Shown here: positions 1 to 64,000 of the stretch, in pieces | Numbering within the stretch: position 1 is the stretch's first letter | How the letters are laid out: each line of letters begins with the position of its first letter | Source: Planctomycetota bacterium | Lineage (GTDB): Bacteria; Planctomycetota; Phycisphaerae; Phycisphaerales; Phycisphaeraceae | Assembly (NCBI GenBank): GCA_016350165.1 | Contig: CP066225.1 | Coordinates: 3,720,001 to 3,784,000, forward strand | DNA length: 64,000 nt | Direction of reading: 5' to 3' | Position numbers and translations under genes: made by a program | Notes under the pieces: generated by a model | What the model saw: the letters and a program-made list of their open reading frames with translations, nothing else | The model's database searches: none | What the model was told of the DNA's origin: nothing

Positions 1-362
1 GAATCAAACTTCGCGAGGGCGCAGTCGGTGTGTCCTATGACGAGGATCTCACGTACTTCCTTGCCTTCGACAGCGAGGATGAGTGAACGCAAGACGTCAT
101 CAGTGACGACATTGCCGGCATTACGAATGATATAGGCTTGGCCGGGTTTGAGGCCGAGGGCATCTTCAATCGGTATGCGACAGTCCATGCAGGTCAGGAT
201 AGCTGTTTGCATGGATGGTTCGATGACCTGAGAAGGTGGTAGGTGCTGGCGCGATTGTGCGTACTGCTTATTGTTTTGAAGCAGACGATCTGTAGATGTA
301 TCAGCTGCAGTGTTTTGCAGTTGAGAAGAGGTCGATTCGGTATTTAACAAATCACGAGGCAT
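1..362 (-). CDS. Beta-class carbonic anhydrase, N-terminal part (cut by window edge)
   Basis: The first 120 residues are visible, starting at an ATG at 362 and running off the left edge. After an unconserved N-terminus of about 55 residues comes CMDCRIP, then AYIIRNAGN and VIGHTDCALAKF. These are the zinc-site Cys-x-Asp and His-x2-Cys motifs of beta-carbonic anhydrases, which interconvert CO2 and bicarbonate in the cytoplasm. The spacing and the short LTCMDCRI version resemble the small Rv1284-type enzymes. The C-terminal third is missing, so activity cannot be judged. Upstream lies a nested inverted repeat at 459-513. Confidence 0.9.
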   Translation of the reverse strand, partial: MPRDLLNTESTSSQLQNTAADTSTDRLLQNNKQYAQSRQHLPPSQVIEPSMQTAILTCMDCRIPIEDALGLKPGQAYIIRNAGNVVTDDVLRSLILAVEGKEVREILVIGHTDCALAKFD

Positions 363-458
363 GCAAAGATTTTAGTGGGATTTCATCGACGAAACAATTT
401 GAGTTAGGGTAGACAGGCAGATGAATTGGGATGTTATAGATGTATTTGTGTTTTGATC

Positions 459-513
459 CCTGATAATAACATAAAAAGAGTCTTTTTATTTTGAATGGTT
501 CTATATTATCAGG
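459..513. repeat. Nested inverted repeat upstream of the carbonic anhydrase gene
   Basis: CCTGATAATA (459-468) is perfectly inverted as TATTATCAGG (504-513). Between them is a second perfect palindrome, ATAAAAAGA-G-TCTTTTTAT (471-489). It lies about 100 bp upstream of the carbonic anhydrase start in an AT-rich intergenic stretch. It could be an operator, a cruciform or a terminator remnant; the sequence alone does not decide. Confidence 0.5.
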
Positions 514-604
514 AGAGGCGGCACTGTTTTGTTGTGGAGAAGTTGTGATGGGTGAATTGTGGGTTGGGTGAAGTGATATGGCAAGGTGATCGTGATGAAT
601 AAGA

Positions 605-633
605 AAAAGCTGAGGCGAGATAGCCTGAGCTTT
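605..633 (-). terminator. Probable intrinsic terminator of the 658-1260 gene
   Basis: AAAGCTGAGGC and GCCTGAGCTTT pair with one mismatch around a 6-base loop, followed on the minus strand by a T-rich run (AAAAA on the plus strand at the left flank). It lies 25 bp past the stop of the minus-strand membrane protein gene. Confidence 0.6.
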
Positions 634-657
634 AGTTGAGGTTTTTGGTTGAAATAT

Positions 658-1260
658 CTATGCGATGATTAGAACCATGATTGTGAAGGCAGTGCCGAGA
701 GCGGTCCAGATGATCGCTGTGCGGCGAAGAGCTTTGACTTGAATGGCTAGGACCACACCTGTCAAAAAGATAATGGTTGAAGCAATGACCGTTGCGATAG
801 CGATCACTTCATGGAGTGGTGTAACTGCGAAATGAAAGTAGTTCAACTTGGAGAGGAAGGATGCGTGTTGGATGGTGAGAGTACCTGTGGTACGTCCAGT
901 ATTGAGTCGGAGGGATGCGCGGATGGATGAGTTACGCCAATTGAGTTCACCACGTCTTGTATAGGTGGAGCCGAGCATGTGGGAGATGCCGCGTGCATCG
1001 AGTTCATTTTCGATGATCGCGAGTTTGGCTGAATCGCTGTTGTCGATTTGTTGCGTGAATACGAGGTCATAGGTTTGTGGCTCAGTGCGTGAGCGAACGC
1101 CTGTGACGAGGAAGATGCCGGAGAGGAGGAATATGGCTGCAATGGGGAGGAAAAAAGATGCGATGATGGTGTGCAGCTTGAGCCAGAAGGGGCGTTTGGG
1201 TATGTGAGATTTTTTAGTTTGGCGAACTTTGGGCTTTGAATTTTGAGCTTGGGATTGCAT
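658..1260 (-). CDS. PepSY-associated-type membrane protein
   Basis: A 200-residue protein with a basic N-terminus (to about residue 25), a first membrane helix (about 33-53, ...IIASFFLPIAAIFLLSG), a roughly 80-residue extracytoplasmic part and two C-terminal helices (about 145-200). The PFWLKLHTIIASFFLP entry and the Leu-Ser-Gly helix resemble PepSY-associated TM proteins, which are often near iron or copper uptake genes, but no such neighbour is visible. I chose the ATG at 1260 because GGAG sits 8 bases before it; the open frame extends upstream to 1356 without a good site. Function is unknown. Confidence 0.75.
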   Translation of the reverse strand: MQSQAQNSKPKVRQTKKSHIPKRPFWLKLHTIIASFFLPIAAIFLLSGIFLVTGVRSRTEPQTYDLVFTQQIDNSDSAKLAIIENELDARGISHMLGSTYTRRGELNWRNSSIRASLRLNTGRTTGTLTIQHASFLSKLNYFHFAVTPLHEVIAIATVIASTIIFLTGVVLAIQVKALRRTAIIWTALGTAFTIMVLIIA

Positions 1261-1434
1261 GTTGTTCACTCCGCGCGAGATATAATTTGGCCTATTGTAT
1301 TTCAACGGGTCTTCAGTGGAACGATAAAGAGACAAAATTGTTGCATGATTGGGCAAAGAAACTGCACTAGCCCCGCTTTTGCGTCGTGATTGTCATGTAA
1401 AATTCAATTCGAAGAGAATGGAAAGGAGTCAACG

Positions 1435-1662
1435 ATGAAGAGCGATCGTGAAAAGTACTTTCCGGAACTGGATGAAGAAACGTATGAAAAATATGAGAAA
1501 CGTGCAGAGGGATGGCAGTTTCGGTGCATGAAGTGTGGGCATCGCGCGCATTTTGGTAAGTATGGAGTTCGCAAGCATGCGATGAGTGTAGAGAAGCGAG
1601 TATTGGGGTGGTGCAAACGATGTAGATGGGTGAGGTGTTTGAAAGTGGATCGCTTCAAATAA
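1435..1662 (+). CDS. Small zinc-ribbon-like protein
   Basis: A 75-residue protein with two CxxC pairs (CMKCGH and CKRCRW) separated by about 26 residues, a spacing fitting a zinc ribbon, and many basic residues near the C-terminus. The start at 1435 follows AAGGAG with a 6-base spacer, better than the in-frame upstream codon at 1390. It may bind nucleic acid or protein. I recognise no named family. It is divergent from the 658-1260 gene, so 1261-1434 should hold promoters for both. Confidence 0.7.
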   Translation: MKSDREKYFPELDEETYEKYEKRAEGWQFRCMKCGHRAHFGKYGVRKHAMSVEKRVLGWCKRCRWVRCLKVDRFK

Positions 1663-1671
1663 GTAGGTACT

Positions 1672-2031
1672 TTAGGGAGTATTTGCGGCTGCACCAGCGA
1701 GGTACATATATGTAGCTTGGGTGAGGATATTGAGGAAGAAGGTTACAGCGAAAATGAGTTTTAGTTTTCGATGTTTCATCCAGAAACAAATAAAGCATGC
1801 GAGGCTGATGATGGTGGTTAGTGAGAAAGAGAGTGGAGCGAGCATGCGGTAATGCTGGATGTTAAAGTCTATAAGCAAGGGGCGATCGGTATCCATCTTG
1901 TAGAGGCTATACATTTCAGGTGAGATGTGGCAGAAGAAGTGATACGTGAAATAGAGTGTGAGTATGGTGATGAGGATCAAGCCTGCGAATTGCTTGTCCT
2001 TTGTTTTTGTGTTGGGTTTGGTTGATGGCAT
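1672..2031 (-). CDS. Small membrane protein, three helices
   Basis: A 119-residue protein with three predicted membrane segments (about residues 15-33, 65-85 and 93-115). The ATG at 2031 begins MPSTKPNTKTKDK, a plausible cytoplasmic start; the longer frame would run into leuS. It lies just after the leuS terminator, so it is probably transcribed separately. There is no clear ribosome binding site and no recognisable family. Moderately sure that it is a gene. Confidence 0.6.
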   Translation of the reverse strand: MPSTKPNTKTKDKQFAGLILITILTLYFTYHFFCHISPEMYSLYKMDTDRPLLIDFNIQHYRMLAPLSFSLTTIISLACFICFWMKHRKLKLIFAVTFFLNILTQATYMYLAGAAANTP

Positions 2032-2078
2032 GGAGTATATTTTATGAAATGTGAAATACATTGATATATGTAAATAAG

Positions 2079-2110
2079 AAAAGCTCAGGTTTTTAGGCCT
2101 GAGCTTTTTT
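2079..2110 (-). terminator. Intrinsic terminator of leuS
   Basis: An 11-bp perfect stem (AAAAGCTCAGG / CCTGAGCTTTT) with an 8-base loop. It is 25 bp past the leuS stop and has T-runs in both directions. Confidence 0.8.
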
Positions 2111-2134
2111 GGTTTTAGGGGGACTAATCGCTGA

Positions 2135-4969
2135 TTAGTTGGCGACGATGTTGATGAGGCGTTTGGGGATGACGATGACTTTGCGGATGGTTTTGCCAGT
2201 GATGTGCTCAATGACGTTTTCATCTGCTTTTGCAGCTTCTTCGATGGCTGCGTTGTCGGCGTCTGTGGGGATTGTGATTTTAGCGCGGAGTTTGCCGTTG
2301 ACCTGGACGGGCATGGTGATCGTGTCTTCCACGAGGAGTGCTTCGTCGTAGGTTGGCCAATCTGCTTTAGTAACAGACGTTTCGTTGCCGAGCTTCTGCC
2401 AGAGTTCTTCGCAGATGTGTGGTGCGAATGGTGCGAGCATGCGGACGAGTGCGTCGGCTACTTCGCGCGGTGTGCGATCGAGCTTGACCAGTTCGTTGTT
2501 GAGCTGAATCATTGCTGCGATGGCGACGTTGAAAGCCATGCCTTCCATTGAGTCGGTGACGCGCTTGATTGTTTTATGCGTGAAGCGTTTGAGTTCTTCG
2601 GTTGGTGCATCATCAGTGATGAGGAATTCACCAGTTTCGTCGTTGAAGAAGTTACGCCAGAGACGTTGGAGGAAACGGTGGACGCCGACGATGTCGCGGG
2701 TGTTCCAAGGTTTGGATTGATCTAGTGGCCCAAGGTACATTTCGTAGAGGCGAAGTGTATCGCAGCCGTATTGTTCGCACATTTCGTCTGGTGCGACGGA
2801 GTTCTTGAGTGACTTGCCCATCTTGCCGTATTCACGATTGACTTCTTCGTTGTTGTAGAAGTACTTGCCGTCGTTTTCGGTGACTTCTTCAGCAGGGACG
2901 TAGATGCCGCGTTGATCGGTGTATGCGTATGCTTGAATGTAGCCTTGGTTGAAGAGGCGGCCAAACGGTTCAGGTGTTGAGACGTGGCCGAGGTCGAAGA
3001 GGACTTTGTGCCAGAAGCGTGAGTAGAGCAAGTGGAGGACAGCGTGTTCAACGCCGCCGACGTAGATGTCAGCGCCGCCACATGCTGCTTGACCTGACTT
3101 GCCTTGTGATTGCATCCAGTACTGTTCGATTTCTTCGCTGCAGAAACGTTCGTTGTTGTTTGGATCGAGGTAGCGGAGGTAGTACCAGCAAGAGCCAGCC
3201 CATTGAGGCATGGTGTTGAATTCACGCTGCCACTTTTGGCCATCAAGTTCGACGAACTTCCATTCGTCTGGCGCGTTACCTAGTGGTGGACGTGGTGGTG
3301 CATCTGGATCGTCTGATGAGACAGGCTTGAAGTCATCCATGTGTGGGTGCATGACGGGGAGCATGTCTTCGGGGACTGCACGAATTTGGCCTGCGTTGGA
3401 TTCTTCTACACCGTGAAGGATTGGGAACGGTTCGCCCCAATAACGTTGGCGGGAGAAGAGCCAATCGCGGAGTTTGTAGTTGATGGTGCCCGAGCCGAGT
3501 TCACGCTGTTCGAGCCATTCGATGATGGTGTGCTTGGCTGCATCGACTTCGAGACCGTTGAGTGAGATCTCTTCGTTTTCGGAGTTGAGGCCAACGCCGT
3601 TGCCGGTCCATGCTGCTTCGTTGATGTCGTGATCTTCAGGTGAAGAGATGACTTCGATGATTGGGAGTTCGAATTTCTTAGCGAATTCGTAGTCGCGTTC
3701 ATCGTGAGCAGGGACAGCCATGATGGCGCCGGTGCCGTAACCCATCATGACGTAGTCAGCGGTCCAGATTGGGATCTTCTGATCGTTGACAGGGTTGAGA
3801 GCGTATGAACCGGTGAAGACGCCGGTCTTTTCTTTGGTGTCGTTCTGACGATCGATATCTGTTTTTGCAGCAGCTTTTGCTTTGTATGCAGTGACAGCAG
3901 CACGTTGTTCGTCAGTTGTGAGACGATCAACGAGTGGATGTTCTGGTGCGAGAACCATGTAGGTTGCACCGAAGAGCGTGTCGGGACGTGTGGTGAAAAC
4001 GGTGATGTTTTCGTCAACGTCTTCCGCTGTGCCGAAAGCGAGTGGGAAGTGAACTTCAGCACCTTCTGATTTGCCGATCCAGTTACGCTGCAAAAGCTTG
4101 ACTGGTTCTGGCCAATTCACCATATCCAAATCGTCGATTAGACGTTCGCAGTATGCCGTGATACGAAGCATCCACTGTTTGAGTGGGCGCTTGTAGACGG
4201 GGTGGTTGCCACGATCGGACTTGCCTTCGTTGGTGACTTCTTCGTTCGCGAGAACAGTACCGAGGGCAGGGCACCAGTTGACTGGTACTTCGTCGAGGAA
4301 TGCGAGGCGATATTCAGCGAGCAGGTTTTGCTGTTGTTCTGCATCGAGTTCGTACCACTTGCGTGTGCCGATTGGGTCGCCGCCGAGTGGTGCCATGCCG
4401 CCTTGGAGGTCGACTGGGATGAGTTCGCCGTCGAATGTTACTTCGAGTTCGCCTGATTCAAGTTTGCCGACGAGGTCGGAGATTGGGCGGGCTTTGTTTT
4501 CAGCTTCATCAAAGTAGGCGTTGTAGAGCTGAAGGAAGATCCACTGGGTCCATTTGTAGAATTCGACGTCGGTGGTTGCGACAGAGCGATCTTTGTCGTG
4601 ACCGAGGCCGAGGATTTTGAGCTGGCGGTTGATATTTGCGATGTTCTTTTCAGTTGTTTCGCGTGGGTGCACACCAGTTTCGACAGCGTATTGCTCCGCG
4701 GGGAGGCCGAAGGAGTCGAAGCCCATGGTGTGGAGGACGTTGTGACCGGTCGCACGTTTGTAACGAGCAACGATGTCGGTGGCGATGTAGCCGAGAGGGT
4801 GACCGACGTGTAGGCCTGCACCGGAAGGATATGGGAACATATCGAGGGCGTAGAACTTCGGCTTTGAAGCGTCGAAATTCTCATCGCCAGGGTTGGGCAT
4901 TTTGTAAGTTTGGTTGTCAGCCCAGACCTGCTGCCAACGTGATTGTATGTCTTTAAAGTCGTATTTCAT
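2135..4969 (-). CDS. leuS: Leucyl-tRNA synthetase
   Basis: A class I aminoacyl-tRNA synthetase that charges tRNA-Leu. The 944 residues begin MKYDFKDIQSRWQ and contain the HIGH signature as HVGHPLGY (about 54-61), the editing domain including TTRPDTLFGATYMV, the KMSKS signature as KMGKS (about 713-717), an anticodon-binding helix bundle and the C-terminal VNGKLRAKI segment typical of bacterial LeuRS. It is about 80 residues longer than the E. coli enzyme; extra residues occur after position 150 and around the catalytic insertion. The stop codon lies inside the palindrome CTAATC-GCT-GATTAG (2124-2138), and a terminator follows. Confidence 0.98.
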   Translation of the reverse strand: MKYDFKDIQSRWQQVWADNQTYKMPNPGDENFDASKPKFYALDMFPYPSGAGLHVGHPLGYIATDIVARYKRATGHNVLHTMGFDSFGLPAEQYAVETGVHPRETTEKNIANINRQLKILGLGHDKDRSVATTDVEFYKWTQWIFLQLYNAYFDEAENKARPISDLVGKLESGELEVTFDGELIPVDLQGGMAPLGGDPIGTRKWYELDAEQQQNLLAEYRLAFLDEVPVNWCPALGTVLANEEVTNEGKSDRGNHPVYKRPLKQWMLRITAYCERLIDDLDMVNWPEPVKLLQRNWIGKSEGAEVHFPLAFGTAEDVDENITVFTTRPDTLFGATYMVLAPEHPLVDRLTTDEQRAAVTAYKAKAAAKTDIDRQNDTKEKTGVFTGSYALNPVNDQKIPIWTADYVMMGYGTGAIMAVPAHDERDYEFAKKFELPIIEVISSPEDHDINEAAWTGNGVGLNSENEEISLNGLEVDAAKHTIIEWLEQRELGSGTINYKLRDWLFSRQRYWGEPFPILHGVEESNAGQIRAVPEDMLPVMHPHMDDFKPVSSDDPDAPPRPPLGNAPDEWKFVELDGQKWQREFNTMPQWAGSCWYYLRYLDPNNNERFCSEEIEQYWMQSQGKSGQAACGGADIYVGGVEHAVLHLLYSRFWHKVLFDLGHVSTPEPFGRLFNQGYIQAYAYTDQRGIYVPAEEVTENDGKYFYNNEEVNREYGKMGKSLKNSVAPDEMCEQYGCDTLRLYEMYLGPLDQSKPWNTRDIVGVHRFLQRLWRNFFNDETGEFLITDDAPTEELKRFTHKTIKRVTDSMEGMAFNVAIAAMIQLNNELVKLDRTPREVADALVRMLAPFAPHICEELWQKLGNETSVTKADWPTYDEALLVEDTITMPVQVNGKLRAKITIPTDADNAAIEEAAKADENVIEHITGKTIRKVIVIPKRLINIVAN

Positions 4970-5126
4970 GGTTTAACGCCAGTGTGGAACGGTTGTGGGG
5001 CAGTGAACTCTGAAACAGAGCATACGCCGATGGTGCAGAAAATTAGTAAACTGCACGAGTTTGCTAATTCTGAATAGGATATCAGGTTTTGAGTAGGTTG
5101 GCAGGTTGAGACAGGGGAAAAATCGA

Positions 5127-6101
5127 TCAAGCAGCGAGCAGGGTTTGCTGGGATTTTACGCAATATGGAGCAATCGCGTCGTGGTTTCGATTGTCATCAC
5201 GATGTAGCCAAAGCACGTCCTCAGTCGTTTCGCCTTCGAATGCAGCAATCTTATTTAATGTGAGTTCAATCGGCTGCCAGCGTAGATTGTGTGTGCTTAT
5301 CACAAAGGCATCATATCCCAGCTCATTGAGCAGCTCGAAAAGCTCAGCAGGTGAAGTGTCAGCACGATGCAAACAATAAGGATTCACTTCCGTCACCAGT
5401 GCAGGGCGATGTTCTTTTAGCGTTTGCATTAGTCCCTGCAGGGCTTTGACTTCGTAGCCTTCAATGTCCATTTTGATCAGAGAAATCGGCTTGGCATGAT
5501 CTGAATCTGCAAATACAAGTTCATCGCCTTGGATCGTTTGAATGTGTTCAGATTCAGAAAATGCATGACGATCACCTTCACTCAGATCGCTGAGTGTTCC
5601 AAATCCTGCATGTTGTGGCGCAATTTTAAGTTCAGCAGATCCTGATGTATCACTCAATGCGAGATGGTGAAGTTGTACGTTTTTAATCTTATTTTTCAGT
5701 AGTTGTCGCGTGATCCGATCGCAGCAATTTTGATTAGGTTCAATTGCATGCACAATCCCTTCATTCCCAGCAAGGTGTGAGGCGAGTAAGGTGAGCATGC
5801 CAATGTTCGCGCCGATATCCAGAATGCGATCACCGCTTCTAATCAGGCGCTGCAGTAAAAGTTGGACGCCGATTTCGTAGAAATGGCCGTGGAAGTAGGT
5901 GTACCGATCCATCCAATCAGAGAGTTGGCATTCCATTTGGTAGCCATGGAATTTGCCGCGAGCCCACTTGGTCGGTGCGTCTTGCCATTGAGATTGCTTT
6001 TCGTTGCCGTTGCCAACAACCAGACTAAATAGTCGATCACTGCCCGGACAATCTAGTCGAGTAATTGGTGCAATTAAGCTGGATAAAATAGCAAGATTCA
6101 T
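5127..6101 (-). CDS. FkbM family methyltransferase
   Basis: An S-adenosylmethionine-dependent methyltransferase of the FkbM family. The SAM-binding motif I is DIGANIGMLTLLA, followed by the acidic strand end IEPNQN and the family motif IKMDIEGYEVKALQG near residues 235-250. FkbM enzymes usually O-methylate sugars or polyketides; the substrate here is unknown. The start at 6101 is the second of two adjacent ATGs, with GAGG seven bases upstream; starts at 6104 and 6128 are alternatives. Strand composition is near neutral here, unlike the leuS region. Confidence 0.85.
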   Translation of the reverse strand: MNLAILSSLIAPITRLDCPGSDRLFSLVVGNGNEKQSQWQDAPTKWARGKFHGYQMECQLSDWMDRYTYFHGHFYEIGVQLLLQRLIRSGDRILDIGANIGMLTLLASHLAGNEGIVHAIEPNQNCCDRITRQLLKNKIKNVQLHHLALSDTSGSAELKIAPQHAGFGTLSDLSEGDRHAFSESEHIQTIQGDELVFADSDHAKPISLIKMDIEGYEVKALQGLMQTLKEHRPALVTEVNPYCLHRADTSPAELFELLNELGYDAFVISTHNLRWQPIELTLNKIAAFEGETTEDVLWLHRDDNRNHDAIAPYCVKSQQTLLAA

Positions 6102-6232
6102 CATCTTTCCTCTGCATGGCCATTGCATAGGTTCGCAAGCATTTCAGTGCTCTTTCAATCGTTAAATTCGGCATAATCGGAAGTGAGATTCTTTCGACTT
6201 CTGAGAAAATGTGAAAAATGGACAAAAAATAG

Positions 6233-6688
6233 CTAATCATCGGACTTTTCATGTCCCTTGATCGGCCCCCACTTCTCCGGATGTTTCTCAATCCACTGTT
6301 GCAGCGGCTCGATACATGCAGGATTATTCAAAACTTCAAAAGAAATATTTGATTTCTTCAGCAAACTTCGAGCCCCAGGCTTCGTCACATCATCACCAAT
6401 CACCACACGAGCCATGCGATAAAAACTAATCATCCCGCTGCACATCAGGCAAGGCGATAACGTCGTCGCCAACGTGCACTCATGCCAATCATCACGGATC
6501 CCCGCATCACGCCCCGCCATGATCTCCGCATGAGCTGTCGGATCATTCGTCTGCAGTGTTACATTATGGCCTCGCCCCACCAGATTGCCCGCCTCATCCA
6601 TAATCGCTGCACCAATAGGCGCTTCACCCTCAGCAAGGCCAAGTTGAGCTTCCTCAATCGCTATGTCCATCAATTCACGTTCAGTCAT
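6233..6688 (-). CDS. Cytosine/nucleoside deaminase family protein
   Basis: A 151-residue zinc-dependent deaminase. The catalytic motif HAE is at 53-55 and PCLMC at 79-83 gives the two zinc cysteines. Throughout its length it resembles fungal cytosine deaminase (GRGHN, TTLSPCxMC, a VIG/VVG strand and a C-terminal IEKHPEKW-like helix) more than tRNA adenosine deaminase TadA. It therefore probably deaminates a free base or nucleoside in pyrimidine or purine salvage. It lies 64 bp from the barrel-protein gene region and is read on the same strand. The substrate is an inference. Confidence 0.88.
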   Translation of the reverse strand: MTERELMDIAIEEAQLGLAEGEAPIGAAIMDEAGNLVGRGHNVTLQTNDPTAHAEIMAGRDAGIRDDWHECTLATTLSPCLMCSGMISFYRMARVVIGDDVTKPGARSLLKKSNISFEVLNNPACIEPLQQWIEKHPEKWGPIKGHEKSDD

Positions 6689-6751
6689 TTTCGCACGCTC
6701 GCTCTCTTCACGAGCCTGATCGAATCAATGAATCACGTGCTAGCTTCTGGT

Positions 6752-7414
6752 TTAATAATTGAAAAGTAAACCAAGATAAAGTTGTGCGCCATCAAGGCCA
6801 TCATTCACATCCGAGGTACCAGCATTGGAAATGTGCAGATAACGAGCACCACCAAGAATACGTGCATTTTCGGTTTTAGGAATTTTTACCTGTGCACCAA
6901 AGCCTGCGAGTAGGCGGAAATCGTGATGTGAATCCGATGGGAAGTTCGTGTCAGCTAATTGGAAGCCAGCACCGCCATCGAAGTAGATCGAGAACGTATC
7001 GTTGTTGTCGATGCCGAAGATGTGCCAGCGGAACAGCAAGTCAAAACCAGCTGCAATGCCCGAGCCTTCAAACGGTGTGAAGTTGTTTTCGACATACCCA
7101 ACCAGTGGTTCGAAATTTATCGACAAGCCGTCAACAAAGTAATAACCAAAACCAAAGTGGTACGCATACATGAAACCATGATCCGGATCACCAACAACAG
7201 CGGACCCGTATGTCTGGAATGACCATGAGCCTGCCGCGAACGGGTTAGGAGGATCAGTAGGGTTTTCGTTTAGCTGTGATGGTTCAGATTGATACGAGCC
7301 AATAATAAGTGTTGCTGCAGGTAGAGGCTTCATTTCTGGCACAACAATTGATTGTGCGCTTACACTTGTTGCAAAAAGTGAGATGATGAATGCCAATGCA
7401 AATCCGTGCTTGAA
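6752..7414 (-). CDS. PagL-like lipid A deacylase / acyloxyacyl hydrolase
   Basis: A secreted outer-membrane beta-barrel protein. The start at 7414 gives a clean signal peptide (MFKHGFALAFIISLFATSVSA) and is preceded by AGGAG ten bases upstream; the frame also opens at 7447. Alternating aromatic strands fill the mature part, and the C-terminal GGARYLHISNAG carries the His-x-Ser-Asn signature of PagL-family 3-O-deacylases, which remove a fatty acyl chain from lipid A. It ends in a terminal aromatic (LLFNY), as expected of a barrel. Family membership rests on this motif and the barrel pattern. Confidence 0.75.
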   Translation of the reverse strand, partial: FKHGFALAFIISLFATSVSAQSIVVPEMKPLPAATLIIGSYQSEPSQLNENPTDPPNPFAAGSWSFQTYGSAVVGDPDHGFMYAYHFGFGYYFVDGLSINFEPLVGYVENNFTPFEGSGIAAGFDLLFRWHIFGIDNNDTFSIYFDGGAGFQLADTNFPSDSHHDFRLLAGFGAQVKIPKTENARILGGARYLHISNAGTSDVNDGLDGAQLYLGLLFNY

Positions 7415-7892
7415 CATACTCCAAAATCTCCTGTCGTTCATTGACATGGATGATAGATTTCATATGCCGCAATGGGCGTTATCTCTATCGGAATTTCAAT
7501 GCAATATATTTGAGTAATAAGCCAACCAACGAGGTTCGTGGTTAGAAATATTGTTGAAATAACAGGTGGGCGACTCTAATTATCAAATGAATAAATAAAA
7601 GATGCAATAGAACCCGAAACTGGGTTGCTGAATGTGTAAAAGCAGGTCACAATAAAAGCGGTCATTGGCGGCGTAAGAATCTCCGCTTTCTCATAAATTC
7701 AGTGGAGTATTATTCGGATATGCCTCGTTTTATCGGGGTCATTCTTCCGATTAAACATATAGATATAAGTAACTGGTGTGATCTTGACGGGTGCAGAATG
7801 GTCACATTAAGCAGTCTAGGTGCATAGGATGTTGGGTTCGCAGCTTTACTGCAGTGTTAACGATTTGTCAGCTAGATATGGGATTCCATCCA
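7415..7892. other. Intergenic region between divergent genes, no gene seen
   Basis: This 478-bp stretch separates the minus-strand PagL-like gene from the plus-strand carboxyltransferase gene and must hold both promoters. Two small hairpins are visible (AACCAACG...CGTGGTT near 7523 and AACCC...GGGTT near 7613). I see no convincing -35/-10 pair and no additional coding region. Confidence 0.6.
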
Positions 7893-9446
7893 ATGACACA
7901 AACGAACTCACAGCGTACGGGCAAAAAGGTGAATCTGATCGACACATCCATGCGAGATGGTCATCAGAGTTTATTGGCCACAAGAATGAGCACAGAACAG
8001 ATCATGAGGGTCCTGCCTCTGGTCGCACCAATGGGGTACTCAATCCTCGAGTTATGGGGCGGTGCTACACTGGACTCAGCACTTCGTTTCACCGGTGACA
8101 ACCCATTCGATCGCCTCGAACAAATGCGCAACCTTTGCGATGACGTCGAAGCCAAGACTGGTCAGCACATCCAGATTCGCTCGCTCTGCCGCGGCCAGAA
8201 CCTCTTCGGCTACAACCCGTATCCCGATAACGTCGTCTGCGAATTTCTCAAAGAAGCCGTACGCACAGGCTCCGATCGCATGCGTTGCTTCGATGCACTG
8301 AACGATCATCGCAACCTCATCACCGCCATCATGGCAACCAAAACCTTCGACGGCCACGCCGAAGCCGCTATGTCATACACCGTCTCACCTGTTCACGATA
8401 ACGAACACTTCATCCGGTTCGCTCGTCGTTGTATGGATGCCGGTGCCGATTCACTCGCAATCAAAGACATGGCAGGCCTCCTTCATCCTTCCGATGCTTT
8501 CGAACTCATCGAAGGTCTTAAATCAGAATTCCCTAACACAGAATTATCATTGCACTCACACTGCACCTGCGGCCTCGCCATCGCTTCATACGTTGCTGGC
8601 ATGATCGCAGGCGTCGATAACCTTGACACAGCCTATGGTCCAATGGCTGGCGGAACCTCACAACCACCAGCAGAACTCATTGGTTTCTTCGCAAAAGAAC
8701 TTGGCATGGAACTCAATGCCGATCTTTCAAACGCTCCTGAAATCGACAAGGAACTCCGCCAGATTCGTAAGGAACTCGAAAACGTCGATAAAGACCCAGC
8801 TCATTTCGGCAACCCTTGGCCAGCCGAAGCAACCGATGACATGCGTGCAAAGATCAAGCAAGCCATCGAACTGCTCAGTAAGAAAGACAAGGATTCCTGC
8901 GATAAAGCCATCGAAGTCATCGAGCAAATCATGGTCGCTCAAGGCTATCCAGAATCAGACCGCAAGCAGCTCGAATCACAGATCCCAGGTGGCATGTACT
9001 CCAACCTCTACAACCAGCTGAAAGAGCAAGGTAAACTCGATCTGCTCGATAAGATTCTTGAAGAGGTTCCAAAGGTACGTAAAGCAGCCGGCTACCTCCC
9101 ACTGGTCACACCAACCTCACAGATCGTTGGTACGCAGGCAACCTTCAACATCATGCAAGGCAAGCCATACGCTTTCATCAGTGAACCATTCCGCGACGTT
9201 ATGATGGGCAAGTACGGCAAGCTTCCGGGTGCAGTCGATCCTGAAGTGCTTGCTGCCGTTTCACGTGGCGAACAACCTCAAACCGGTCGTCCAGCCGACT
9301 ATGTCGAAGATATCGACCTCAAGAAGATCTATGCTGATGATGCAGATAAGCTCATCCAATCTCAACGTGATCTCTTGCTCATGATCCTCTTCCCAATGCC
9401 AGCGAAGCAGTTCCTCACAAAGCAGCGTGAAGCAGTCAATTCATAA
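7893..9446 (+). CDS. Carboxyltransferase subunit (oxaloacetate decarboxylase alpha / pyruvate carboxylase B type)
   Basis: A DRE-TIM metallolyase-type carboxyltransferase. DTSMRDGHQSL (about 17-27) gives the metal-binding Asp and the conserved RDGHQS, LELWGGAT and SLAIKDMAGLL carry the biotin-pocket and carbamylated Lys segments, and LHSHCTCG supplies the metal His residues. It moves CO2 between carboxybiotin and an alpha-keto acid. At 517 residues it lacks a C-terminal biotinyl domain, like the 5S subunit of transcarboxylase, so a separate biotin carrier is needed; none is in the window. The start codon is uncertain (7893 or 7878), and no strong ribosome site is visible. Confidence 0.88.
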   Translation: MTQTNSQRTGKKVNLIDTSMRDGHQSLLATRMSTEQIMRVLPLVAPMGYSILELWGGATLDSALRFTGDNPFDRLEQMRNLCDDVEAKTGQHIQIRSLCRGQNLFGYNPYPDNVVCEFLKEAVRTGSDRMRCFDALNDHRNLITAIMATKTFDGHAEAAMSYTVSPVHDNEHFIRFARRCMDAGADSLAIKDMAGLLHPSDAFELIEGLKSEFPNTELSLHSHCTCGLAIASYVAGMIAGVDNLDTAYGPMAGGTSQPPAELIGFFAKELGMELNADLSNAPEIDKELRQIRKELENVDKDPAHFGNPWPAEATDDMRAKIKQAIELLSKKDKDSCDKAIEVIEQIMVAQGYPESDRKQLESQIPGGMYSNLYNQLKEQGKLDLLDKILEEVPKVRKAAGYLPLVTPTSQIVGTQATFNIMQGKPYAFISEPFRDVMMGKYGKLPGAVDPEVLAAVSRGEQPQTGRPADYVEDIDLKKIYADDADKLIQSQRDLLLMILFPMPAKQFLTKQREAVNS

Positions 9447-9470
9447 GCAATCAATATATTTAAACACTCA

Positions 9471-9500
9471 ACGCTCCGTCACTCGGCGGAGCGTTTTTTA
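9471..9500 (+). terminator. Intrinsic terminator of the carboxyltransferase gene
   Basis: AACGCTCCG pairs with CGGAGCGTT around an 8-base loop, followed by TTTTTT. It lies 25 bp after the stop codon. Confidence 0.85.
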
Positions 9501-9767
9501 TATATCAAAACATGCAGTCCAATAAAACGATCCATATCTCAGCTTCATCATAAACTCAGGCCAAAGCCACACTTCCACCCTCAATTTTATAGGCTCAGAG
9601 AATCACATACGTCGATATTACAATGTATATCAGAAGGCTGCGGTTTTAATTTTATCCCTTCTTTGTTAGATCCATTTGTTCGGTTGGATTCATATCAAAA
9701 CTCATCTCAGATGTGTAGCTAGCAGTTACTTCGTTCAAAGCTTGTCGTTGCGTCTGTCATACAGGTT
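9501..9767. other. Upstream region of the autotransporter gene
   Basis: About 270 bp with no coding region. It presumably holds the autotransporter promoter, but no clear -35/-10 pair or repeat stands out. Confidence 0.5.
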
Positions 9768-12700
9768 ATGATCGTGATGCGCATTCTCATATTACTTGCC
9801 ACGCTTTTTATGACGGCCACACTGACCGCTCAAACTTTCACATTCAATGCTCCTGATGGTGACAATGTTTGGACCACAGACTCAAACTGGGAAGGCGGTT
9901 CCGCACCCGGCACCAACGTCGGCGGTGCACTTTTCATTACTGCAGGTGACGTCACTGGCGGATCACCCGCGATACCCATCACTGGCATCAACCTTGATTA
10001 CACAAACATCTCGCAACTTGTATTTACCGCTGCAGGTGTTACAAACAACTATGATCTTCAAGGTACTGGCAGTTTCACATTCAATGATGATGCTGACATC
10101 ATCAACCAAAAAACTTTCACAAACACAATCAGTGTCGATATCGTTGGTACAGGTGATCGGCTAAATATCACTTCTGATGAAGCCAGCATCGAAATCGCAG
10201 GTAATGTCGATCTAAGTGACACTGGTGGCGTTAATCTAAATTTTGAAACGGATTCAGCGATCTTAGAAGTTGATGGTGTGATCTCAGGTACTGGCGGGTC
10301 CGTCACAATCAATACCGCTACAAGTGATGGTATCGGCGTCAATCTCTTCGGTTCCAATACTTACACCGGAGGTACAACCCTAGGCGGCAACGTTAACATC
10401 GACAATAATAGTGCTTTTGGCACAGGCGCGATCACCGTTAATGATGATTCAAACCTCTCCAACCTCGCAGGCGCTTCACTCACACTAGATAACAATATCA
10501 ATATCACACTTGGCAGCACTTTAACATATAACGATGATGATAACCTCATCCTTGATGGTATCATCTCGGGCTCCAATACTTTTGCAAAAGGTGGTTCATC
10601 AACACTCACAATCAACGGTTCGAACACGATCTCCGGCAACTTCAATTTTTCAGGCGGTACCGTAATAGCCGGCAATAACGCAGCTTTTGGCACCGCCGAT
10701 GTGAACATCACCAGCAATACAGCCATTCAATCCGACAGCGACCTGCGCTCCTTAACAAACGACTTCGCAATCTCAAGCGGCGCGACCATGACCTACAGCG
10801 GCTCAAGCAACCTCGCTATCAGCGGTGTTATCTCAGGCAGCGGCGCAATCAACATGACCACATCCTCAACATTACTCCTCAGCGGCAACAACACTTACTC
10901 AGGCGGTACAACCTTCACGACCGGTACCCTCTCTCTCAACAACGACAATGCACTCGGCACTGGTACGCTCACACTCAGCGGTAACGGCACCATTCAATCA
11001 ACCAACGATAACCGTAACATTGCCAACAACATCAACACCAACGGTAACTCACTCACTTTCCAAGGCGTTCAAGCCATCACACTCTCAGGTGTCATCTCAG
11101 GCTCAGGCGATATCACACGCTCTGCTTCAGGCACACTCACACTCACCGGTGCAAACACCTTCACCGGCGGTATCGATAACGCGCAAGGCACCATCATCGC
11201 AGGTAACAACAACGCTTTAGGTACAGGCACCCTCACCGCCAGTGGCGACACAACACTTCAATCTTCTACCGACAGCATCAGCCTATCCAACGCAATGTCC
11301 ATCGATGCAGGCCAAGACCTAACCATCGGTGGCACAAACGACATCGCACTCACCGGCATCATTTCAGGTGCGGGTAACTTCGCCATCACAAAAAGTGATC
11401 TCTCAGACGTGGCAATTTCAGGTGCAAACACATACACCGGCACAACAACACTCTCTGGTGGCACAACCATCTTCGGCAACGATGATGCTTATAGCTCAAG
11501 TGCCGTTTCAATCACCGCCAACCACGGCTTCCAATCAACCTCTGAAGATCGCGATGTAGACAACGACATTTCTATCGGTGGTTCCGCAACATTGTCGTTC
11601 ACTGGCGACAACGACATGGAACTATCGGGAACGCTCTCAGGTACAGGTGATATTTCTGTAATCAATTCAGGCAACACGCTCACACTCAGCAACAACAATA
11701 CTTTTTCCGGCGACTTAAACATCTTCGCAGGTACAGTCGATCTCACAGGCTCTGTTGATGGCAATGTCATCATCAACAACACCGGTTCAGTTCTCGCTGG
11801 CACAGGAACTGTCGGCGGCAACGTCACCAACAACGGCTTCATCGCACCCGGCACAAGCCCCGGTACACTTTCCATCACCGGCGATTACACGCAAGGTAGC
11901 CTTAGCTTCTACCTCTTCGAAATCGCTGATACTGGTACAGCAGGCACCGACTACGATCTCATTGACGTAACAGGTTCAGCAACTCTCGCAGGCACAATCA
12001 TCGTTTTACCTCTCGATTCATACGAGCCTGAAATCGGTGACACTTTTACTGCTGTTCAAACAGGTGGTGGTATCACCGGTGAATACGACTTCATCACCAG
12101 TGGCCTCCCCGCCATGTTCAGTGTCGAGCAATCAGTTTCAGGCAACGACCTTATCCTCGAAGTCGTCGAGCAACCACTCGGCGAAGCTGTCACTGCACGT
12201 AACCTCGTCTTTGCTGCAGAAGCCTTCCAGCGCATTCGTAACTCCTCACCAACTGGCGACCTCGAAACCGTTATCGATGAGCTTGAAACATTGGCTCAGC
12301 AGCCTCTTGAAATCGCATTTGAACAGATCGTTCCCAACTATCTCGTTACGCAATCCGAAGCGACCTTCAAAGGCATCGACGTTCAAAACAACAACATCAA
12401 CGGCCGACTCAACGAACTTCGTTACGGCCTCCCTCGTTCATTCAGCAATAACCTTCAAATACAAAAACCCGAAAACGCAGAAACACCAGTCGATCCAGAA
12501 ACCGCAATCGCCATGTATCTCCAAGTCGATGAACAACAGCAAGCCCTTGAACAGCAGCAGGAGACTTTCCGTTTTGGCGGTGCTGGTAAAGGACTTTGGA
12601 GTTCATGGGTTTCAGGCTTCGGCACCTTCGGCGACTTCGATCCAGCACTCAGCCAAGCCGGATACGAATTCAACACAGGCGGTGTCACCTTCGGCTTCGA

Positions 12701-13430
12701 CTACCGACTCATGGAAACACTCGCTGCAGGCGCATTTGTCGGCTACTCAAACACCGGCACAACCGTTGACGGAGGGCAAGGCTCTAACTACGCCAATACC
12801 ATCAACTCTGGCCTCTACATGACATGGTTCAACGAAGAAGGGTTCTACGTCTCAGGCCTCTTCGGCGGCGGCGTCAACTTCTACGAAAACAACCGCCGCA
12901 TTGTCTTTGGCAACATCGACCGTGTTGCAGAATCATCCGCAACAGGTTTCTACCTCCAAGCCCTCGCTTCCGGTGGCTACGAATACGCCTACGGCAACTG
13001 GGGCTTCGGTCCTCAGCTCGCTCTTCAATACGTAAACCTCCAAATCGGCTCACACTCTGAATCCGGTGCAGACTCACTAAACCTCGATGTCGGCGCTTTC
13101 CAAGGAAACTCATTCGTCACACGACTCGGCGGCCGTATCACCTACAAATACGAAACCCCCGACCTCCTTCTCGTCCCCGAACTTGTAGGCTTTTGGCAGC
13201 ACGAATACCTCTCAAATTTCAACACCGTCACCGTCGGCGTCCCCTCAGGTAGCGAATCATTTGCATATACAGGCATCGAACCTTCGCGCGACTCAGGCCT
13301 CCTTGGCGTCAATCTCATCGGTATTTCACATGACTCACCACTCACATTCTCAGTACAATACAACGTAGAATTCATCCCAAATGAATTCATCGTCAACAAC
13401 ATCTTTGCAGGACTTCGAATCACCTTCTAA
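9768..13430 (+). CDS. Autotransporter with PATR repeats and beta-barrel domain
   Basis: A 1220-residue type V secreted protein. A signal peptide (about 1-22, ending TATLTAQ) is followed by a Gly/Asn/Thr/Ser-rich beta-helical passenger. This contains autotransporter-associated (PATR) repeats such as NTYSGGTTF...ALGTGTLTLSG, six copies at about 89-residue spacing. Next comes the passenger-end motif GTSPGTLSITGDYT (about 694) and a C-terminal 12-strand barrel (about 935-1220) ending in Phe. The barrel inserts in the outer membrane and displays the passenger, probably as an adhesin or surface layer. The start is 9768 or the ATG at 9777. Codon use is strongly C/A-rich. No protease motif was seen in the passenger. 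Confidence 0.92.
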   Translation: MIVMRILILLATLFMTATLTAQTFTFNAPDGDNVWTTDSNWEGGSAPGTNVGGALFITAGDVTGGSPAIPITGINLDYTNISQLVFTAAGVTNNYDLQGTGSFTFNDDADIINQKTFTNTISVDIVGTGDRLNITSDEASIEIAGNVDLSDTGGVNLNFETDSAILEVDGVISGTGGSVTINTATSDGIGVNLFGSNTYTGGTTLGGNVNIDNNSAFGTGAITVNDDSNLSNLAGASLTLDNNINITLGSTLTYNDDDNLILDGIISGSNTFAKGGSSTLTINGSNTISGNFNFSGGTVIAGNNAAFGTADVNITSNTAIQSDSDLRSLTNDFAISSGATMTYSGSSNLAISGVISGSGAINMTTSSTLLLSGNNTYSGGTTFTTGTLSLNNDNALGTGTLTLSGNGTIQSTNDNRNIANNINTNGNSLTFQGVQAITLSGVISGSGDITRSASGTLTLTGANTFTGGIDNAQGTIIAGNNNALGTGTLTASGDTTLQSSTDSISLSNAMSIDAGQDLTIGGTNDIALTGIISGAGNFAITKSDLSDVAISGANTYTGTTTLSGGTTIFGNDDAYSSSAVSITANHGFQSTSEDRDVDNDISIGGSATLSFTGDNDMELSGTLSGTGDISVINSGNTLTLSNNNTFSGDLNIFAGTVDLTGSVDGNVIINNTGSVLAGTGTVGGNVTNNGFIAPGTSPGTLSITGDYTQGSLSFYLFEIADTGTAGTDYDLIDVTGSATLAGTIIVLPLDSYEPEIGDTFTAVQTGGGITGEYDFITSGLPAMFSVEQSVSGNDLILEVVEQPLGEAVTARNLVFAAEAFQRIRNSSPTGDLETVIDELETLAQQPLEIAFEQIVPNYLVTQSEATFKGIDVQNNNINGRLNELRYGLPRSFSNNLQIQKPENAETPVDPETAIAMYLQVDEQQQALEQQQETFRFGGAGKGLWSSWVSGFGTFGDFDPALSQAGYEFNTGGVTFGFDYRLMETLAAGAFVGYSNTGTTVDGGQGSNYANTINSGLYMTWFNEEGFYVSGLFGGGVNFYENNRRIVFGNIDRVAESSATGFYLQALASGGYEYAYGNWGFGPQLALQYVNLQIGSHSESGADSLNLDVGAFQGNSFVTRLGGRITYKYETPDLLLVPELVGFWQHEYLSNFNTVTVGVPSGSESFAYTGIEPSRDSGLLGVNLIGISHDSPLTFSVQYNVEFIPNEFIVNNIFAGLRITF
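10345..11760 (+). repeat. Six in-gene PATR repeats, about 267-bp period
   Basis: Units begin near 10351, 10617, 10883, 11148, 11421 and 11689, each at a G-[ST/NA]-N-T-[YFI]-[TS]-G core. The spacings are about 266, 266, 265, 273 and 268 bp. The repeats are protein-level and diverged in DNA. Confidence 0.8.
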
Positions 13431-13449
13431 TTCACGGTTAGCCGATCAC

Positions 13450-13689
13450 ATGAACGAAACAGTCTACTACTACGAAGAAAACCAGCCCGTAATGCCCGGC
13501 GATATAATCCAGTACGCCACCTCGCCCGCATGCATCGAAGCAATCCTCCAACCCAACTCACAAGAAGCAATCGCCTTCAAATGCCCCAACGGCGGCATCC
13601 TCATCAGCACCGATCAATTCGGCTTCATCGCTATCGAACAACCCGATCAAACCGATTGGGACGAGATTCAACTTATCAAACGCGCATAA
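13450..13689 (+). CDS. Small conserved-looking hypothetical protein
   Basis: A 79-residue soluble, acidic protein starting MNETVYYYEENQPVMPGD. The ATG at 13450 lies 20 bp after the autotransporter stop, so the two may be cotranscribed; the longer open frame overlapping the barrel end is unlikely. The GD-x-I opening, CPNGGILIS and a terminal DEIQLIKRA resemble small planctomycete proteins of unknown function that have a beta-barrel-like fold. No function is assigned. Confidence 0.6.
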   Translation: MNETVYYYEENQPVMPGDIIQYATSPACIEAILQPNSQEAIAFKCPNGGILISTDQFGFIAIEQPDQTDWDEIQLIKRA

Positions 13690-13730
13690 AAACCTTAAAA
13701 TAGTGCTGAAACCTCAACCGGCGGGCCGTC

Positions 13731-15101
13731 ATGATTATTTTCAGCACCATCTTTATCCAAATTTTCATCGTCCTCGCAATCCGCGCATATCGTGGAAAAC
13801 GCATCGACAATCATCCACTCTGTCGTTCATGCAAATACGACCTCACCGGCATCCACACCCCTTACGACGCATGCCCTGAATGTGGCTACGACATCTCCTC
13901 ACCCAAGCTCATCCGTCGAGGCAATCGAAAACCTCGCCCAACTCACGCAATCACGTACATCATCCTCGCACTCCTCTTCACTTCACCCATCGTCATCCAA
14001 TCCGCCCATATCAACATACATCGCTACAAACCATTCTTCATTCTCACCTTCGAACTCGCCAACCCATCATTCGCCATCAACCACAAAGCTGTTCACGAAG
14101 AACTCATTGCACGCGTTAACGGAAGCACAACCACGCCCGAAGAAGAAAACCAACTGTTCACCATCTACTCAGGTTTAGCCACTCAAAGTGCATATCTACA
14201 ATCAAACGCGCACATCGACTTCGACGCTACTTTCCAACTCATTTACAAAAACAATTCCCTCAACGCGACCAACCTCGCAACTTACTTCGACGACATCGCA
14301 TCGCGCATCATCGCCAGCCTCGACAAGCCCCGTAACTCAAGAGAAACCGACTATCTTGAGCGTGGTCATACTGCCGCATGGAAAAATCGATACAAGCAGA
14401 TCATATCCAACCCTCAATATTATTACCTGCACATTGACAGCCAGATGGATCAGCTACTAAAAGATCCAAATCTCGATCACAATGTAACACGCAGTTTCAT
14501 TGACAAATTGCTTAACTATAAACAAGAACGCTCAACCATCTCAAAAACAAATAAAAGCATCACAAAAACCTATGGCCTCTATCAGATGCACAAATACTTC
14601 GCAAACTACCTCCTCATCCTCGCTCACGCCAACGGCCACCTCAACGAAAACCAACAATATAGACTCGTACAAGAAATCGTTGACCTCAGTTGCACTGTCT
14701 ATGAATTTGATATGGCCAACATTCCTACAGTTTGGAGTTTGGTAATCCATGACAAACGCATCGCATATAGCACTAACACAATCAAGACGCCCAGCACAAG
14801 ATTCATCAACTTTGATTTTCAAGGCCTCTACATCGACAACAAATTCCACAAGTACGCTCCCGCATGGCCCGGCTACTTCAACATCGCAAGCACCAGCGTA
14901 AGCAGCAGTAACCCTCGCGTTCGAGATAAGGTCATTCCATACTTAAACGTGCGTTTCAAAGAAAACCAAATCTACGCTCTCAGACTCGTCTATGATGTCA
15001 CCCTCTTCCCCGATCAACCCGAATACACCATCAAAGCTCAAGTCATAAGCGACCTCGCAACATTCATACCCCGTCGCAAAAAACAACGCCAAACAAACTG
15101 A
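13731..15101 (+). CDS. Zinc-ribbon membrane protein, paralog family 1
   Basis: A 456-residue protein. An N-terminal helix (about 2-18) is followed by a zinc ribbon (C31, C34, C48, C51: CRSCKYDL...CPECGYDI), a second helix (about 73-91) and a large extracytoplasmic region. The distal part has a helical HANGHLNENQQ segment (about 302), then W-containing strands, FQGLYIDNKFHKYAP and a Y-x-LRLVYDVT strand, suggesting an Ig-like domain. Three other proteins in the window share this order (47777-49534, 24201-25892 and 23244-24101). The function is unknown. It is followed 34 bp later by a methyltransferase gene and then by repeat element A. Confidence 0.75.
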   Translation: MIIFSTIFIQIFIVLAIRAYRGKRIDNHPLCRSCKYDLTGIHTPYDACPECGYDISSPKLIRRGNRKPRPTHAITYIILALLFTSPIVIQSAHINIHRYKPFFILTFELANPSFAINHKAVHEELIARVNGSTTTPEEENQLFTIYSGLATQSAYLQSNAHIDFDATFQLIYKNNSLNATNLATYFDDIASRIIASLDKPRNSRETDYLERGHTAAWKNRYKQIISNPQYYYLHIDSQMDQLLKDPNLDHNVTRSFIDKLLNYKQERSTISKTNKSITKTYGLYQMHKYFANYLLILAHANGHLNENQQYRLVQEIVDLSCTVYEFDMANIPTVWSLVIHDKRIAYSTNTIKTPSTRFINFDFQGLYIDNKFHKYAPAWPGYFNIASTSVSSSNPRVRDKVIPYLNVRFKENQIYALRLVYDVTLFPDQPEYTIKAQVISDLATFIPRRKKQRQTN

Positions 15102-15135
15102 TTAATCTACATATACAACAAACTTCCTACTTCTC

Positions 15136-15888
15136 ATGAAAACAAGCAACACAACCTCAAAAAAGCAACTCGCTTATATATTTGACACATGGTTCAAATT
15201 ATTTCCTAACGCAGAGCCACCAGACGCAACAAGTACAGACATCGACATTTTGATTAACTCACTCAATCTCCAAACAAATCACACAATCTGGGATTTAGGT
15301 TGTGGCACAGGTCGCCATTTACGTGAACTCGCCTCACGCAACTACATCAATCTTCAAGGCATTGACCTCTCTGAAACCGCACTCACTTACGCTCAACAAA
15401 ACAATCCAAACAACCAAATAAACTATATAAATAGTGATTTTCGTACTTATCTTACGAAAGAAGATCATAATGCCGACATCATCTACTCACTCGACTTCAC
15501 CTTTAGTTTGTTCCCGGAAGATGAACTGACACGTTTATTGCAAGCAGCGATGCAGCGGATAAATAGACGTGGATACATCTGTATCGAAATGTGGGATTCT
15601 CAATCCGTTGTTCATAATCACGCGATGAATATTCAGCGAACCCATCAACTCCCTCATGGCAACTTCACATATCAAAGCCAATACCAACCCGAAGCTCAGA
15701 CTCTTGTATTTACTCATTCCTTTCAGCCAGAAAATCAACCGCTTCAAATCTTGCCGCCACAAGTTCACTACATCTATCATGATCAGCAAATGAAATATAT
15801 TGCAAATCGGGCAGGGCTTGCGTTAACAAAAAGTCATCAGCCAGTGAGCCCATTTGGGCGGCATTACATTTTTCAATCTGATTCTTAG
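15136..15888 (+). CDS. Class I SAM-dependent methyltransferase
   Basis: A 250-residue Rossmann-fold methyltransferase. Motif I is IWDLGCGTGRHLREL (about 54-68), the acidic ribose contact is QGIDLSETAL (about 75-84), and INSDFRTY and ADIIYSLDFTFSLF match motifs II and III. The substrate is not indicated. It begins 34 bp after the zinc-ribbon gene and is probably cotranscribed with it. It is AT-richer than its neighbours. Confidence 0.85.
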   Translation: MKTSNTTSKKQLAYIFDTWFKLFPNAEPPDATSTDIDILINSLNLQTNHTIWDLGCGTGRHLRELASRNYINLQGIDLSETALTYAQQNNPNNQINYINSDFRTYLTKEDHNADIIYSLDFTFSLFPEDELTRLLQAAMQRINRRGYICIEMWDSQSVVHNHAMNIQRTHQLPHGNFTYQSQYQPEAQTLVFTHSFQPENQPLQILPPQVHYIYHDQQMKYIANRAGLALTKSHQPVSPFGRHYIFQSDS

Positions 15889-15901
15889 AATTATTTTTGT
15901 A

Positions 15902-16140
15902 GCGCGCACAAAAGCGGTTTTGAGCTAATTCACAATCATGTTTTCTTGCAATTCTTTGGCTGTTTCTTTCAATTCTTGGACGGTTTCTGACCGTTTCTGC
16001 GCGTTTTGAGCGATTCTTGACTACGGGTAAATCATGAAAATGAACAAAACGTGCGCACAAAAGCGCCGAATCCTGTGGATAGGTTGTAGAATGCGCGCAC
16101 GAATACGCTTTTAAACACCGAGTTTTTGCGCACAAAACCG
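15902..16140 (+). repeat. Intergenic element, copy A (GTGCGCACAAAAGCG family)
   Basis: This non-coding region between convergent genes holds the core GCGCACAAAA at 15904, 16053 and 16128, with variants at 16095 and 16227. Landmarks CTTGCAATT (15945) and GACTACGGG (16019) recur in copy B. The distance from the first to the second core (149 bp) and from CTTGCAATT to GACTACGGG (74 bp) is identical in both copies. GAACAAAACGTGCGCA (16042-16057) also recurs in B. The core contains the palindrome GTGCGCAC. TGTGGATAG at 16074-16082 is one base from a DnaA box. It lies between the methyltransferase gene and dnaB. Function is unknown. Confidence 0.8.
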
Positions 16141-16299
16141 TTTGGGATAAACGCTTTTTTGTGAGCAGGCGCATGATTGTGAATGATAATTTGTAAACAA
16201 TCTAATCAAAGGTTGGACGTGTTTTTGCGCACGTAATAATTTGAATATATGCATGAATGTTGCGCAAATTTTAAATTAGTTTTGAACACTAATCAGTGA
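16141..16299. other. Remainder of the intergenic region before dnaB
   Basis: AT-rich, with one more GCGCAC core variant (TTTTTGCGCACG near 16222-16232) and the palindrome CTAATCA-G-TGATTAG (16289-16303), which overlaps the dnaB stop codon. No gene is seen. Confidence 0.5.
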
Positions 16300-17706
16300 T
16301 TAGAATCCGCCTTCACCGGTTGGTGCGTAGGCCATATTGTTGAAGCGGGTTGTGCCGCCATCAAAGTGCAGTTTTACAACACCACATGGACCGTTACGTT
16401 GCTTGGCGATGATGAGCTCTGCCATGTTTGTCATCTGGTAATCTTCTTCACCGCGGTGGTAGTAGTCTTCACGGTGAAGCATTGCCACGACGTCAGCGTC
16501 CTGCTCGATTGAGCCCGATTCACGAAGGTCGGACATACGAGGCTTGTGTCCCTCGCGGCCTTCCGAACCACGGTTTAACTGTGACAAGCAAATCACAGGC
16601 ACATTCAGTTCACGTGCTAACGCTTTGATACCACGAGAGATATTCGAAACTTCCTGCTGGCGTGATTCGGCGCCCGGTGCGGTCATGAGCTGCATGTAGT
16701 CAATCATGATCAGTTTGATGTCGTGACGTGCTGCCATGCGGCGAGCTTTTGCGCGTAGTGCCATGAGTGTCAGACCTGGTGTGTCGTCAATGTAGAGAGG
16801 TGCGTCGGAAAGTTCACCGACGGCCATGACGAGTTTGCCGAAGTCATCTTGTGAAAGCATGTTACGACGCAGGCGGTGTGAATCGACGCCTGATCTTGAG
16901 CAGAGCAGACGTTGAGCGAGCTGCTGTTTACCCATTTCCAAGCTGAAGACGGCGCATGCAACCTTGTTCGTAGCCGCAATATTTTCACAGACGTTTAGTG
17001 CGAATGCGGTTTTACCCATTGAAGGACGTGCGGCGACGATGATCATTTCACCGGGTTGGAGGCCGTTGGTCATTTCATCGAATTCGAAGTATCCGGACAT
17101 GACACCACCCATTTGGCGGCCGTCGGAGTTTTCGAGCATCGAGTAAGTCTCTTGCAGCAAGCTAGTTAGGTCAGCTTCATCGCTGGATTCTTTGTCTTCA
17201 GCGATTTCGAAGATCTGGCGTTCAGCTTTATCGAGCATTTCCTGAACGGGGATGTCGGTGTTGTATGCATCGTAGAGGATCTTGCCAGATGCTTCGATGA
17301 GGCCTCGAAGCTTGGCTTTGTCCCGAACGATACGTGCGTAGTAGGCGGCGTTCGTGGCTGAGGGGACGGATTCAGCAAGTTCCATGAGGTAGTCGAGGCC
17401 ACCGACTTGGTCGAGGAGCTTTTTGTCAACGAGGCGCTGGTTGAGCTGAACCATGTCAACGGACTGGGTTTTGTCATAAAGCTCAACGAGTACTTCATAT
17501 ATGGCGGAGTGAGCAGATTTGTAGAAATCTGAGGCTCCCTTGATGATTTGGAGGACATCGCCACAAACACGACAATCGAGGATAATCGAGCCTAGAACGG
17601 CTGCTTCAGCTTCTAAAGCGTGGGGAGGTAGCTTCTCAAAGAGGCCACTGATGTCGATCTTGCGATCTTCCCGCTTCTTTTTGTAACGACTTTTACCTTC
17701 TTCCAT
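16300..17706 (-). CDS. dnaB: Replicative DNA helicase DnaB
   Basis: A hexameric 5'-3' helicase at the replication fork, 468 residues. The N-terminal DnaB domain (PHALEAEAAVLGSIILD, about 29-125) interacts with primase. The RecA-like C-terminal domain has Walker A ARPSMGKTAFAL (about 226), Walker B IKLIMIDYMQLM, and the DnaB signatures SRGIKALARELNVPV, SQLNRGSE and DLRESGSIEQDAD. The length is normal. It is monocistronic here. Its 3' end faces repeat element A, and its stop codon is inside a 15-base palindrome. Confidence 0.98.
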   Translation of the reverse strand: MEEGKSRYKKKREDRKIDISGLFEKLPPHALEAEAAVLGSIILDCRVCGDVLQIIKGASDFYKSAHSAIYEVLVELYDKTQSVDMVQLNQRLVDKKLLDQVGGLDYLMELAESVPSATNAAYYARIVRDKAKLRGLIEASGKILYDAYNTDIPVQEMLDKAERQIFEIAEDKESSDEADLTSLLQETYSMLENSDGRQMGGVMSGYFEFDEMTNGLQPGEMIIVAARPSMGKTAFALNVCENIAATNKVACAVFSLEMGKQQLAQRLLCSRSGVDSHRLRRNMLSQDDFGKLVMAVGELSDAPLYIDDTPGLTLMALRAKARRMAARHDIKLIMIDYMQLMTAPGAESRQQEVSNISRGIKALARELNVPVICLSQLNRGSEGREGHKPRMSDLRESGSIEQDADVVAMLHREDYYHRGEEDYQMTNMAELIIAKQRNGPCGVVKLHFDGGTTRFNNMAYAPTGEGGF

Positions 17707-17845
17707 GTACCCAATGTACCGTGGGCGGCGAGGATGACAATTCGTTTTCTCCGTATGGGATAACCTGTCGAAAACGGTGCGGCGGCAGGGTGACGTGGGC
17801 AGGGTGTATTTGCATGTTTTGTGATGAAGTGTCTATATAAAAGAA

Positions 17846-17870
17846 CAGGCACCACGAATTGTGGTGCCTG
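17846..17870 (-). terminator. Intrinsic terminator of the PEP-CTERM gene
   Basis: A perfect 10-bp stem, CAGGCACCAC / GTGGTGCCTG, with a 5-base loop. It is followed on the minus strand by TTCTTTTAT and lies 79 bp past the stop. Confidence 0.75.
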
Positions 17871-17948
17871 CGAATGTTGACAGTTAACTGTTGGGAGATT
17901 GTCCTGTCATACAGGTGGTCCCCCCCATGTCATGTGATTGGTGTCACA

Positions 17949-18683
17949 TTATTGTGCAATTCTGCGGCGGCGGAAAGCCATGATGCAGAGTGATGCGAGT
18001 CCCATGCTAGCTGCTGCAGGTGAAGGGACGTAGGTGAGTTGGACTTTTAGCCATTCGTTGTATGGTCCGGGAGGTGAGACGTTGTCTACTTCCTCGTTGA
18101 AGAGCATGCTGATGACGAGATCAGGATTTGCACCGCTGACGATTGCGTTGAGTTCGGCTTCTGTGAGCTCAAGGCTGCCGTAGAAGATATCGAGTGCGTT
18201 GCCTTCGTCGTTAACGTTTGCACCCTTATCGACCCAAGTGGCTTGGTCGAAGAGTGAGCCGTTGGCGAAGAGTTGTTCCTGATCGAAGCCAGGGTTTGAT
18301 TTGATTTGGTTTGTGAACCAGATGTCGAGTTGGTTGTCGACGCCGTAGATTCTGGTTTCACCGCCGGTCCCGTAGAAGCGGTCGCCGGGATCGATTTGTT
18401 CGTCGTAATAACGACCGAGGTGCATGGCGTTGCCGTTGATCGAGATATCGACGTAGTCGACGATTTCGATAAGGTCACCATAGAACCAGAATTCGATCTT
18501 GCCGGTGTTGCCGACAGGGACAGGTTCAGGGTTAGCGAAGTTCACGTTAACCGTGAAGTCGTTTTCGGAAGGAACCGGCGCCCAGTCTTTGACTGTTTGT
18601 GAATAGCTGGCTCCCATGACTGGTGCTGCGATCAGTGCGGCAGCAGCCAAAGTTGTACCACAGAGTAGTGCTTTCATGTTCAT
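17949..18683 (-). CDS. PEP-CTERM sorting domain protein
   Basis: A 244-residue exported protein. The signal peptide (about 1-24, ALIAAPVMGA) is followed by a mostly beta-strand mature region. The C-terminus has the tripartite sorting tail VPSPAA, a hydrophobic helix (SMGLASLCIMAF) and the basic RRRR cluster, as recognised by exosortase in planctomycetes. The mature part has no cysteine and no catalytic motif that I recognise. GGGAG nine bases upstream supports the 18683 start. No exosortase gene is in the window. Confidence 0.88.
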   Translation of the reverse strand: MNMKALLCGTTLAAAALIAAPVMGASYSQTVKDWAPVPSENDFTVNVNFANPEPVPVGNTGKIEFWFYGDLIEIVDYVDISINGNAMHLGRYYDEQIDPGDRFYGTGGETRIYGVDNQLDIWFTNQIKSNPGFDQEQLFANGSLFDQATWVDKGANVNDEGNALDIFYGSLELTEAELNAIVSGANPDLVISMLFNEEVDNVSPPGPYNEWLKVQLTYVPSPAAASMGLASLCIMAFRRRRIAQ

Positions 18684-19071
18684 CTCTTTGATCTCCCAAC
18701 GTGTCTTTAGCGAGACATGAGAAACAGTCCCAAATACAAACTGGGCTCAAACAAACTTTTTCGATTTAACTAATAAGGAGTACATACTAGAAGGGTGTTA
18801 CCCGTCCCCCTATCTCCTCTTAAATACAATGCTTAATATACTTCATAAAAAATCCCATACGAGACTTTCTTGTTGCACTGGGTATAAAATAGGGATAATC
18901 ATGATTTCACCATTGGATACTATGTAAATAATAACCCTGTTATTAATTAATTGGGAATCAGGTTTTCCAGATAAAGTTTTATATATAGTTAAAAGATGGT
19001 TCGTGCTTTTTATGCTTGTTTTTGAGTGTAAACAGAAAAATGGTGTTTGGAGTGTGGATTTGTAAGTCATT
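18684..19071. other. AT-rich intergenic region upstream of the PEP-CTERM gene
   Basis: About 390 bp that include the presumed minus-strand promoter of the PEP-CTERM gene. A 75-codon open frame (18843-19070, minus) has no ribosome site or protein-like composition. I see no other element. Confidence 0.5.
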
Positions 19072-19102
19072 AAAAAAGCCGACGTTGTTGAGCGTCGGCT
19101 TT
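19072..19102 (-). terminator. Intrinsic terminator of the PfkB kinase gene
   Basis: A 10-bp stem, AAAGCCGACG / CGTCGGCTTT, with an 8-base loop and a T-run on the minus strand. It lies 44 bp past the stop. Confidence 0.85.
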
Positions 19103-19145
19103 TGAATTTGGATTTTATATTTTAATTAGTATGCAAGTGGGCGAA

Positions 19146-20306
19146 TTACTCAGCGTTTTCTGGCTCGGGCAGGTTATTGCAGAAGTCTGAGAGGTCTTTG
19201 AGTGTTGGTGATTTTGCGTTGCGTACGTAGAAGCCGGAGGTTCCGGTGCCGCAGCAGAGGCGTTGTTCGAGTGGGAGGCCTGCGAGCATGCCGAGTGCGT
19301 AACCTGCGTTGAAGTTGTCGCCTGCACCTGTTGAGAGTTTGGGGTTGGAGACGAATGGGCCTTCAAAATAAGCAGTTTTGACTTCGCCGTCTTCGAGGAT
19401 TGCACCGCCTGCACCTTGACGTGGGTGAACGACGACGCCTGCGATGTTCATTTTTTCACGGATGGCGGTTGCGCGTTCGACGACGGTGTCGAGAGGTTCG
19501 CCGGGGACGTCGATGCCGAGGACTTCTGAAACTTGGATAGCTTCAGCGAGGTTGAGGCCGAGAGTTAGGTCGGTGTACTTGGTGAGATCGGAGCAGATGC
19601 GGAGCGCATCTTTGAGATCTTCGTCGGGACGCTTGGCTGGGTCGGTGAGATCGATAAAGATCATGCGTTTGCGGCCTGCAACGGTTTCGTCACATTTTGG
19701 ATAGATTTCGTCGAGCATGTACTGCCAGACTTTGTGAATCTGAGCACACATGGTCCAGTTGATCATGCCGATGAGGAGGGAGCGGTTGACGATGTCAAAG
19801 AAAAGCTCGTCTGAGATTGCGTTGCGTAGCGTTTCGACGTTGATGGCGTTGAGGTATTGGAGTTTACCGATCATGAGCTTGCCGTCGTCGAATTCGAGCG
19901 CGTCGGTGAAGCCAGGTTCTGAAATGGTGTGGACTTCAGCGCGTTCTGCGAACTCTTTGAAGACTGGGTCCATGATTGGGTAGCCGAGTGCGCCGACGTA
20001 GGTGACGTTGAAACCTGCACGTGACATCGCGTTGGCCATGATGGGTCCGTTGCCGCCGAGCTTGCGAAGTTTTGTGACAAGCTCAAAGTTAGCGGATTTA
20101 CCTGCGGCGGCGGAGATGCGCTGGCCGTAGGTATCGATGGTTGGCATGGCTGTGTATTGGTCAGCGGTGATACGTTGATCGACAACATCGATGATGGAGT
20201 CGACGAAGCCGTCGAAGCCGAGCATGACAGGTGTCTGGTCGATTTGGTCCATGAAGGAACGAAGGCCTTCAGCGGTTGCGCGTGCGATTTGAGTACGCTG
20301 ATTCAT
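19146..20306 (-). CDS. PfkB family carbohydrate kinase
   Basis: A 386-residue ribokinase-fold sugar kinase. The N-terminal GFDGFVDSI segment and GGNGPIMANAMSRAG form the sugar pocket; STGAGDNFNAGYALG (about 335) is the PfkB signature with the catalytic Asp and anion hole. It phosphorylates a sugar or nucleoside with ATP; the substrate is not evident. The start at 20306 follows GGAG with an 8-base spacer. It is longer than typical ribokinases (about 300 residues) because of an N-terminal helix and a mid-protein insertion. Confidence 0.9.
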   Translation of the reverse strand: MNQRTQIARATAEGLRSFMDQIDQTPVMLGFDGFVDSIIDVVDQRITADQYTAMPTIDTYGQRISAAAGKSANFELVTKLRKLGGNGPIMANAMSRAGFNVTYVGALGYPIMDPVFKEFAERAEVHTISEPGFTDALEFDDGKLMIGKLQYLNAINVETLRNAISDELFFDIVNRSLLIGMINWTMCAQIHKVWQYMLDEIYPKCDETVAGRKRMIFIDLTDPAKRPDEDLKDALRICSDLTKYTDLTLGLNLAEAIQVSEVLGIDVPGEPLDTVVERATAIREKMNIAGVVVHPRQGAGGAILEDGEVKTAYFEGPFVSNPKLSTGAGDNFNAGYALGMLAGLPLEQRLCCGTGTSGFYVRNAKSPTLKDLSDFCNNLPEPENAE

Positions 20307-20656
20307 TACAAAAACTCCATACCACTGGTCTATATGTGAGGTCTGGGGCAGAATGATACAGCTGACCGAGAGTCGGACCCACAGATAGATGAAATAAAAC
20401 CCAATCGCCTCAGAGGCGACAAACTAGTTTGCGAAAGGTACAACAACCCCATCCCCCCGCTTTCCCCCTCCTTGCACCCTGCGACTCAAGTTGAGTCAGA
20501 TTACTCTTGTGATGGGAGAGATGCAAATGGTTTGGGGGTTTGAGAGCTGAAAGGTGAGAAAAAGTGGTGTTACGGAGTGTTACAGGGGTATGAGGCAGAA
20601 AAGGTGGTTGTGATGTTGAGGTGTGCAGATGGTTGAAGAAGGGGTAAACTTGGTGC
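20307..20656. other. Intergenic region with palindromes
   Basis: A divergent intergenic region of 350 bp. It contains TCGCCT-CAG-AGGCGA (about 20405-20419), AAACTAGTTT (about 20421), and the 7-1-7 perfect palindrome GACTCAA-G-TTGAGTC at 20483-20497, a plausible dimeric operator for the flanking genes. No gene is seen. Confidence 0.45.
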
Positions 20657-22042
20657 ATGGCGATGACAGATGTGACAGAATCGAAGGGGCGAAAAAAGGG
20701 GAATGTGAAGGGGCAGGGGATGAGGTTTTGGATGTGGGCAATGGTGATGGTGTTTTTGCGGCCTGGGAAAGTTGTGAGGGAGATGGAGAGTAAGACGTGG
20801 GAGGTGGCGGTGTGGCATGTGGCGTGGCTGGTGGTGATCTGTTTAGTGACGGCGTTGCTGTACTTCTGGGCGATCTTTGCAGGGCGAACTGGGTTTGATA
20901 TGGGGAATCTGTTTGTGTGGTCATGGGAGTGGGTGAGGGATGCGTGGCTTGATGGAGGAAAAGGGCGGGCGGCGATGCTGTCGTTTCCGTGGCGTGTGGG
21001 AGGGAATTTTTTGACGCTGTCGATTTTGTTAATGTTGTTGCCGGGGCGACCTGTGGGGATGATGAAAGCTTGGGAACGGATGTATATGAGGTTGGCGTGC
21101 TGGTCGCCTTATACTGTGCTGCCGCTGCTAGTTGGGGGAGTGGGATATGTTTGGTTGGGTGCTGCGAAAGAAGCGTACTGGGAGTCGGCGACGAGTTTGG
21201 GTGATGCAATGACGCGGTACCCTTGGTACTTCAATCATGCGGAGAGTTTGCAGGCATTGATCGTGGGTGTGGCTGCGTTTTGGTTTTTAGGTGTGCTGAT
21301 TTTTGTGGCGGGGATGCGTGGGAAGGAATGGGATACGAAAACGCAGGCAGGGGCGAGGACGATGTATCCGATGCTGTGTAGAGCGTGCGGTTATACATTG
21401 TTTGACTATCCGTTGATTAGAACATGTCCGGAATGTGGGTGTGAAGATGAAGGGTGTCGTGAAGGGGAGATGAAGATTGGTTATTGGGAAGGGGTTAAGA
21501 TGGCGGTGAGGAAGTCTGAGGGTTTGGCTGATGAGTTGGTTGTGTACCGGCCGACACAGAAGCACTTGGTTTATTTGTGGGCGACGTTGGTAATGTCGTT
21601 TGTGGTTGCGATGAGTGGGTTCTGGGGATTGGTTGTGGTGATGTACTATCGGAATGCTGAAACTGTCGCGAATGCACTAGTGAAGGTGACGGAGACGTTT
21701 GTTCAAGACTATTTAATGGTGGTGGGGTTGTTTACGTTTTTGCCTTTGATGTTGACGGGGATGATGTCGTGGGCGATTGGGTGGGGAATGACGAAAGATA
21801 AGGTGCGGCCATTGGGGGGGCTGGCGTTTATGAGTGGATGTTATGTGATGCCTGTGTATGTGTTGGGGATGGGTGTGCTGTTTGGGATTATGTTTGTTGG
21901 AGGTGTGGGTGATATGATGCTGAAGAATCACTTTGCAAAGTCGATGACGATGGCGAGTTTGCTTGTGTTTGGTGTAACGATGTTGATTGCTGGTTGGATG
22001 CAGTACAAGATTGTGAGGCGAGCGAGGTTTAGTTGCTGGTAG
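20657..22042 (+). CDS. Polytopic membrane protein with embedded zinc ribbon
   Basis: 461 residues with about eight membrane helices in two groups. Between them, near residue 240-262, is the zinc ribbon CRACGYTLFDY...CPECGC. The first half resembles Yip1-type membrane proteins (FLRPGKVVREM followed by helices), but I cannot confirm that. The coding strand is unusually G/T-rich (many GTG and TTG codons). The role is unknown; the zinc ribbon is the same short type found in three other membrane proteins of the window. Confidence 0.75.
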   Translation: MAMTDVTESKGRKKGNVKGQGMRFWMWAMVMVFLRPGKVVREMESKTWEVAVWHVAWLVVICLVTALLYFWAIFAGRTGFDMGNLFVWSWEWVRDAWLDGGKGRAAMLSFPWRVGGNFLTLSILLMLLPGRPVGMMKAWERMYMRLACWSPYTVLPLLVGGVGYVWLGAAKEAYWESATSLGDAMTRYPWYFNHAESLQALIVGVAAFWFLGVLIFVAGMRGKEWDTKTQAGARTMYPMLCRACGYTLFDYPLIRTCPECGCEDEGCREGEMKIGYWEGVKMAVRKSEGLADELVVYRPTQKHLVYLWATLVMSFVVAMSGFWGLVVVMYYRNAETVANALVKVTETFVQDYLMVVGLFTFLPLMLTGMMSWAIGWGMTKDKVRPLGGLAFMSGCYVMPVYVLGMGVLFGIMFVGGVGDMMLKNHFAKSMTMASLLVFGVTMLIAGWMQYKIVRRARFSCW

Positions 22043-22150
22043 TTTGTGGAAAGTGTTGAATGTGAGTGAAAAATGCAATAAACCCCAAGTGCACGCGGTT
22101 GTTGGTGTGAGCTATGCTTAGTGCTTACCGATTCTAAGAAGGGATGAAGA

Positions 22151-22642
22151 ATGATTAGTGTTGAACAGTTATTACAAGCGTATGAGTTGCATAAGAATAT
22201 TACGATTTCGTTGATTGATACGATTCCGGCTGAGCGTTTTACAGAGCAGCCTGAGGGGATCAAGAATCATCCGGCATGGATATTGGGGCACATGGTGGTG
22301 GCTGAGAATAATGCGTACAAGTTGATTACGGGGAAATCGATTTGTAGTGATGAAGAGAATGAATTGTTTACGGTTGGATCGGAGCCTGTGGGTGATGCTG
22401 GGTTATATCCGGATAAGACTGCGCTTGTTGAGAAGTATTTGGAGATGCATCGGCTTTTGAGTGAAGCATTGGAGGACTGCTTGTCTGAGGTGTTTGCGAG
22501 AGAGATGCCTGTGGAGCGATTGAAGCCTCGGTTCCCGACGTTGGGTACGTTTTTTGTGCATGTATGTAGTGGGCATGAAGGGTATCATTTGGGGCAGATG
22601 AATGTGTGGCGTAAGGTGACGGGGTTGGCTCCGAACGGTTGA
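22151..22642 (+). CDS. DinB-like (DUF664/DfsB-type) protein 1
   Basis: A 163-residue four-helix DinB superfamily protein. The metal-binding histidines are visible in HPAWILGHM (about 41-49) and HEGYHLGQM (about 142-150). Members include thiol-dependent transferases and many stress proteins of unknown role. AAGGGA upstream of the ATG supports the start. It is followed 48 bp later by a paralog (22691-23188), evidently a tandem duplication. Confidence 0.85.
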   Translation: MISVEQLLQAYELHKNITISLIDTIPAERFTEQPEGIKNHPAWILGHMVVAENNAYKLITGKSICSDEENELFTVGSEPVGDAGLYPDKTALVEKYLEMHRLLSEALEDCLSEVFAREMPVERLKPRFPTLGTFFVHVCSGHEGYHLGQMNVWRKVTGLAPNG

Positions 22643-22690
22643 ATAAAGACTAATCGAAGGATAGAGGACAAATAAATAAGGAAGAGGGTA

Positions 22691-23188
22691 ATGAATTTAA
22701 TTGAGTTATTGATTAAAGAGTACGAGATGGGCGGGAAGTTTATTTTGGCGTATGCGGAGGCTGTTCCTGAGGAGCGATTTGTGGAGCAGCCAAGTGGATT
22801 GCCAAACCATCCGGGCTGGACGCTGGGGCACTTGGCAGTGACGGCGGACATGACTTTGCAGGTGATGGGACGCGAGTCGATGTTGCCTGAGAAATATAAA
22901 GGTTTGTTTGATTATGGTACGCAGCCGACGGATGATCCATCGATGTATCCAGATAAAGAGACATTGATGAAAGATTATGCGCGTGTGCGTAAGGAGTTGT
23001 TGGCGGTGGTAGAAGCGACGCCACAGAAGATATTTGATCTGGAGTTGCCGATTGAAGAGGTGCGTGAATATTTCCCAACGATTGGGCATTTGATTACGCA
23101 TGTACTCAGTACACATGAAGGAACGCATTACGGGCAGTTGGTTTGCTGGTGTAAAGCGGCGAATATTGAGAAGCCTCAAGTGATGTGA
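22691..23188 (+). CDS. DinB-like protein 2 (tandem paralog)
   Basis: 165 residues, alignable throughout with the preceding gene: PEERFVEQPSGLPNHPGWTLGHL against PAERFTEQPEGIKNHPAWILGHM, and HEGTHYGQL against HEGYHLGQM. The metal His pattern is kept. GAGGGTA precedes the ATG. It probably shares a transcript with copy 1, and a terminator follows at 23210. Confidence 0.85.
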   Translation: MNLIELLIKEYEMGGKFILAYAEAVPEERFVEQPSGLPNHPGWTLGHLAVTADMTLQVMGRESMLPEKYKGLFDYGTQPTDDPSMYPDKETLMKDYARVRKELLAVVEATPQKIFDLELPIEEVREYFPTIGHLITHVLSTHEGTHYGQLVCWCKAANIEKPQVM

Positions 23189-23209
23189 TGGATGAAATGA
23201 GTTAATGAG

Positions 23210-23238
23210 AAGCCAACGTAATTAACGTTGGCTTTTTA
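23210..23238 (+). terminator. Intrinsic terminator after the DinB pair
   Basis: A perfect 10-bp stem, AAGCCAACGT / ACGTTGGCTT, with a 5-base loop, then TTTATT. It lies between convergent genes and may serve both. Confidence 0.85.
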
Positions 23239-23243
23239 TTTGT

Positions 23244-24101
23244 CTATTCATCAGTTAGTTTTTCAGGAGTGGTAGGAGGAGTTGGTGCGGTTGGAGTCGT
23301 GAATTCGGTTGGTTGTGTGGTGTATCGTGTTGTGAGCTTGAGGTTGGTGTTGTTTGCGAAGTAGGTGATGTCGATGACGAGGCTGATTTTGTAGGTTTTG
23401 TCGGCTTCGAGTTTGACGTTTTCTGGAGGTGAGATGCCAGCGTAGCCTCGTGAGATGATTTCGCTTGAGACGGACATTGGTTTTGTTTCTGGATCGAATT
23501 TTTTCCAGTAGCTTGGAGTTTGGATGAATTGATCGTTTAGGTTTATGCCTTGGATTTTGCAGGTGTAGGTGTAGGGTGCGTAGGGTGGGGTGTTGTATTT
23601 GTAGTTATTGGTTTGGAGGTGATCATAGAAAGCTTGGTATTCCTTGATGGTAAAATACCAGAGGTTTGATTGCTCGTCGATTTGGGTTGAGTTGATTTCG
23701 AAGGTGAAGGAAGTGAGTCGTTGTGCGAGTTGTGTTTGCTGTGGCGGAGAGAGGTAGCCTTGCATGTAGGCGAGGAGAGCGAGGTGATTGAATTGTCGAT
23801 CGGCGAGTTCGTTTTTGTTTTCAGGTGCGGTGATGTGGTTGTGGCAATCAAAGATGAATTGCTGAACCTGTTCTTTGGTATTGTGAGGTGAGCGGATTGA
23901 TTTTTGTAATTCGCTGTAGAGGTTGACGATGTTTTTGGGTGGCTTGAACTTGTTTTGAGATTCGGGAGTGGGTAGGGATTTGAGGTAGGCTTTGGAGATA
24001 TATGCGAAGTAGTTTTTTTGTGAGGACTCGGCAAAATTTCCGGAGAATGAAAGGCAGCCTAGGGAGGTGAAGAGAATCAATGTGAGTAGAAATGTTCTCA
24101 T
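23244..24101 (-). CDS. Lipoprotein, paralog family 1 (short form)
   Basis: A 285-residue lipoprotein. The ATG at 24101 (GGAG six bases upstream) gives signal sequence MRTFLLTLILFTSLGC with a lipobox Cys at 16. After a helical region comes AYMQGYLSPPQQTQLAQRL (about 148) and then IQGINLNDQFIQTPSYW and YKISLVIDITYF. This is the same order of segments as in the proteins at 13731, 24201 and 47777, but without zinc ribbon or transmembrane anchor. The C-terminus is Thr/Pro-rich. Function is unknown; the shared domain suggests an extracytoplasmic binding module. Confidence 0.75.
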   Translation of the reverse strand: MRTFLLTLILFTSLGCLSFSGNFAESSQKNYFAYISKAYLKSLPTPESQNKFKPPKNIVNLYSELQKSIRSPHNTKEQVQQFIFDCHNHITAPENKNELADRQFNHLALLAYMQGYLSPPQQTQLAQRLTSFTFEINSTQIDEQSNLWYFTIKEYQAFYDHLQTNNYKYNTPPYAPYTYTCKIQGINLNDQFIQTPSYWKKFDPETKPMSVSSEIISRGYAGISPPENVKLEADKTYKISLVIDITYFANNTNLKLTTRYTTQPTEFTTPTAPTPPTTPEKLTDE

Positions 24102-24200
24102 AATATGCTCCGGTTGTTGGTTATATGGTAAATGGAGAGGCATATTGATGAAAGAGGGTTTGGGTAGGGGAAAGGGTGCGGTTATTGTGTTATGTCGGTT

Positions 24201-25892
24201 TTATTGCTTGTTTTTGTTTGAAGTTTTGGGTTTAGATTGTGCGGTTGCGTTTTCGTATGCGGTGTCGAAGTCATAGATGGTGAGGTTGTCGATTTTGATT
24301 TCGCCGTTGAGAATTTGGTAGGGGATCATGTGCTGATTAGCGTATTCGGTGTCGGGTCTGAAGATGATGGCGCATTTTTTGCCGAGATGTGAAGTGGGGA
24401 TGTTGGTGAATCTTTCGAGTGTGTTGTTTGATGAGTAGCCGTCTTCTGAATAGAAGAAACGGTTTTGGTCGTATTCCTTGCCGTCGATGAGAAGGAAGAT
24501 GCGGAAGCAGTATGGGACGTTGGTTGTGCCTTGTGCGTGAATGAATTGTTCGGGGGCGCGTCGATATTTTCTGTTGAGTGGGAGGTAGCGGTCTTTGGTT
24601 GTGTAGAGGATGGTGGGGTTTGGTGGGGTGTTGAATCTTTTGGAGTGATAGTTCCCGTCGGGGCGAATGGATGCGATTTCGAGCTTGTTTTTAAGGAAGT
24701 TTATGGCATCGGTGTTGTCGATGAGTTCGATGTTTTGATGTTCTTTGGTGAATTTTAATATTGTTGGTTTTGTTTTGAAGGTTGTTTTTATTGTACGTTC
24801 ACGGTTTTTTGTGAAGTAGTACATGCTCATTGTGACGCTGAGCTTGTATGTTTCGCCGGGAGTGAGTCGGATGTGGCTGGGGATTTCTTGTTTGTGCAGT
24901 GAGATTTTGCCGATGCCACCGACGTAAAGGGTTTTGGCTGGTGAGTTGAGGATGTTGAAATTCTTGGGTACGCGATAGGATTGATCGTTGATGTTAATGT
25001 GTGTGATGTAGTATGCGTAGTCTTCGTTTTGGATTTGGACGTGTTTGGGGATTGTGTAGTTTTGATGAGCAGCGTCGCGGAGTGTGTCGTTTTCAGTGAA
25101 TTGACAGTGCCAATAGGGTTTATTGTCTTTGAGGTAGGCGCGCGCGTGGAAAGAGTATTCGGAGATTGAACGTGCGAATTTTTGTTGTTGTTCTTTGTTG
25201 AGGAGGCCACGCCTGTGGGCTTGGTAGAGAGCGATGGTGAAGATCTTGGGGTCCCAGTTATTTGAGTCGCGGTATTTGTCTAAGTGATCAAAGATTTTGG
25301 TGATGTAGGATTTGAGTTGCTCGTCGGAGAAGTCGGTGTTGGCAAGTAAGTTAATAAGATCCAGGCGTAGGGTAAGGGGCTGCTTCTTGGGTTGTTCTTG
25401 GAAGGTGAGTGTGGTGAGTTCTTCGAAATGTTTGGCTTGCGTTTTTTCGTTGAACTTTTTGGTGTCGCGTAAAGCTTTATATGTTTCGGTGAAAGGTTTG
25501 TTGTTTGCTTTGGTTTGCTCGACGACGTTGGGAACCATTGTCTGAGCGATGGTGTTGATTTGATCTTTGGTTAAATCGTTTGACTTAGAGCGGCGTTGTA
25601 TTTCCAGAAGGATTTTTTCTTTTGTGGTGAAGCGATGAGGTTTTTCAAGCTGAGCGGAAAGAAGCTCGGCTGAGTAGTTTTTTGTGTTGTTGAGTGAGAT
25701 AAATGAGAGGGCAGAGGTGAAGGAGAATAGTAAGAAAAGTGTGATGGTTAATGTGATGAGGAAGAGTGAGGGTTTGTAGGTCTTTTTGAAGTGGAGCAGG
25801 AGTAGTATGAATGCAAAAGCGACTATGACAACGGAAGAAATTGCACTGATATAGAAGAGTGCGAACACTGTATGCAATGTCTCAGTTGTCAT
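24201..25892 (-). CDS. Membrane-anchored protein, paralog family 1 (long form, no zinc ribbon)
   Basis: 563 residues. Two N-terminal helices (about 10-35 and 42-66) anchor a large extracytoplasmic part. The family segments are QAHRRGLLNKEQQQKFARSI (about 230), ININDQSYRVPKNF and ETYKLSVTMSMYYF. A second Ig-like unit follows, ending KKCAIIFRPDT...EIKIDNLTIYDF, which matches the C-terminus of the 47777 protein. It is adjacent to the short-form paralog on the same strand, about 100 bp upstream of it. The role is unknown. Confidence 0.75.
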   Translation of the reverse strand: MTTETLHTVFALFYISAISSVVIVAFAFILLLLHFKKTYKPSLFLITLTITLFLLFSFTSALSFISLNNTKNYSAELLSAQLEKPHRFTTKEKILLEIQRRSKSNDLTKDQINTIAQTMVPNVVEQTKANNKPFTETYKALRDTKKFNEKTQAKHFEELTTLTFQEQPKKQPLTLRLDLINLLANTDFSDEQLKSYITKIFDHLDKYRDSNNWDPKIFTIALYQAHRRGLLNKEQQQKFARSISEYSFHARAYLKDNKPYWHCQFTENDTLRDAAHQNYTIPKHVQIQNEDYAYYITHININDQSYRVPKNFNILNSPAKTLYVGGIGKISLHKQEIPSHIRLTPGETYKLSVTMSMYYFTKNRERTIKTTFKTKPTILKFTKEHQNIELIDNTDAINFLKNKLEIASIRPDGNYHSKRFNTPPNPTILYTTKDRYLPLNRKYRRAPEQFIHAQGTTNVPYCFRIFLLIDGKEYDQNRFFYSEDGYSSNNTLERFTNIPTSHLGKKCAIIFRPDTEYANQHMIPYQILNGEIKIDNLTIYDFDTAYENATAQSKPKTSNKNKQ

Positions 25893-25925
25893 AGCCGCTC
25901 CGGATTTAATTTAGTTGTGTATATG

Positions 25926-26972
25926 TTATTTTTTGGCTTCGGCGTCGCGGTTCTTTGAGTCGAAACGGTGAAGCGTGATTTTTTCATAGACGAGTTTTTC
26001 AGGCAGTGTTTCGTCTTGGAAGATGGTGTTATCGGATTTGAGTGCGAAGACGTTGGTGATTTTGTTGCCAACGATATCGACGACGATGAGTGATTGTTTT
26101 TGTGGGGTGTCTGTGCCGATGAGTTTGCGGGGGCCGTTGCCACAGGCGTTGAGTGAGATGAGGTTGAGTCCTTGCTTACGAGCTTTGTAGTAAGCGTGGT
26201 GATGACCTGTGAAGAAGATTGAGACGTTGTGCTTAGCGAAGAGTTCGTTGATGCGTTTTGCGTCTTGCGGAGTCATGCACTGCTTTTCGCGGCCATGAGC
26301 GATTGGGTATGGTGGAACGTGTGACGATGCGAAGATGAAGTCGTACTCTTTGGAATGTGCGAGTGCGTCTTCGATGAAGTCCCATTGTTCGGAGCTGAGG
26401 GGTTCCATGGTTGTGATGTTGAGTGAGAGGAAGAGTACGTTGTTGTAGCTGTGAGCGTAGTAGGTTGGGAAGTTGTTTTTCCAGCCGACGAAGTTGAGGG
26501 CGGGCATGTTGCGAGGATGTTGCCAATATGAGCGGAAGATGTCGCGGTCGATTTGGAAAGCTGGGTAACCGGAGGCGTCGTGGTTGCCGGGGGTTGGTGC
26601 GAATGGAATTTCAGCGTTTTTAAGTGGTTTTGTGACGGCACGATCAAAGCCTGCCCACATGGATTTGAGGATGTCAGCGCCGAAGCCACGCTTTTGTGCT
26701 GCGATGAGGTCACCAGCTGAGATGACGAGATCAGGTTTGATTTGCTGAGTGACTGCACGAACGAGGTCGTGAACGTCTTTACGGTATGTTGTGTCGCCGT
26801 AGGAAGAGTTTGCGTCTGAAAGAACGACGAAACGGACAGCGTTTTCAGCTTTTGGCTTGGCAGGGATTTTGTCTGGGTTAAATGGGAGGCGGTCCGAATT
26901 GGCAGCGAAGGCAGCGGAGGTGAGGAGTGTGAATGTAAGGAGGGTAAGGATCGTGGTCAAACGTGACATCAT
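25926..26972 (-). CDS. Secreted metallophosphoesterase
   Basis: A 348-residue calcineurin-like phosphoesterase with a signal peptide (about 1-23, LLTSAAFA). The dinuclear metal motifs are in order: LSDANSSYGD (the usual D-x-H is changed to D-x-N at the first site), ISAGDLI, PGNHDA, SSHVPPYP and GHHHAYY. It acts on a phosphoester outside the cytoplasm; the substrate is unknown. The variant first motif may alter metal affinity. GGAG precedes the start by seven bases. It lies 33 bp upstream of the 24201-25892 gene and could be cotranscribed with it. Confidence 0.85.
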   Translation of the reverse strand: MMSRLTTILTLLTFTLLTSAAFAANSDRLPFNPDKIPAKPKAENAVRFVVLSDANSSYGDTTYRKDVHDLVRAVTQQIKPDLVISAGDLIAAQKRGFGADILKSMWAGFDRAVTKPLKNAEIPFAPTPGNHDASGYPAFQIDRDIFRSYWQHPRNMPALNFVGWKNNFPTYYAHSYNNVLFLSLNITTMEPLSSEQWDFIEDALAHSKEYDFIFASSHVPPYPIAHGREKQCMTPQDAKRINELFAKHNVSIFFTGHHHAYYKARKQGLNLISLNACGNGPRKLIGTDTPQKQSLIVVDIVGNKITNVFALKSDNTIFQDETLPEKLVYEKITLHRFDSKNRDAEAKK

Positions 26973-27149
26973 GGTTTTAGCTCCGGTATGTGGGGGAGCG
27001 TGTATTGTAACAGTTCCAGATGTGGGGATGAAGTGATGGAAATAAACAAACCTGAGAATGTTATTGAGTTTAGTATATGTCTAAATGATGTGTTTTTGGC
27101 GTTTCCGTGATAGTTCATTCAATTAATCTCAAATTTCTAGGTGTCAAAA

Positions 27150-27479
27150 ATGACAAATTCTACATGCGATTGGCCTGGAGCTACAGGTAAATCTTACACG
27201 TACTATGTGCATCCTATTTCAGAGCTAAATACTTTCAATCCTAACCAAGCTGGTAACTATATTTTTGCAAAGTTAGATACTAATAATCTGTGGGATCCGG
27301 TCTATGTTGGTCAAACTGAGGATTTTAAAGAAAGATTTGGTGATCACGAGAAATTACTTTGCGCTACGAGAAATGGTGCGACGCATATTCATTTACACAT
27401 TAATAATAGTGCTCATGATCGAATTCAGGAAGAAACTGATATAAGACATAATTTTACTACTCCTTGTAATATGCAATAA
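27150..27479 (+). CDS. GIY-YIG-like endonuclease domain protein
   Basis: A 109-residue protein. GNYIFAKL and DPVYVGQT are the GIY and YIG strands, followed by ERFGDH with the catalytic Arg and a later EE pair that may supply the metal Glu. HIHLHIN resembles stand-alone GIY-YIG proteins of unknown role found patchily in bacteria. The ATG at 27150 is preferred to the GTG at 27141. It is clearly more AT-rich than its neighbours and isolated between two minus-strand genes, suggesting acquisition by transfer. DNA cleavage is inferred from the fold only. Confidence 0.72.
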   Translation: MTNSTCDWPGATGKSYTYYVHPISELNTFNPNQAGNYIFAKLDTNNLWDPVYVGQTEDFKERFGDHEKLLCATRNGATHIHLHINNSAHDRIQEETDIRHNFTTPCNMQ

Positions 27480-27547
27480 ATAAAATGGAAGGTGAAGGTG
27501 GTGGGAGTGTTGCTGTGACTCTTGAGTTTGAGTTTTAGGATTACATG

Positions 27548-27580
27548 AAAAAACTGCGATCTGGATGATCGCAGTTTTTA
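27548..27580. terminator. Bidirectional intrinsic terminator
   Basis: A perfect 12-bp stem, AAAAACTGCGAT / ATCGCAGTTTTT, with a 7-base loop between the convergent GIY-YIG and radical SAM genes. Confidence 0.9.
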
Positions 27581-27599
27581 TGTTGTTGGTTTTATGAGC

Positions 27600-28802
27600 T
27601 TAGTGCTGTGCGATTTCGGTGTCGTTGAGATAGCAGGATGGGTCCATGCCGAGCCAGTTGTCGGTTGCTGCTTCAGCGCGAGTACGGAGGTTGCCGTTGC
27701 AGATATCGAGGAAGCGGCATGACTTGCAGCGCGGTGGGAGGTGATCCTTGCGGTCACGCAAGCGGGCGAGGCGTGGGTCAGTGGCGTTTGCCCATATGTC
27801 TGAGAATTTCTGTTCGCGGATGTTGCCACAGTTGTAGTGCCATGAGAATTGATCGTAGTGAACATTGCCCATGGGGTCGATAGATGAAATGTTTGAGCCT
27901 GAGCGGTTACCGCCGGTGCCGCGGAGTTGCTTCCAAATTTCTTCAGCTTTTTGAGGGTTTTTCTGCTGTAATGCGAGGATTGCGTATGCCGGATCAGCGT
28001 GGTTACCAACAGTGAGTACTTCAAGTGGTGAACCTGCTGCGTGAAGTTCGACAGTACGTTCAAAAATGCGATCGACGACTGTTCGTGTTTGATCTGAGGT
28101 GAGGTCAACTTTTTGCATTTTGCCGCCTCGACCTGAATAGGCGAGGTGGTAGACACAGAGGCGGTCGATGTTGTTTTCAGCACAGAGGTCGATGATGTCG
28201 TCGAGTTGATGATAGTTGAGTGCATGAACGGTGAAACGTGCGCCGACTTTGATGCCGGTGCTTGTGCAGCGTTTGATAGCTTCCATTGTTTGATCGAAGG
28301 CGCCCTTCATACCACGAAGTTTGTCGTGGTTGTCACGAAGGCCGTCAACGGATATGCCGACGTATTTGATACCAATGTCAGCGAGTTTGTTGGCTGTGGA
28401 TTGATCAATGAGGAGGCCGTTGGTTGAGAGTGTGCAGTTGATGCCGAGGGATTTGGCGTATTTCATGAGTTCAAGTGTGTCGGGACGTACGAGTGGCTCG
28501 CCGCCTGAGAAGAGAACTGCAGGGACTTGGAATTCAGCGAGGTTGTCGAGTAACGCGATGCCTTCTTCGTGTGAGAGTTCGTTTGGCGCTGGGTCAGCGT
28601 TTGCGGATGCGTAACAATGTACGCAGCGGAGGTTACAAGCGCGAGTAACTGCCCAGACAACAACAGGACGAGGTGCGTCGGGGTGTATGTTGTAGGCTTT
28701 GGTACCGGCGGGTTGAAAACCACGATCACGATGAGTGTGGCCGTAGCGGAGGTCTTCGTTGCCGGCGGCGTGGTTTGCGAGAATGTTGGATACGCTGAAC
28801 AT
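27600..28802 (-). CDS. Radical SAM/SPASM protein, AhbC/NirJ-like
   Basis: A 400-residue radical SAM enzyme. The [4Fe-4S] motif is CNLRCVHC (C56, C60, C63), followed by the SAM-binding FSGGEPLVRPD and a C-terminal SPASM region with CKSCRFLDICNG and a late Cys. From PVVVWAVTRACNLRC through AYSGRGGK, LTVGNHAD and the SPASM region, it resembles AhbC (12,18-didecarboxysiroheme deacetylase) and NirJ of the alternative haem / haem d1 routes. No other siroheme-pathway gene is in the window, so the substrate is an inference. It is 146 bp downstream of a second radical SAM gene. Confidence 0.85.
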   Translation of the reverse strand: MFSVSNILANHAAGNEDLRYGHTHRDRGFQPAGTKAYNIHPDAPRPVVVWAVTRACNLRCVHCYASANADPAPNELSHEEGIALLDNLAEFQVPAVLFSGGEPLVRPDTLELMKYAKSLGINCTLSTNGLLIDQSTANKLADIGIKYVGISVDGLRDNHDKLRGMKGAFDQTMEAIKRCTSTGIKVGARFTVHALNYHQLDDIIDLCAENNIDRLCVYHLAYSGRGGKMQKVDLTSDQTRTVVDRIFERTVELHAAGSPLEVLTVGNHADPAYAILALQQKNPQKAEEIWKQLRGTGGNRSGSNISSIDPMGNVHYDQFSWHYNCGNIREQKFSDIWANATDPRLARLRDRKDHLPPRCKSCRFLDICNGNLRTRAEAATDNWLGMDPSCYLNDTEIAQH

Positions 28803-28888
28803 TGTTGTTTCCTCTCCTGCAGGCGATCAGGGGGGTGTTTGTGAATCAAGTGAATATTATAAAGTTGTGGGATGTGTTGTTGAGGAAA

Positions 28889-28911
28889 TCCCACACCGAG
28901 GCGGTGTGGGA
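28889..28911 (-). terminator. Hairpin after the upstream radical SAM gene
   Basis: A perfect 10-bp stem, TCCCACACCG / CGGTGTGGGA, with a 3-base loop. Only a weak T-stretch follows on the minus strand, so it may be a leaky terminator or an mRNA-stabilising hairpin between the two radical SAM genes. Confidence 0.55.
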
Positions 28912-28948
28912 CGGTTGTTGACTATTTGTTGAATAGACTAATCTTCGA

Positions 28949-30259
28949 TTAGATGTCTGCGGCAGTTGTTTGCTGACATGTGCAAGCACACTCGTTAGTC
29001 AGGTCTACATTGGTTGTGGCTGAGACGGTGACGTGGTTATCGAGTGCAAATTTGCCGAGGTTTTTCTGACGGTTGAGGAATTGGAGGTATGTAGGAGGCA
29101 TGTAGCCGCAGTCTGGTTCAGATGCGAGCATGTCACCGGTGAGTGCTTTGGCGCGTGCACGAGAACCGCCACAAACGCAGCGATAGTTGCAGTAGCCGCA
29201 TTTGCCTTTGAGGATTTCAGGGCGACGCAGTTTGGTGAATGTATCGTGGTTTTGATAGATACCGACGATTGATTCTTCACGTGTGTTGCCACATTTGGCT
29301 GGGAGGAAGCCGGATGGGTGTACGTCGCCAGTGTGTGAGACGAACATAACGCCCTTGCCATCGTTGAGGCCGAGCGGTGCTTTTGATGTTGAACGCATTT
29401 GGCCGTTTTGTGATGGTTGGATGGGTTGTCTATTACCGTTGCCATTCTTGACGCTGTGCGGACGACCTGAATCTTCTACAGAACCTTTACCTTTGAGGGT
29501 AGGCATTGCAGCGAGATTGTTTGCGTTCTGCATGAGGAAGCGACGATAGAACGGTGCTTCGGTTGTCTTGATTGGGAACGACTTGACTTGTGACTGTTGC
29601 CAAAGTGCTTTGAAGACGTCTTTGTATTCGTGTGGATCGATTTTAAGGTCGTTAATGCCACGTCCGACTGGAACGAGGAAGAAGACAGACCAAAGATCGA
29701 TTTTGAGTGGTTCGAGCATGTCAGCCATGTCGTGGATTTGATCGACATTGGCTTTGGTGATGGTGGTGTTGACTTGTGTTTCGAGGCCTAGCTTTTTGGC
29801 GACCTTGAGCATGTCAACGGCATGATCGAATGTGCCGGGGATGCCACGTTGTTCGTCGTGTGTTTCAGCATCTTTGCCATCGATGGATAGGCCTAGGCGA
29901 GAGATGCCAGCTTTCTGAAGTTTCTTGAGTGAAGCAACGTTGAGTAGTGGTGTTGCAGAAGGGACGAATGAGACATCGAGTTTCGCTGTTTGTGTTGCGT
30001 ATTCGATGAGTTCGAAGATATCTGCGCGTTTGAGTGGGTCGCCGCCGGTGATGACGAGGATGGGCTTCTTAGGGAAGGTAGCCATCTGATCGATGAGTGT
30101 TTTCGACTCATCGGTTGAGAGCTCATTTGGGTGTGCTTTGGGCTGAGCGCAGGCTCTGCAGTGTTTACAGACCAAGTCACACGCTCGTGTTGCTTCGTAG
30201 AAGACGAGTAGTGGTGAATGTTTCGTGTCTTCGATTTGATACTGCCAGGCGGACCGCAT
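28949..30259 (-). CDS. Radical SAM/SPASM protein, TIGR04053-like
   Basis: 436 residues. The cluster motif is CDLVCKHC (C27, C31, C34) within FYEATRACDL, followed by ITGGDPLKRADIFE, SLSIDGKDAETHD, WSVFFLVPVGRG and a SPASM region with CGYCNYRCVCGGSRARAKALTGD. The pattern matches the radical SAM family often found with the AhbC/AhbD/NirJ group. An insert rich in Asn/Gly/Ser (about 265-300) and a C-terminal extension with ECACTCQ are unusual. The stop codon lies inside palindrome CTAATC-TTC-GATTAG. The reaction is unknown; haem or peptide modification are candidates. Confidence 0.82.
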   Translation of the reverse strand: MRSAWQYQIEDTKHSPLLVFYEATRACDLVCKHCRACAQPKAHPNELSTDESKTLIDQMATFPKKPILVITGGDPLKRADIFELIEYATQTAKLDVSFVPSATPLLNVASLKKLQKAGISRLGLSIDGKDAETHDEQRGIPGTFDHAVDMLKVAKKLGLETQVNTTITKANVDQIHDMADMLEPLKIDLWSVFFLVPVGRGINDLKIDPHEYKDVFKALWQQSQVKSFPIKTTEAPFYRRFLMQNANNLAAMPTLKGKGSVEDSGRPHSVKNGNGNRQPIQPSQNGQMRSTSKAPLGLNDGKGVMFVSHTGDVHPSGFLPAKCGNTREESIVGIYQNHDTFTKLRRPEILKGKCGYCNYRCVCGGSRARAKALTGDMLASEPDCGYMPPTYLQFLNRQKNLGKFALDNHVTVSATTNVDLTNECACTCQQTTAADI

Positions 30260-30572
30260 TTGAATGCTCCTGCAATAGGATTAAGGATATTCGGATCATT
30301 TTATAAATGTGAGGGCTGTGATGCACGCGACGGTGGATAGAAAAGTCGAGAATTTTCTTTAGGCCACCAATAGTGTGCGAAACTCGGAAGATTTTGGATG
30401 TTTTGATTGTTAATTTAGTACGAATATCGGAAGGCTCTGGTTGGATAAATTTGAGGTGTAAATGGGCATAAACCTGCGAAAAAGGTTGAATCCAGCTATG
30501 ATTGGGGCTTCGGGGACGAGATTAGGTTTGGAAAAATGAGTAGAAAGACGCGAGAGCGATAAGGAATACCAA
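30260..30572. other. Divergent intergenic region, no gene seen
   Basis: 313 bp between the minus-strand radical SAM gene and the plus-strand phosphatase gene; it should contain both promoters. No repeat, operator or convincing promoter hexamers were recognised. Confidence 0.5.
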
Positions 30573-31580
30573 ATGAGTCCGACATTGGAGATGAGTCACG
30601 AGTTTGAAGTTGCAGTGGCAGCGGTGCAGGCAGCCAAGACCGTGTGTAAACGTGTGCAGAAGGAATTGGTGGATGAGCACGCGATGGACAAGAAGGATAA
30701 GAGCCCGGTGACGGTGGCTGATTTTGCATCGCAGGCAATTATCTGTGGTGTGCTGAATGAGTCATTTGAAGGGATCGCGATCGTGGGTGAGGAGGATTCG
30801 GCTGACCTGCAGAAGGAGGAGAATGCAGGGTTGAAGGCGATGGTGGTCGAGCAGGTGAATTCCATGTTCGAGGAAGAAGTGAATGATGAAGAAGTGTTGC
30901 GTTGGATCGATTGTGGGAATGCAGAACCCGCGGATCACCAGCGGTATTGGACACTTGACCCGATTGATGGGACCAAGGGGTTTTTGAGAAAGCAACAGTA
31001 TGCAATCGCACTCGGGCAAATATACGAGGGTGAAGTTGTAATGGGGATTCTTGGATGTCCTAATCTGGATATTTTGAATGATGAAGAAAACCCAAGTGGG
31101 TTGTTGATTACCGCAATTCAAGGGCAGGGTGCATGCATGGTGTCGATGGACAGACATGCAGGTGATGCGATTGCGATTAACGTGAGTGATGTGAGTGACC
31201 CGAAAGAGGCGAGGTTGTGCGAATCGGTTGAATCAGGTCACAGTAACCAATCGAGCAGCGCGAAGATTGCAGCCAAGCTTGGAATCACGAAAGAGCCTTA
31301 CCGTATTGATAGCCAGTGTAAGTATGCTGCAATTGCGAGAGGTGATGCAGAAGTGTACTTGCGTTTACCAACACGTGGTGATTACCAAGAGAAAATTTGG
31401 GATCACGCAGCGGGCATGATTGCAGTACTCGAAGCGGGTGGTCGCGTTACCGATATTTATGGCAACGATCTGGACTTCTCAAAAGGCAAAACACTGAGTG
31501 CAAACAAAGGTGTGATTGCGACCAATGGGAAGTTCCATGACCAAGTTGTGAAAGCTGTAGGGGAAGTATTAGGTCTCTGA
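30573..31580 (+). CDS. 3'(2'),5'-bisphosphate nucleotidase (HAL2/CysQ type)
   Basis: A 335-residue inositol-monophosphatase-superfamily enzyme. The Li-sensitive metal motif WTLDPIDGTKGFLR (about 129-142), the early VGEEDS and the C-terminal WDHAAGMIAVLEAGG are all present. SPVTVADFASQ and NDLDFSKGKTLSANKG are typical of HAL2 enzymes, which hydrolyse 3'-phosphoadenosine 5'-phosphate (PAP) from sulfate assimilation or sulfotransfer. AAGGA upstream supports the start. It is probably monocistronic, with a terminator at 31610. Confidence 0.92.
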   Translation: MSPTLEMSHEFEVAVAAVQAAKTVCKRVQKELVDEHAMDKKDKSPVTVADFASQAIICGVLNESFEGIAIVGEEDSADLQKEENAGLKAMVVEQVNSMFEEEVNDEEVLRWIDCGNAEPADHQRYWTLDPIDGTKGFLRKQQYAIALGQIYEGEVVMGILGCPNLDILNDEENPSGLLITAIQGQGACMVSMDRHAGDAIAINVSDVSDPKEARLCESVESGHSNQSSSAKIAAKLGITKEPYRIDSQCKYAAIARGDAEVYLRLPTRGDYQEKIWDHAAGMIAVLEAGGRVTDIYGNDLDFSKGKTLSANKGVIATNGKFHDQVVKAVGEVLGL

Positions 31581-31609
31581 TCTAATACGATGTTAGATAA
31601 ATTTGAAAG

Positions 31610-31640
31610 CAGCTTGTGTGTAATACATAAGCTGTTTTTT
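31610..31640 (+). terminator. Intrinsic terminator of the nucleotidase gene
   Basis: CAGCTTGTG / CATAAGCTG (9 bp, one G-T wobble) with a 7-base loop, followed by TTTTTT. Confidence 0.8.
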
Positions 31641-31676
31641 ATTTGAGCCTAATGTGTTGTTAGAAGGCGAAATAGT

Positions 31677-32567
31677 ATGCGTACATATTTAGATTGTATT
31701 CCTTGTTTTGTAAAGCAGGCTCTTGGTGCAGCACGTCAGGTGATAGATGATGAGCAGGTGATTGAGCGTGTGATGAAACGTGTTTGTGCTGCAGTAAGTG
31801 AATTAAGCATGACCGAATCATCACCTGAGATGGGTCAGAAAATACATCGAATCATCCGTGAAGAAACAGGGAATAGTGATCCATATGCGAAGATCAAAAG
31901 GCTTTCGAATGAAATGGCTATGCGTATGGTTGATATTGCAAACAGTGATATTGAGTCTGCAAAACACGTGGGGAATGAAGTTGATGGTTTCGAAGTAGCA
32001 ATTAGGTATGCGATTGCAGGGAATGCAATGGATTTTGCGATTTATCTGGAGTGGGATGAAAAACGTCTTAATGATTCACTGGCGGTACTAAAAGATAAAT
32101 TTATTGATCGACAGGCGGTTGAGAATTTATGGGAAGCGATCGGTAAAGCTGAGCAGATTTTGATCTTAGCAGACAATGCAGGCGAGATTGTATTTGATCG
32201 TTTGTTGATGGAAACGATGCCTACTGAAGTTTTGCCGTTTATTACTTATGCGGTAAAACAAAGTGCGGTCATCAATGATGCATTAAAAGAAGATGCGGAT
32301 GAGGTAGGTGTGAGCGAATTGGTTGAAGTGATCGATAATGGCACTGATGCTCCGGGAACCGTTTTGGAGCAATGCTCTAATAAATTCATGAAACTATATC
32401 GTGAAGCTGATGTTGTGATCTCAAAGGGGCAAGCAAATTATGAAACGCTTTGCGACTGTGATCGTGAGGTGTATTTCTTGTTACAGGTGAAGTGTCCGAT
32501 TATTGGGAAGTATGTTGATTCGGGTAAGGAAGTGGGTGATTGGGTGGTGCAGCATTATTTGCCATGA
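31677..32567 (+). CDS. DUF89/ARMT1-type protein
   Basis: A 296-residue DUF89-family protein. The N-terminal LDCIPCFVKQAL with paired cysteines and ILADNAGEIVFDRLL (about 162-176), then DVVISKGQANYE with the metal-binding Asp/Asn/Glu set, are the family hallmarks. Members are metal-dependent phosphatases thought to clear damaged sugar or cofactor phosphates. AAGG precedes the ATG. It has the Cys-containing short bacterial/archaeal form rather than the eukaryotic ARMT1 length. Confidence 0.88.
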   Translation: MRTYLDCIPCFVKQALGAARQVIDDEQVIERVMKRVCAAVSELSMTESSPEMGQKIHRIIREETGNSDPYAKIKRLSNEMAMRMVDIANSDIESAKHVGNEVDGFEVAIRYAIAGNAMDFAIYLEWDEKRLNDSLAVLKDKFIDRQAVENLWEAIGKAEQILILADNAGEIVFDRLLMETMPTEVLPFITYAVKQSAVINDALKEDADEVGVSELVEVIDNGTDAPGTVLEQCSNKFMKLYREADVVISKGQANYETLCDCDREVYFLLQVKCPIIGKYVDSGKEVGDWVVQHYLP

Positions 32568-32585
32568 TGATGTGAGAATAAAAAT

Positions 32586-32613
32586 AGAAGCATAGACGGG
32601 GGTCTACGCTTCT
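32586..32613 (+). terminator. Hairpin after the DUF89 gene
   Basis: AGAAGCATAGAC pairs with GTCTACGCTTCT (one A-C mismatch) around GGGG. No T-run follows, so termination is uncertain. Confidence 0.4.
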
Positions 32614-32685
32614 GGACGTTGGTGGGTATTGGTGATTTATTATGAGTAGAAGGTTTAAGACCTTCGTTCATTTTCGGTGGGTCGG

Positions 32686-32892
32686 TTAACCACGGACATC
32701 GATCATGGTGCCCTTGTGTGGCTCCGCTGAGATCGGACTCTTGCCAATGGCAGAGTCAGAGATCATTTGAACGAGCATGTCACCTTTGCTGCGTTCATTG
32801 TCGAGTGCTTTTTTAGCCACAGCGATGTCGACTTCCTGTCGAACCTGAACTTGCTGCATTGCTGAAAACTGTGCGGTTAAACCATTGATCAT
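32686..32892 (-). CDS. YjfB-like putative motility protein
   Basis: A 68-residue protein whose MQQVQVRQEVDIAVAKKALD...MLVQMI pattern matches the small YjfB family, often listed as putative motility proteins. The C-terminal extension is short and polar. There is no clear ribosome site; the start is the only ATG that keeps the family N-terminus. No flagellar genes are nearby. Confidence 0.7.
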   Translation of the reverse strand: MINGLTAQFSAMQQVQVRQEVDIAVAKKALDNERSKGDMLVQMISDSAIGKSPISAEPHKGTMIDVRG

Positions 32893-33104
32893 GGTAGGGT
32901 TATCGTCTGGAACAGGCTTAAAACTTCAATTCTGAGCTGTATTACTGGCCAAAACTCGCAAGATTCATCGTTTTCTGACGATTAGGCAGGGTAGATAGTG
33001 TGGTTATCGGACATATACGCTGCTGGAAAATCCGTTTCGAAAACACGTCTTGACTCTCCAGTTGGGGGAGGCTGTAGATTGGTCACCTGTAGAAAGGATG
33101 GCTA

Positions 33105-34217
33105 ATGATGAAGCTTCAAAAGAAGAAATGGCTATGGATTATTGTACTGATCTTAAGCATCGTAGTGGTATTGGGCGTTTGCGGCGCTCTTTATTTCAGT
33201 TGGCTCATGAAGCAACCTCTATACACCGTTGGTGATGTGAGCGCAGAGAAAAATCTGCGTAGTCCTCTTCAGCCTCCCGATCAAGTCGGCATTACTATCG
33301 CAAACGAATGGCTTGTTGAACAAGATGTGAAATTAGCCTTCGATCAATATGGGTCAGGTGAACCAGTTCTCGTTATTCATGGTGGCCCTGGCATCCCTTA
33401 TCCCAAGCTATGGAAAGGCCTTGAAAACTTAACCGATCAGCATAAGTTCTATTTATACGATCAACGTGGGGCAGGGCGTTCAACGCGTTTATTCGATCGT
33501 TTTGAAGATAATTTCTACAACAACATGATTCAGCTTGAGCAAGCATACGGCTTAGGTGCACAGGTTGCTGACATTGAACGTATTAGACGCATTCTTGGAA
33601 AAGAAAATCTCAATATTATCGGCCACTCATATGGCGGCTTTATCGCAACACTCTATGCAGCTGAATTTCCAGATCGTGTTAACAGGTTAATTCTCGTTGC
33701 TCCTGCTGATGTTTTAGTTCCCTTTGAAGAAAAAAACGAAGATCTGTTCACATTTACGCAAGAACGTTTGAATACTCAGAATAAAGATAAATTTAAATTG
33801 CTTATGAGAGAATACTTTGATTTTCAGAATATCTTCACTAAATCAGATCAGCAGTTAGCCAACCTTCATGTAGAAACTGGCAAGTATCTTTTGCGGGGTA
33901 TGGATTATGATCCATCTATCATGGATAACATGCCCGCAAGCGGAGGTTGGTCTGTTTTTGCAGTGTATTTCAGCAGTGGACAATCGGGTGATTTTCGGCC
34001 TGCACTGAAAAAAGTGAAAGCGAAGACGCTAATCGTGCATGGTCGCGATGATCTGATGGCTCTGCGTGGAAGTCAGAGTTATCAAGGCATCAAAGATTCC
34101 CAGTTCGTATTTATTGAACGTGAAAAAGATGAGGGAATTGCGGGGCATTTTGTTTATGATGATAATCCAACAGCCTTCGAAGCAGTCGTCGGCAAGTTTT
34201 TGGATGATCCAAACTAA
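33105..34217 (+). CDS. Membrane-anchored alpha/beta hydrolase (proline iminopeptidase-like)
   Basis: 370 residues. An N-terminal membrane helix (about 9-34) places the enzyme outside the membrane. The hydrolase core has oxyanion segment VIHGGPGIP, DQRGAGRS, nucleophile elbow GHSYGG, Asp segment VHGRDD and catalytic His in GHFVY. The HGGPG and DQRGxGRS combination is typical of S33 prolyl aminopeptidase-like hydrolases. It is followed, with a 12-bp gap to the preferred start, by a MerR regulator gene, so the regulator probably controls this gene. The substrate is unknown. Confidence 0.85.
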   Translation: MMKLQKKKWLWIIVLILSIVVVLGVCGALYFSWLMKQPLYTVGDVSAEKNLRSPLQPPDQVGITIANEWLVEQDVKLAFDQYGSGEPVLVIHGGPGIPYPKLWKGLENLTDQHKFYLYDQRGAGRSTRLFDRFEDNFYNNMIQLEQAYGLGAQVADIERIRRILGKENLNIIGHSYGGFIATLYAAEFPDRVNRLILVAPADVLVPFEEKNEDLFTFTQERLNTQNKDKFKLLMREYFDFQNIFTKSDQQLANLHVETGKYLLRGMDYDPSIMDNMPASGGWSVFAVYFSSGQSGDFRPALKKVKAKTLIVHGRDDLMALRGSQSYQGIKDSQFVFIEREKDEGIAGHFVYDDNPTAFEAVVGKFLDDPN

Positions 34218-34229
34218 TGGAGCATGAAC

Positions 34230-35045
34230 ATGTTCAGTATCGGTGAATTTTCAAAAATCACTGGTTTATCAGTCAAAACCATACGTTTTTATCATGAAAA
34301 AGAATTGCTTATCCCCGTGATGGTGGATGCTGGTTCTGGCTACCGTTATTACGATCATGCTAATGTCGAGACTGCTTACGTTATTAAAACTCTGAGAGAT
34401 TTGGAATTCCCCATCGATCAGATCAAGCTCGTACTTCAAGAGTGTGATAACACCGAAGGCAGTATTCTCACTCAGTTGCAAGAACGTAAAAACGCGGTCA
34501 AAGCCAAGATTCAATCACAAAAGAATGTGCTTAAAGCAATCGATCAGGTCATTGCTTTTGAAAAGGAGAACCGCAAAGTGTCACAGAATACAACCTATCA
34601 CATTGAAGAACGAGAATTACCTGCGATGCTCATCGGTGGCATCCGCATGACAGGTCGTTATAGCGATATGGGGAAAGCGTTTGGTCAACTTGGACGCAAG
34701 CTTAACAGGCATATCAACGGCAACGCAATGTGTCTTTACCACGACGGCGAGTACAAAGAGGACGATGCTGATTTCGAGCCATTTTTCCCTATAAAAAAAG
34801 TGGTTAAAGTTGATGGCATATCAGTTCGTGAACTGCCAGCCTGCCGCGTGATCTGTCTCAGACATCTTGGCCCATACGAACGATTAGGTGTAACATATGA
34901 GAAGCTTTTCGAGTATGTGAACGAGAAAAAACTCAAGCTCATAACACCATCACGTGAAGTCTACCTCAAGGGGCCTGGCATGATCTTTAAAGGAAATCCT
35001 GAAAAATACATCACAGAGATTCAGCTAATGGTTGAATCTGAATAA
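34230..35045 (+). CDS. MerR family regulator with GyrI-like effector domain
   Basis: 271 residues from the ATG at 34230, which has GGAG seven bases upstream (an ATG at 34224 also exists). The N-terminal winged-helix HTH begins MFSIGEFSKITGLSVKTIRFYHEKELL, followed by the YRYYDH wing and a coiled-coil (about 75-115). The C-terminal GyrI/AraC-effector-like half is like BmrR, which senses hydrophobic compounds. It probably activates the hydrolase operon in response to a small ligand. Confidence 0.88.
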   Translation: MFSIGEFSKITGLSVKTIRFYHEKELLIPVMVDAGSGYRYYDHANVETAYVIKTLRDLEFPIDQIKLVLQECDNTEGSILTQLQERKNAVKAKIQSQKNVLKAIDQVIAFEKENRKVSQNTTYHIEERELPAMLIGGIRMTGRYSDMGKAFGQLGRKLNRHINGNAMCLYHDGEYKEDDADFEPFFPIKKVVKVDGISVRELPACRVICLRHLGPYERLGVTYEKLFEYVNEKKLKLITPSREVYLKGPGMIFKGNPEKYITEIQLMVESE

Positions 35046-35074
35046 CACAAAACATTATCGACTAGGTAAACATA

Positions 35075-35111
35075 CGATCAGTTAATTTCCTGATAAGGAA
35101 GTCGGCTGATC
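35075..35111 (+). terminator. Weak hairpin after the MerR gene
   Basis: CGATCAG / CTGATCG enclose an inner TTCC-TGATAA-GGAA hairpin. There is only a short T-rich tail (TTGTCAATT). It could be a terminator. Confidence 0.4.
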
Positions 35112-35200
35112 GTTGTCAATTGAGCACGGCAAATAACTGATATAGATATGGGGCGGCGAGTAAGATTCTCATATAGCGCATAAGTGACGGGAAAAAGATT

Positions 35201-36058
35201 ATGACGTGTATCAAAGCATTTCAGTATATCAGTATCACTACGATCATTGCTTTGACATTTGGTTGTGTATCCTCCGGCGGTGAGATGGATAAACCCGATC
35301 AGCCAACAGAAGATCTGCGTGAACAGGAACAGCAGCAGTCATTAGAGCCGGCGGAGAAGCCTCACCCACTTCAACGTGGCGATCTGACATATTCGCAAAT
35401 TAAAGGTGATTTACACGATGGCTATTACACCACACCGGATCGATTTATATCGATTCGTGAGCCGTTGCTGCAGGAACCAACCCAGTTGATGTATGATCAC
35501 TATGATAAGAATCTGCATTTCTGGACAATGCATTTTTCCGATCAGGAAGGTCGCGTATACACACTTTCATGGGGAAATCCAGTTGGTTTTGAACTCCCGC
35601 CAGCTCCAGAGGTTGATCATGAAGAAGCTTCAAAGCTTGTCGATGATTATTTCAGAGGCCTCTCGGAACAAAACGAGAAAGTCACCGAGCTATACACTTA
35701 TTATGACGCAACGCTTGATGGCGGCGGTGTAATCACCATCTATCATCAAGAAGGTAAAAGTGACGTCTTGCGCTCATGGTTAGAACCGCATCCCGACAAG
35801 CCCGGCGAGATGATGAAAAAATACGAAAACCTCGATCGTTATTACATCACATTCTCAAGTATGCATGCTGGCAAAGTTGTTCATATGGAGATTGATGATC
35901 GTGCGAATATGTTCGAAGAAGATCACGCAAATCTCGGCGAAAATCACAATATGTGGAACACAGAACGGCAAAAAATATTGATTCATGAAATTGAATCATG
36001 GGTCAAATCTATGCGTTATGGCACAGCGGTCCCTGTCATGAATCAAAAAATGAACTGA
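35201..36058 (+). CDS. Putative lipoprotein of unknown function
   Basis: 285 residues. The signal sequence ends at lipobox LTFGC (Cys at about 22), followed by a polar, Gln/Glu-rich linker (about 25-55) and a soluble domain. The domain has no motif that I recognise, but alternating strand/helix and many aromatic residues suggest a folded extracytoplasmic module. No ribosome site is obvious. It stands alone between the MerR and scpA transcription units. Confidence 0.7.
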   Translation: MTCIKAFQYISITTIIALTFGCVSSGGEMDKPDQPTEDLREQEQQQSLEPAEKPHPLQRGDLTYSQIKGDLHDGYYTTPDRFISIREPLLQEPTQLMYDHYDKNLHFWTMHFSDQEGRVYTLSWGNPVGFELPPAPEVDHEEASKLVDDYFRGLSEQNEKVTELYTYYDATLDGGGVITIYHQEGKSDVLRSWLEPHPDKPGEMMKKYENLDRYYITFSSMHAGKVVHMEIDDRANMFEEDHANLGENHNMWNTERQKILIHEIESWVKSMRYGTAVPVMNQKMN

Positions 36059-36086
36059 GGTATGGTTTTGATATCAATATAGAGGT

Positions 36087-37607
36087 TTAGGAGTTTGAAT
36101 CTTCAGGAAGGTCTGCGCTTTCGGGTGAGGATGAATCCGCATCGCTATCTTTGCTTCGGTGGGCTTGAAGCTTACGTTCAATAGCTTCAAGCTCATCGTC
36201 CTGCTCATCTGCAAGAAACTCTTCTTCATCCTCTTCAAGCCAATCTTCTTCATCAACCAGATCCTCATCGACTTCTTGGTTGGATTCTTCGACAACAGCA
36301 TTTTGCTCGTCGGTATTATCTGCTTTGGCAAACGGATTCTTACGTTTCATTTCCTTATAAACCGGCGGCTCAAATCCATATTTCAAATACAACTCGCGTT
36401 CCCATTCACGCTGTACTCGTTTCCATTCTGATGCATTAAACTTTTCGCCAGCCTCTTCAGCTTTCTTCTTCGCAGCATGCGTGCGTCGCATTTTTTCTCG
36501 ACGAATATAGTGTTGGAAACCAAGTAGATCGGGCCACCCATATTCAATCTCACCTGTCTCAGGGTTCTTCCATTTCTCAGCAGCATCCACATCTTCAAGA
36601 TTTAAATTCTGCTGATCAATCGGGATCGGCACAAGTTCAATATCATCCTTCGCAGCATTTTGCCTGATCGCCACACGGTTATTACGTGCAAGCTCTAGTG
36701 TCGCAAGGAACAGGCCGATCATTTCAGAACGATTCGTGCGTCCTTTGAAAATTTGCTGCAAAGACATTGCCCCATCTGAATCAAGCAGATCATAAATATC
36801 ATCCGCATGCACAGAAATCGGCGTGTCATCATACGTCACTTCATGGAAGTTCTTACGCCCGATTGAATCCAGCAAACGTCCAAACGCACGACACAAATCC
36901 AGCACGTTGATATCAGCCAAATCAATCTCTGGCTCAGGCTCAACCGCATTCGGATCTTCCATCGCCTTCTTAGGCGCTGACTGGAAACGATTTTTCCATT
37001 CCCCCTCGCGATGCTCTAGCTCAATCGACGCATCCTTGAACCGTTTGTACGCTAGCAACTGCTGAACTAACTCGTATCGAGGGTCCGTCTCATCGAGACG
37101 GTTCGCTTCTTCTTCGTTAACCTCTTCCTCGTTATTGCGTTCACGTACCGCTTCATCAATCCGCGGTACAAGCAATTGCGACTTGATCTCCAGTAACGTC
37201 GCAGCCATCACCAAAAACTCACCCGCACGGTCCACATCAAACGTCTGAATAACCTTGATGTGATCCAGATATTGCTCAGTCAGTTCAGCAACTGGAATGT
37301 CGTACAGATCAATCTCATTGCGACGCACAAGATACAGCAGCAAATCCAACGGCCCCGAATACGCATCCAAGCGAACCTTATACGTTTTTGACTCAGGTTT
37401 GCTCTCCCCATTTTCCGATGAATCCACCTTAGATGTATTCACCACTTCCACGCCTTCATCCTCGACCTCAGCCTCCGCCTCAGTCACAGCCTCCTCAGCC
37501 GCCTTTGCTTCAACCAACTCTTCATTTTCAGCACAAACCTCAGCCGCGACTTCCTCGGAAGGTGCTGGATTCTGCTCTGCGTCGTTCGTGGGGGTGAATT
37601 CACTCAT
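36087..37607 (-). CDS. scpA: Segregation and condensation protein A with long acidic extensions
   Basis: The kleisin subunit of the SMC-ScpAB condensin. The signature DAYSGPLDLLLYLVRRNEIDLYDIPVAE-type N-domain (about 79-106) and FLVMAATLLEIKSQLLVP (about 128-146) are clear, and a C-terminal winged-helix part follows (ISVHADDIYDLL...SEMIGLFLATLELAR). At 506 residues it is nearly twice the usual 250-270. An Ala/Glu-rich N-terminal tail (about 70 residues) and a Glu/Asp-rich C-terminal region (about 420-500) are extra and probably disordered. No scpB or smc is in the window. Confidence 0.93.
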   Translation of the reverse strand: MSEFTPTNDAEQNPAPSEEVAAEVCAENEELVEAKAAEEAVTEAEAEVEDEGVEVVNTSKVDSSENGESKPESKTYKVRLDAYSGPLDLLLYLVRRNEIDLYDIPVAELTEQYLDHIKVIQTFDVDRAGEFLVMAATLLEIKSQLLVPRIDEAVRERNNEEEVNEEEANRLDETDPRYELVQQLLAYKRFKDASIELEHREGEWKNRFQSAPKKAMEDPNAVEPEPEIDLADINVLDLCRAFGRLLDSIGRKNFHEVTYDDTPISVHADDIYDLLDSDGAMSLQQIFKGRTNRSEMIGLFLATLELARNNRVAIRQNAAKDDIELVPIPIDQQNLNLEDVDAAEKWKNPETGEIEYGWPDLLGFQHYIRREKMRRTHAAKKKAEEAGEKFNASEWKRVQREWERELYLKYGFEPPVYKEMKRKNPFAKADNTDEQNAVVEESNQEVDEDLVDEEDWLEEDEEEFLADEQDDELEAIERKLQAHRSKDSDADSSSPESADLPEDSNS

Positions 37608-37762
37608 GCTGCGACAAATATTACCGGATTTTGACTCGTTTTGCTTCGATTTACATGGTGGAAAACAACCTCGTTTACCCCTTACTAGCGCTGGAATCCA
37701 GAATAGCTCCCCTCTGAGTGTATAATGAGGCTTTCACGCAACGAAAAACGGATGATGATTTC

Positions 37763-38839
37763 ATGACCGACATGCCAAGTCAATCTTGTGGGACTGAGGG
37801 TTCTCAGTCGGATGACCAGCAATTTGCTGAGCAGGTTCTCAACGTCGAACGCGATGCTATCGCTCGGCTCAATCTCGGCGATCCATTCCATGCTGCCGTC
37901 AAACTTGTCCTTGACAAGACCACTGGCTGGAAAGATGGGGTTCGTACAGGCGCCGCTGGCGGCGGCTCATTCGTCATCTCAGGCATGGGTAAATCCGGCC
38001 TCATCGCTCAAAAACTCTCCGCCACATTCGCCTCAACAGGCACCGCATCTCACTTCCTTCACCCCTCCGAAGCCATGCACGGAGACCTCGGCAAAGTACG
38101 TCAGGGCGACGTCGTCATGATCCTCTCATACGGCGGCAACACTGAAGAAGTCGTCTCACTTGCATCACTCCTCCGCCAAGATGACGTCCCCGTCATCGCA
38201 ATGGTTGGCACCGATGATTGTGAACTTGCACGTCTCGCTGACATCGTTCTTGAAGTCGGCGACATCGAAGAAGCATGTCCACTCAACCTCGCGCCAACAG
38301 CATCCACCACAGCCATGCTCGCACTCGGCGATGCGCTGGCTCTCACCGTTTCACGTCGTCGTGACTTCGGCGTCGATGACTTCAAACGCGTGCACCCAGG
38401 TGGCGGCCTCGGTCGTCAACTCATGCCTGTTGTCAAAGCAATGCGTTTCACCGTCGGCGAAAACCTCCCACTTGTCAACCAATCTGCGACCGTCCGAGAA
38501 GCTTTCGAAGAAGCAGACGCGTTTGCAGCTAAACGCAAAATAAGACGCACAGGTGCAATCCTCGTCATCGCAGACACTGGGGAACTCGTCGGTATCTTCA
38601 CAGACGCTGACTTCCGTCGCCTTGCTATGAAGGGTGCTAATCAAGCGTTAGATACACCAATCAATATCGTGATGACCCAAGACCCACGTAAACTGACAAA
38701 TCAGTCCATTGTTCGTGATGCAGTCCATCTCGTTCGCGAACTCCGCATTGACGAAATCCCCGTCGTAGACAGCAACAATAAACCCCTCGGCCTCATCGAC
38801 GTTCAAGACCTTATCGCACTCAAAGTCATTGAGGGATAA
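37763..38839 (+). CDS. kdsD: Arabinose-5-phosphate isomerase (KpsF/GutQ/KdsD family)
   Basis: 358 residues. The SIS domain (ISGMGKSGLIAQKLSATFASTG, SYGGNTEEV) and HPGGGLGRQL identify the sugar-phosphate isomerase that converts ribulose 5-phosphate to arabinose 5-phosphate, the first step to KDO of lipopolysaccharide. Two CBS domains fill the C-terminal third. The ATG at 37763 is preferred to the GTG at 37718. The kdsC gene follows 116 bp downstream, supporting the KDO role. The coding strand is strongly C/A-rich. Confidence 0.94.
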   Translation: MTDMPSQSCGTEGSQSDDQQFAEQVLNVERDAIARLNLGDPFHAAVKLVLDKTTGWKDGVRTGAAGGGSFVISGMGKSGLIAQKLSATFASTGTASHFLHPSEAMHGDLGKVRQGDVVMILSYGGNTEEVVSLASLLRQDDVPVIAMVGTDDCELARLADIVLEVGDIEEACPLNLAPTASTTAMLALGDALALTVSRRRDFGVDDFKRVHPGGGLGRQLMPVVKAMRFTVGENLPLVNQSATVREAFEEADAFAAKRKIRRTGAILVIADTGELVGIFTDADFRRLAMKGANQALDTPINIVMTQDPRKLTNQSIVRDAVHLVRELRIDEIPVVDSNNKPLGLIDVQDLIALKVIEG

Positions 38840-38955
38840 GTACTGGAAAATAAGGGTAAATAGATGCTCGTATAACAAACTAGGTCGTATAATTGACCAG
38901 CTTGTTAACCGAAGAAAAAGATAGGTGCGTGGGATTATAACAACAGGTAAAAACT

Positions 38956-39477
38956 ATGCGTGATATCAAGCTCATTGTATGTGATGTAGACGGCGTCCTC
39001 ACCGCAGGCGAAATCATCTACGACAATCAGGGCAACGAACTCAAAAAGTTCAATGTCAAAGATGGTTTCGGAATCAAAGCTGCTCAATACACTGGCGTCA
39101 AAGTCGGCGTCATCACCGCGCGTGAATCAGATGTCGTACACAAACGTGTCGAAGAACTCGGCATGAAAGATTACTATCATTATTTGGTTCATGATAAAGC
39201 GATTGCCGTTCAAAAACTTGCTGAAACCGCAGGTTGCTCTCTCGAACACACCGCTTTTATTGGCGACGACGTAATCGATATGCCCGCAATGAAAATCGTC
39301 GGCTTCCCAATCGCTGTGGGTGACGCTGTCCAGGAAGTGAAAGATCTTGCAAAGATCATCACCGATGCAAAGGGTGGCAAAGGCGCTGTTCGTGAAGCAA
39401 TTGAAAAGATTCTCAAATCTCAAGGCACGTGGCACCGCGTCCTCGAAAACTTCGGCGGCATCAGAAAACCACTGTAA
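38956..39477 (+). CDS. kdsC: 3-deoxy-D-manno-octulosonate 8-phosphate phosphatase
   Basis: 173 residues of C0-type HAD phosphatase. DVDGVLTAG (motif I, nucleophile Asp), ITARES (motif II), the Lys in HDKAIAVQKL and IGDDVIDMPAM (motif III/IV) match KdsC, which dephosphorylates KDO-8-P to KDO. AGGT upstream of the ATG and proximity to kdsD support an operon. The C-terminal GTWHRVLENF is a little extended. Terminator at 39500. Confidence 0.95.
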   Translation: MRDIKLIVCDVDGVLTAGEIIYDNQGNELKKFNVKDGFGIKAAQYTGVKVGVITARESDVVHKRVEELGMKDYYHYLVHDKAIAVQKLAETAGCSLEHTAFIGDDVIDMPAMKIVGFPIAVGDAVQEVKDLAKIITDAKGGKGAVREAIEKILKSQGTWHRVLENFGGIRKPL

Positions 39478-39499
39478 AACAGTCTAATTTCACCAAACC

Positions 39500-39534
39500 A
39501 GCATCGCGCTTATGTATGAGTGCGGTGCTTTTTT
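39500..39534 (+). terminator. Intrinsic terminator of the kdsDC unit
   Basis: AGCATCGCGCT / AGTGCGGTGCT (11 bp with G-T wobbles), an 8-base loop and TTTTTT. It overlaps the end of the convergent membrane protein gene. Confidence 0.8.
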
Positions 39535-40768
39535 ATGTCCCATTCAAACGCTGTTTATCCAAAAAACGATTGATCTCGTAAACTAAGCACGCGACTTCAT
39601 TAATGTCTGTGTATTGGCTATGCAGTTCAATAACATGTTCATTTTTATCCTCAGCACACAAACTATATTTAAACTCTTCATTACCTCTGTTCGTATGCAT
39701 CCGATACATTCGCCCATATACCCGCTGTAAATCAGAGAATCTTGCAGAATACTTAAACCCCATTGGAAGTGGCCCCGCCTTTAAAACCGCATGTCTTCTT
39801 GAAATTTCATATGTTGCAGTATTAAATAACGACAATAACGCAACATAAAACAAAGTTATTCCGAACAACCCCGGTAATATTACAAAGAAAAATAATGGGG
39901 CAAGGATAAATACAAAACCAAGCAAGCCTTGATGATGCGATATATCATTGAAAGTATTCCAGCCAAAACCAATAGCAATTCCCAGAAAAAATAGGGATAC
40001 AAAAAGTATCAAAAAATACGGCTTATCTCTAAACGTTTGTGTGATCAACAACCCATTCTTAATTTCTTTAAACGCTAATTCCCCTTCATAATCAGGCTCT
40101 TCACCTTCTTTAAAATCAAGTCCGATATGATCTTCTATCAACCCTTCGTGTTTATACGAGAACTGACCCGTAATAAATTTATCCTGAATATTCAAATGCT
40201 TTTCGAGTGCATATTCCATGTACGCAGCATGATTGAAATTCGTCAGATTACTTAAAAGCCTGTAGTGTTTTCCATTCTTACACTTCGCAATCACCTTAAA
40301 AGTAAAGATATGCCGCTTCATGTGATCATGCTTAGAGTGCCGCTCATGCTTGATGCGTTTAACATATATCTGATCAATATCAGCACGCAAAAAAGTATGA
40401 GAACGTTTTATAGGTAGTGGACCATAGTTAATTTTTACTTCACGATCATCAATCACAAAGCAGCATCGATTGATCAAATTTGCGATGCCAACATACCCTG
40501 TAATAAAGCTCAATCCCAATGCAACGTAAAGCCATCCAGCGTATTCAACTCCAATCTGAGTATCATTGACCGTAATCGTACCTCCATTTGCAAAAACACT
40601 TTTCAGAGAAAAGAAAATGGATAGGAAAATCAGAGTACCAAACAGATACACCAAACTCGCCTTGGCGTTCAATCTCTTATAGATCAGTACAATACGATTA
40701 TTCTCTTCTTTAACTTGAATCGAGCGTGGTCTTACTGCTGCAGCTTCAAGCTTTACTTCATCAGACAT
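39533..40768 (-). CDS. Double-unit membrane PH-like protein (paralog family 2)
   Basis: 411 residues that look like two fused copies of one unit: helix pair plus a beta-rich domain. Unit 1 has helices at about 40-60 and 77-100 with the core DREVKINYGPLPIKRSH; unit 2 has helices at about 250-270 and 284-325 with RRHAVLKAGPLPMGFKY. The GPLP core after the second helix recurs in the three upstream genes. The fold resembles bacterial PH (DUF304-type) domains. GAGGG nine bases before the ATG at 40768 fixes the start. It is last gene of a four-gene operon. Function is unknown. Confidence 0.75.
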   Translation of the reverse strand: MSDEVKLEAAAVRPRSIQVKEENNRIVLIYKRLNAKASLVYLFGTLIFLSIFFSLKSVFANGGTITVNDTQIGVEYAGWLYVALGLSFITGYVGIANLINRCCFVIDDREVKINYGPLPIKRSHTFLRADIDQIYVKRIKHERHSKHDHMKRHIFTFKVIAKCKNGKHYRLLSNLTNFNHAAYMEYALEKHLNIQDKFITGQFSYKHEGLIEDHIGLDFKEGEEPDYEGELAFKEIKNGLLITQTFRDKPYFLILFVSLFFLGIAIGFGWNTFNDISHHQGLLGFVFILAPLFFFVILPGLFGITLFYVALLSLFNTATYEISRRHAVLKAGPLPMGFKYSARFSDLQRVYGRMYRMHTNRGNEEFKYSLCAEDKNEHVIELHSQYTDINEVACLVYEINRFLDKQRLNGT

Positions 40769-40786
40769 CTCAAGCAACCCTCAAAA

Positions 40787-41521
40787 TTACATATCCAAAT
40801 TTTTTTCTAACAGATGCTCCCCCACCACTGCTTGATCTTTAATGCCAAGCTGCTTCTCAAGGACTTGCTCAATCGCGCGTGCTTGCTCAGGATCATCGAT
40901 CCTTGATAGAAGCTTTATATCTCTGTCATCATTCGTGATGACATTCAAATTGTACGAATATGTTGTCGAGTCACTGCCCCGGTGGACCTTCTCTTTTACG
41001 TACAACTGCCTTATATTCAGTGCCGATATCTTTCGGTTACCAAACCAAGGTATTGGTCCATGTTTTACCGTCAATTTTTGAGTATCTAAGCGTATGACAG
41101 TCTTATTAATAAATGAACATATCACCGCATAAGTCAACGATAAGCCTATTGCAACAAGCACAATGGAAAACAGCTTTACCATTAATGGTGAATCCGCATC
41201 ACTAAACGCCATCGAATACCAAACAACTAAAAAACCATCCCAAAAGATCACAAAAACCAGCATCGCAAACACCGCATGCGAGTACCATTTTCTCGTTATT
41301 TGATATGCATTGTGAGTTTCTTCAATTTTAATACTACCGATATCCTCAATATCAATCTGCGGCCGGATTGCACTTGACTTCATCACTTCTGATCGATTTT
41401 CTTGCACCAAACTAGAAAATGATGTGATCGAATTACAGTGTTCACAATGCCCCATCATCGTGTCCAGATTTAAATTCTTGGACTTGATCGTTACGCCACA
41501 ACCGATGCATTCAATCTTCAT
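40787..41521 (-). CDS. Zinc-ribbon membrane PH-like protein (paralog family 2)
   Basis: A 244-residue protein. The N-terminal zinc ribbon (C5, C8, C26, C29: CIGC...CEHC) is followed by a linker, two helices (about 88-110 and 120-145) and the domain core KLTVKHGPIPWFGNRKI, LNIRQLYVKEK and a C-terminal QVLEKQLGIKDQ helix. The same order occurs in the 41565 gene. The start is at 41521, or the ATG at 41530. It lies 18 bp upstream of the double-unit gene. Unknown role. Confidence 0.75.
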   Translation of the reverse strand: MKIECIGCGVTIKSKNLNLDTMMGHCEHCNSITSFSSLVQENRSEVMKSSAIRPQIDIEDIGSIKIEETHNAYQITRKWYSHAVFAMLVFVIFWDGFLVVWYSMAFSDADSPLMVKLFSIVLVAIGLSLTYAVICSFINKTVIRLDTQKLTVKHGPIPWFGNRKISALNIRQLYVKEKVHRGSDSTTYSYNLNVITNDDRDIKLLSRIDDPEQARAIEQVLEKQLGIKDQAVVGEHLLEKNLDM

Positions 41522-41564
41522 ATGTAGCATCCCAAAATATTACATGCGAACCAATAACCAAAAC

Positions 41565-42281
41565 TCACTTTTTGAACTTATATTTCCTCGAACTTTTTTT
41601 CTCACCTTCGCTCAACCCAAGCTGTTCGTTCAATATCTTTTGCAAGTAAAGTGCATATGATTTTTTTTCTAATCTCGCTGCGATCATGATTTTTTTATCA
41701 TTAATCATCTTCGCAAAAAGATTCCAACGAGGTTCCCCATTCACTTCAACCGAGCTCTTCTTAATATCAAGTTTCTTTATCTGCGATGGTATTAATCGTT
41801 TATTGCCCCGCCAGGGCAGGGGGCCATGCTTGATTCGCAATTCATTAAACTCAACAGTGTAGACCGTTCGATTGATTAGCCCTGTAATCCCCGAGTAAAA
41901 CATGCACCAACCCACACAAGAGAATATGCCTCCAAAGATAATGAACGGCATGATCTCGTCAGGTAGTTGCCCTTTCGTGAACAACGCAATAAATTCATCT
42001 CGGAAAAGCATTAGTGGCACGGTCAAGAATATCAGCGAAATCAGAAATATAAGCACATATCCCCCACTAAACCAAGTTTGCACCATTCTGAATCCATGGC
42101 TACGGCTATCTATCTGGTAGTTAGTAGGCTTCGTATATAACTCTTCTGAATTCTCAGCCTTCCCTTTCTTAGGCCCAATAAATGTAATCGAGTCGCACAC
42201 ATCACACTTTGCGATCATATTCACAACACTAATGTTCTTCGCAGTAATGTCTTCATCACAATGTTCGCATACAACTTTCAT
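41565..42281 (-). CDS. Zinc-ribbon membrane PH-like protein (paralog family 2)
   Basis: A 238-residue protein with zinc ribbon C5, C8, C26, C29 (CEHC...CDVC), two helices (about 72-95 and 112-138), the core ELRIKHGPLPWRGNKRL, and a terminal helix KILNEQLGLSEG. GGAG eight bases before the ATG at 42281 fixes the start. The C-terminus is Lys/Ser-rich. It is second in the operon, 43 bp before the next gene. Confidence 0.75.
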   Translation of the reverse strand: MKVVCEHCDEDITAKNISVVNMIAKCDVCDSITFIGPKKGKAENSEELYTKPTNYQIDSRSHGFRMVQTWFSGGYVLIFLISLIFLTVPLMLFRDEFIALFTKGQLPDEIMPFIIFGGIFSCVGWCMFYSGITGLINRTVYTVEFNELRIKHGPLPWRGNKRLIPSQIKKLDIKKSSVEVNGEPRWNLFAKMINDKKIMIAARLEKKSYALYLQKILNEQLGLSEGEKKSSRKYKFKK

Positions 42282-42296
42282 AGTCACTGCTCCATT

Positions 42297-42890
42297 TTAA
42301 TGATTAACGTGACTTTTACCTGAAGCTTCTTCTAGATTCTCATTATCTCTAGCAGAACGAAGCTGCTCGTTCAAAGTTTTAACGATGTACATCGCTGTAC
42401 CATGATCACAAATCTGTGATTTGATCGTCCTCTTAATGCTGAACTTTCCAATCACATAAACCGAATAGTAACCACGTCCACCTCCCCCACGATCAGACGT
42501 ACTGTGAAATCTAATGCCAACCTCTTTAATCTCGTCACACTTCCAGCTTACATTTCCGAAAAACCATATCGGGTGATGCTTAATCGTAAGCTTTTCATTT
42601 GTCACTTTGACCGTCGTTTTATTAACCAGACTCGCGATCGTGTAGTAAGTAACCGGCTGTATGATTGCTGAGAACAGAAGAATCGGCGCGATCGGATGAA
42701 AACCCTTTAACTCAAAATCAATGATGCCGGTCCAAGCCGCAATCAAGACCAGGATAAAGCTATTGAATAATATCACCGGAAGTAACAGCACAAGTGTAGA
42801 ATATCGAAACCAAGGCATCGTCAGCGAAAAACAATCGTTACCCTCAACAACTTTAAATCGTTTGGGTTTCATATCCTTTGTGTTGCCCAT
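42297..42890 (-). CDS. Membrane PH-like protein without zinc ribbon (paralog family 2)
   Basis: 197 residues. Two helices (about 30-55 and 70-90) are followed by KLTIKHHPIWFFGNVSW (the family core with GP replaced by HP), a Gly-rich loop and the KTLNEQLRSARD terminal helix. The zinc ribbon is absent. AAGG nine bases upstream supports the start. It is first gene of the operon; only 15 bp separate it from the next. Confidence 0.75.
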   Translation of the reverse strand: MGNTKDMKPKRFKVVEGNDCFSLTMPWFRYSTLVLLLPVILFNSFILVLIAAWTGIIDFELKGFHPIAPILLFSAIIQPVTYYTIASLVNKTTVKVTNEKLTIKHHPIWFFGNVSWKCDEIKEVGIRFHSTSDRGGGGRGYYSVYVIGKFSIKRTIKSQICDHGTAMYIVKTLNEQLRSARDNENLEEASGKSHVNH

Positions 42891-42918
42891 GTGGAAATTA
42901 CCTTAAAGATTTGTGTCG

Positions 42919-43230
42919 TTAATCCATCATCTCCAGCAAATCATTAATCTCAGATGCAGCATGTTGATCCCCCGCTTCCACCGCCATCTTGACTCCCAAC
43001 TCCAACACTTTCTTCGCATCTTCTTCTTCCCCCAGCTCACTGAACATCTTCCCCTTCTGGAAGTATGCGTAGCAATAATGCTTGTCCAGCTTCAGCGTCT
43101 TGTCCAACCATTCAAGCGCCGTCTCAAACGCCTCAGCCTTCGCATATTCCAAAGCGATACCATACGGCACGAATGGGTCCGTCGGGTCAGCTTCATACAT
43201 TGTCTTCAATTGATTTAAGCGATCACTCAT
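42919..43230 (-). CDS. Small TPR-type protein
   Basis: A 103-residue helical protein, about two to three tetratricopeptide repeats (DPFVPYGIALEYAKAEAFETALEWLDKTL, split here as helix pairs; AYFQKGKMFSELGEEEDA). It probably mediates protein contacts. The ATG at 43230 lies seven bases from a minus-strand TATAAT (43237-43242), so the mRNA may be nearly leaderless; no ribosome site is seen. It is upstream of the membrane paralog operon on the same strand. Confidence 0.8.
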   Translation of the reverse strand: MSDRLNQLKTMYEADPTDPFVPYGIALEYAKAEAFETALEWLDKTLKLDKHYCYAYFQKGKMFSELGEEEDAKKVLELGVKMAVEAGDQHAASEINDLLEMMD

Positions 43231-43302
43231 GCCCGCATTATAAGCGATTCCATCCACTCAAGCTGCGAATACCATCCTCCCAAACCACGTTAATGAGAAT
43301 CA

Positions 43303-43815
43303 TCATGGCTCGATATCTACAATCTCCGCCGTCACCGTCTCCAAATCCAAAATCGCAACTGTACATCTACCTGTCAGCCACCCGCAACACTCGCCCGGAT
43401 TCAGGAACAGCGTTGGCTTCTCACCACCCGGCAGCACTTTCGACTCATTCACAATCTCATGCGTATGCCCCGTTATCACCACATCCACAGGCTTCCCGCC
43501 CGGCGAAATATCCTCTGGCTTCAGCCAATCAATAAAGTGCGACATTACAATCGTCCGCCCATGCAGTTCCACCGTCACCTGTTCCTCAAGGTTCGGCAAC
43601 ACCCCCTTCAACCCACGTCGCTCCCCATCGTTATTCCCATACACGCAATACAGCGGTATCGGCAGCACCTCCGGAGCAATATACTTCGCCGCAAACGGCG
43701 CCACGTAGTCCCCAGCATGGAATATCGCATCCACCTCCTGCTTGCGGAAAAACTCAATTGCCTTCTTGAATGTTGGCAACCGGTCATGGGTATCGCTGAT
43801 CACACCAATTTTCAT
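43303..43815 (-). CDS. YfcE/MJ0936-type metallophosphodiesterase
   Basis: 170 residues. MKIGVISDTHDRLP, FHAGDYV, YGNNDGER, MSHF and GHTHEI are the five metal-ligand motifs of the small YfcE/MJ0936 phosphodiesterases. The substrate in vivo is unknown. The start at 43815 follows AGGAG with an 8-base spacer. It overlaps nothing and precedes the TPR gene by 72 bp on the same strand. Confidence 0.9.
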   Translation of the reverse strand: MKIGVISDTHDRLPTFKKAIEFFRKQEVDAIFHAGDYVAPFAAKYIAPEVLPIPLYCVYGNNDGERRGLKGVLPNLEEQVTVELHGRTIVMSHFIDWLKPEDISPGGKPVDVVITGHTHEIVNESKVLPGGEKPTLFLNPGECCGWLTGRCTVAILDLETVTAEIVDIEP

Positions 43816-44163
43816 CGTTCTTGCTCCTGTCAGGCCACTTTTTCCGAACATTACAAATTTTCTGTGTGACTTTCATGTCTATGCTAGTATTGCCACATCA
43901 CTGGTCAATACTATTCGGATCGGGGTTACAGGCCTCAAACCTTTTCCATTTTCTCAGGAAACGCCCAAACCCTGTGTAAATCCCCCTGAATCACGCACAG
44001 GATTCGCCAGAACACTGGCTAGCGAGTAAACTTTGCTAAATTTAGGCAAGATTGTCGGAATTGTTGTGCGACTAACATCGCGCCATTCTCGGCCATTGAA
44101 TCAAGTACCCAAACCCCGTAGCTGATGACGCCTAGCGTCCTCGGCTGTTCTTGCAGGTGAGTC
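43816..44163. other. Divergent promoter region, phosphodiesterase/carB
   Basis: 348 bp with no gene. It must contain the carB promoter. I recognise no pyrimidine or arginine attenuator and no clear operator, but a ribosome site AGGTGAG immediately precedes carB. Confidence 0.5.
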
Positions 44164-47100
44164 ATGCCAAAAAGAGAAGATATAAAAACAATCCTGATCA
44201 TTGGTGCCGGTCCTATTGTCATCGGCCAAGGCTGCGAGTTCGACTACTCCGGGACACAAGCCTGTAAAGCACTCAAAGAGGAAGGCTACAACGTCGTCCT
44301 CATCAACTCCAACCCCGCAACCATCATGACCGACCCTGAGTTCTCTGACAGAACTTACATCGAGCCGATCACGCCCGAAGCGGTCGAGAAGATCATCGCC
44401 AAAGAGCAAGATGGTCCATTCCACATTGATGCGCTCCTCCCAACCCTCGGCGGACAAACAGGCCTCAACTGTGCTTGCCAAATGTTCGACAACGGCACAC
44501 TCGACAAATACAACGTCGAAATGATCGGTGCGAACCGTGAAGTCATCTACCGTGCCGAAGACCGCCTTCAATTCAAAGAGTGCATGGAATCCATCGGCTT
44601 ACAATGCCCCAAAGCTGACGTCGCTGAAAACATGGACGAAGCCCGAGCTATCCTCGAAGAAGTCGGCCTCCCTGCAATCATTAGACCTGCATTCACACTC
44701 GGCGGCACCGGCGGTGGCGTCGCTTACAACCTCGAAGAATTCGAAGACATCGCAAAGCGTGGTCTCGATGCTTCAATGAACTCGCAGATCCTCATCGACC
44801 AGTCACTCCTAGGCTGGAAAGAATACGAACTCGAAGTCATGCGTGATAAAGATGACAACTGCGTCATCATCTGCTCTATTGAAAACTTCGATCCAATGGG
44901 TGTTCACACCGGCGACTCAATCACCGTCGCTCCTGCACAAACACTCACTGACAAAGAATATCAACGCATGCGTGACGCATCACTCGCCATCATGCGTGCC
45001 ATCGGCGTTGAAACCGGCGGTTCAAACGTCCAATTCGGCGTCAACCCAGAAGACGGCGAAATCGTCGTCATCGAAATGAACCCACGTGTCTCACGCTCCT
45101 CAGCACTCGCATCAAAAGCAACTGGTTTCCCAATCGCGAAACTCGCTGCAAAACTAGCTGTTGGCTACACACTTTGGGAACTCGACAACGACATCACCGG
45201 CGAAACTAAAGCCTGCTTCGAACCATCCATCGACTACGTCGTGACCAAGATCCCTCGCTGGACCTTCGAAAAATTTCCAGAAGCAGACGAAACGCTCACC
45301 ACACAAATGAAGTCCGTCGGCGAAGCAATGTCCATCGGCCGTACCTTCAAGGAATCACTCCAAAAAGGTATCCGCTCAATGGAAGTCAAGCGTTTCGGCA
45401 TCGGCCTCGACGCAAACGACAAGTGGCTCAACTCTTCACGTGGTCTCACCAACGCTGACGACTCGCCAATCGAATGGCCAATCGACAAAACAAAACTCGA
45501 ACGTAAACTCGCATCCCCATCCCAAGGCCGCATGTATTACCTGCGTTATGCCTTCAAAATGGGACGCACCATCGACGAGGTTTACAAAGCCACCGGCATC
45601 GACCCGTGGTACCTCGATCAATTGAAACAACTCATCGACTTCGAAGATGTCCTCGGCTCATACAAAAAACTTGAAGACGTTCCAGCTAGCGTAATGTGGC
45701 AAGCTAAGCGTTGGGGTTACAGTGATCCTCAACTCGCATACCTCTACGAAGGTAAGCTCGGCACAGATAGCATTCTCAAAGTCCGCAACTACCGCAAATC
45801 CCTCGGCATTGAACCCGTCTACAAACTCGTTGACACCTGTGCCGCAGAGTTCGAAGCGTCCACACCTTATTACTACTCCGCATACGAAACGCCTATCACA
45901 CAGATAGACGATGCTGGCAACTCAACACAAGTCTTCGACGACGAAATCCGCGTTACCGACAAGAAGAAAATCATCATCCTCGGCGGCGGTCCAAACCGTA
46001 TCGGCCAAGGTATTGAATTCGACTACTGCTGTGTCCAGGCCGCATTCGCAGCCAAAGAACTCGGCTACGAAGCTGTCATGGTTAACTCAAACCCTGAAAC
46101 AGTCTCCACCGACTACGACACATCAGACCTCCTCTTCTTCGAACCACTAACATTCGAAGACGTCCTCAACATCTGTGAACGCCTCAACGGCGGCAAGTTC
46201 GGTGACGCAGACTCCAAAGACCTCGTCCACGGCGTCATCGTCTCCTTCGGCGGCCAAACCCCGTTGAACCTCGCTCACTCACTCGAAAAATCTGGTGTCC
46301 CAATCATCGGTACAGCAGTCGACTCAATCGACCTTGCCGAGGACCGCGAGCGTTTCGCTGAACTCTGTACCAAACTCAACGTCAAGCAGCCGCCCAACGG
46401 CATCGCATACGACGTCGATCAAGCAATTGAGATCGCAAACCGCATCACCTACCCAGTCCTCGTTCGCCCATCCTTCGTGCTCGGCGGCCGTGCAATGGAA
46501 ACCGTTTACGATGACGAGCAACTTCGTTACTACATGACGATCGCCATCGGCGCTTCTGACCTTGAAGGCCAGCCTATCCTCGTCGACAAATTCCTCGCCG
46601 AAGCAACCGAATGCGACATCGACGTCATTGCTGACTACGCACCAAACTCAGACACCGACGATTGCCGCGCACTCGTTTGCGGCGTCCTTGAACACATCGA
46701 AGAAGCCGGCATACACTCCGGCGACTCCGCATGTACCATCCCACCTCACTCTTTATCCGCAGAAACAATTGAGAAACTAAAACAACAATCGCGTGACATG
46801 GCCAAAGCTCTCAACGTTCGTGGTCTCATGAACGTTCAATGGGCTATCCGTAAGAACGGCGATATTTTTGTCATCGAAGTCAACCCACGTGCTTCTCGTA
46901 CCGTCCCATTCGTTGGTAAAGCAACCGGCATCTCTTGGGCACGCCTCGCTGCCAAAGTCATGGCCGGAAAACAACTCTCCGAACTCGGCGTCACCGAAGA
47001 AGTCACGCCAAAACATACTTCAATCAAAGAGTCCGTCTTCCCATTCTCTAAATTCCCAGGCGTTGACGTCATCCTCGGCCCTGAAATGCGTTCTACAGGT

Positions 47101-47592
47101 GAATGCATGGGTGCCGACTATGACTACCCAACCGCCTTCGCTAAATCACAATCCTCTGCAGGCATGACCCTTCCAACCGAAGGCAAAATCTTCTTCTCAG
47201 TCCGCGACTCAGACAAAGAAGGCTTCGTCGACATCGCTCGTGACCTTGTCGACATGGGCTTCGAAGTTCTCACAACTGGCGGCACTCACGACTTCCTCAA
47301 ACAACATGGCATCGAAACAACTCGCCTACGCAAAATCTCAGAAGGCCGTCCAAACGCTGCCGACCTTATCAAGAACGAAGAAATCGCACTCATCATCAAT
47401 ACACCAACACGTAAGGGTGCAGGCTCAGACGAAGGTTCACTCCGTGCAACAGCCGTCCGCTTCCGCACCGGCATGATCACAACACTCACAGCCGCGAAAG
47501 CCGCTGTCGCAGCAATCAAAGCTCTTCGTAACGAAGATTGGTCAGTCAACGCACTTCAGGATTACTTCCCTGAAGTAGCACGTGAACGCTAA
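44164..47592 (+). CDS. carB: Carbamoyl phosphate synthase large subunit
   Basis: Makes carbamoyl phosphate for arginine and pyrimidine synthesis from bicarbonate, ammonia (from CarA) and two ATP. The 1142 residues hold two homologous ATP-grasp halves: the first begins [18 protein letters not shown], the second [20 protein letters not shown] (about 601). A C-terminal MGS-type regulatory domain (about 1005-1142) follows. It is about 70 residues longer than the E. coli protein, with extra residues around 415-450 and 555-590. AGGTGAG precedes the ATG. No carA is in the window. The coding strand is markedly C-rich. Confidence 0.98.
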
Positions 47593-47617
47593 TCAAATCA
47601 ACAATAAAACCAAAACC

Positions 47618-47647
47618 ACAGGCAGCCAATCGGTTGCCTGTTTTTTT
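47618..47647 (+). terminator. Intrinsic terminator of carB
   Basis: A 10-bp stem, ACAGGCAGCC / GGTTGCCTGT (one wobble), a 4-base loop and seven T. It lies 26 bp past the stop. Confidence 0.9.
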
Positions 47648-47776
47648 ATGACTCACCAAAATAAAACGCTCATCCCGCACACCTCACAGCCTCAATATTT
47701 CTCTCGCATCACCACTAAAACCCACTTAAAATAAAGCCTAAAACCACACTCTCGCCACTTTCCGGATCGTCATCTA

Positions 47777-49534
47777 ATGAAACCACTTCAAAGCGTCGAC
47801 TTCTCAAGCCTCGCCATCATCCTCATTACACTGCTTGCAGTTTTTGTCTATCTTGCGATTAGGTCATTCCGTGGCAAGCGAATCGACGACCATTTTATCT
47901 GCCCAAAATGCAAGTACGATTTGCATGGCAACGCCCTCCCATATCAAACCTGTCCCGAATGCGGCCACGACATTTCCGACCCATACAAGCTCATCTATGG
48001 CAACAGAATCCGCAAGCCAAAACTCGCTATCCTCTTTATCCTCCTCGCTCTCACAACACTCATCCCATTTGGCTACAAAGCCGCCGACATCGACATCAAC
48101 GACTACAAACCCTTCAATCTACTTGTTTTTCAGCTAACAAATCCCCAGTACACATTAAACATAGATAACATCTTCGGCGAACTTCACCAGCGCATTAACG
48201 CTGACGCGCTCACACCAAAACAAGTCAACAAACTTGCCCTCACAATCCTGCCTTACGTTGAACCGAAAAGCTCAACAACTTACGATCGCAAATACTATGA
48301 CCTGTTCGACAAGATATATAATTCGCCTCATATCTCATCAGAATTTAAATCTCAATTCTTCGCTCATCTCATCTATTGGCTCACGCAAAAACAACTCAAC
48401 ACCTTCGGCCTATACACCGACAACCACTTGCCTTCTCTCTTCGCTTCCTCTCACGTAAGCCAAAAACAACGACTCGCAAGCATTATCCAAATGCTAAAAG
48501 TCCTTGAAAATAAGCCTTTTGATAGCAAATACAATGAAAGTACCATCTATCAACTCCTCGTAACAGCACACCTCAACGGTTGGCTAAACGAACAGCAAGC
48601 ACACCAGTTCGCGCAAAGCATCTCTTCATATCAGTTCTTCTCGCAAGCTTATCATGACCCCATGACAAAAAAGCCAGTATGGAATTGGCATCTCGCATAC
48701 AACAACCGTTACTCCCCACTCATGGGTCAATACGGCACCTTCAGTCTCTACCCACTCATCACCTTCAAGCGTGAGTTCTATCTGCGAGGATTTAATATCG
48801 ATGGTAAATTTCATCCACTCGTCATCTCCGCACACGAATTATTCAGAAGCATGCAATTTGATTCACAAGTTGGCCCACAAAAAATAGCCAAAAACCAAAT
48901 GCCATTCCGTTCCGACTTGCCCTTCGAAGTCGGCAAAACATATCAAATCAGCCTCGTCTTTGATGTGAATTACTCATTCAATCTCAACAAACAAGATCCG
49001 TTGATTACAACCATCACAACCCCGCCCACTACTTTTACCTTCTCAAAAACCTTGCCCGAAATCGAACTGGTTCTTGACGACAAAGTAGCTGAACTTTTCG
49101 TCAAATCCTTCAATACACTACCAGCCTGCAGCCCAGAATCTCCCTTCCGCCAGGACCCAACGCAACTCATCTTGCCTCATCAAATCTCTTACGAAATAGA
49201 TCCAAAAGTCGGCTTCCAAAATCGTCGATTCCCCATCTTCTATCTCATCAATGATCTCAACACCCCAATCGCATATCGCATCTACGTCGAATACGACGGC
49301 ATCGAATACGACACCGAACGCGTCTTTAAATCACAACAATCACTCACAAAATTCTACTGGGATAAATCATTCAAAAACATCCCACCTTCACTTGTTGGCA
49401 AACAAGTCAAACTCATCCTACGCCCAGACATTCACACCGCTCAAACCCAGCTCGCCACCGACATGATTCTCGCCAACCAAATTCAAATCAATAACGTCCT
49501 CGTCGTTGAATACCCTCTAATACAAGATGATTAA
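47777..49534 (+). CDS. Zinc-ribbon membrane protein, paralog family 1 (long form)
   Basis: 585 residues. Helix 1 (about 11-29), zinc ribbon (C42, C45, C59, C62: CPKCKYDL...CPECGHDI), helix 2 (about 83-100), then a large extracytoplasmic part. The family segments are TAHLNGWLNEQQAHQFAQSI (about 263), LRGFNIDGKFHPLV and KTYQISLVFDVNYSF. A second Ig-like unit ends KQVKLILRPDI...IQINNVLVVEYPL, as in the 24201 protein. Its N-terminus matches the 13731 protein. Repeat element B lies directly downstream. Function is unknown. Confidence 0.78.
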   Translation: MKPLQSVDFSSLAIILITLLAVFVYLAIRSFRGKRIDDHFICPKCKYDLHGNALPYQTCPECGHDISDPYKLIYGNRIRKPKLAILFILLALTTLIPFGYKAADIDINDYKPFNLLVFQLTNPQYTLNIDNIFGELHQRINADALTPKQVNKLALTILPYVEPKSSTTYDRKYYDLFDKIYNSPHISSEFKSQFFAHLIYWLTQKQLNTFGLYTDNHLPSLFASSHVSQKQRLASIIQMLKVLENKPFDSKYNESTIYQLLVTAHLNGWLNEQQAHQFAQSISSYQFFSQAYHDPMTKKPVWNWHLAYNNRYSPLMGQYGTFSLYPLITFKREFYLRGFNIDGKFHPLVISAHELFRSMQFDSQVGPQKIAKNQMPFRSDLPFEVGKTYQISLVFDVNYSFNLNKQDPLITTITTPPTTFTFSKTLPEIELVLDDKVAELFVKSFNTLPACSPESPFRQDPTQLILPHQISYEIDPKVGFQNRRFPIFYLINDLNTPIAYRIYVEYDGIEYDTERVFKSQQSLTKFYWDKSFKNIPPSLVGKQVKLILRPDIHTAQTQLATDMILANQIQINNVLVVEYPLIQDD

Positions 49535-49720
49535 TCTTCCACGCAATTCCCCACTCCCCTGGACCGCGATACGTTATAGTGCCACAACCAACATCACATC
49601 CCTCCACCCCCAATGAACCAAATCTTTCGCTCACAACCTCAATGGCCAGTTCGGCCTCATAGAGGACCCAATCAAAAAAACACAGCAAACCTCATACCAA
49701 AATCAACCCTCATTCAAAGC
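49535..49720. other. Intergenic stretch left of repeat element B
   Basis: About 190 bp directly after the stop of the zinc-ribbon paralog gene. GATTAATC overlaps that stop codon. No terminator with a clean stem and no gene are seen. Confidence 0.4.
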
Positions 49721-50034
49721 GCGCGCACAAAACCGATTTCCTCCTTCAAAACCCTTGCAATTTCTAACTAAAACCACCCCAAAACGAACTGTTTCTACTA
49801 CATTTTAAGCCAAAACAGCTCATTTCCGACTACGGGAAAGTCACCGAAAATCAATCAACTTTCACATTCGTGCGCACAAAAGCGCGCCGCCCCATTCATA
49901 AGTCCTTTATTGATTTCAAAACTTAACAATACCGCTCATCGTTTCGACTAATACGCGCATAGACTCGATTTTAAAACCCATTTTTAAGACCATCTTAAAA
50001 ACCGATTTCAGAACAAAACGTGCGCATAAAATCG
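49721..50034 (+). repeat. Intergenic element, copy B (GTGCGCACAAAAGCG family)
   Basis: The second copy of the element at 15902-16140, again between convergent genes. Cores GCGCACAAAA are at 49723 and 49872 (149 bp apart, as in A), with GCGCATAAAA at 50022, 150 bp further. CTTGCAATT (49754) and GACTACGGG (49828) are 74 bp apart, as in A. GAACAAAACGTGCGCA recurs at 50011-50026. The stretches between landmarks are diverged, so the fixed sites appear to be under selection. The orientation is the same as copy A. Confidence 0.8.
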
Positions 50035-50106
50035 AAACCATCACCCAAAACTACAATCCCCAGCCCGCAAAGCCATTTTTATATTTAACATCATCAACCC
50101 AAAAAT

Positions 50107-50934
50107 CTAAGCCCCCTCAACAACACCCGGCCCCGCAATCGTCTGTTCCTTACGATTCAGCAATTTCCAATTACGTGGTGTCAAACCCGTCTGTAATTTA
50201 AAGCACCGCGAGAAAATACTCTGTTCAGAAAAACCACACGCCTTCGCAACATCCCGCAGCGGAATATTTGTTCGCGACATCAACTCCTTCGCCCGCTTAA
50301 TCTGAATCTGCTTAAACATCGAAATCGGCGATCGTGATTCCGCTTGGTTAAACAACCGTCTCAAATGTGAAGGTGAGATATGCACCGCATGCGCAACATC
50401 CTCAACCGACGGATTACTCATCAGATTTTCTGAGTACCACGACATCGCATGCGCCACTTTACGATGTGATTCCTTCTCCGGCGTAATCGACTCCGTCATC
50501 GGCACATCCTTCAACGCACTCAGCGACAACTCCAGCAGCAGCCGATCGAAACGCATGTTTGATAACCCAGTTGGATACTCATAATCCGGGAGCACTTCTT
50601 TAATCATGTGATACAGTTCGATCGCACGATCTTGCCCAAGTTTCGCCTTCAGCGGACCATGTTCAGTCACATACTCCCGCAACGTGTCCGGTACCTGATC
50701 GAACTGTGCTACGAGTACCCGGCAACCCACCCGCGGCCGACCCGTCCATCCATGCAACTGATTCGGCGCGAAAACCCACATTGTGTGCTCATGCAGCCGC
50801 GGATGCATGTCATCCGGCACGAGCGGTGCCGCGTACCCATCGACTACTGCCTGAAATTCCCACAAAGTGCGGGTCATCGGTTGTGTTGGGTGGTCGCCGT
50901 AGTGTCGTGTGCCGAGGCCGATGTATCCGAGCAT
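50107..50934 (-). CDS. AraC family transcriptional regulator
   Basis: 275 residues. An N-terminal cupin-like sensor region (about 1-140, with HPRLHEHTMWVFAPNQLHGW) is followed by a C-terminal double HTH (about 165-262): VEDVAHAVHISPSHLRRLF and LRDVAKACGFSEQSIFSRCFK with the terminal GLTPRNWK. It is likely a local regulator of carbohydrate or envelope genes; its target is not in evidence. The plus strand here is still C-rich; the composition flips just upstream of the gene. Confidence 0.9.
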   Translation of the reverse strand: MLGYIGLGTRHYGDHPTQPMTRTLWEFQAVVDGYAAPLVPDDMHPRLHEHTMWVFAPNQLHGWTGRPRVGCRVLVAQFDQVPDTLREYVTEHGPLKAKLGQDRAIELYHMIKEVLPDYEYPTGLSNMRFDRLLLELSLSALKDVPMTESITPEKESHRKVAHAMSWYSENLMSNPSVEDVAHAVHISPSHLRRLFNQAESRSPISMFKQIQIKRAKELMSRTNIPLRDVAKACGFSEQSIFSRCFKLQTGLTPRNWKLLNRKEQTIAGPGVVEGA

Positions 50935-51681
50935 GAGGTGAACCTTGCTGTCTAAAAAATGAGCGATAAAGTCAAAAAAATACGAATTAAACGCTAATTA
51001 ATAGCTTAAAACGGAATTAATATAACAAGTCATGATCGTAATTGTCAAAATAATTTTGAATTAAGGTTCGGGTTTGTTTGCTGAGGTCACGTGAGACAGG
51101 GGGATGTGGATGAAATGTTTGGGCGTTTGGACATGGTGGTTTGGCGATTGAGTCGTGGGGATAGGAGAGATGGGAAAATTTTTGGGATAAAAATACGATC
51201 GGAGCCTCGATTTGGCTAAATGCTTGTTGAATAAAGAGTTTAGGGGTTTTATCTATGTGATGGGGGTGGGCGGCTATAATGTCGTAATCCACTTTATTTA
51301 GAAATATTCTAAAAAAGGGTTGACGGTTTGGGTGAAACTACATACATTTTGGGAGAACTAAAGGGGAGGGCGGTTAAGGGGTATTAGGGATGAATGGGGG
51401 ATTGATTTAGTGAGGAAGCGGGGAACAATAATAAGTGGCTCGGTATGTTGATACTGATTGCTGCTTGGTGGAGAGAAGAGAGAGGGGGAGCGGGTTGATG
51501 AGGGTGATGGGAATAAATGGATGGGGTGGGATGATTTGTTTGGCGATGAACGCAGGGCTGTGTGAGACTCAGCATTGTGTTTGGGCTGATGGACAAAAGA
51601 AACGCGATTCACGGATGCGACGGGTAGCACTGTGATCGAGAGCATAAACAACAAACCCAGCAACGAGAGAGAGTATTCATT
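50935..51681. other. 747-bp non-coding region upstream of ahpC
   Basis: No convincing gene. It holds the AraC gene promoter side, a sharp change from C-rich to G-rich plus strand at about 50.95-51.05 kb, the palindrome at 51297-51313, a -35/-10 pair at 51320-51348 and about 330 bases of G-rich leader before ahpC. Open frames here (such as 51435-51635) lack ribosome sites and protein-like composition. Confidence 0.55.
51297..51348 (+). promoter_or_regulatory. Candidate operator and promoter of ahpC-ahpD
   Basis: TTTAGAA-ATA-TTCTAAA (51297-51313) is a perfect inverted repeat, resembling Fur/PerR-type boxes in its AT-rich dyad form. Six bases later comes TTGACG (51320-51325), a 17-base spacer and TACATT (51343-51348), a fair sigma-70 promoter. 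It is about 330 bp before the ahpC start, giving a long leader. Confidence 0.5.
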
Positions 51682-52209
51682 ATGTTGACCGTAGGCGACA
51701 ATTTTCCGGAGTTTTCATCGAAGGCATGTGTGGGCAATACGCCAGATGATTTGATCACGATCGACAATACAACGGACGGTGACAAGTGGAAGGTTTACTT
51801 CTTCTATCCGAAGGACTTTACATTTGTTTGTCCAACGGAGATCGCGGAGTTTGGCAGAAGGTTGCCAGAGTTCCATGATCGTGACTGCACGGTTTTTGGT
51901 GGTTCAACGGATAACGAGTTTTGTCACTTGGCATGGCGTAACAGTCATGAGGATTTGCAGGATTTGCCTTTCCCACTGCTTGGTGCACAGAAGCTTGCAG
52001 CGGATCTTGGGATTTTGGATCCTGAGGAAGGCGTATGCTTGAGAGCGACATTCATTGTTGATCCACATGGTGTGATCCAGTGGGCAGAAGCGAACAACTT
52101 GTCAGTTGGTCGTAATGTGAATGAAGTGCTTCGCGTCCTGGATGCGATTCAGTCAGATGAGCTTTGCCCATGTAATTGGAAGAAGGGCGAAGAGTTCATT
52201 CAGGTATAA
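51682..52209 (+). CDS. ahpC: Alkyl hydroperoxide reductase AhpC-type peroxiredoxin
   Basis: A 175-residue 2-Cys peroxiredoxin that reduces peroxides. The peroxidatic Cys is C50 in KDFTFVCPTEIAEF; the C-terminal DELCPCNWKKGE contains two further cysteines, as in the three-cysteine mycobacterial AhpC, which is regenerated by AhpD. The ahpD gene follows 122 bp downstream. The start ATG follows GAGAGAGAG. It acts in the cytoplasm. Confidence 0.95.
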   Translation: MLTVGDNFPEFSSKACVGNTPDDLITIDNTTDGDKWKVYFFYPKDFTFVCPTEIAEFGRRLPEFHDRDCTVFGGSTDNEFCHLAWRNSHEDLQDLPFPLLGAQKLAADLGILDPEEGVCLRATFIVDPHGVIQWAEANNLSVGRNVNEVLRVLDAIQSDELCPCNWKKGEEFIQV

Positions 52210-52331
52210 GCGAAACAGGCTATAGAAATAGATTTAAAACCTAAATAGGTAACACACACTTGGGGCCGATGTTCAAGCGAAGGTCGGCCTACCTTTTGAG
52301 ACGATAAGCAAATAGCACGAGGATTGAAACG

Positions 52332-52874
52332 ATGACAGTTATAGATTTAGCACACATTGAGGCGGTAAAGAACAGCTTGCCGGAAGAGGCAAAGGATTTA
52401 AAGCTGAATCTTTCAGGCGTTTTTAATTGTGAATACTTGAATGAAGATCAGGTTTGGGGCATTTTGCTAACTGCTGCATATTTCATTAAAGATGAAAAGC
52501 TGGCAAAAGCTTTTGAAACAGATGCTGTTAGTGCGGATGTTGATGAAGCGGTGATCAGTGATGCGAAAGCTGCAGCATCGATCATGGGTATGAATACGGT
52601 TTACTATCGTTTTCGTCACACGATTGACAAAGAAACGTATAACAAGAAGCCTGCACGTTTGCGAATGCAAAGGATGATGAGGCCTACGACGAGTAAGGTT
52701 AATTTTGAATTGAATTCGACATCGGCGGCGATTCTGCTTGGTTGCCAGATGTGTATCAATGCACATGAAGCGAGCGTGATCAAGGAAGGTTTGAGTGAAG
52801 AACACGTGCATGATGTGGCGAGAATCACGGCGATCGTGCATGGCGTGTCGATTGCACTTGGAATTGGAAAATGA
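52332..52874 (+). CDS. ahpD: Alkyl hydroperoxide reductase AhpD
   Basis: A 180-residue carboxymuconolactone decarboxylase-like protein with the AhpD redox site C138-x2-C141 and H145 (GCQMCINAHE). It passes electrons to AhpC, from lipoamide in mycobacteria. The neighbouring ahpC has the matching C-terminal cysteine pair, so the pair forms a complete peroxide-reducing unit. The start lies shortly after GAGGATTGAAACG. Confidence 0.93.
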   Translation: MTVIDLAHIEAVKNSLPEEAKDLKLNLSGVFNCEYLNEDQVWGILLTAAYFIKDEKLAKAFETDAVSADVDEAVISDAKAAASIMGMNTVYYRFRHTIDKETYNKKPARLRMQRMMRPTTSKVNFELNSTSAAILLGCQMCINAHEASVIKEGLSEEHVHDVARITAIVHGVSIALGIGK

Positions 52875-53199
52875 GAGAGGCAGGGAAGGGGTGAAGACAC
52901 CTGACGGGTCTTGGCCAGGAGGGACCTGTAAAGGCGGGGTGGACTGATTCCAGCACGAGGAGGTGACTGGAACAATAGGAAAGAAGTTATATTGGGTGTC
53001 AAAGAAAAGAAGCTGCGCTACGGCGCGGCTTTTTTTGTGAGCGAGGTGGAGTGGGTGAGAGGTGAGCAGGATGGTTGTTGCACTTAAGCGTGTCGTTGGG
53101 GCAAGGTGTGGGTGTTTATTGTGAGGGGAGGTGGGGTGAGCACGGTGAGCGTGGCTCACCGGCTATTTGAGTTGCAGAAAAAGCGAATTGAGAGGTGAG
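52875..53199. other. Intergenic region after ahpD
   Basis: About 325 bp. A hairpin, TTCCAG / CTGGAA, near 52949-52974 precedes the terminator at 53011-53037. The rest is G-rich with no gene. Confidence 0.45.
53011..53037 (+). terminator. Intrinsic terminator downstream of ahpCD
   Basis: AAGCTGCGC / GCGCGGCTT (9 bp, one wobble) with the stable TACG loop, followed by TTTTTTT. Confidence 0.85.
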
Positions 53200-53259
53200 T
53201 GTAAAATTTACTTGGAAATATGTAAAGTTTGCTTGGCGCAATGCCGAGTTTGCTTTACA
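53200..53259 (+). promoter_or_regulatory. Repeated operator sites upstream of the XRE regulator
   Basis: TGTAAAATTTACTTGG (53200-53215) and TGTAAAGTTTGCTTGG (53221-53236) are direct repeats with two mismatches, 21 bp apart, about two helix turns. GTAAA-A-TTTAC inside the first is palindromic. An inverted CTTTACA follows at 53253-53259, three bases before the putative start. The placement suggests autoregulation by the regulator. Confidence 0.5.
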
Positions 53260-53261
53260 GT

Positions 53262-53483
53262 ATGAGCATGAAGCAACAGATTGGAAATCGATTGAGGGTC
53301 GCAAGGGCTGAGCGGAACCTGTCACAAGGGGAGCTGGCAAAGCTGGTGAATGTGACGCGGCAAACGATCAGCTCGATCGAAACGAAGCAGTACTGTCCAT
53401 CGACGTTGTTGTCGTTGAGTTTGGCGAAGGTGCTGGGCAAGACTGTTGAGGAATTGTTTTATTTGGAAGAAGAGGATGTGTGA
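53262..53483 (+). CDS. Small XRE/Cro-type transcriptional regulator
   Basis: A 73-residue helix-turn-helix protein: RLRVARAERNLSQGELAKLVNVTRQTISSIETKQYCPS is the typical compact Cro/YgzD fold, with FYLEEEDV at the C-terminus. Starts at 53241, 53262 and 53268 are possible; homologous proteins begin near MKQQIGNRL. It is followed by a small membrane protein (53535), a pairing common for such regulators. Confidence 0.88.
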   Translation: MSMKQQIGNRLRVARAERNLSQGELAKLVNVTRQTISSIETKQYCPSTLLSLSLAKVLGKTVEELFYLEEEDV

Positions 53484-53534
53484 AATTTTGAGCGTCTGGG
53501 ATGGCGTGTGGATTATTCATTTGGAGATAATGCG

Positions 53535-53813
53535 ATGAGAAGTCATGTAATAGATGAGCGTGAAGTGTTGGTGACTCGAAAAGGTTTGGGTTTGGGTTTT
53601 TTGATTTTGTCTTTTGGTTTGCTGGCGATTGCTTGTGTGCGAATCGTTGGTTATGGCCAGAGTGGTTGGGATTTGCTGGGTTTGTTTGTTTTGGGGAACG
53701 TTGCGGTGGCGGTGTATATGGGGATTCATAAAGTTTATACATGGAAATGGGGCGCGATTATGGGAGGTGTGTTTGGTTTTGTTTTTGGGTTTCTGTATAG
53801 CTACATATGGTGA
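53535..53813 (+). CDS. Small membrane protein paired with the XRE regulator
   Basis: A 92-residue protein with three hydrophobic segments (about 18-37, 45-62 and 70-91). GGAG eight bases before the ATG at 53535 fixes the start. It follows the regulator by 51 bp. Such two-gene modules (small HTH plus small membrane protein) are widespread; the role is unknown. Confidence 0.78.
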   Translation: MRSHVIDEREVLVTRKGLGLGFLILSFGLLAIACVRIVGYGQSGWDLLGLFVLGNVAVAVYMGIHKVYTWKWGAIMGGVFGFVFGFLYSYIW

Positions 53814-53834
53814 TGGTGATTTGAACGTAAATAA

Positions 53835-53866
53835 AAAAAAGCTACGCGTTGGTGCGTAGCTTTTTT
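53835..53866. terminator. Bidirectional intrinsic terminator
   Basis: A 13-bp perfect stem, AAAAAAGCTACGC / GCGTAGCTTTTTT, with a 6-base loop between convergent genes. Confidence 0.92.
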
Positions 53867-53886
53867 CGTTTTTGTTGGGTTTTGTG

Positions 53887-54360
53887 TCAGGCGACGTCTG
53901 CGGGTGGTAGGAATGAGACGTCTTCGTTTGCTTCGATAATTTCAGAGTCTTCTTTATCGATGGCAGCGGGGTTGACGCCTAGGAGTGTGAGTAGTCCCGT
54001 ATCGATGATGAATTGGGAGCCGATGAGGTATACGCCTGTTGAAACCTGGTGTGAGTATTTGACGATGATGGCCTGTTGGCCAACGACGAAACCGCGTTTG
54101 GTGAAGCAGATACGCCAAGTGGAGCCTAGTGGAAGGCTATCTTGTGAGATGAATCCGAGGCCGCCTCTGCCGACGTCACGAAGTTGTACTTCGATGGGTG
54201 TCGGGTCGAGTTTGCTTCGGTTCATGGGGTGAAGTTCTGCTTCCCCTCGAACGATGTGTCGGTCGAAGTGTCTGTTACAGGGGTTTTCGTCATGGGCAAT
54301 TCTGACGTGTTCCAACCTGTTCAGTTCTTCTAAAAGTTCTTCTGGTGAACGTTCGGACAT
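53887..54360 (-). CDS. PilZ domain protein
   Basis: A 157-residue protein. After a helical N-terminus (about 1-30) comes a single PilZ beta-barrel: RGEAELHP, then LRDVGRGGLGFIS (D-x-S-x-x-G is here DVGRGG) and a strand-rich C-terminal half. PilZ domains bind cyclic di-GMP; the RxxxR and DxSxxG elements are partly degenerate, so binding is uncertain. GGAG seven bases before the ATG at 54360 fixes the start. Confidence 0.82.
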   Translation of the reverse strand: MSERSPEELLEELNRLEHVRIAHDENPCNRHFDRHIVRGEAELHPMNRSKLDPTPIEVQLRDVGRGGLGFISQDSLPLGSTWRICFTKRGFVVGQQAIIVKYSHQVSTGVYLIGSQFIIDTGLLTLLGVNPAAIDKEDSEIIEANEDVSFLPPADVA

Positions 54361-54571
54361 GCTGGTGCTCCGGTAGCTGACGCTCGCGCAGGGATGGCAA
54401 AAACGATTGCCTTGGACCCCTTGCTTGCAAAACAACGGTCATGGTTGTCCCACCCCGTACTGGAGTCACATAACTGCACTAGTTATATCGTCGAGTGAGC
54501 AAGGGATCTTAAGTTTGTTGCCTAGCGAGGTTAGGGAAAATCTGGTACCGGATGCATGTTCCAATAATAAA

Positions 54572-54597
54572 CCAGTCCTTATAAGAATAAGGACTGG
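54572..54597 (-). terminator. Intrinsic terminator of the small lipoprotein gene
   Basis: A perfect 10-bp stem, CCAGTCCTTA / TAAGGACTGG, with a 6-base loop. It lies 35 bp past the stop; T-rich tails exist on both sides. Confidence 0.75.
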
Positions 54598-54632
54598 CTT
54601 TGAATTTTTACTGAACGTAAATTTTTCCCAAG

Positions 54633-54869
54633 TTATGGTGTTGGGAATGGGCTTGATCGCATGTTATGTGAAAGGAAGAACATGCGTTCGAAATCGTTCC
54701 AAGCGGAACGAGTGTTGTTGTCCATAATGCGAGAATACTTGTAGTGCATTTCGCCAGCAGCTTCGTTTGATGATGTGAGCTCAGGGGTCATTGTACCGCA
54801 GCCGGTCATAGAAACAGAGACTGCACTGAGAACACATATAGCGAGAACCGTCTTCAAGGTCTTTGTCAT
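54633..54869 (-). CDS. Small lipoprotein
   Basis: A 78-residue protein. The signal sequence MTKTLKTVLAICVLSAVSVSMTGC ends in a lipobox (Cys 24), then a short polar mature part with HYKYSRIMDNNTRSAWNDFERMFF. AAGG eight bases upstream supports the ATG at 54869. There is no named family. It stands alone between PilZ and YdjY-type genes. Confidence 0.75.
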   Translation of the reverse strand: MTKTLKTVLAICVLSAVSVSMTGCGTMTPELTSSNEAAGEMHYKYSRIMDNNTRSAWNDFERMFFLSHNMRSSPFPTP

Positions 54870-55066
54870 AGAGAACACCTTTCGATGAATTTACGAGCCA
54901 ATTGTCCTCATAAATGGTGTTTCTGTCAAATGTATTTCCTGACAACTTTGGAGGTTTATTTGATTTTCTTGGTTGGGTTGGGCGAATGCTTCAAATATGT
55001 GTAAAAACTAGGGTTATGTGGGTGTAGATATGGTTGGAAAGAGTGAAATGGGTGGTGTTTTGTGAA

Positions 55067-55843
55067 TTATTCTGCAATTGATTGTGTGGATGGTTTTGAG
55101 AGGATGACTTTGACGGGGGTTTTGTCGGGAGGGAGGAGGTCGATATTGGGCTGATAGCGTTGTTCGTCGTTGGCTGAGTTAACGTTGTTGGGTGGTGCGA
55201 TGAGGTCGTCGCCGAAGTGAACGAGTGAGATGAATGAGCCGTTGACGTCGGCCATGTACTGAGGGTTGCCATCGAGGTCGTCGTGGAAGTCGGAGCCAGT
55301 GAAGAGGAAGTTGGTTGGGGGCATGGGTTTGCCGGTGTGTCGGAGGAGGATGAAGTCGGTGACGGGGCGTGTGATGAGTTTGCTGGTTTTGGGGTCTTTG
55401 TATTGGATGTTGATCTGAATGGGGTCGCCTGTGGGCGGGATGAGTGACCACTTGTTGTTTTGCTTGACGGTTTGTTGTGGTTTGCCTGGCTGGAAGCCTA
55501 GGGTGATGAGGGCAAGGTGGATGTGTGAAGGTCGAGCATTGGATGAGATGATGGATTCGTATTCACGTGAGTTTGGTTTGCAGACGATGAGTTCAAGCCA
55601 ATCGCAGACGTCGCTTGGTTGCCAACAGAATTGAGCGTCGAATGAAACGGTGCCTGCGTCGGGATCGACTTGGATGTGAGGGAGTTGAATGCGTGGTTTG
55701 GATTTGGTTGGGGTGGTGTTTTGTGCTTGTTTCTCAGTGGAATTTGGTTGGGAGGGTTGCGTGGTTGGTTGTTTGTGGGATTGGGGCGCAGTGCAACTAA
55801 GTAAGAATAAGCATGAGAAAGCGGTAAGCCAAAGTCGCGTCAT
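55067..55843 (-). CDS. YdjY-domain lipoprotein
   Basis: 258 residues. The signal sequence MTRLWLTAFSCLFLLSC ends in a lipobox, followed by a Gln/Pro/Thr-rich linker. The domain LPHIQVDPDAGTVSFDAQFC...WLELIVCKPNSREYESIISSNARPSHIHLALITLGFQPG matches YdjY-domain proteins of planctomycetes (motif pieces are separate; the whole is longer). AAGGA seven bases upstream supports the ATG at 55843. Function is unknown. A promoter-terminator unit lies 90 bp upstream. Confidence 0.82.
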   Translation of the reverse strand: MTRLWLTAFSCLFLLSCTAPQSHKQPTTQPSQPNSTEKQAQNTTPTKSKPRIQLPHIQVDPDAGTVSFDAQFCWQPSDVCDWLELIVCKPNSREYESIISSNARPSHIHLALITLGFQPGKPQQTVKQNNKWSLIPPTGDPIQINIQYKDPKTSKLITRPVTDFILLRHTGKPMPPTNFLFTGSDFHDDLDGNPQYMADVNGSFISLVHFGDDLIAPPNNVNSANDEQRYQPNIDLLPPDKTPVKVILSKPSTQSIAE

Positions 55844-55929
55844 CCGGAAGTCCTTGCATGGGATAAGCGTGTTGGATGTAAGTAATGATTTGATGTTGAG
55901 TTTAACGATTTGCGTGCAGAGATGAAAAG

Positions 55930-56033
55930 GAAAAAGGCCCGATCGGGAGAACCCCAATCGAGCCTTTCCGGGGGCAAATCTGTGTTGCTCAAGGCAACTA
56001 CGAGTATGATAGGTTAGCCCTGATTAAATGCAA
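55930..56033 (-). ncRNA. Candidate small RNA or leader with terminator
   Basis: On the minus strand TTGCAT (56028-56033), a 16-base spacer and TATCAT (56006-56011) form a promoter; a start near 55999 would give about 70 nt. The transcript would hold hairpin GTTGC-CTTGA-GCAAC, a short linker and a strong terminator: a 14-bp stem with two G-U pairs (55934-55947 with 55953-55966), then TTTTT. It is either a free small RNA or an attenuated leader of the YdjY-type gene, whose ATG is about 90 bp downstream. Confidence 0.45.
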
Positions 56034-56332
56034 GCGGTAAGTGAGTGAGAAATAAATAGGGCTTTATTTTGTATGTAGTCGAAGGAAAATTGTCAGTTTG
56101 TGTCGTGAATGACGCTTTATTTGAGGGGTTGTTACAATCAATGAATGATCAATGTGGAAAGCTTATTGATTGGTATAGTTGAGGTGGAAAACATGATGAC
56201 CTATTGTCAGTTAAGTCCGGTTATTAAAGGGGTGAAATGATGTATGCAGGGTGAGGGATGATAAGGTTTGGTGATAAGTTGTTTGCTATTTGAATGAAAA
56301 GTTTCAAAAGAATGAATGTGAAGGAAAGCCTG
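56034..56332. other. Intergenic region upstream of the oxidoreductase gene
   Basis: About 300 bp of AT-rich, G/T-biased DNA that presumably includes the oxidoreductase promoter. No repeat or further gene is recognised. Confidence 0.45.
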
Positions 56333-57382
56333 ATGCAAAATGAAGATTTGGTACGTGTTGGTTTTATTGGGGCAGGCGCGATTTGTGAGCAGCGTCATTT
56401 GCCGAACTTGAAGGCGTTGGGTCATGTGGCGTTTGTGAGTGTTTGCAATCGAAGTGAGCAGAGTTCAACGAGGATTGCTGAGAAGTGGGGGTTTAAAGAT
56501 ATTGATAATGATTGGCGTGAGTTGATTGCGCGTGATGATATTGATGCGGTGTTTATAGGGACGTGGCCTTACACGCATGCGGAGATGGCGGTTGCTGCGT
56601 TGGAAGCTGGGAAGCATGTGTTTTGTCAGGCGAGAATGGCTGCGAATTTGGAACAGGCGACGCAGATGCTTGAGGCAGCGGATGCGCATGGGCATTTGGT
56701 GGATATGATTTGTCCGCCGCCGCATCGTATGCCATATGAGCCTTATATTAAGCAGGTTTTAGCGGATGGTGTGTTGGGTGATTTGCGTGAGGTGAGGTTG
56801 GTGTGCCGTAATGCGGGGGATGTTGGTGAACTGAATTGGCGTCAACGTACTGAGTATTCGGGGCAGCAAATTATGCAGGTTGGAATATGGGCTGAAACGT
56901 TGAATGCTTGGTTGGGTGAGTATGAAGAGTTGCGTGCGGAATTTGAGTCGCCGATTGATGTGAAGCCTGATCCGGAGAATGATGGGGTGGATTATGAATT
57001 GCATATACCGCAGGTTGTTAAGTTGGTTGGGTGGCTGAAGTGTGGTGTGTTTATTCAGGAGGATCATTCGGGGATCGCGATCGGTGAAAATGCGAATCAC
57101 CTTACGATTACAGGTGATAAAGGCGCGATGCGGATTCATTATGAGGGTGATGTTGAGATGGCGAAGGTTGGTGAGATGTTCCATACGGTGGGGCCGCCTG
57201 TATCACTGCAGCGTGATTGGCAGGTTGAGAAAGATTTTATTGATGCGATTTATTTGTCACGTGAAGGTGTGCCAGCGTGTGACTGGGGGGTGTCGCCTGA
57301 TTTTGCGGAGGGGTATAAGTACATGAAAAAAATGGATGCGATCTGGCGAGCAGCGCAGAGTAATGAAGTTGTGATTGTGTAA
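56333..57382 (+). CDS. Gfo/Idh/MocA family oxidoreductase (CQARMA variant)
   Basis: 349 residues. The Rossmann start VGFIGAGAICEQRHLPNL and the dimerisation/catalytic C-terminal half are typical of NAD(P)-dependent sugar dehydrogenases. The usual catalytic EKP is replaced by CQARMAAN at about 100, so the family lysine is missing; H-containing and acidic residues at 175-185 may take its place. AAGGA seven bases before the ATG at 56333 supports the start. Codon use is strongly G/T-rich. The reaction is unknown and may not be a classic dehydrogenase. Confidence 0.87.
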   Translation: MQNEDLVRVGFIGAGAICEQRHLPNLKALGHVAFVSVCNRSEQSSTRIAEKWGFKDIDNDWRELIARDDIDAVFIGTWPYTHAEMAVAALEAGKHVFCQARMAANLEQATQMLEAADAHGHLVDMICPPPHRMPYEPYIKQVLADGVLGDLREVRLVCRNAGDVGELNWRQRTEYSGQQIMQVGIWAETLNAWLGEYEELRAEFESPIDVKPDPENDGVDYELHIPQVVKLVGWLKCGVFIQEDHSGIAIGENANHLTITGDKGAMRIHYEGDVEMAKVGEMFHTVGPPVSLQRDWQVEKDFIDAIYLSREGVPACDWGVSPDFAEGYKYMKKMDAIWRAAQSNEVVIV

Positions 57383-57476
57383 ATGCGTGAGCGTGATGGA
57401 AAATAGAAGGGGGATGGTTCTAATTGGATGAAGAAGTATTCGTCTAATCAATGGTTAGTTATGGTTTTGTTTAGTG

Positions 57477-57866
57477 ATGAGTGTCGGTATGAATGATGTC
57501 TCTCAAGAGTTTGAGCCGCTGCCTTCGGATCAGTTGACGTGGGCGGCGCTGTTGGGGAAGTGGGTGGAGTTTGCGCGATCGGCTGTTGGTTTGCCTGCGA
57601 CTGAAGAAGGTGAGTTGATGAAAGCATCGGTTGTGGATGTGATTATGTTGCAGGCGGTTTGGTTTGCGTTAGAGAATTTAAAAGACTTGCCACGTGAAGA
57701 ACAGGCACTTGGTGTTGATCGCGCGGGTGTTTTGGTTGCGAAGCATGTTGGTGAACTGGAGCGTCGATATGACAATCAAGACATGCCGGGGTTGATGGTT
57801 GAGTTGATTGATGATGCTGAAAAAAGTTTGCATGCAGCGATAGCGCGTGTGAAGAATTTTGCCTGA
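57477..57866 (+). CDS. Hypothetical helical protein
   Basis: A 129-residue, mostly helical acidic protein (PSDQLTWAALLGKWVEFARSA, then ALENLKDLPREEQALG and ERRYDNQDMPGLMVELIDDAEKSL; motif pieces only). It starts at the ATG at 57477 or 57489. No named family. It is downstream of the oxidoreductase gene by 94 bp on the same strand and could be cotranscribed. Confidence 0.7.
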   Translation: MSVGMNDVSQEFEPLPSDQLTWAALLGKWVEFARSAVGLPATEEGELMKASVVDVIMLQAVWFALENLKDLPREEQALGVDRAGVLVAKHVGELERRYDNQDMPGLMVELIDDAEKSLHAAIARVKNFA

Positions 57867-58700
57867 AATAAAAGCGAAAAAATGATTGTAAAACAGTCTT
57901 TTCCCGGTATATTGAATTGAGTTGAAAATCTGATTGGCCGATGTCTAGGCCTATATATTTTTGTGACGTGATTTGTCTCCAATGTGAGCGATTTCACTTC
58001 TTACGTTTTTTGCATTTTATATGGTAGTTAATTCGCCTTAGATAAAAATTACGTGCGCTGATTAATGGCTGGTTATGCAGTCATTGATTAGATGCGTGTT
58101 TATATATGATTGAGCATTGTGCTCGAGTAATGAATCGACGTTAGTTGATGTATTGCTTGATCTATTGCTTGTTGTGCTGCGTCTTGTTGATGTGTGCATA
58201 GAGGAGAAGGAAGTTTTGCTGATTGATTTGTTGGTGAAGTTTCTGATTGATGACTTGATGTTAAGAAGCTTGGCTGACGAGGTAGGCGAGTTGTTTGAAA
58301 CGTGTGATTGAATCATGTTTTGAATAATTTGAAGAGCACATTGAGTTGCTCACCAATGTACGGCGGCGGAGGTCAACGGAGAGACTGGTGGGGTGATGAT
58401 TCGAGGGTGTGGTGGATAGCGTGACGTTCGTATTTGGGGATGGTTGATGAAGAGGAGGGGGGAGGCATGGCTTGGGAGAACAATCGAGGGGTGGGCGTTA
58501 ATTGGGAGATTAGTTTTTATGGGGAGGGGTGAGAGATTAGTTAGGGACAGGGGATGAGAGATTAGTGAGAGGGGGAGGATGTGAGAGATTAGTGGGGGGG
58601 GAACAGGCATTGGGGTAGGGATGAAAAAGGGGTAGGAGTCGGGCGCGGGGAAGTTACGGCAAGGAGGGGAGTGTCAGCCGCACTGGTGAGAGACGGCTGA
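57867..58700. other. Non-coding, G-rich region with short tandem repeats
   Basis: No convincing gene. Open frames of 64 and 84 codons on opposite strands at 58062-58316 lie over T/G-rich low-complexity sequence and lack ribosome sites. From about 58504 to 58595 the unit GAGAGATTAGT recurs about four times in imperfect 25-base periods. A perfect hairpin, GTCAGCCG / CGGCTGAC (58673-58680 with 58694-58701), ends the stretch. Confidence 0.5.
58504..58600 (+). repeat. Imperfect short tandem repeat, GAGAGATTAGT unit
   Basis: Four copies of (G)GAGATTAGT separated by G-rich spacers, about 25 bases apart. It is a simple low-complexity array. Confidence 0.6.
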
Positions 58701-58711
58701 CAGGGAAGTTG

Positions 58712-58927
58712 CTTGAGCTTTAGAGCGTTTTGCAGGTTAATTTGCAGTGTTGGCCAGAAGGTCAGAGTGAGACGATGTTTTACTTTGAGTGAAGGGCAGC
58801 AAGGAGACGATCTGAAACTGTGAGTTTGCTTGCAACCGCTCTAATCTTGCTCAAGTGAAGTGGGTATGGTGAAGGATAACTATGCCGGTAGGGAGGCGAC
58901 ACCCAAGCAGCGGTCTGGGTGTTTTTT
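58712..58927 (+). ncRNA. Candidate structured non-coding RNA with intrinsic terminator
   Basis: Two paired blocks close a long irregular hairpin: CTTGAGC (58712-58718) with GCTCAAG (58849-58855) and TTAGAGCG (58720-58727) with CGCTCTAA (58837-58844), 15 bp in all. Inside, GCAGT/ACTGT (58744/58817) and TCAGA/TCTGA (near 58763/58811) and a hairpin TTTACT-TTG-AGTGAA extend the rod. Downstream a stem ACACCCA / TGGGTGT (58899-58905, 58916-58922) with TTTTTT forms a terminator. No open frame of note is inside. The shape recalls 6S RNA, but there is no diagnostic sequence, so the class is unknown. Confidence 0.5.
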
Positions 58928-59010
58928 AATGTTTTGGTCCGGTGGTAACGCGCAAGATTTTTGGGGTTACGTTTGATTGGTGAAATGTGTATCGTTTGTG
59001 GGAATGTGGA
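58928..59010. other. Short spacer before the convergent PqaA-like gene
   Basis: Between the RNA candidate terminator and the stop of the minus-strand gene. No further element. Confidence 0.4.
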
Positions 59011-60390
59011 TTATTTCTTTACTGATTTTTTGAATGTTTTGATGTTGAGTTGATCGTCGACCTGATATGGCATGTATTGGGGGGTGACGAGGATTTCAGT
59101 ACACAGTTCGTAGGGTAGGGGATTTGAACTTGGGAAGCTGACTTCGACGAATGTTGCTGTGTATCCTGTCTTGGGTGTGTTGGGTGAAAGTGTGATTGAT
59201 GATGCGGAGATGGGGAGCGTTTTGGCGGTCCATTTTGATTTTCTGAAATCGCGTGACTCGGAGCTAGCTGTCCATAGTTTGATTTCGTAGGGTTCTTGAT
59301 TCCATGAGACGGTGAGGGAGTTATTTATGATTTGCCAATCGATTTTAGCGAGTGGTTTACGTGAAACGACGGAATCGATGAATGCGTAGAGGGTTGGCAG
59401 GAAGGTGAGATCGAGGGAGTGGCCGGTGTTGGGGACGTAGTGGAGATACGTTGGGTCTTGAAGTTGGTTGACGTAGAGTGAGGAAGCGTCGACGGTCCAG
59501 TAGGGATCGTTTGTGCCCAGGAGGATGAGTTTAGGGATGGTGATGGACTTGCGGTAGGTGTAGGGATCGACGAGCGACCAGAGTTTCTTGCCTTCGGGAG
59601 TGTCGAAGATGGTTGTGATGCCTCGGTTTTTGTAGTCGCTGATCATGTCTGAGAAGTCGCCATAAGAAGCGAGTTGGTGCTTCATTTGTGACTTCATGTT
59701 GAGGATGTCGATGACGAGTGGCGCGATGGCAACGACGCGATCGTCGATGGCACCGGTGAGCCAAGTTGTCCATCCACGCTTAGATGCGCCGGTGACGATG
59801 AATTCAGTGGGTTTTGTGCCTAGCTCATCAAGAAGGATTTCCTGAGCAGCGTCCATGGCTTTGACAGCACTTTTAACCATGGGCATTAGGAGTGGTTTGC
59901 TATCATCGATTGCACCTTCTTTGAGGTATTGCTCGAACGTGTATGAGATGAGCGCATCTTCTTTGTAGTTGTCGTACAGCGGCTGATTAGGGACTTGTTT
60001 GAGGACGATGAGTGGGATGCCGATTTGGTTGGCGATGGTGCCGATGATTTGACCGTATTTTTTGAATGATGGGGGGCGATCCATGTTCGTGTTGGAGCCA
60101 CCTGTGATAACGAGGATGGCTTTGTCTTTGTGTTTGAGTTGCTGAGGGATGCCGATGATTAGCCAATGGTTCCAGTCGATTCCCTGCCATTGCTGCGACT
60201 GGAGTTGAATTGAAAGAACGTCCATGTTATTGAGTTCTTGTTTTTGGATGACTTGATAGTTGAAGTGGCCGTCGTCGGTCTGAACGTATTGTTTGAGATC
60301 GGAGTGGAGTAGGGGGGTGAGTAGAAATGCAATGATGAGGAGGAGGGGTGTCATGAAAAAGGTTTGCGATGTACGTGCAGAGAAAAGCAT
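59011..60390 (-). CDS. PhoPQ-activated pathogenicity-related (PqaA) family protein
   Basis: A 459-residue secreted protein. GGAG six bases before the ATG at 60390 supports a signal peptide start (MTPLLLIIAFLLTPLLHS-type core near residue 13-30). The family features are GIDWNHWLIIGIP (about 70), ITGGSNTNMDRPP, VTGASKRGWTTWLTGA (Ser in a G-x-S-K-R elbow, about 195), TNDPYW with an Asp, and PNTGHSLDL (His). This is an alpha/beta-hydrolase-like fold with a Ser-Asp-His set. The substrate is unknown. Confidence 0.87.
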   Translation of the reverse strand: MLFSARTSQTFFMTPLLLIIAFLLTPLLHSDLKQYVQTDDGHFNYQVIQKQELNNMDVLSIQLQSQQWQGIDWNHWLIIGIPQQLKHKDKAILVITGGSNTNMDRPPSFKKYGQIIGTIANQIGIPLIVLKQVPNQPLYDNYKEDALISYTFEQYLKEGAIDDSKPLLMPMVKSAVKAMDAAQEILLDELGTKPTEFIVTGASKRGWTTWLTGAIDDRVVAIAPLVIDILNMKSQMKHQLASYGDFSDMISDYKNRGITTIFDTPEGKKLWSLVDPYTYRKSITIPKLILLGTNDPYWTVDASSLYVNQLQDPTYLHYVPNTGHSLDLTFLPTLYAFIDSVVSRKPLAKIDWQIINNSLTVSWNQEPYEIKLWTASSESRDFRKSKWTAKTLPISASSITLSPNTPKTGYTATFVEVSFPSSNPLPYELCTEILVTPQYMPYQVDDQLNIKTFKKSVKK

Positions 60391-60509
60391 CCAAATCTCC
60401 AGTGCTGGGGTTGATGTTATATTCAGCATTCAACTTCAATGCTCATGCTCGCATATCTGATTCGCTATTGCACGATGAATTACTCAGCGGAGGTGCGGAA
60501 AATGCGCAT

Positions 60510-60539
60510 AAAAAAACGCTTACTGTGGTGAGTAAGCGT
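60510..60539 (-). terminator. Intrinsic terminator of pdxJ
   Basis: ACGCTTACT / AGTAAGCGT (9 bp) with a 6-base loop, and a run of seven T on the minus strand. Confidence 0.88.
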
Positions 60540-60563
60540 CTGCGTGTTTTATGTTGTGGTGAT

Positions 60564-61310
60564 TTATTTGCTGGTGTTGCAGATATCGACGTAGGCTTTG
60601 ACCGCATTTTCCATGCCAAGACGGAGGGCGTCGGCAACGAGGGCGTGGCCGATGGAAACTTCGTCAAGCCAAGGGATGTGCTGAATGAGATGGCCTAAAT
60701 TGTCGAGATTGAGGTCGTGACCAGCATTGAGGCCGAGGCCGGCGTTCTTGGCGACTTCAGCTGCTTTTACAAAGCTGTCAGTGATGGTTTGGAGCTTGTC
60801 TGTACCCCATGCAGCGGCGTAGGGTTCTGTGTATAGCTCGACCCGGTCTGCACCCACCTCTGCGGCGAGAGCGATTTCTGTGGGGTCGTCGTCGATGAAG
60901 AGGCTGACACGCTGACAGTGTTGTTTGAGTGTGGCGATGATGTCGGTGAGGCGATCACGGTTTTGGCTGACTTTCCAGCCTGCGTTACTGGTGAATGCGT
61001 TGGGGTCGTCTGGAACGAGGGTGCATTGAGTTGGTTGGACGGCTTTGATGAGTTCGATGTATTTGCCTTCGAAAGGGTTGCCTTCGATGTTGTACTCGCG
61101 GCCTTGGTATTTGGGCTCTTGGAGGACTTCATGGATGGCGTGGACGTCATACTCACGGATGTGACGTTCGTCGGGACGTGGGTGTACGGTGACGCCTACA
61201 GCGCCTGCGTCGAGTGAGACGCACGCGGCCCAAGTGACGCTTGGGACTTCCATGTGACGGGTATTGCGCAGGTGTGCGACCTTGTTTACATTGACACTTA
61301 GCTTCGTCAT
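60564..61310 (-). CDS. pdxJ: Pyridoxine 5'-phosphate synthase
   Basis: A 248-residue TIM-barrel enzyme that condenses 1-deoxyxylulose 5-phosphate with 3-amino-2-oxopropyl phosphate to pyridoxine 5'-phosphate. The signatures LSVNVNKVAHLRNTR, VTVHPRPDERHI, CTLVPDDPN, VELYTEPYA, LNAGHDLNLDN and VSIGHALVADAL are all present, including the catalytic His and Glu. AAGG six bases upstream fixes the start. Length is normal. Indicates the DXP-dependent vitamin B6 route. Confidence 0.97.
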   Translation of the reverse strand: MTKLSVNVNKVAHLRNTRHMEVPSVTWAACVSLDAGAVGVTVHPRPDERHIREYDVHAIHEVLQEPKYQGREYNIEGNPFEGKYIELIKAVQPTQCTLVPDDPNAFTSNAGWKVSQNRDRLTDIIATLKQHCQRVSLFIDDDPTEIALAAEVGADRVELYTEPYAAAWGTDKLQTITDSFVKAAEVAKNAGLGLNAGHDLNLDNLGHLIQHIPWLDEVSIGHALVADALRLGMENAVKAYVDICNTSK

Positions 61311-61468
61311 GACGAGCCTTCCAGTCGGGTACGAATCAACACAGGGGCGATACGGCTTTGAACTGAGTAGCCGGTTATATCATCGGAAAGCTCAACACTT
61401 TATCCGCAATCTGACGGCGAGGCCAATTATGAAGGGAGAGGGAGATCTCTAACGGGAGGTGTGAGAAG

Positions 61469-62161
61469 CTAGAAATTTTGTGATGCGATGATGAGGAAGG
61501 TTGTGTCGATGACGGCGAGGAGAATGATGGCGGCTGCGATTTTGGTGAGATTGGGTTCACGTTTGGTGTGCTGCCTGTGCATGTGCTGATTGCGTGAAAC
61601 GAGGAAGCGGTCACATTGAGCGAAGATGAGCTCGGCGATGATGGCGGCGTAGAGCGGACATATGAGAGAGACAGCTAATCCTGCCCCGATGCCTGAAGGG
61701 TCACTGAGGTCTGCGAGCATCGCGATTAGGCCGACGAGCATGCCGATGATGCCAGCGGACCATGCGAGGTTGCGTCCTCGTTCCATGACCTTGCGGTACT
61801 CTTCAAACTCGTATACATCGTAAATACGTTTGCCGCTTAGGGTGATGATGAATGCTCGGATTGGTTTGATGAGACCTGATGACATGAGAATGCCACTGAG
61901 TGAGATGCCGAGGACAATAAGAAGGCTGGGTATGTCGACGAACATCATAAGATGTCCGCCTGAACGTAGGCACCAAACGATGACGAGAGCCATGAGGCCG
62001 CTGCCGATGAAGAAGCAGAGAGGATGCATGGGTTTGCTTGGTGTGATTTCATAGGTGCTTATGTCGTTAGGCATGAAACGTTTGCCACACTCAGGGCACT
62101 TGTTGGATGTGAGATTTTGTAAGTCGTATAAGCAGTCGGAACAGTACATCTTTTCTGACAT
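61469..62161 (-). CDS. Zinc-ribbon membrane protein with MotA/ExbB-like domain
   Basis: A 230-residue protein. A zinc ribbon (C7, C10, C22, C25: CSDCLYDL...CPECGKRF) is followed by four helices. The third and fourth, GIIGMLVGLIAMLADL and IGAGLAVSLICPLYAAIIAELIF, match the Gly-rich helices of MotA/TolQ/ExbB proton-channel proteins. These usually work with an ExbD/MotB partner, which is not in the window. The ATG at 62161 follows AGGG six bases upstream; the frame extends to 62236 without a good site. It is 72 bp from the M50 peptidase gene end. Motor or transport role is inferred. Confidence 0.72.
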   Translation of the reverse strand: MSEKMYCSDCLYDLQNLTSNKCPECGKRFMPNDISTYEITPSKPMHPLCFFIGSGLMALVIVWCLRSGGHLMMFVDIPSLLIVLGISLSGILMSSGLIKPIRAFIITLSGKRIYDVYEFEEYRKVMERGRNLAWSAGIIGMLVGLIAMLADLSDPSGIGAGLAVSLICPLYAAIIAELIFAQCDRFLVSRNQHMHRQHTKREPNLTKIAAAIILLAVIDTTFLIIASQNF

Positions 62162-62232
62162 GGCGGACCCTAATCGGAAAGTAATGAGTTTTTGCAAGTC
62201 TATATCAAGTGTTATATCGACAAAGTTTGGGG

Positions 62233-62787
62233 TCATGCTCTAGTCGGTTGCGCTATATGTTTGGTGGTTTTGGAGAGATCGTTAGGTTTACGCAAGCTTT
62301 CGATGGCGAGATGCCAGATGTAGAGACCGATGGTGAAAGTGAAGATACCAAAAAAGATGAGATGCCATGTTGGTGAGCCGTGCCTGAGGAGGTCACCAGT
62401 GTCACCGATGCGATCGATCCAGCCGAGGCCGATGTATGTGCCGTTGGCGATGAAGCAAAAGCCAGTGATGTAAGCAAATGATGTTTGTAGCTGAATGTGT
62501 CGTTTGAGTGATGTGAAGCTGATGGTGAGGAGAATGAGTAGAGGGATAAGGCAACCAAGTGTGGGGCCGAGCCAGCGTTCGATGATTGGATGAGGATTGG
62601 TGAGAACATCAGTGCGTGAGAAGCCGAGTAATGGGAATGTAACGTCGATTTCCTTGCCGCCTGTGATGAGTGCACCAATGGCATGGCCGAGCTCATGCGT
62701 GGCCATCATGAAGTACCAACTGAAGATCGTAAGTAGTGCCAATGAAATGATGAATTTGATGTGTAATGATAGTGTTTTACGTGTCAC
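62233..62787 (-). CDS. M50-type membrane metallopeptidase homolog
   Basis: 184 residues with five to six helices. HELGH at 31-35 is the zinc-binding helix motif of site-2 and related M50 peptidases (THELGHAIGALITGG). The second metal ligand (the NxxPxxxLDG Asp) has no clear counterpart, though LGWIDRIGDTGD near residue 130 may supply it. It starts at a GTG (62787), with no good ATG. It sits between a MotA-like gene and two tiny membrane proteins read in the same direction. Intramembrane proteolysis is inferred. Confidence 0.75.
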   Translation of the reverse strand: MTRKTLSLHIKFIISLALLTIFSWYFMMATHELGHAIGALITGGKEIDVTFPLLGFSRTDVLTNPHPIIERWLGPTLGCLIPLLILLTISFTSLKRHIQLQTSFAYITGFCFIANGTYIGLGWIDRIGDTGDLLRHGSPTWHLIFFGIFTFTIGLYIWHLAIESLRKPNDLSKTTKHIAQPTRA

Positions 62788-62792
62788 TGCAA

Positions 62793-62933
62793 TTAACCAA
62801 AGAAACCGAAAAGCAAAATGCTCAGTAGAAGCAAGATGAGGCTGATGACGAGAGGGTTTGAGAAAGAAGCACCGCCGACATAAATGTAAGTGTTCTTGCT
62901 TCTATTCTGTTTGTTTTTCACCCAGAACGACAT
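62793..62933 (-). CDS. Tiny tail-anchored membrane protein
   Basis: A 46-residue protein: a basic, polar N-terminus (MSFWVKNKQNRSKN...) and a single C-terminal helix (SNPLVISLILLLLSILLFG) ending FFG. The ATG at 62933 has GGAG five bases upstream, a strong start signal, and the stop lies 6 bp before the peptidase start. It resembles a peptidase substrate or partner, and small accessory proteins in general. Unknown function. Confidence 0.7.
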   Translation of the reverse strand: MSFWVKNKQNRSKNTYIYVGGASFSNPLVISLILLLLSILLFGFFG

Positions 62934-63010
62934 ACAAGCTCCTTCATCAATAAAGACGAAGTGAACAGCTTTATGTTTCAGTATGTACAGTGCTGCCGAA
63001 TATAGGGGGG

Positions 63011-63148
63011 TTATAGTACAGCAACGAGAACACAGAATGTAATGAGGATCGCAGCCCAGAAAACTGGGTGAGTCAGTAACGTATTGATCCAATCGGGTCT
63101 TTTCGAAGGAGTTGGAGCAGCTTTCTTTTTCTTATGCTTATGTGACAT
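63011..63148 (-). CDS. Tiny basic membrane protein
   Basis: A 45-residue protein, MSHKHKKKKAAPTPSKRPDW... then a helix (FWAAILITFCVLVAVL) at the C-terminus. The ATG at 63148 follows AAAGGG six bases upstream. It has the same plan as the 46-residue neighbour: charged N-terminal tail plus a C-terminal helix. It is too short for standard gene calling. Function is unknown; the gene order suggests a shared unit with the peptidase. Confidence 0.65.
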   Translation of the reverse strand: MSHKHKKKKAAPTPSKRPDWINTLLTHPVFWAAILITFCVLVAVL

Positions 63149-63217
63149 GTAAATCCCTTTCATCGAGGAATATGTCACCATTTTACTTGGGTTTGTGCGT
63201 TGCTGAAAGAAAAATTC

Positions 63218-63844
63218 TTAGCTGTCGTTTAAGACGAGTCCAATTCCGAGTGAGCATAGGATACTACCTGCGCCGAATCGCATGCCGCTGGCGATTTTGC
63301 GATTTCGTTTTAATATCGAGCCGATTTGTGCAGCACATAAACCAGCGAGGGTGAACATGATGAGTGTTACGATCATGAAGATGATGCCGAGTTCAAGGAA
63401 TTGCATCCATACCATGCCGCGGTCAGCGGAGATGAACTGAGGCAAAAAGGCGAGGAAGAAAATCGCAACTTTGGGGTTTAGTGAACCTGCAAAGAATGAT
63501 TGCAAAAAGATGCGTTTGATTTCACTAGGCTTACCTTGGTTGGAAAGTTCAAAAGAGGCTTTGTCTATGAACATTCTAATGCCAAGATAGATGAGGTATA
63601 TTGCGCCAACGATTTTGAGAATCAGGAAGCCGGTAACACTTGCTTTGATCAAGGCACTTAGGCCGATCATGGCAAAGGAAGTGTGTACCATTGTGCAGCA
63701 AACGAAGCCGAGTGTTGCAGCAATTGCAGCACGGCGGCCTTGAGCGAGACCACGTGTTAATACATACAGAATGTCAGGGCCTGGCGTTGCTGCTAACAGC
63801 AACGATGCGCCTGTAAAAAAGACTAAGCTTTCCCAACTGACCAT
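63218..63844 (-). CDS. LysE/RhtB family amino-acid exporter
   Basis: A 208-residue protein with six helices, an inner-membrane exporter of amino acids or related compounds. The family start FFTGASLLLAATPGPDILYVLTRGLAQGRRA, then GFVCCTMVHTSFAMIGLSALI and SLNPKVAIFFLAFLPQFI, is typical (motifs given in pieces). It starts at the ATG at 63844. A second copy's C-terminus is at 63911-64000, so the gene is one of a tandem pair. Confidence 0.92.
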   Translation of the reverse strand: MVSWESLVFFTGASLLLAATPGPDILYVLTRGLAQGRRAAIAATLGFVCCTMVHTSFAMIGLSALIKASVTGFLILKIVGAIYLIYLGIRMFIDKASFELSNQGKPSEIKRIFLQSFFAGSLNPKVAIFFLAFLPQFISADRGMVWMQFLELGIIFMIVTLIMFTLAGLCAAQIGSILKRNRKIASGMRFGAGSILCSLGIGLVLNDS

Positions 63845-63910
63845 AACCAATCACACCTTTTATAACCGCAAGTTTGTGCGTCTTCTTGATTAGCATTTCT
63901 GTTATCAAGA

Positions 63911-64000
63911 TTAACTATCGTGAACAGCTAACCCAATACCGAGTAAGCAGAGAACGCTGCCGGACACGTAACGAATGCCGCCTGCAATTTTATCGTTCTT
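63911..64000 (-). CDS. LysE/RhtB family exporter, C-terminal fragment (cut by window edge)
   Basis: The last 29 codons of a second exporter, ending at 63911. KNDKIAGGIRYVSGSVLC... aligns with the end of the neighbouring exporter (RNRKIASGMRFGAGSILC). It confirms a tandem duplication. Confidence 0.75.
   Translation of the reverse strand, partial: KNDKIAGGIRYVSGSVLCLLGIGLAVHDS

Follow-up and report, generated by a model that had tools for sequence, protein, structure and literature searches.

Human EROS (CYBC1), a NOX2 chaperone that serves the NADPH oxidase of phagocytes, consists of PH strands 1 and 2, two inserted membrane helices and strands 3 to 8 (excerpts of PMC9767466). It is described as binding NOX2 through its helices and strands, and Ycf4 is called its plant ortholog (excerpts of PMC13296129). 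YdbS contains two TM helices and one PHb2 domain, and YdbT, encoded by the adjacent gene, contains six TM helices and three PHb2 domains; DdE and DdF are both required for transport of enterocin DD14 (excerpts of PMC8657885). The PHb1 and PHb2 proteins of DUF1696 are soluble, without membrane helices, and form rings, and the authors of that work thought that the membrane relatives DUF1200, DUF304 and DUF2244 might lack strand 1 (excerpts of PMC2817789).

Five homologous units in four genes

In the window, by which we mean the whole 64,000-nucleotide stretch of planctomycetotal DNA that was analyzed, a minus-strand set of four genes (39533-42890) encodes five homologous units. The coordinates, the gene order and the intergenic gaps of 15, 43 and 18 bp are as given by an earlier, sequence-only reading. 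The ATG starts of genes 1 to 4 lie at 42890, 42281, 41521 and 40768; a program-made list of open reading frames begins genes 2 to 4 a few bases upstream, at in-frame codons. Gene 1 (P0001, 42297..42890, 197 aa) encodes one unit without a ribbon, in which HHP replaces HGP. Gene 2 (P0002, 41565..42281, 238 aa) and gene 3 (P0003, 40787..41521, 244 aa) each encode a C4 ribbon followed by one unit, and gene 3 is the copy closest to the family. Gene 4 (P0004) is a doublet fused in a single frame, as had been claimed, with a first unit at 40125..40768 that carries no ribbon and a second, the most diverged of all, at 39533..40108. The GC content of the unit genes is 0.37-0.41, versus 0.475-0.543 in six neighbors. 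A TPR-like gene (42919..43230, also on the minus strand) ends 28 bp before gene 1 and is a possible member of the same transcript; such a gene adjoins the unit genes in the congener G001 as well.

To score the units we used a profile of 83 rows built without any window sequence. It gave 260.2 bits for gene 3, 130.5 for gene 2, 91.7 and 54.8 for the two halves of gene 4, and 84.7 for gene 1. Five reversed copies reached at most 1.8 bits and shuffled sequences at most 6.6 bits (701 scored of 1,000 made), so that the kinship proposed for the units holds far above chance. When the units were compared with each other by BLAST, eight of ten pairs matched at E ≤ 10, with values from 9e-26 to 5e-06; gene 1 gave no match to either half of gene 4 at this threshold. 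These results support the tandem duplication that had been suggested. The motif [KR][LIV]x[IV]KHGPxPW, which had been assigned to every unit, occurs in strict form in gene 3 only. In gene 2 it opens with E instead of [KR], and the corresponding regions of gene 1 and the gene 4 halves read KHHPIWF, NYGPLPI and KAGPLPM. Across the 88 family rows the most conserved positions are P156, N139, W79, H154, E235, E222, W159, P158 and the four cysteines. Gene 3 alone found one extra match in its own genome (C1:3292355, E 7.6e-4), which is not among the profile matches at E ≤ 10 in that genome.

The tree, which carries a long-branch warning, does not unite the five window units. It places gene 2 nearest to a gene of G001 and puts gene 1 and the last unit on very long branches (3.84 and 3.75). 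Copies also diverge unevenly in the arrays L086, L123 and L148. This is not a general pattern, since the three copies of array L140 sit on branches of comparable length (0.57, 0.40 and 0.48).

A predicted PH barrel split by a membrane hairpin

AlphaFold2 models of gene 3 (pLDDT 91.7) and of the last unit (pLDDT 91.0) both show a PH barrel whose strands 2 and 3 are separated by an inserted hairpin of helices, with an identical order of elements, although the two models have most of their alignment rows in common. The second unit of gene 4 was modeled alone because, in the alignment of the doublet (A5), 44 of the 45 other rows fell on the first half. The predicted hairpins comprise helices 82-107 and 113-138 in gene 3 (41108..41278, minus strand) and helices 30-59 and 62-95, in model numbering, in the last unit (39824..40021, minus strand). 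Both predicted barrels have at least seven strands and a C-terminal helix, as is characteristic of the PH-like superfamily, and structure searches with either model returned many PH/PTB rows at Z 6-9. The sequence-only reading was therefore right in kind about a PH-like fold, and the unrelated folds that it had named as grounds for refutation are contradicted by both models. Its order of two helices followed by a beta domain needs correction: two beta strands precede the helices, which are inserted in the PH domain. A further correction is that gene 1 has only a single hydrophobic stretch above the hydropathy threshold used. Membrane anchoring is also supported. Over the 88 rows the number of K+R per 10 residues is 1.65 and 1.23 in the flanks of the hairpin and 0.27 in its loop. 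A split PH barrel with an inserted transmembrane hairpin is very probable on the strength of these predictions.

The only fold match in the PDB at E ≤ 0.001 is human EROS (8kei chain D; 9.0e-06 for gene 3, 2.9e-05 for the last unit). The VIA Z scores are 11.2 and 11.8, respectively, with the next rows at 8.0 and 9.5. The structural alignment covers 150 of 164 residues, and in VIA it spans 62-228 of the gene 3 model and 1-164 of EROS. The order of elements and the insertion point of the hairpin are common to both. In contrast, EROS is eukaryotic, has NOX2 as its client and has no ribbon in the excerpts of the reports cited above. There is no detectable sequence similarity: EROS is absent among the 33 matches at E ≤ 10 of the 88-row profile to PDB sequences. 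The best of these are to Kir channels, the inward rectifiers, over about 53 residues in the region of helix 1 (E 0.0071), and Pfam IRK hits reach 11 of the 88 rows (best E 0.00063). Kir chains do not appear among the 50 rows listed for any of the structure searches, and the match likely reflects the resemblance of an aromatic-rich helix. The soluble PHb1/PHb2 structures 3dcx and 3hsa share the PH-like barrel (Z 7.8 and 7.6 with gene 3, both 7.5 with the last unit). Tetrahymena complex IV chains score Z 6.4-7.4 at an rmsd of 6.7-8.4, which is too loose for use, and PIG-H is absent from the best-scoring structure rows listed.

The earlier suggestion of DUF304/bPH_2 was not confirmed. None of the four proteins matches any Pfam family above cut-off, bPH_2 (PF03703) included, and the only PF03703 match in the genome at E ≤ 0.01 lies outside the operon (C1:836590-836820). 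A profile-profile comparison with a 19-row bPH_2 alignment ran in register over the hairpin and the first strands, but at a probability of 4.7% and E 0.0084 for a single comparison it is not significant. Membership is rejected on sequence, and a distant homology is conceivable. Ycf4 (PF02392) is a photosystem I assembly protein and serves here as an analogy. In this genome PF02392 never exceeds its cut-off, and its single weak hit (E 5.51) lies elsewhere than in the operon.

Ribbons, distribution and gene neighbors

Of the four genes, only 2 and 3 encode the two CxxC pairs of a putative C4 zinc ribbon, with Cys 5, 8, 26 and 29 as previously noted; genes 1 and 4 contain no CxxC. The ribbon segment comprises residues 1-35 in gene 3 (41417..41521, minus strand) and, with limits borrowed from the gene 3 model, in gene 2 (42177..42281, minus strand). 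Of the 88 family rows, 71 have all four cysteines and 17 miss the segment, with no intermediates, and Pfam Zn_ribbon_4 touches 39 rows weakly (best E 0.00015). Because 71 rows and both genes of the congener have the ribbon, loss at this locus seems more likely than gain, a direction that the tree does not settle. No remnant of a ribbon was seen in about 150 bases upstream of gene 1, which include the end of the TPR gene.

The family is unnamed by Pfam and NCBIfam scans. Literature searches, partly uninformative and therefore a weak negative, returned no recognizable description of this family or of a bacterial EROS-like protein. Relatives are spread over many phyla, with Hyalangium versicolor (L089) and Haloferula rosea (L102) among the carriers; most have a ribbon, and tandem and fused copies recur. 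Profile matches at E ≤ 0.001 were found in 70 of 298 and 79 of 392 genomes, counts that are inflated because of hairpin-only matches such as those of the long Planctomycetota proteins L151-L154 (limited to the hairpin region, profile positions about 50-145), whose repeats we take to be DUF3592. Matches of at least 100 bits, counted by hand, are present in 10 of the 298 and 20 of the 392 genomes, and four genomes, G000 among them, belong to both counts. Since the one congener searched, G001, has two ribbon genes at the corresponding place, the set of four genes seems to have arisen by a recent expansion at this locus. Absence outside this strain, which would have spoken against the earlier reading, applies to the exact four-gene set in that congener, whereas the family is widely distributed, as are other tandem or fused copies.

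Genes around the units were compared all against all for the window together with 80 named and five fetched loci, and no neighbor recurs across phyla as a possible client. Pfam was run on 37 of 49 close co-directional neighbors (12 overlapping, short or very long ones were dropped by hand), and no family is found in more than two of the 37. A redoxin/AhpC-like gene comes next in five loci of Bacteroidota/Ignavibacteria type.

Possible roles of the units

Homology, duplication and fusion, together with the fold and the insertion, are shown by sequence or prediction; from the fold itself we tentatively propose a role as adaptors or assembly factors. On this reading a bacterial family that is widespread and unnamed would have expanded locally into four genes and five units. 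Its plan appears to be a PH-like barrel, with an antiparallel transmembrane hairpin set between its second and third strands, behind an optional N-terminal C4 ribbon. Ribbon and barrel would face the cytoplasm and the hairpin would lie in the inner membrane. Each unit may grip a partner membrane protein, with the hairpin packed on partner helices and the barrel, together with the conserved HGPxPW loop and the C-terminal tail, docked on the cytoplasmic portion of the partner, much as EROS grips NOX2. The units would then act as adaptors for assembly, stability or scaffolding, the assembly role being borrowed as an analogy from Ycf4. The presence of a fused pair, and of one conserved copy next to copies that change fast, suggests a heteromeric set derived from one or two ancestral genes. 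Taken whole, the reading that the expanded units sit in the membrane and bind proteins there as adaptors or assembly factors, perhaps in heteromers, has in our estimate a little under an even chance of being correct. A common fold alone demonstrates no function, and EROS may simply be one of the few solved proteins with this plan.

The arrangement of two-TM-plus-PH-like units in single and fused copies within one operon recalls YdbS/YdbT and DdE/DdF and, with the weak in-register profile match, would suit a membrane complex that exports, or protects from, membrane-active peptides. However, that match is not significant, PF03703 is absent from the operon, and an unsystematic look noticed no peptide or transporter gene beside it; we regard this role as unlikely. 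Alternatively, the units could belong to one particular membrane enzyme complex as accessory subunits rather than act as transient chaperones, like PIG-H, a part of the GPI-GnT complex that is predicted to have the EROS plan (excerpts of PMC9767466). The loose Tetrahymena rows point the same way, but their rmsd is high and no conserved enzyme gene is found among the neighbors, which makes this quite unlikely.

Membership in a PspA-like envelope-stress module is improbable. It is suggested by a unit fused to DUF4178 in the uncultured Lewinella L145 (27.5 bits, cut-off 25), by a similar fusion in the Saprospiraceae locus L137 whose weaker match stays under the cut-off (24.0 bits), and by a report that DUF4178 shares operons with PspA, DUF350 and a polyamine-synthase-like gene (excerpts of PMC11237479). 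However, G000 and G001 have no DUF4178 match, and although the domain is found in 11 of 42 genomes searched, it coincides with a family unit only in L145 among the places checked. We are equally doubtful that the extra copies are weakly constrained, decaying paralogs that do nothing specific. The very long branches of gene 1 and the last unit and the low GC content would fit decay, but all four frames are open, the profile match is retained in all, and the most diverged unit was modeled confidently with the same fold, even if the alignment guides the model.

Returning to the adaptor reading, it is conceivable, if improbable, that this family represents in bacteria the counterpart, and perhaps the root, of EROS-type chaperones, with ribbon-bearing split-PH proteins escorting membrane proteins as these are assembled, and that in this genome one such chaperone was turned into a five-unit heteromeric machine. 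If the models are right, many bacterial phyla share the split-PH arrangement, and its proteins, small and often present as a single copy, offer material for asking what a split PH domain holds on to. The family would also allow one to ask whether EROS-like chaperoning is ancient, and in the operon a single module has been multiplied, possibly into a heteromer.

Five units in one operon

The operon consists of four consecutive minus-strand genes: gene 1 (42297–42890, 197 aa), gene 2 (41565–42281, 238 aa), gene 3 (40787–41521, 244 aa) and gene 4 (39533–40768, 411 aa). The coordinates bear out the spacings of 15, 43 and 18 bp given by the sequence-only reading. Its CxxC pairs at Cys 5, 8, 26 and 29 are present in genes 2 and 3; genes 1 and 4 are devoid of CxxC. 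A TPR-like gene stops 28 bp upstream of gene 1. Two neighboring open frames (47777–49534, 585 aa; 35201–36058, 285 aa) have no Pfam match at E ≤ 0.001. The core motif [KR]-[LIV]-x-[IV]-K-H-G-P-x-P-W, said to be common to all units, is exact in gene 3 but not in the other three genes.

Using a profile built on 83 relatives in other genomes and on none of the window sequences, we obtained scores of 260.2 bits for gene 3, 130.5 bits for gene 2, 91.7 and 54.8 bits for the first and second halves of gene 4, and 84.7 bits for gene 1. Five reversed copies scored at most 1.8 bits and shuffled sequences at most 6.6 bits (701 scored out of 1,000 made). BLAST detected eight of ten pairs of units (E 9e-26 to 5e-06), with nothing at E ≤ 10 for gene 1 against either half of gene 4. 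Searching the genome (one contig, 5.23 Mb) with a unit-inclusive profile recovered the five units at E 5.7e-87 to 6.9e-48 and no further matches below E 0.001. At the level of sequence the five units are related, and the profile scores and BLAST pairs uphold the earlier claim of one repeated unit, fused as a pair in the last gene.

Predicted fold and membrane orientation

The AlphaFold2 model of gene 3, computed from an 88-row alignment of family members (mean pLDDT 91.7, pTM 0.75), begins with the ribbon, followed in order by strands 64–68 and 73–78, helices 82–107 and 113–138, strands 140–145, 149–155, 163–166, 170–181, 186–196 and 201–208, and helix 211–225. The same order of elements came out for the most diverged unit, the second of gene 4 (pLDDT 91.0, pTM 0.78); the two models have most alignment rows in common. 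In Foldseek searches of the PDB at E ≤ 0.001, the sole match for each model was EROS (CYBC1), the human chaperone of the phagocyte NADPH oxidase NOX2, in the NOX2 complex (E 9.0e-06 for gene 3, 2.9e-05 for the gene 4 unit). VIA-align scored EROS at Z 11.2 and 11.8, respectively (150/164 residues, 3.7 Å), and the runners-up at 8.0 and 9.5. Structure prediction of these two units returned one PH-type fold for both, nearest to EROS; unrelated folds would have counted against the sequence-only reading.

According to a portion of PMC9767466, the PH domain of EROS spans residues 1–20 (strands 1–2) and 62–166 (strands 3–8, helices), with two antiparallel membrane helices inserted between strands 2 and 3; PIG-H is predicted to be similar. 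Both unit models likewise run from PH strands 1–2 through an inserted helix pair to the remaining strands. As modeled, the units and EROS have the same plan, and EROS may be among few solved proteins that do.

Across the 88 rows, the hairpin loop has 0.27 K+R per 10 residues, against 1.65 in the flank preceding helix 1 and 1.23 in that following helix 2. Basic flanks mark the cytoplasmic side under the positive-inside rule, which therefore predicts that ribbon and barrel are cytoplasmic. Gene 1 has a single hydrophobic stretch above the hydropathy threshold used.

Distribution and origin

Scanning named bacterial genomes with sequence patterns gave 99 loci, of which 80 were retained, under titles including Planctomycetota, Myxococcota, Verrucomicrobia, Bacteroidetes, Ignavibacteria, Chloroflexi, Elusimicrobia, Cohnella and others. 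Because the patterns were placed in helix 1 and the HxPxPW loop, forms without either are under-represented. At least two copies occur at 6 of the 80 loci (L086, L093 and L123 with two, L140 and L142 with three, L148 with four), and fused doublets at L043, L062, L065, L067 and L161. All four cysteines are present in 71 of 88 rows and the whole segment is absent from 17, with no intermediates; the 17 include three from the window and L150, where the ribbon lies in another frame. By hand count, 10 of 298 genomes sampled from the class and 20 of 392 from the phylum have matches of at least 100 bits. As detected by these searches, the family is spread widely but unevenly, and most members bear a ribbon; the suggested phyletic check found it in many phyla, with tandem and fused copies recurring outside the window.

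Four consecutive ribbon-bearing copies in an Anaerolineae genome (L148:729–3637), three of which cluster in the tree, are a separate tandem expansion. In a Planctomyces MAG (L150:5809–6758), one gene runs across two overlapping frames, with ribbon and PH unit apart, which is either a frame break or a sequencing error. Planctomycetota proteins of ~500–600 aa (L151–L154) have a FWNGIVSVFV-type hairpin as in the family and differ downstream of it.

A congener has the gene order of the window (neighbors by Pfam): SMC_ScpA, SIS/CBS, HAD, units, TPR, phosphoesterase and a large synthase, which we take to be CarB. The suggested synteny check in this one congener thus found units at the same place, but not the four-gene set: there are two unit genes, both ribbon-bearing, versus four in the window. 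Between TPR and phosphoesterase the congener has an extra gene (L011:10702–11802, plus strand, 366 aa, N-terminal CFCGSGKKYFQCH) with no counterpart there in the window. A genome from a different genus of the same bacterial family carries a single unit, ribbonless, close to the phosphoesterase and the synthase.

In the tree, gene 2 is sister to one congener gene with support 90/100, below the tool's star, and the rest are poorly separated. End branches are long, with long-branch warnings (gene 1, 3.84; gene 4 second unit, 3.75; second congener gene, 3.65). Branches are uneven within L086 (0.10 vs 2.04), L123 (0.16 vs 2.36) and L148 (0.51, 0.54 vs 2.02, 2.66), and even among the three copies of L140 (0.57, 0.40, 0.48). 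Genes 1–4 (39533–42890) have a GC content of 0.37–0.41, AT-rich relative to 0.475–0.543 in six neighboring genes; the congener's unit genes have 0.50 and 0.43. Import of extra copies into the window's operon is possible; we read the operon as the product of duplication in place, with loss of ribbons and rapid divergence. Of the "clear record" of tandem duplication with domain loss and fusion claimed earlier, duplication and fusion are supported and ribbon loss is probable. The set of four genes represents an elaboration of the family within a single lineage.

Possible function and place of the family

Gene context points to no function, no neighbor being recurrent across phyla at the family loci. 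The unit is fused to a C-terminal DUF4178 in an uncultured Lewinella (L145:5962–7041, above cut-off) and, just below cut-off, in a Saprospiraceae genome (L137:6016–7155). Genome searches for DUF4178 recovered the Lewinella place, gave a match on another contig of the Saprospiraceae genome, and found none in the window's genome or the congener's. An excerpt of PMC11237479 reports DUF4178 in an operon with PspA.

A fold match to EROS is no demonstration of function. In the EROS complex, as described in part of PMC13296129, helices H1–H2 lie against TM2 and TM6 of NOX2 and the strands on the FAD domain. Since the modeled fold resembles EROS, which packs on NOX2, it suggests that the units may grip another membrane protein. 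The closest functional rival, by analogy, is that they would work by the YdbS/YdbT scheme, with which the operon shares single and fused genes side by side: a section of PMC8657885 describes an operon that pairs a single with a fused triple, and bacteriocin transport requiring both DdE and DdF. The most conserved positions of the 88 rows (P156, N139, W79, H154, E235, E222, W159, P158 and the four Cys) form a loop and tail without a basic patch, and this conservation therefore favors, we infer, protein binding over phosphoinositide binding.

None of the four operon proteins reaches any Pfam cut-off. The 88 rows touch 67 Pfam families at E ≤ 0.1, the best 25 of these 67 being mostly zinc ribbons; among the matches listed, IRK hits 11 rows and bPH_10 four (best E 0.00041). 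The operon proteins gave no match above cut-off to DUF304/bPH_2 (PF03703), against which the sequence-only reading had suggested a profile search. A 12-row profile found a zinc-ribbon model as its best NCBIfam match (E 0.00067) and reached E 0.058 at best among PDB sequences, where the 88-row profile reached 0.0071, to Kir channels. Based on the models, we file the family as putative membrane PH proteins carrying a ribbon and an inserted hairpin. Precedents for the inserted helices have so far been EROS and, by prediction, PIG-H.
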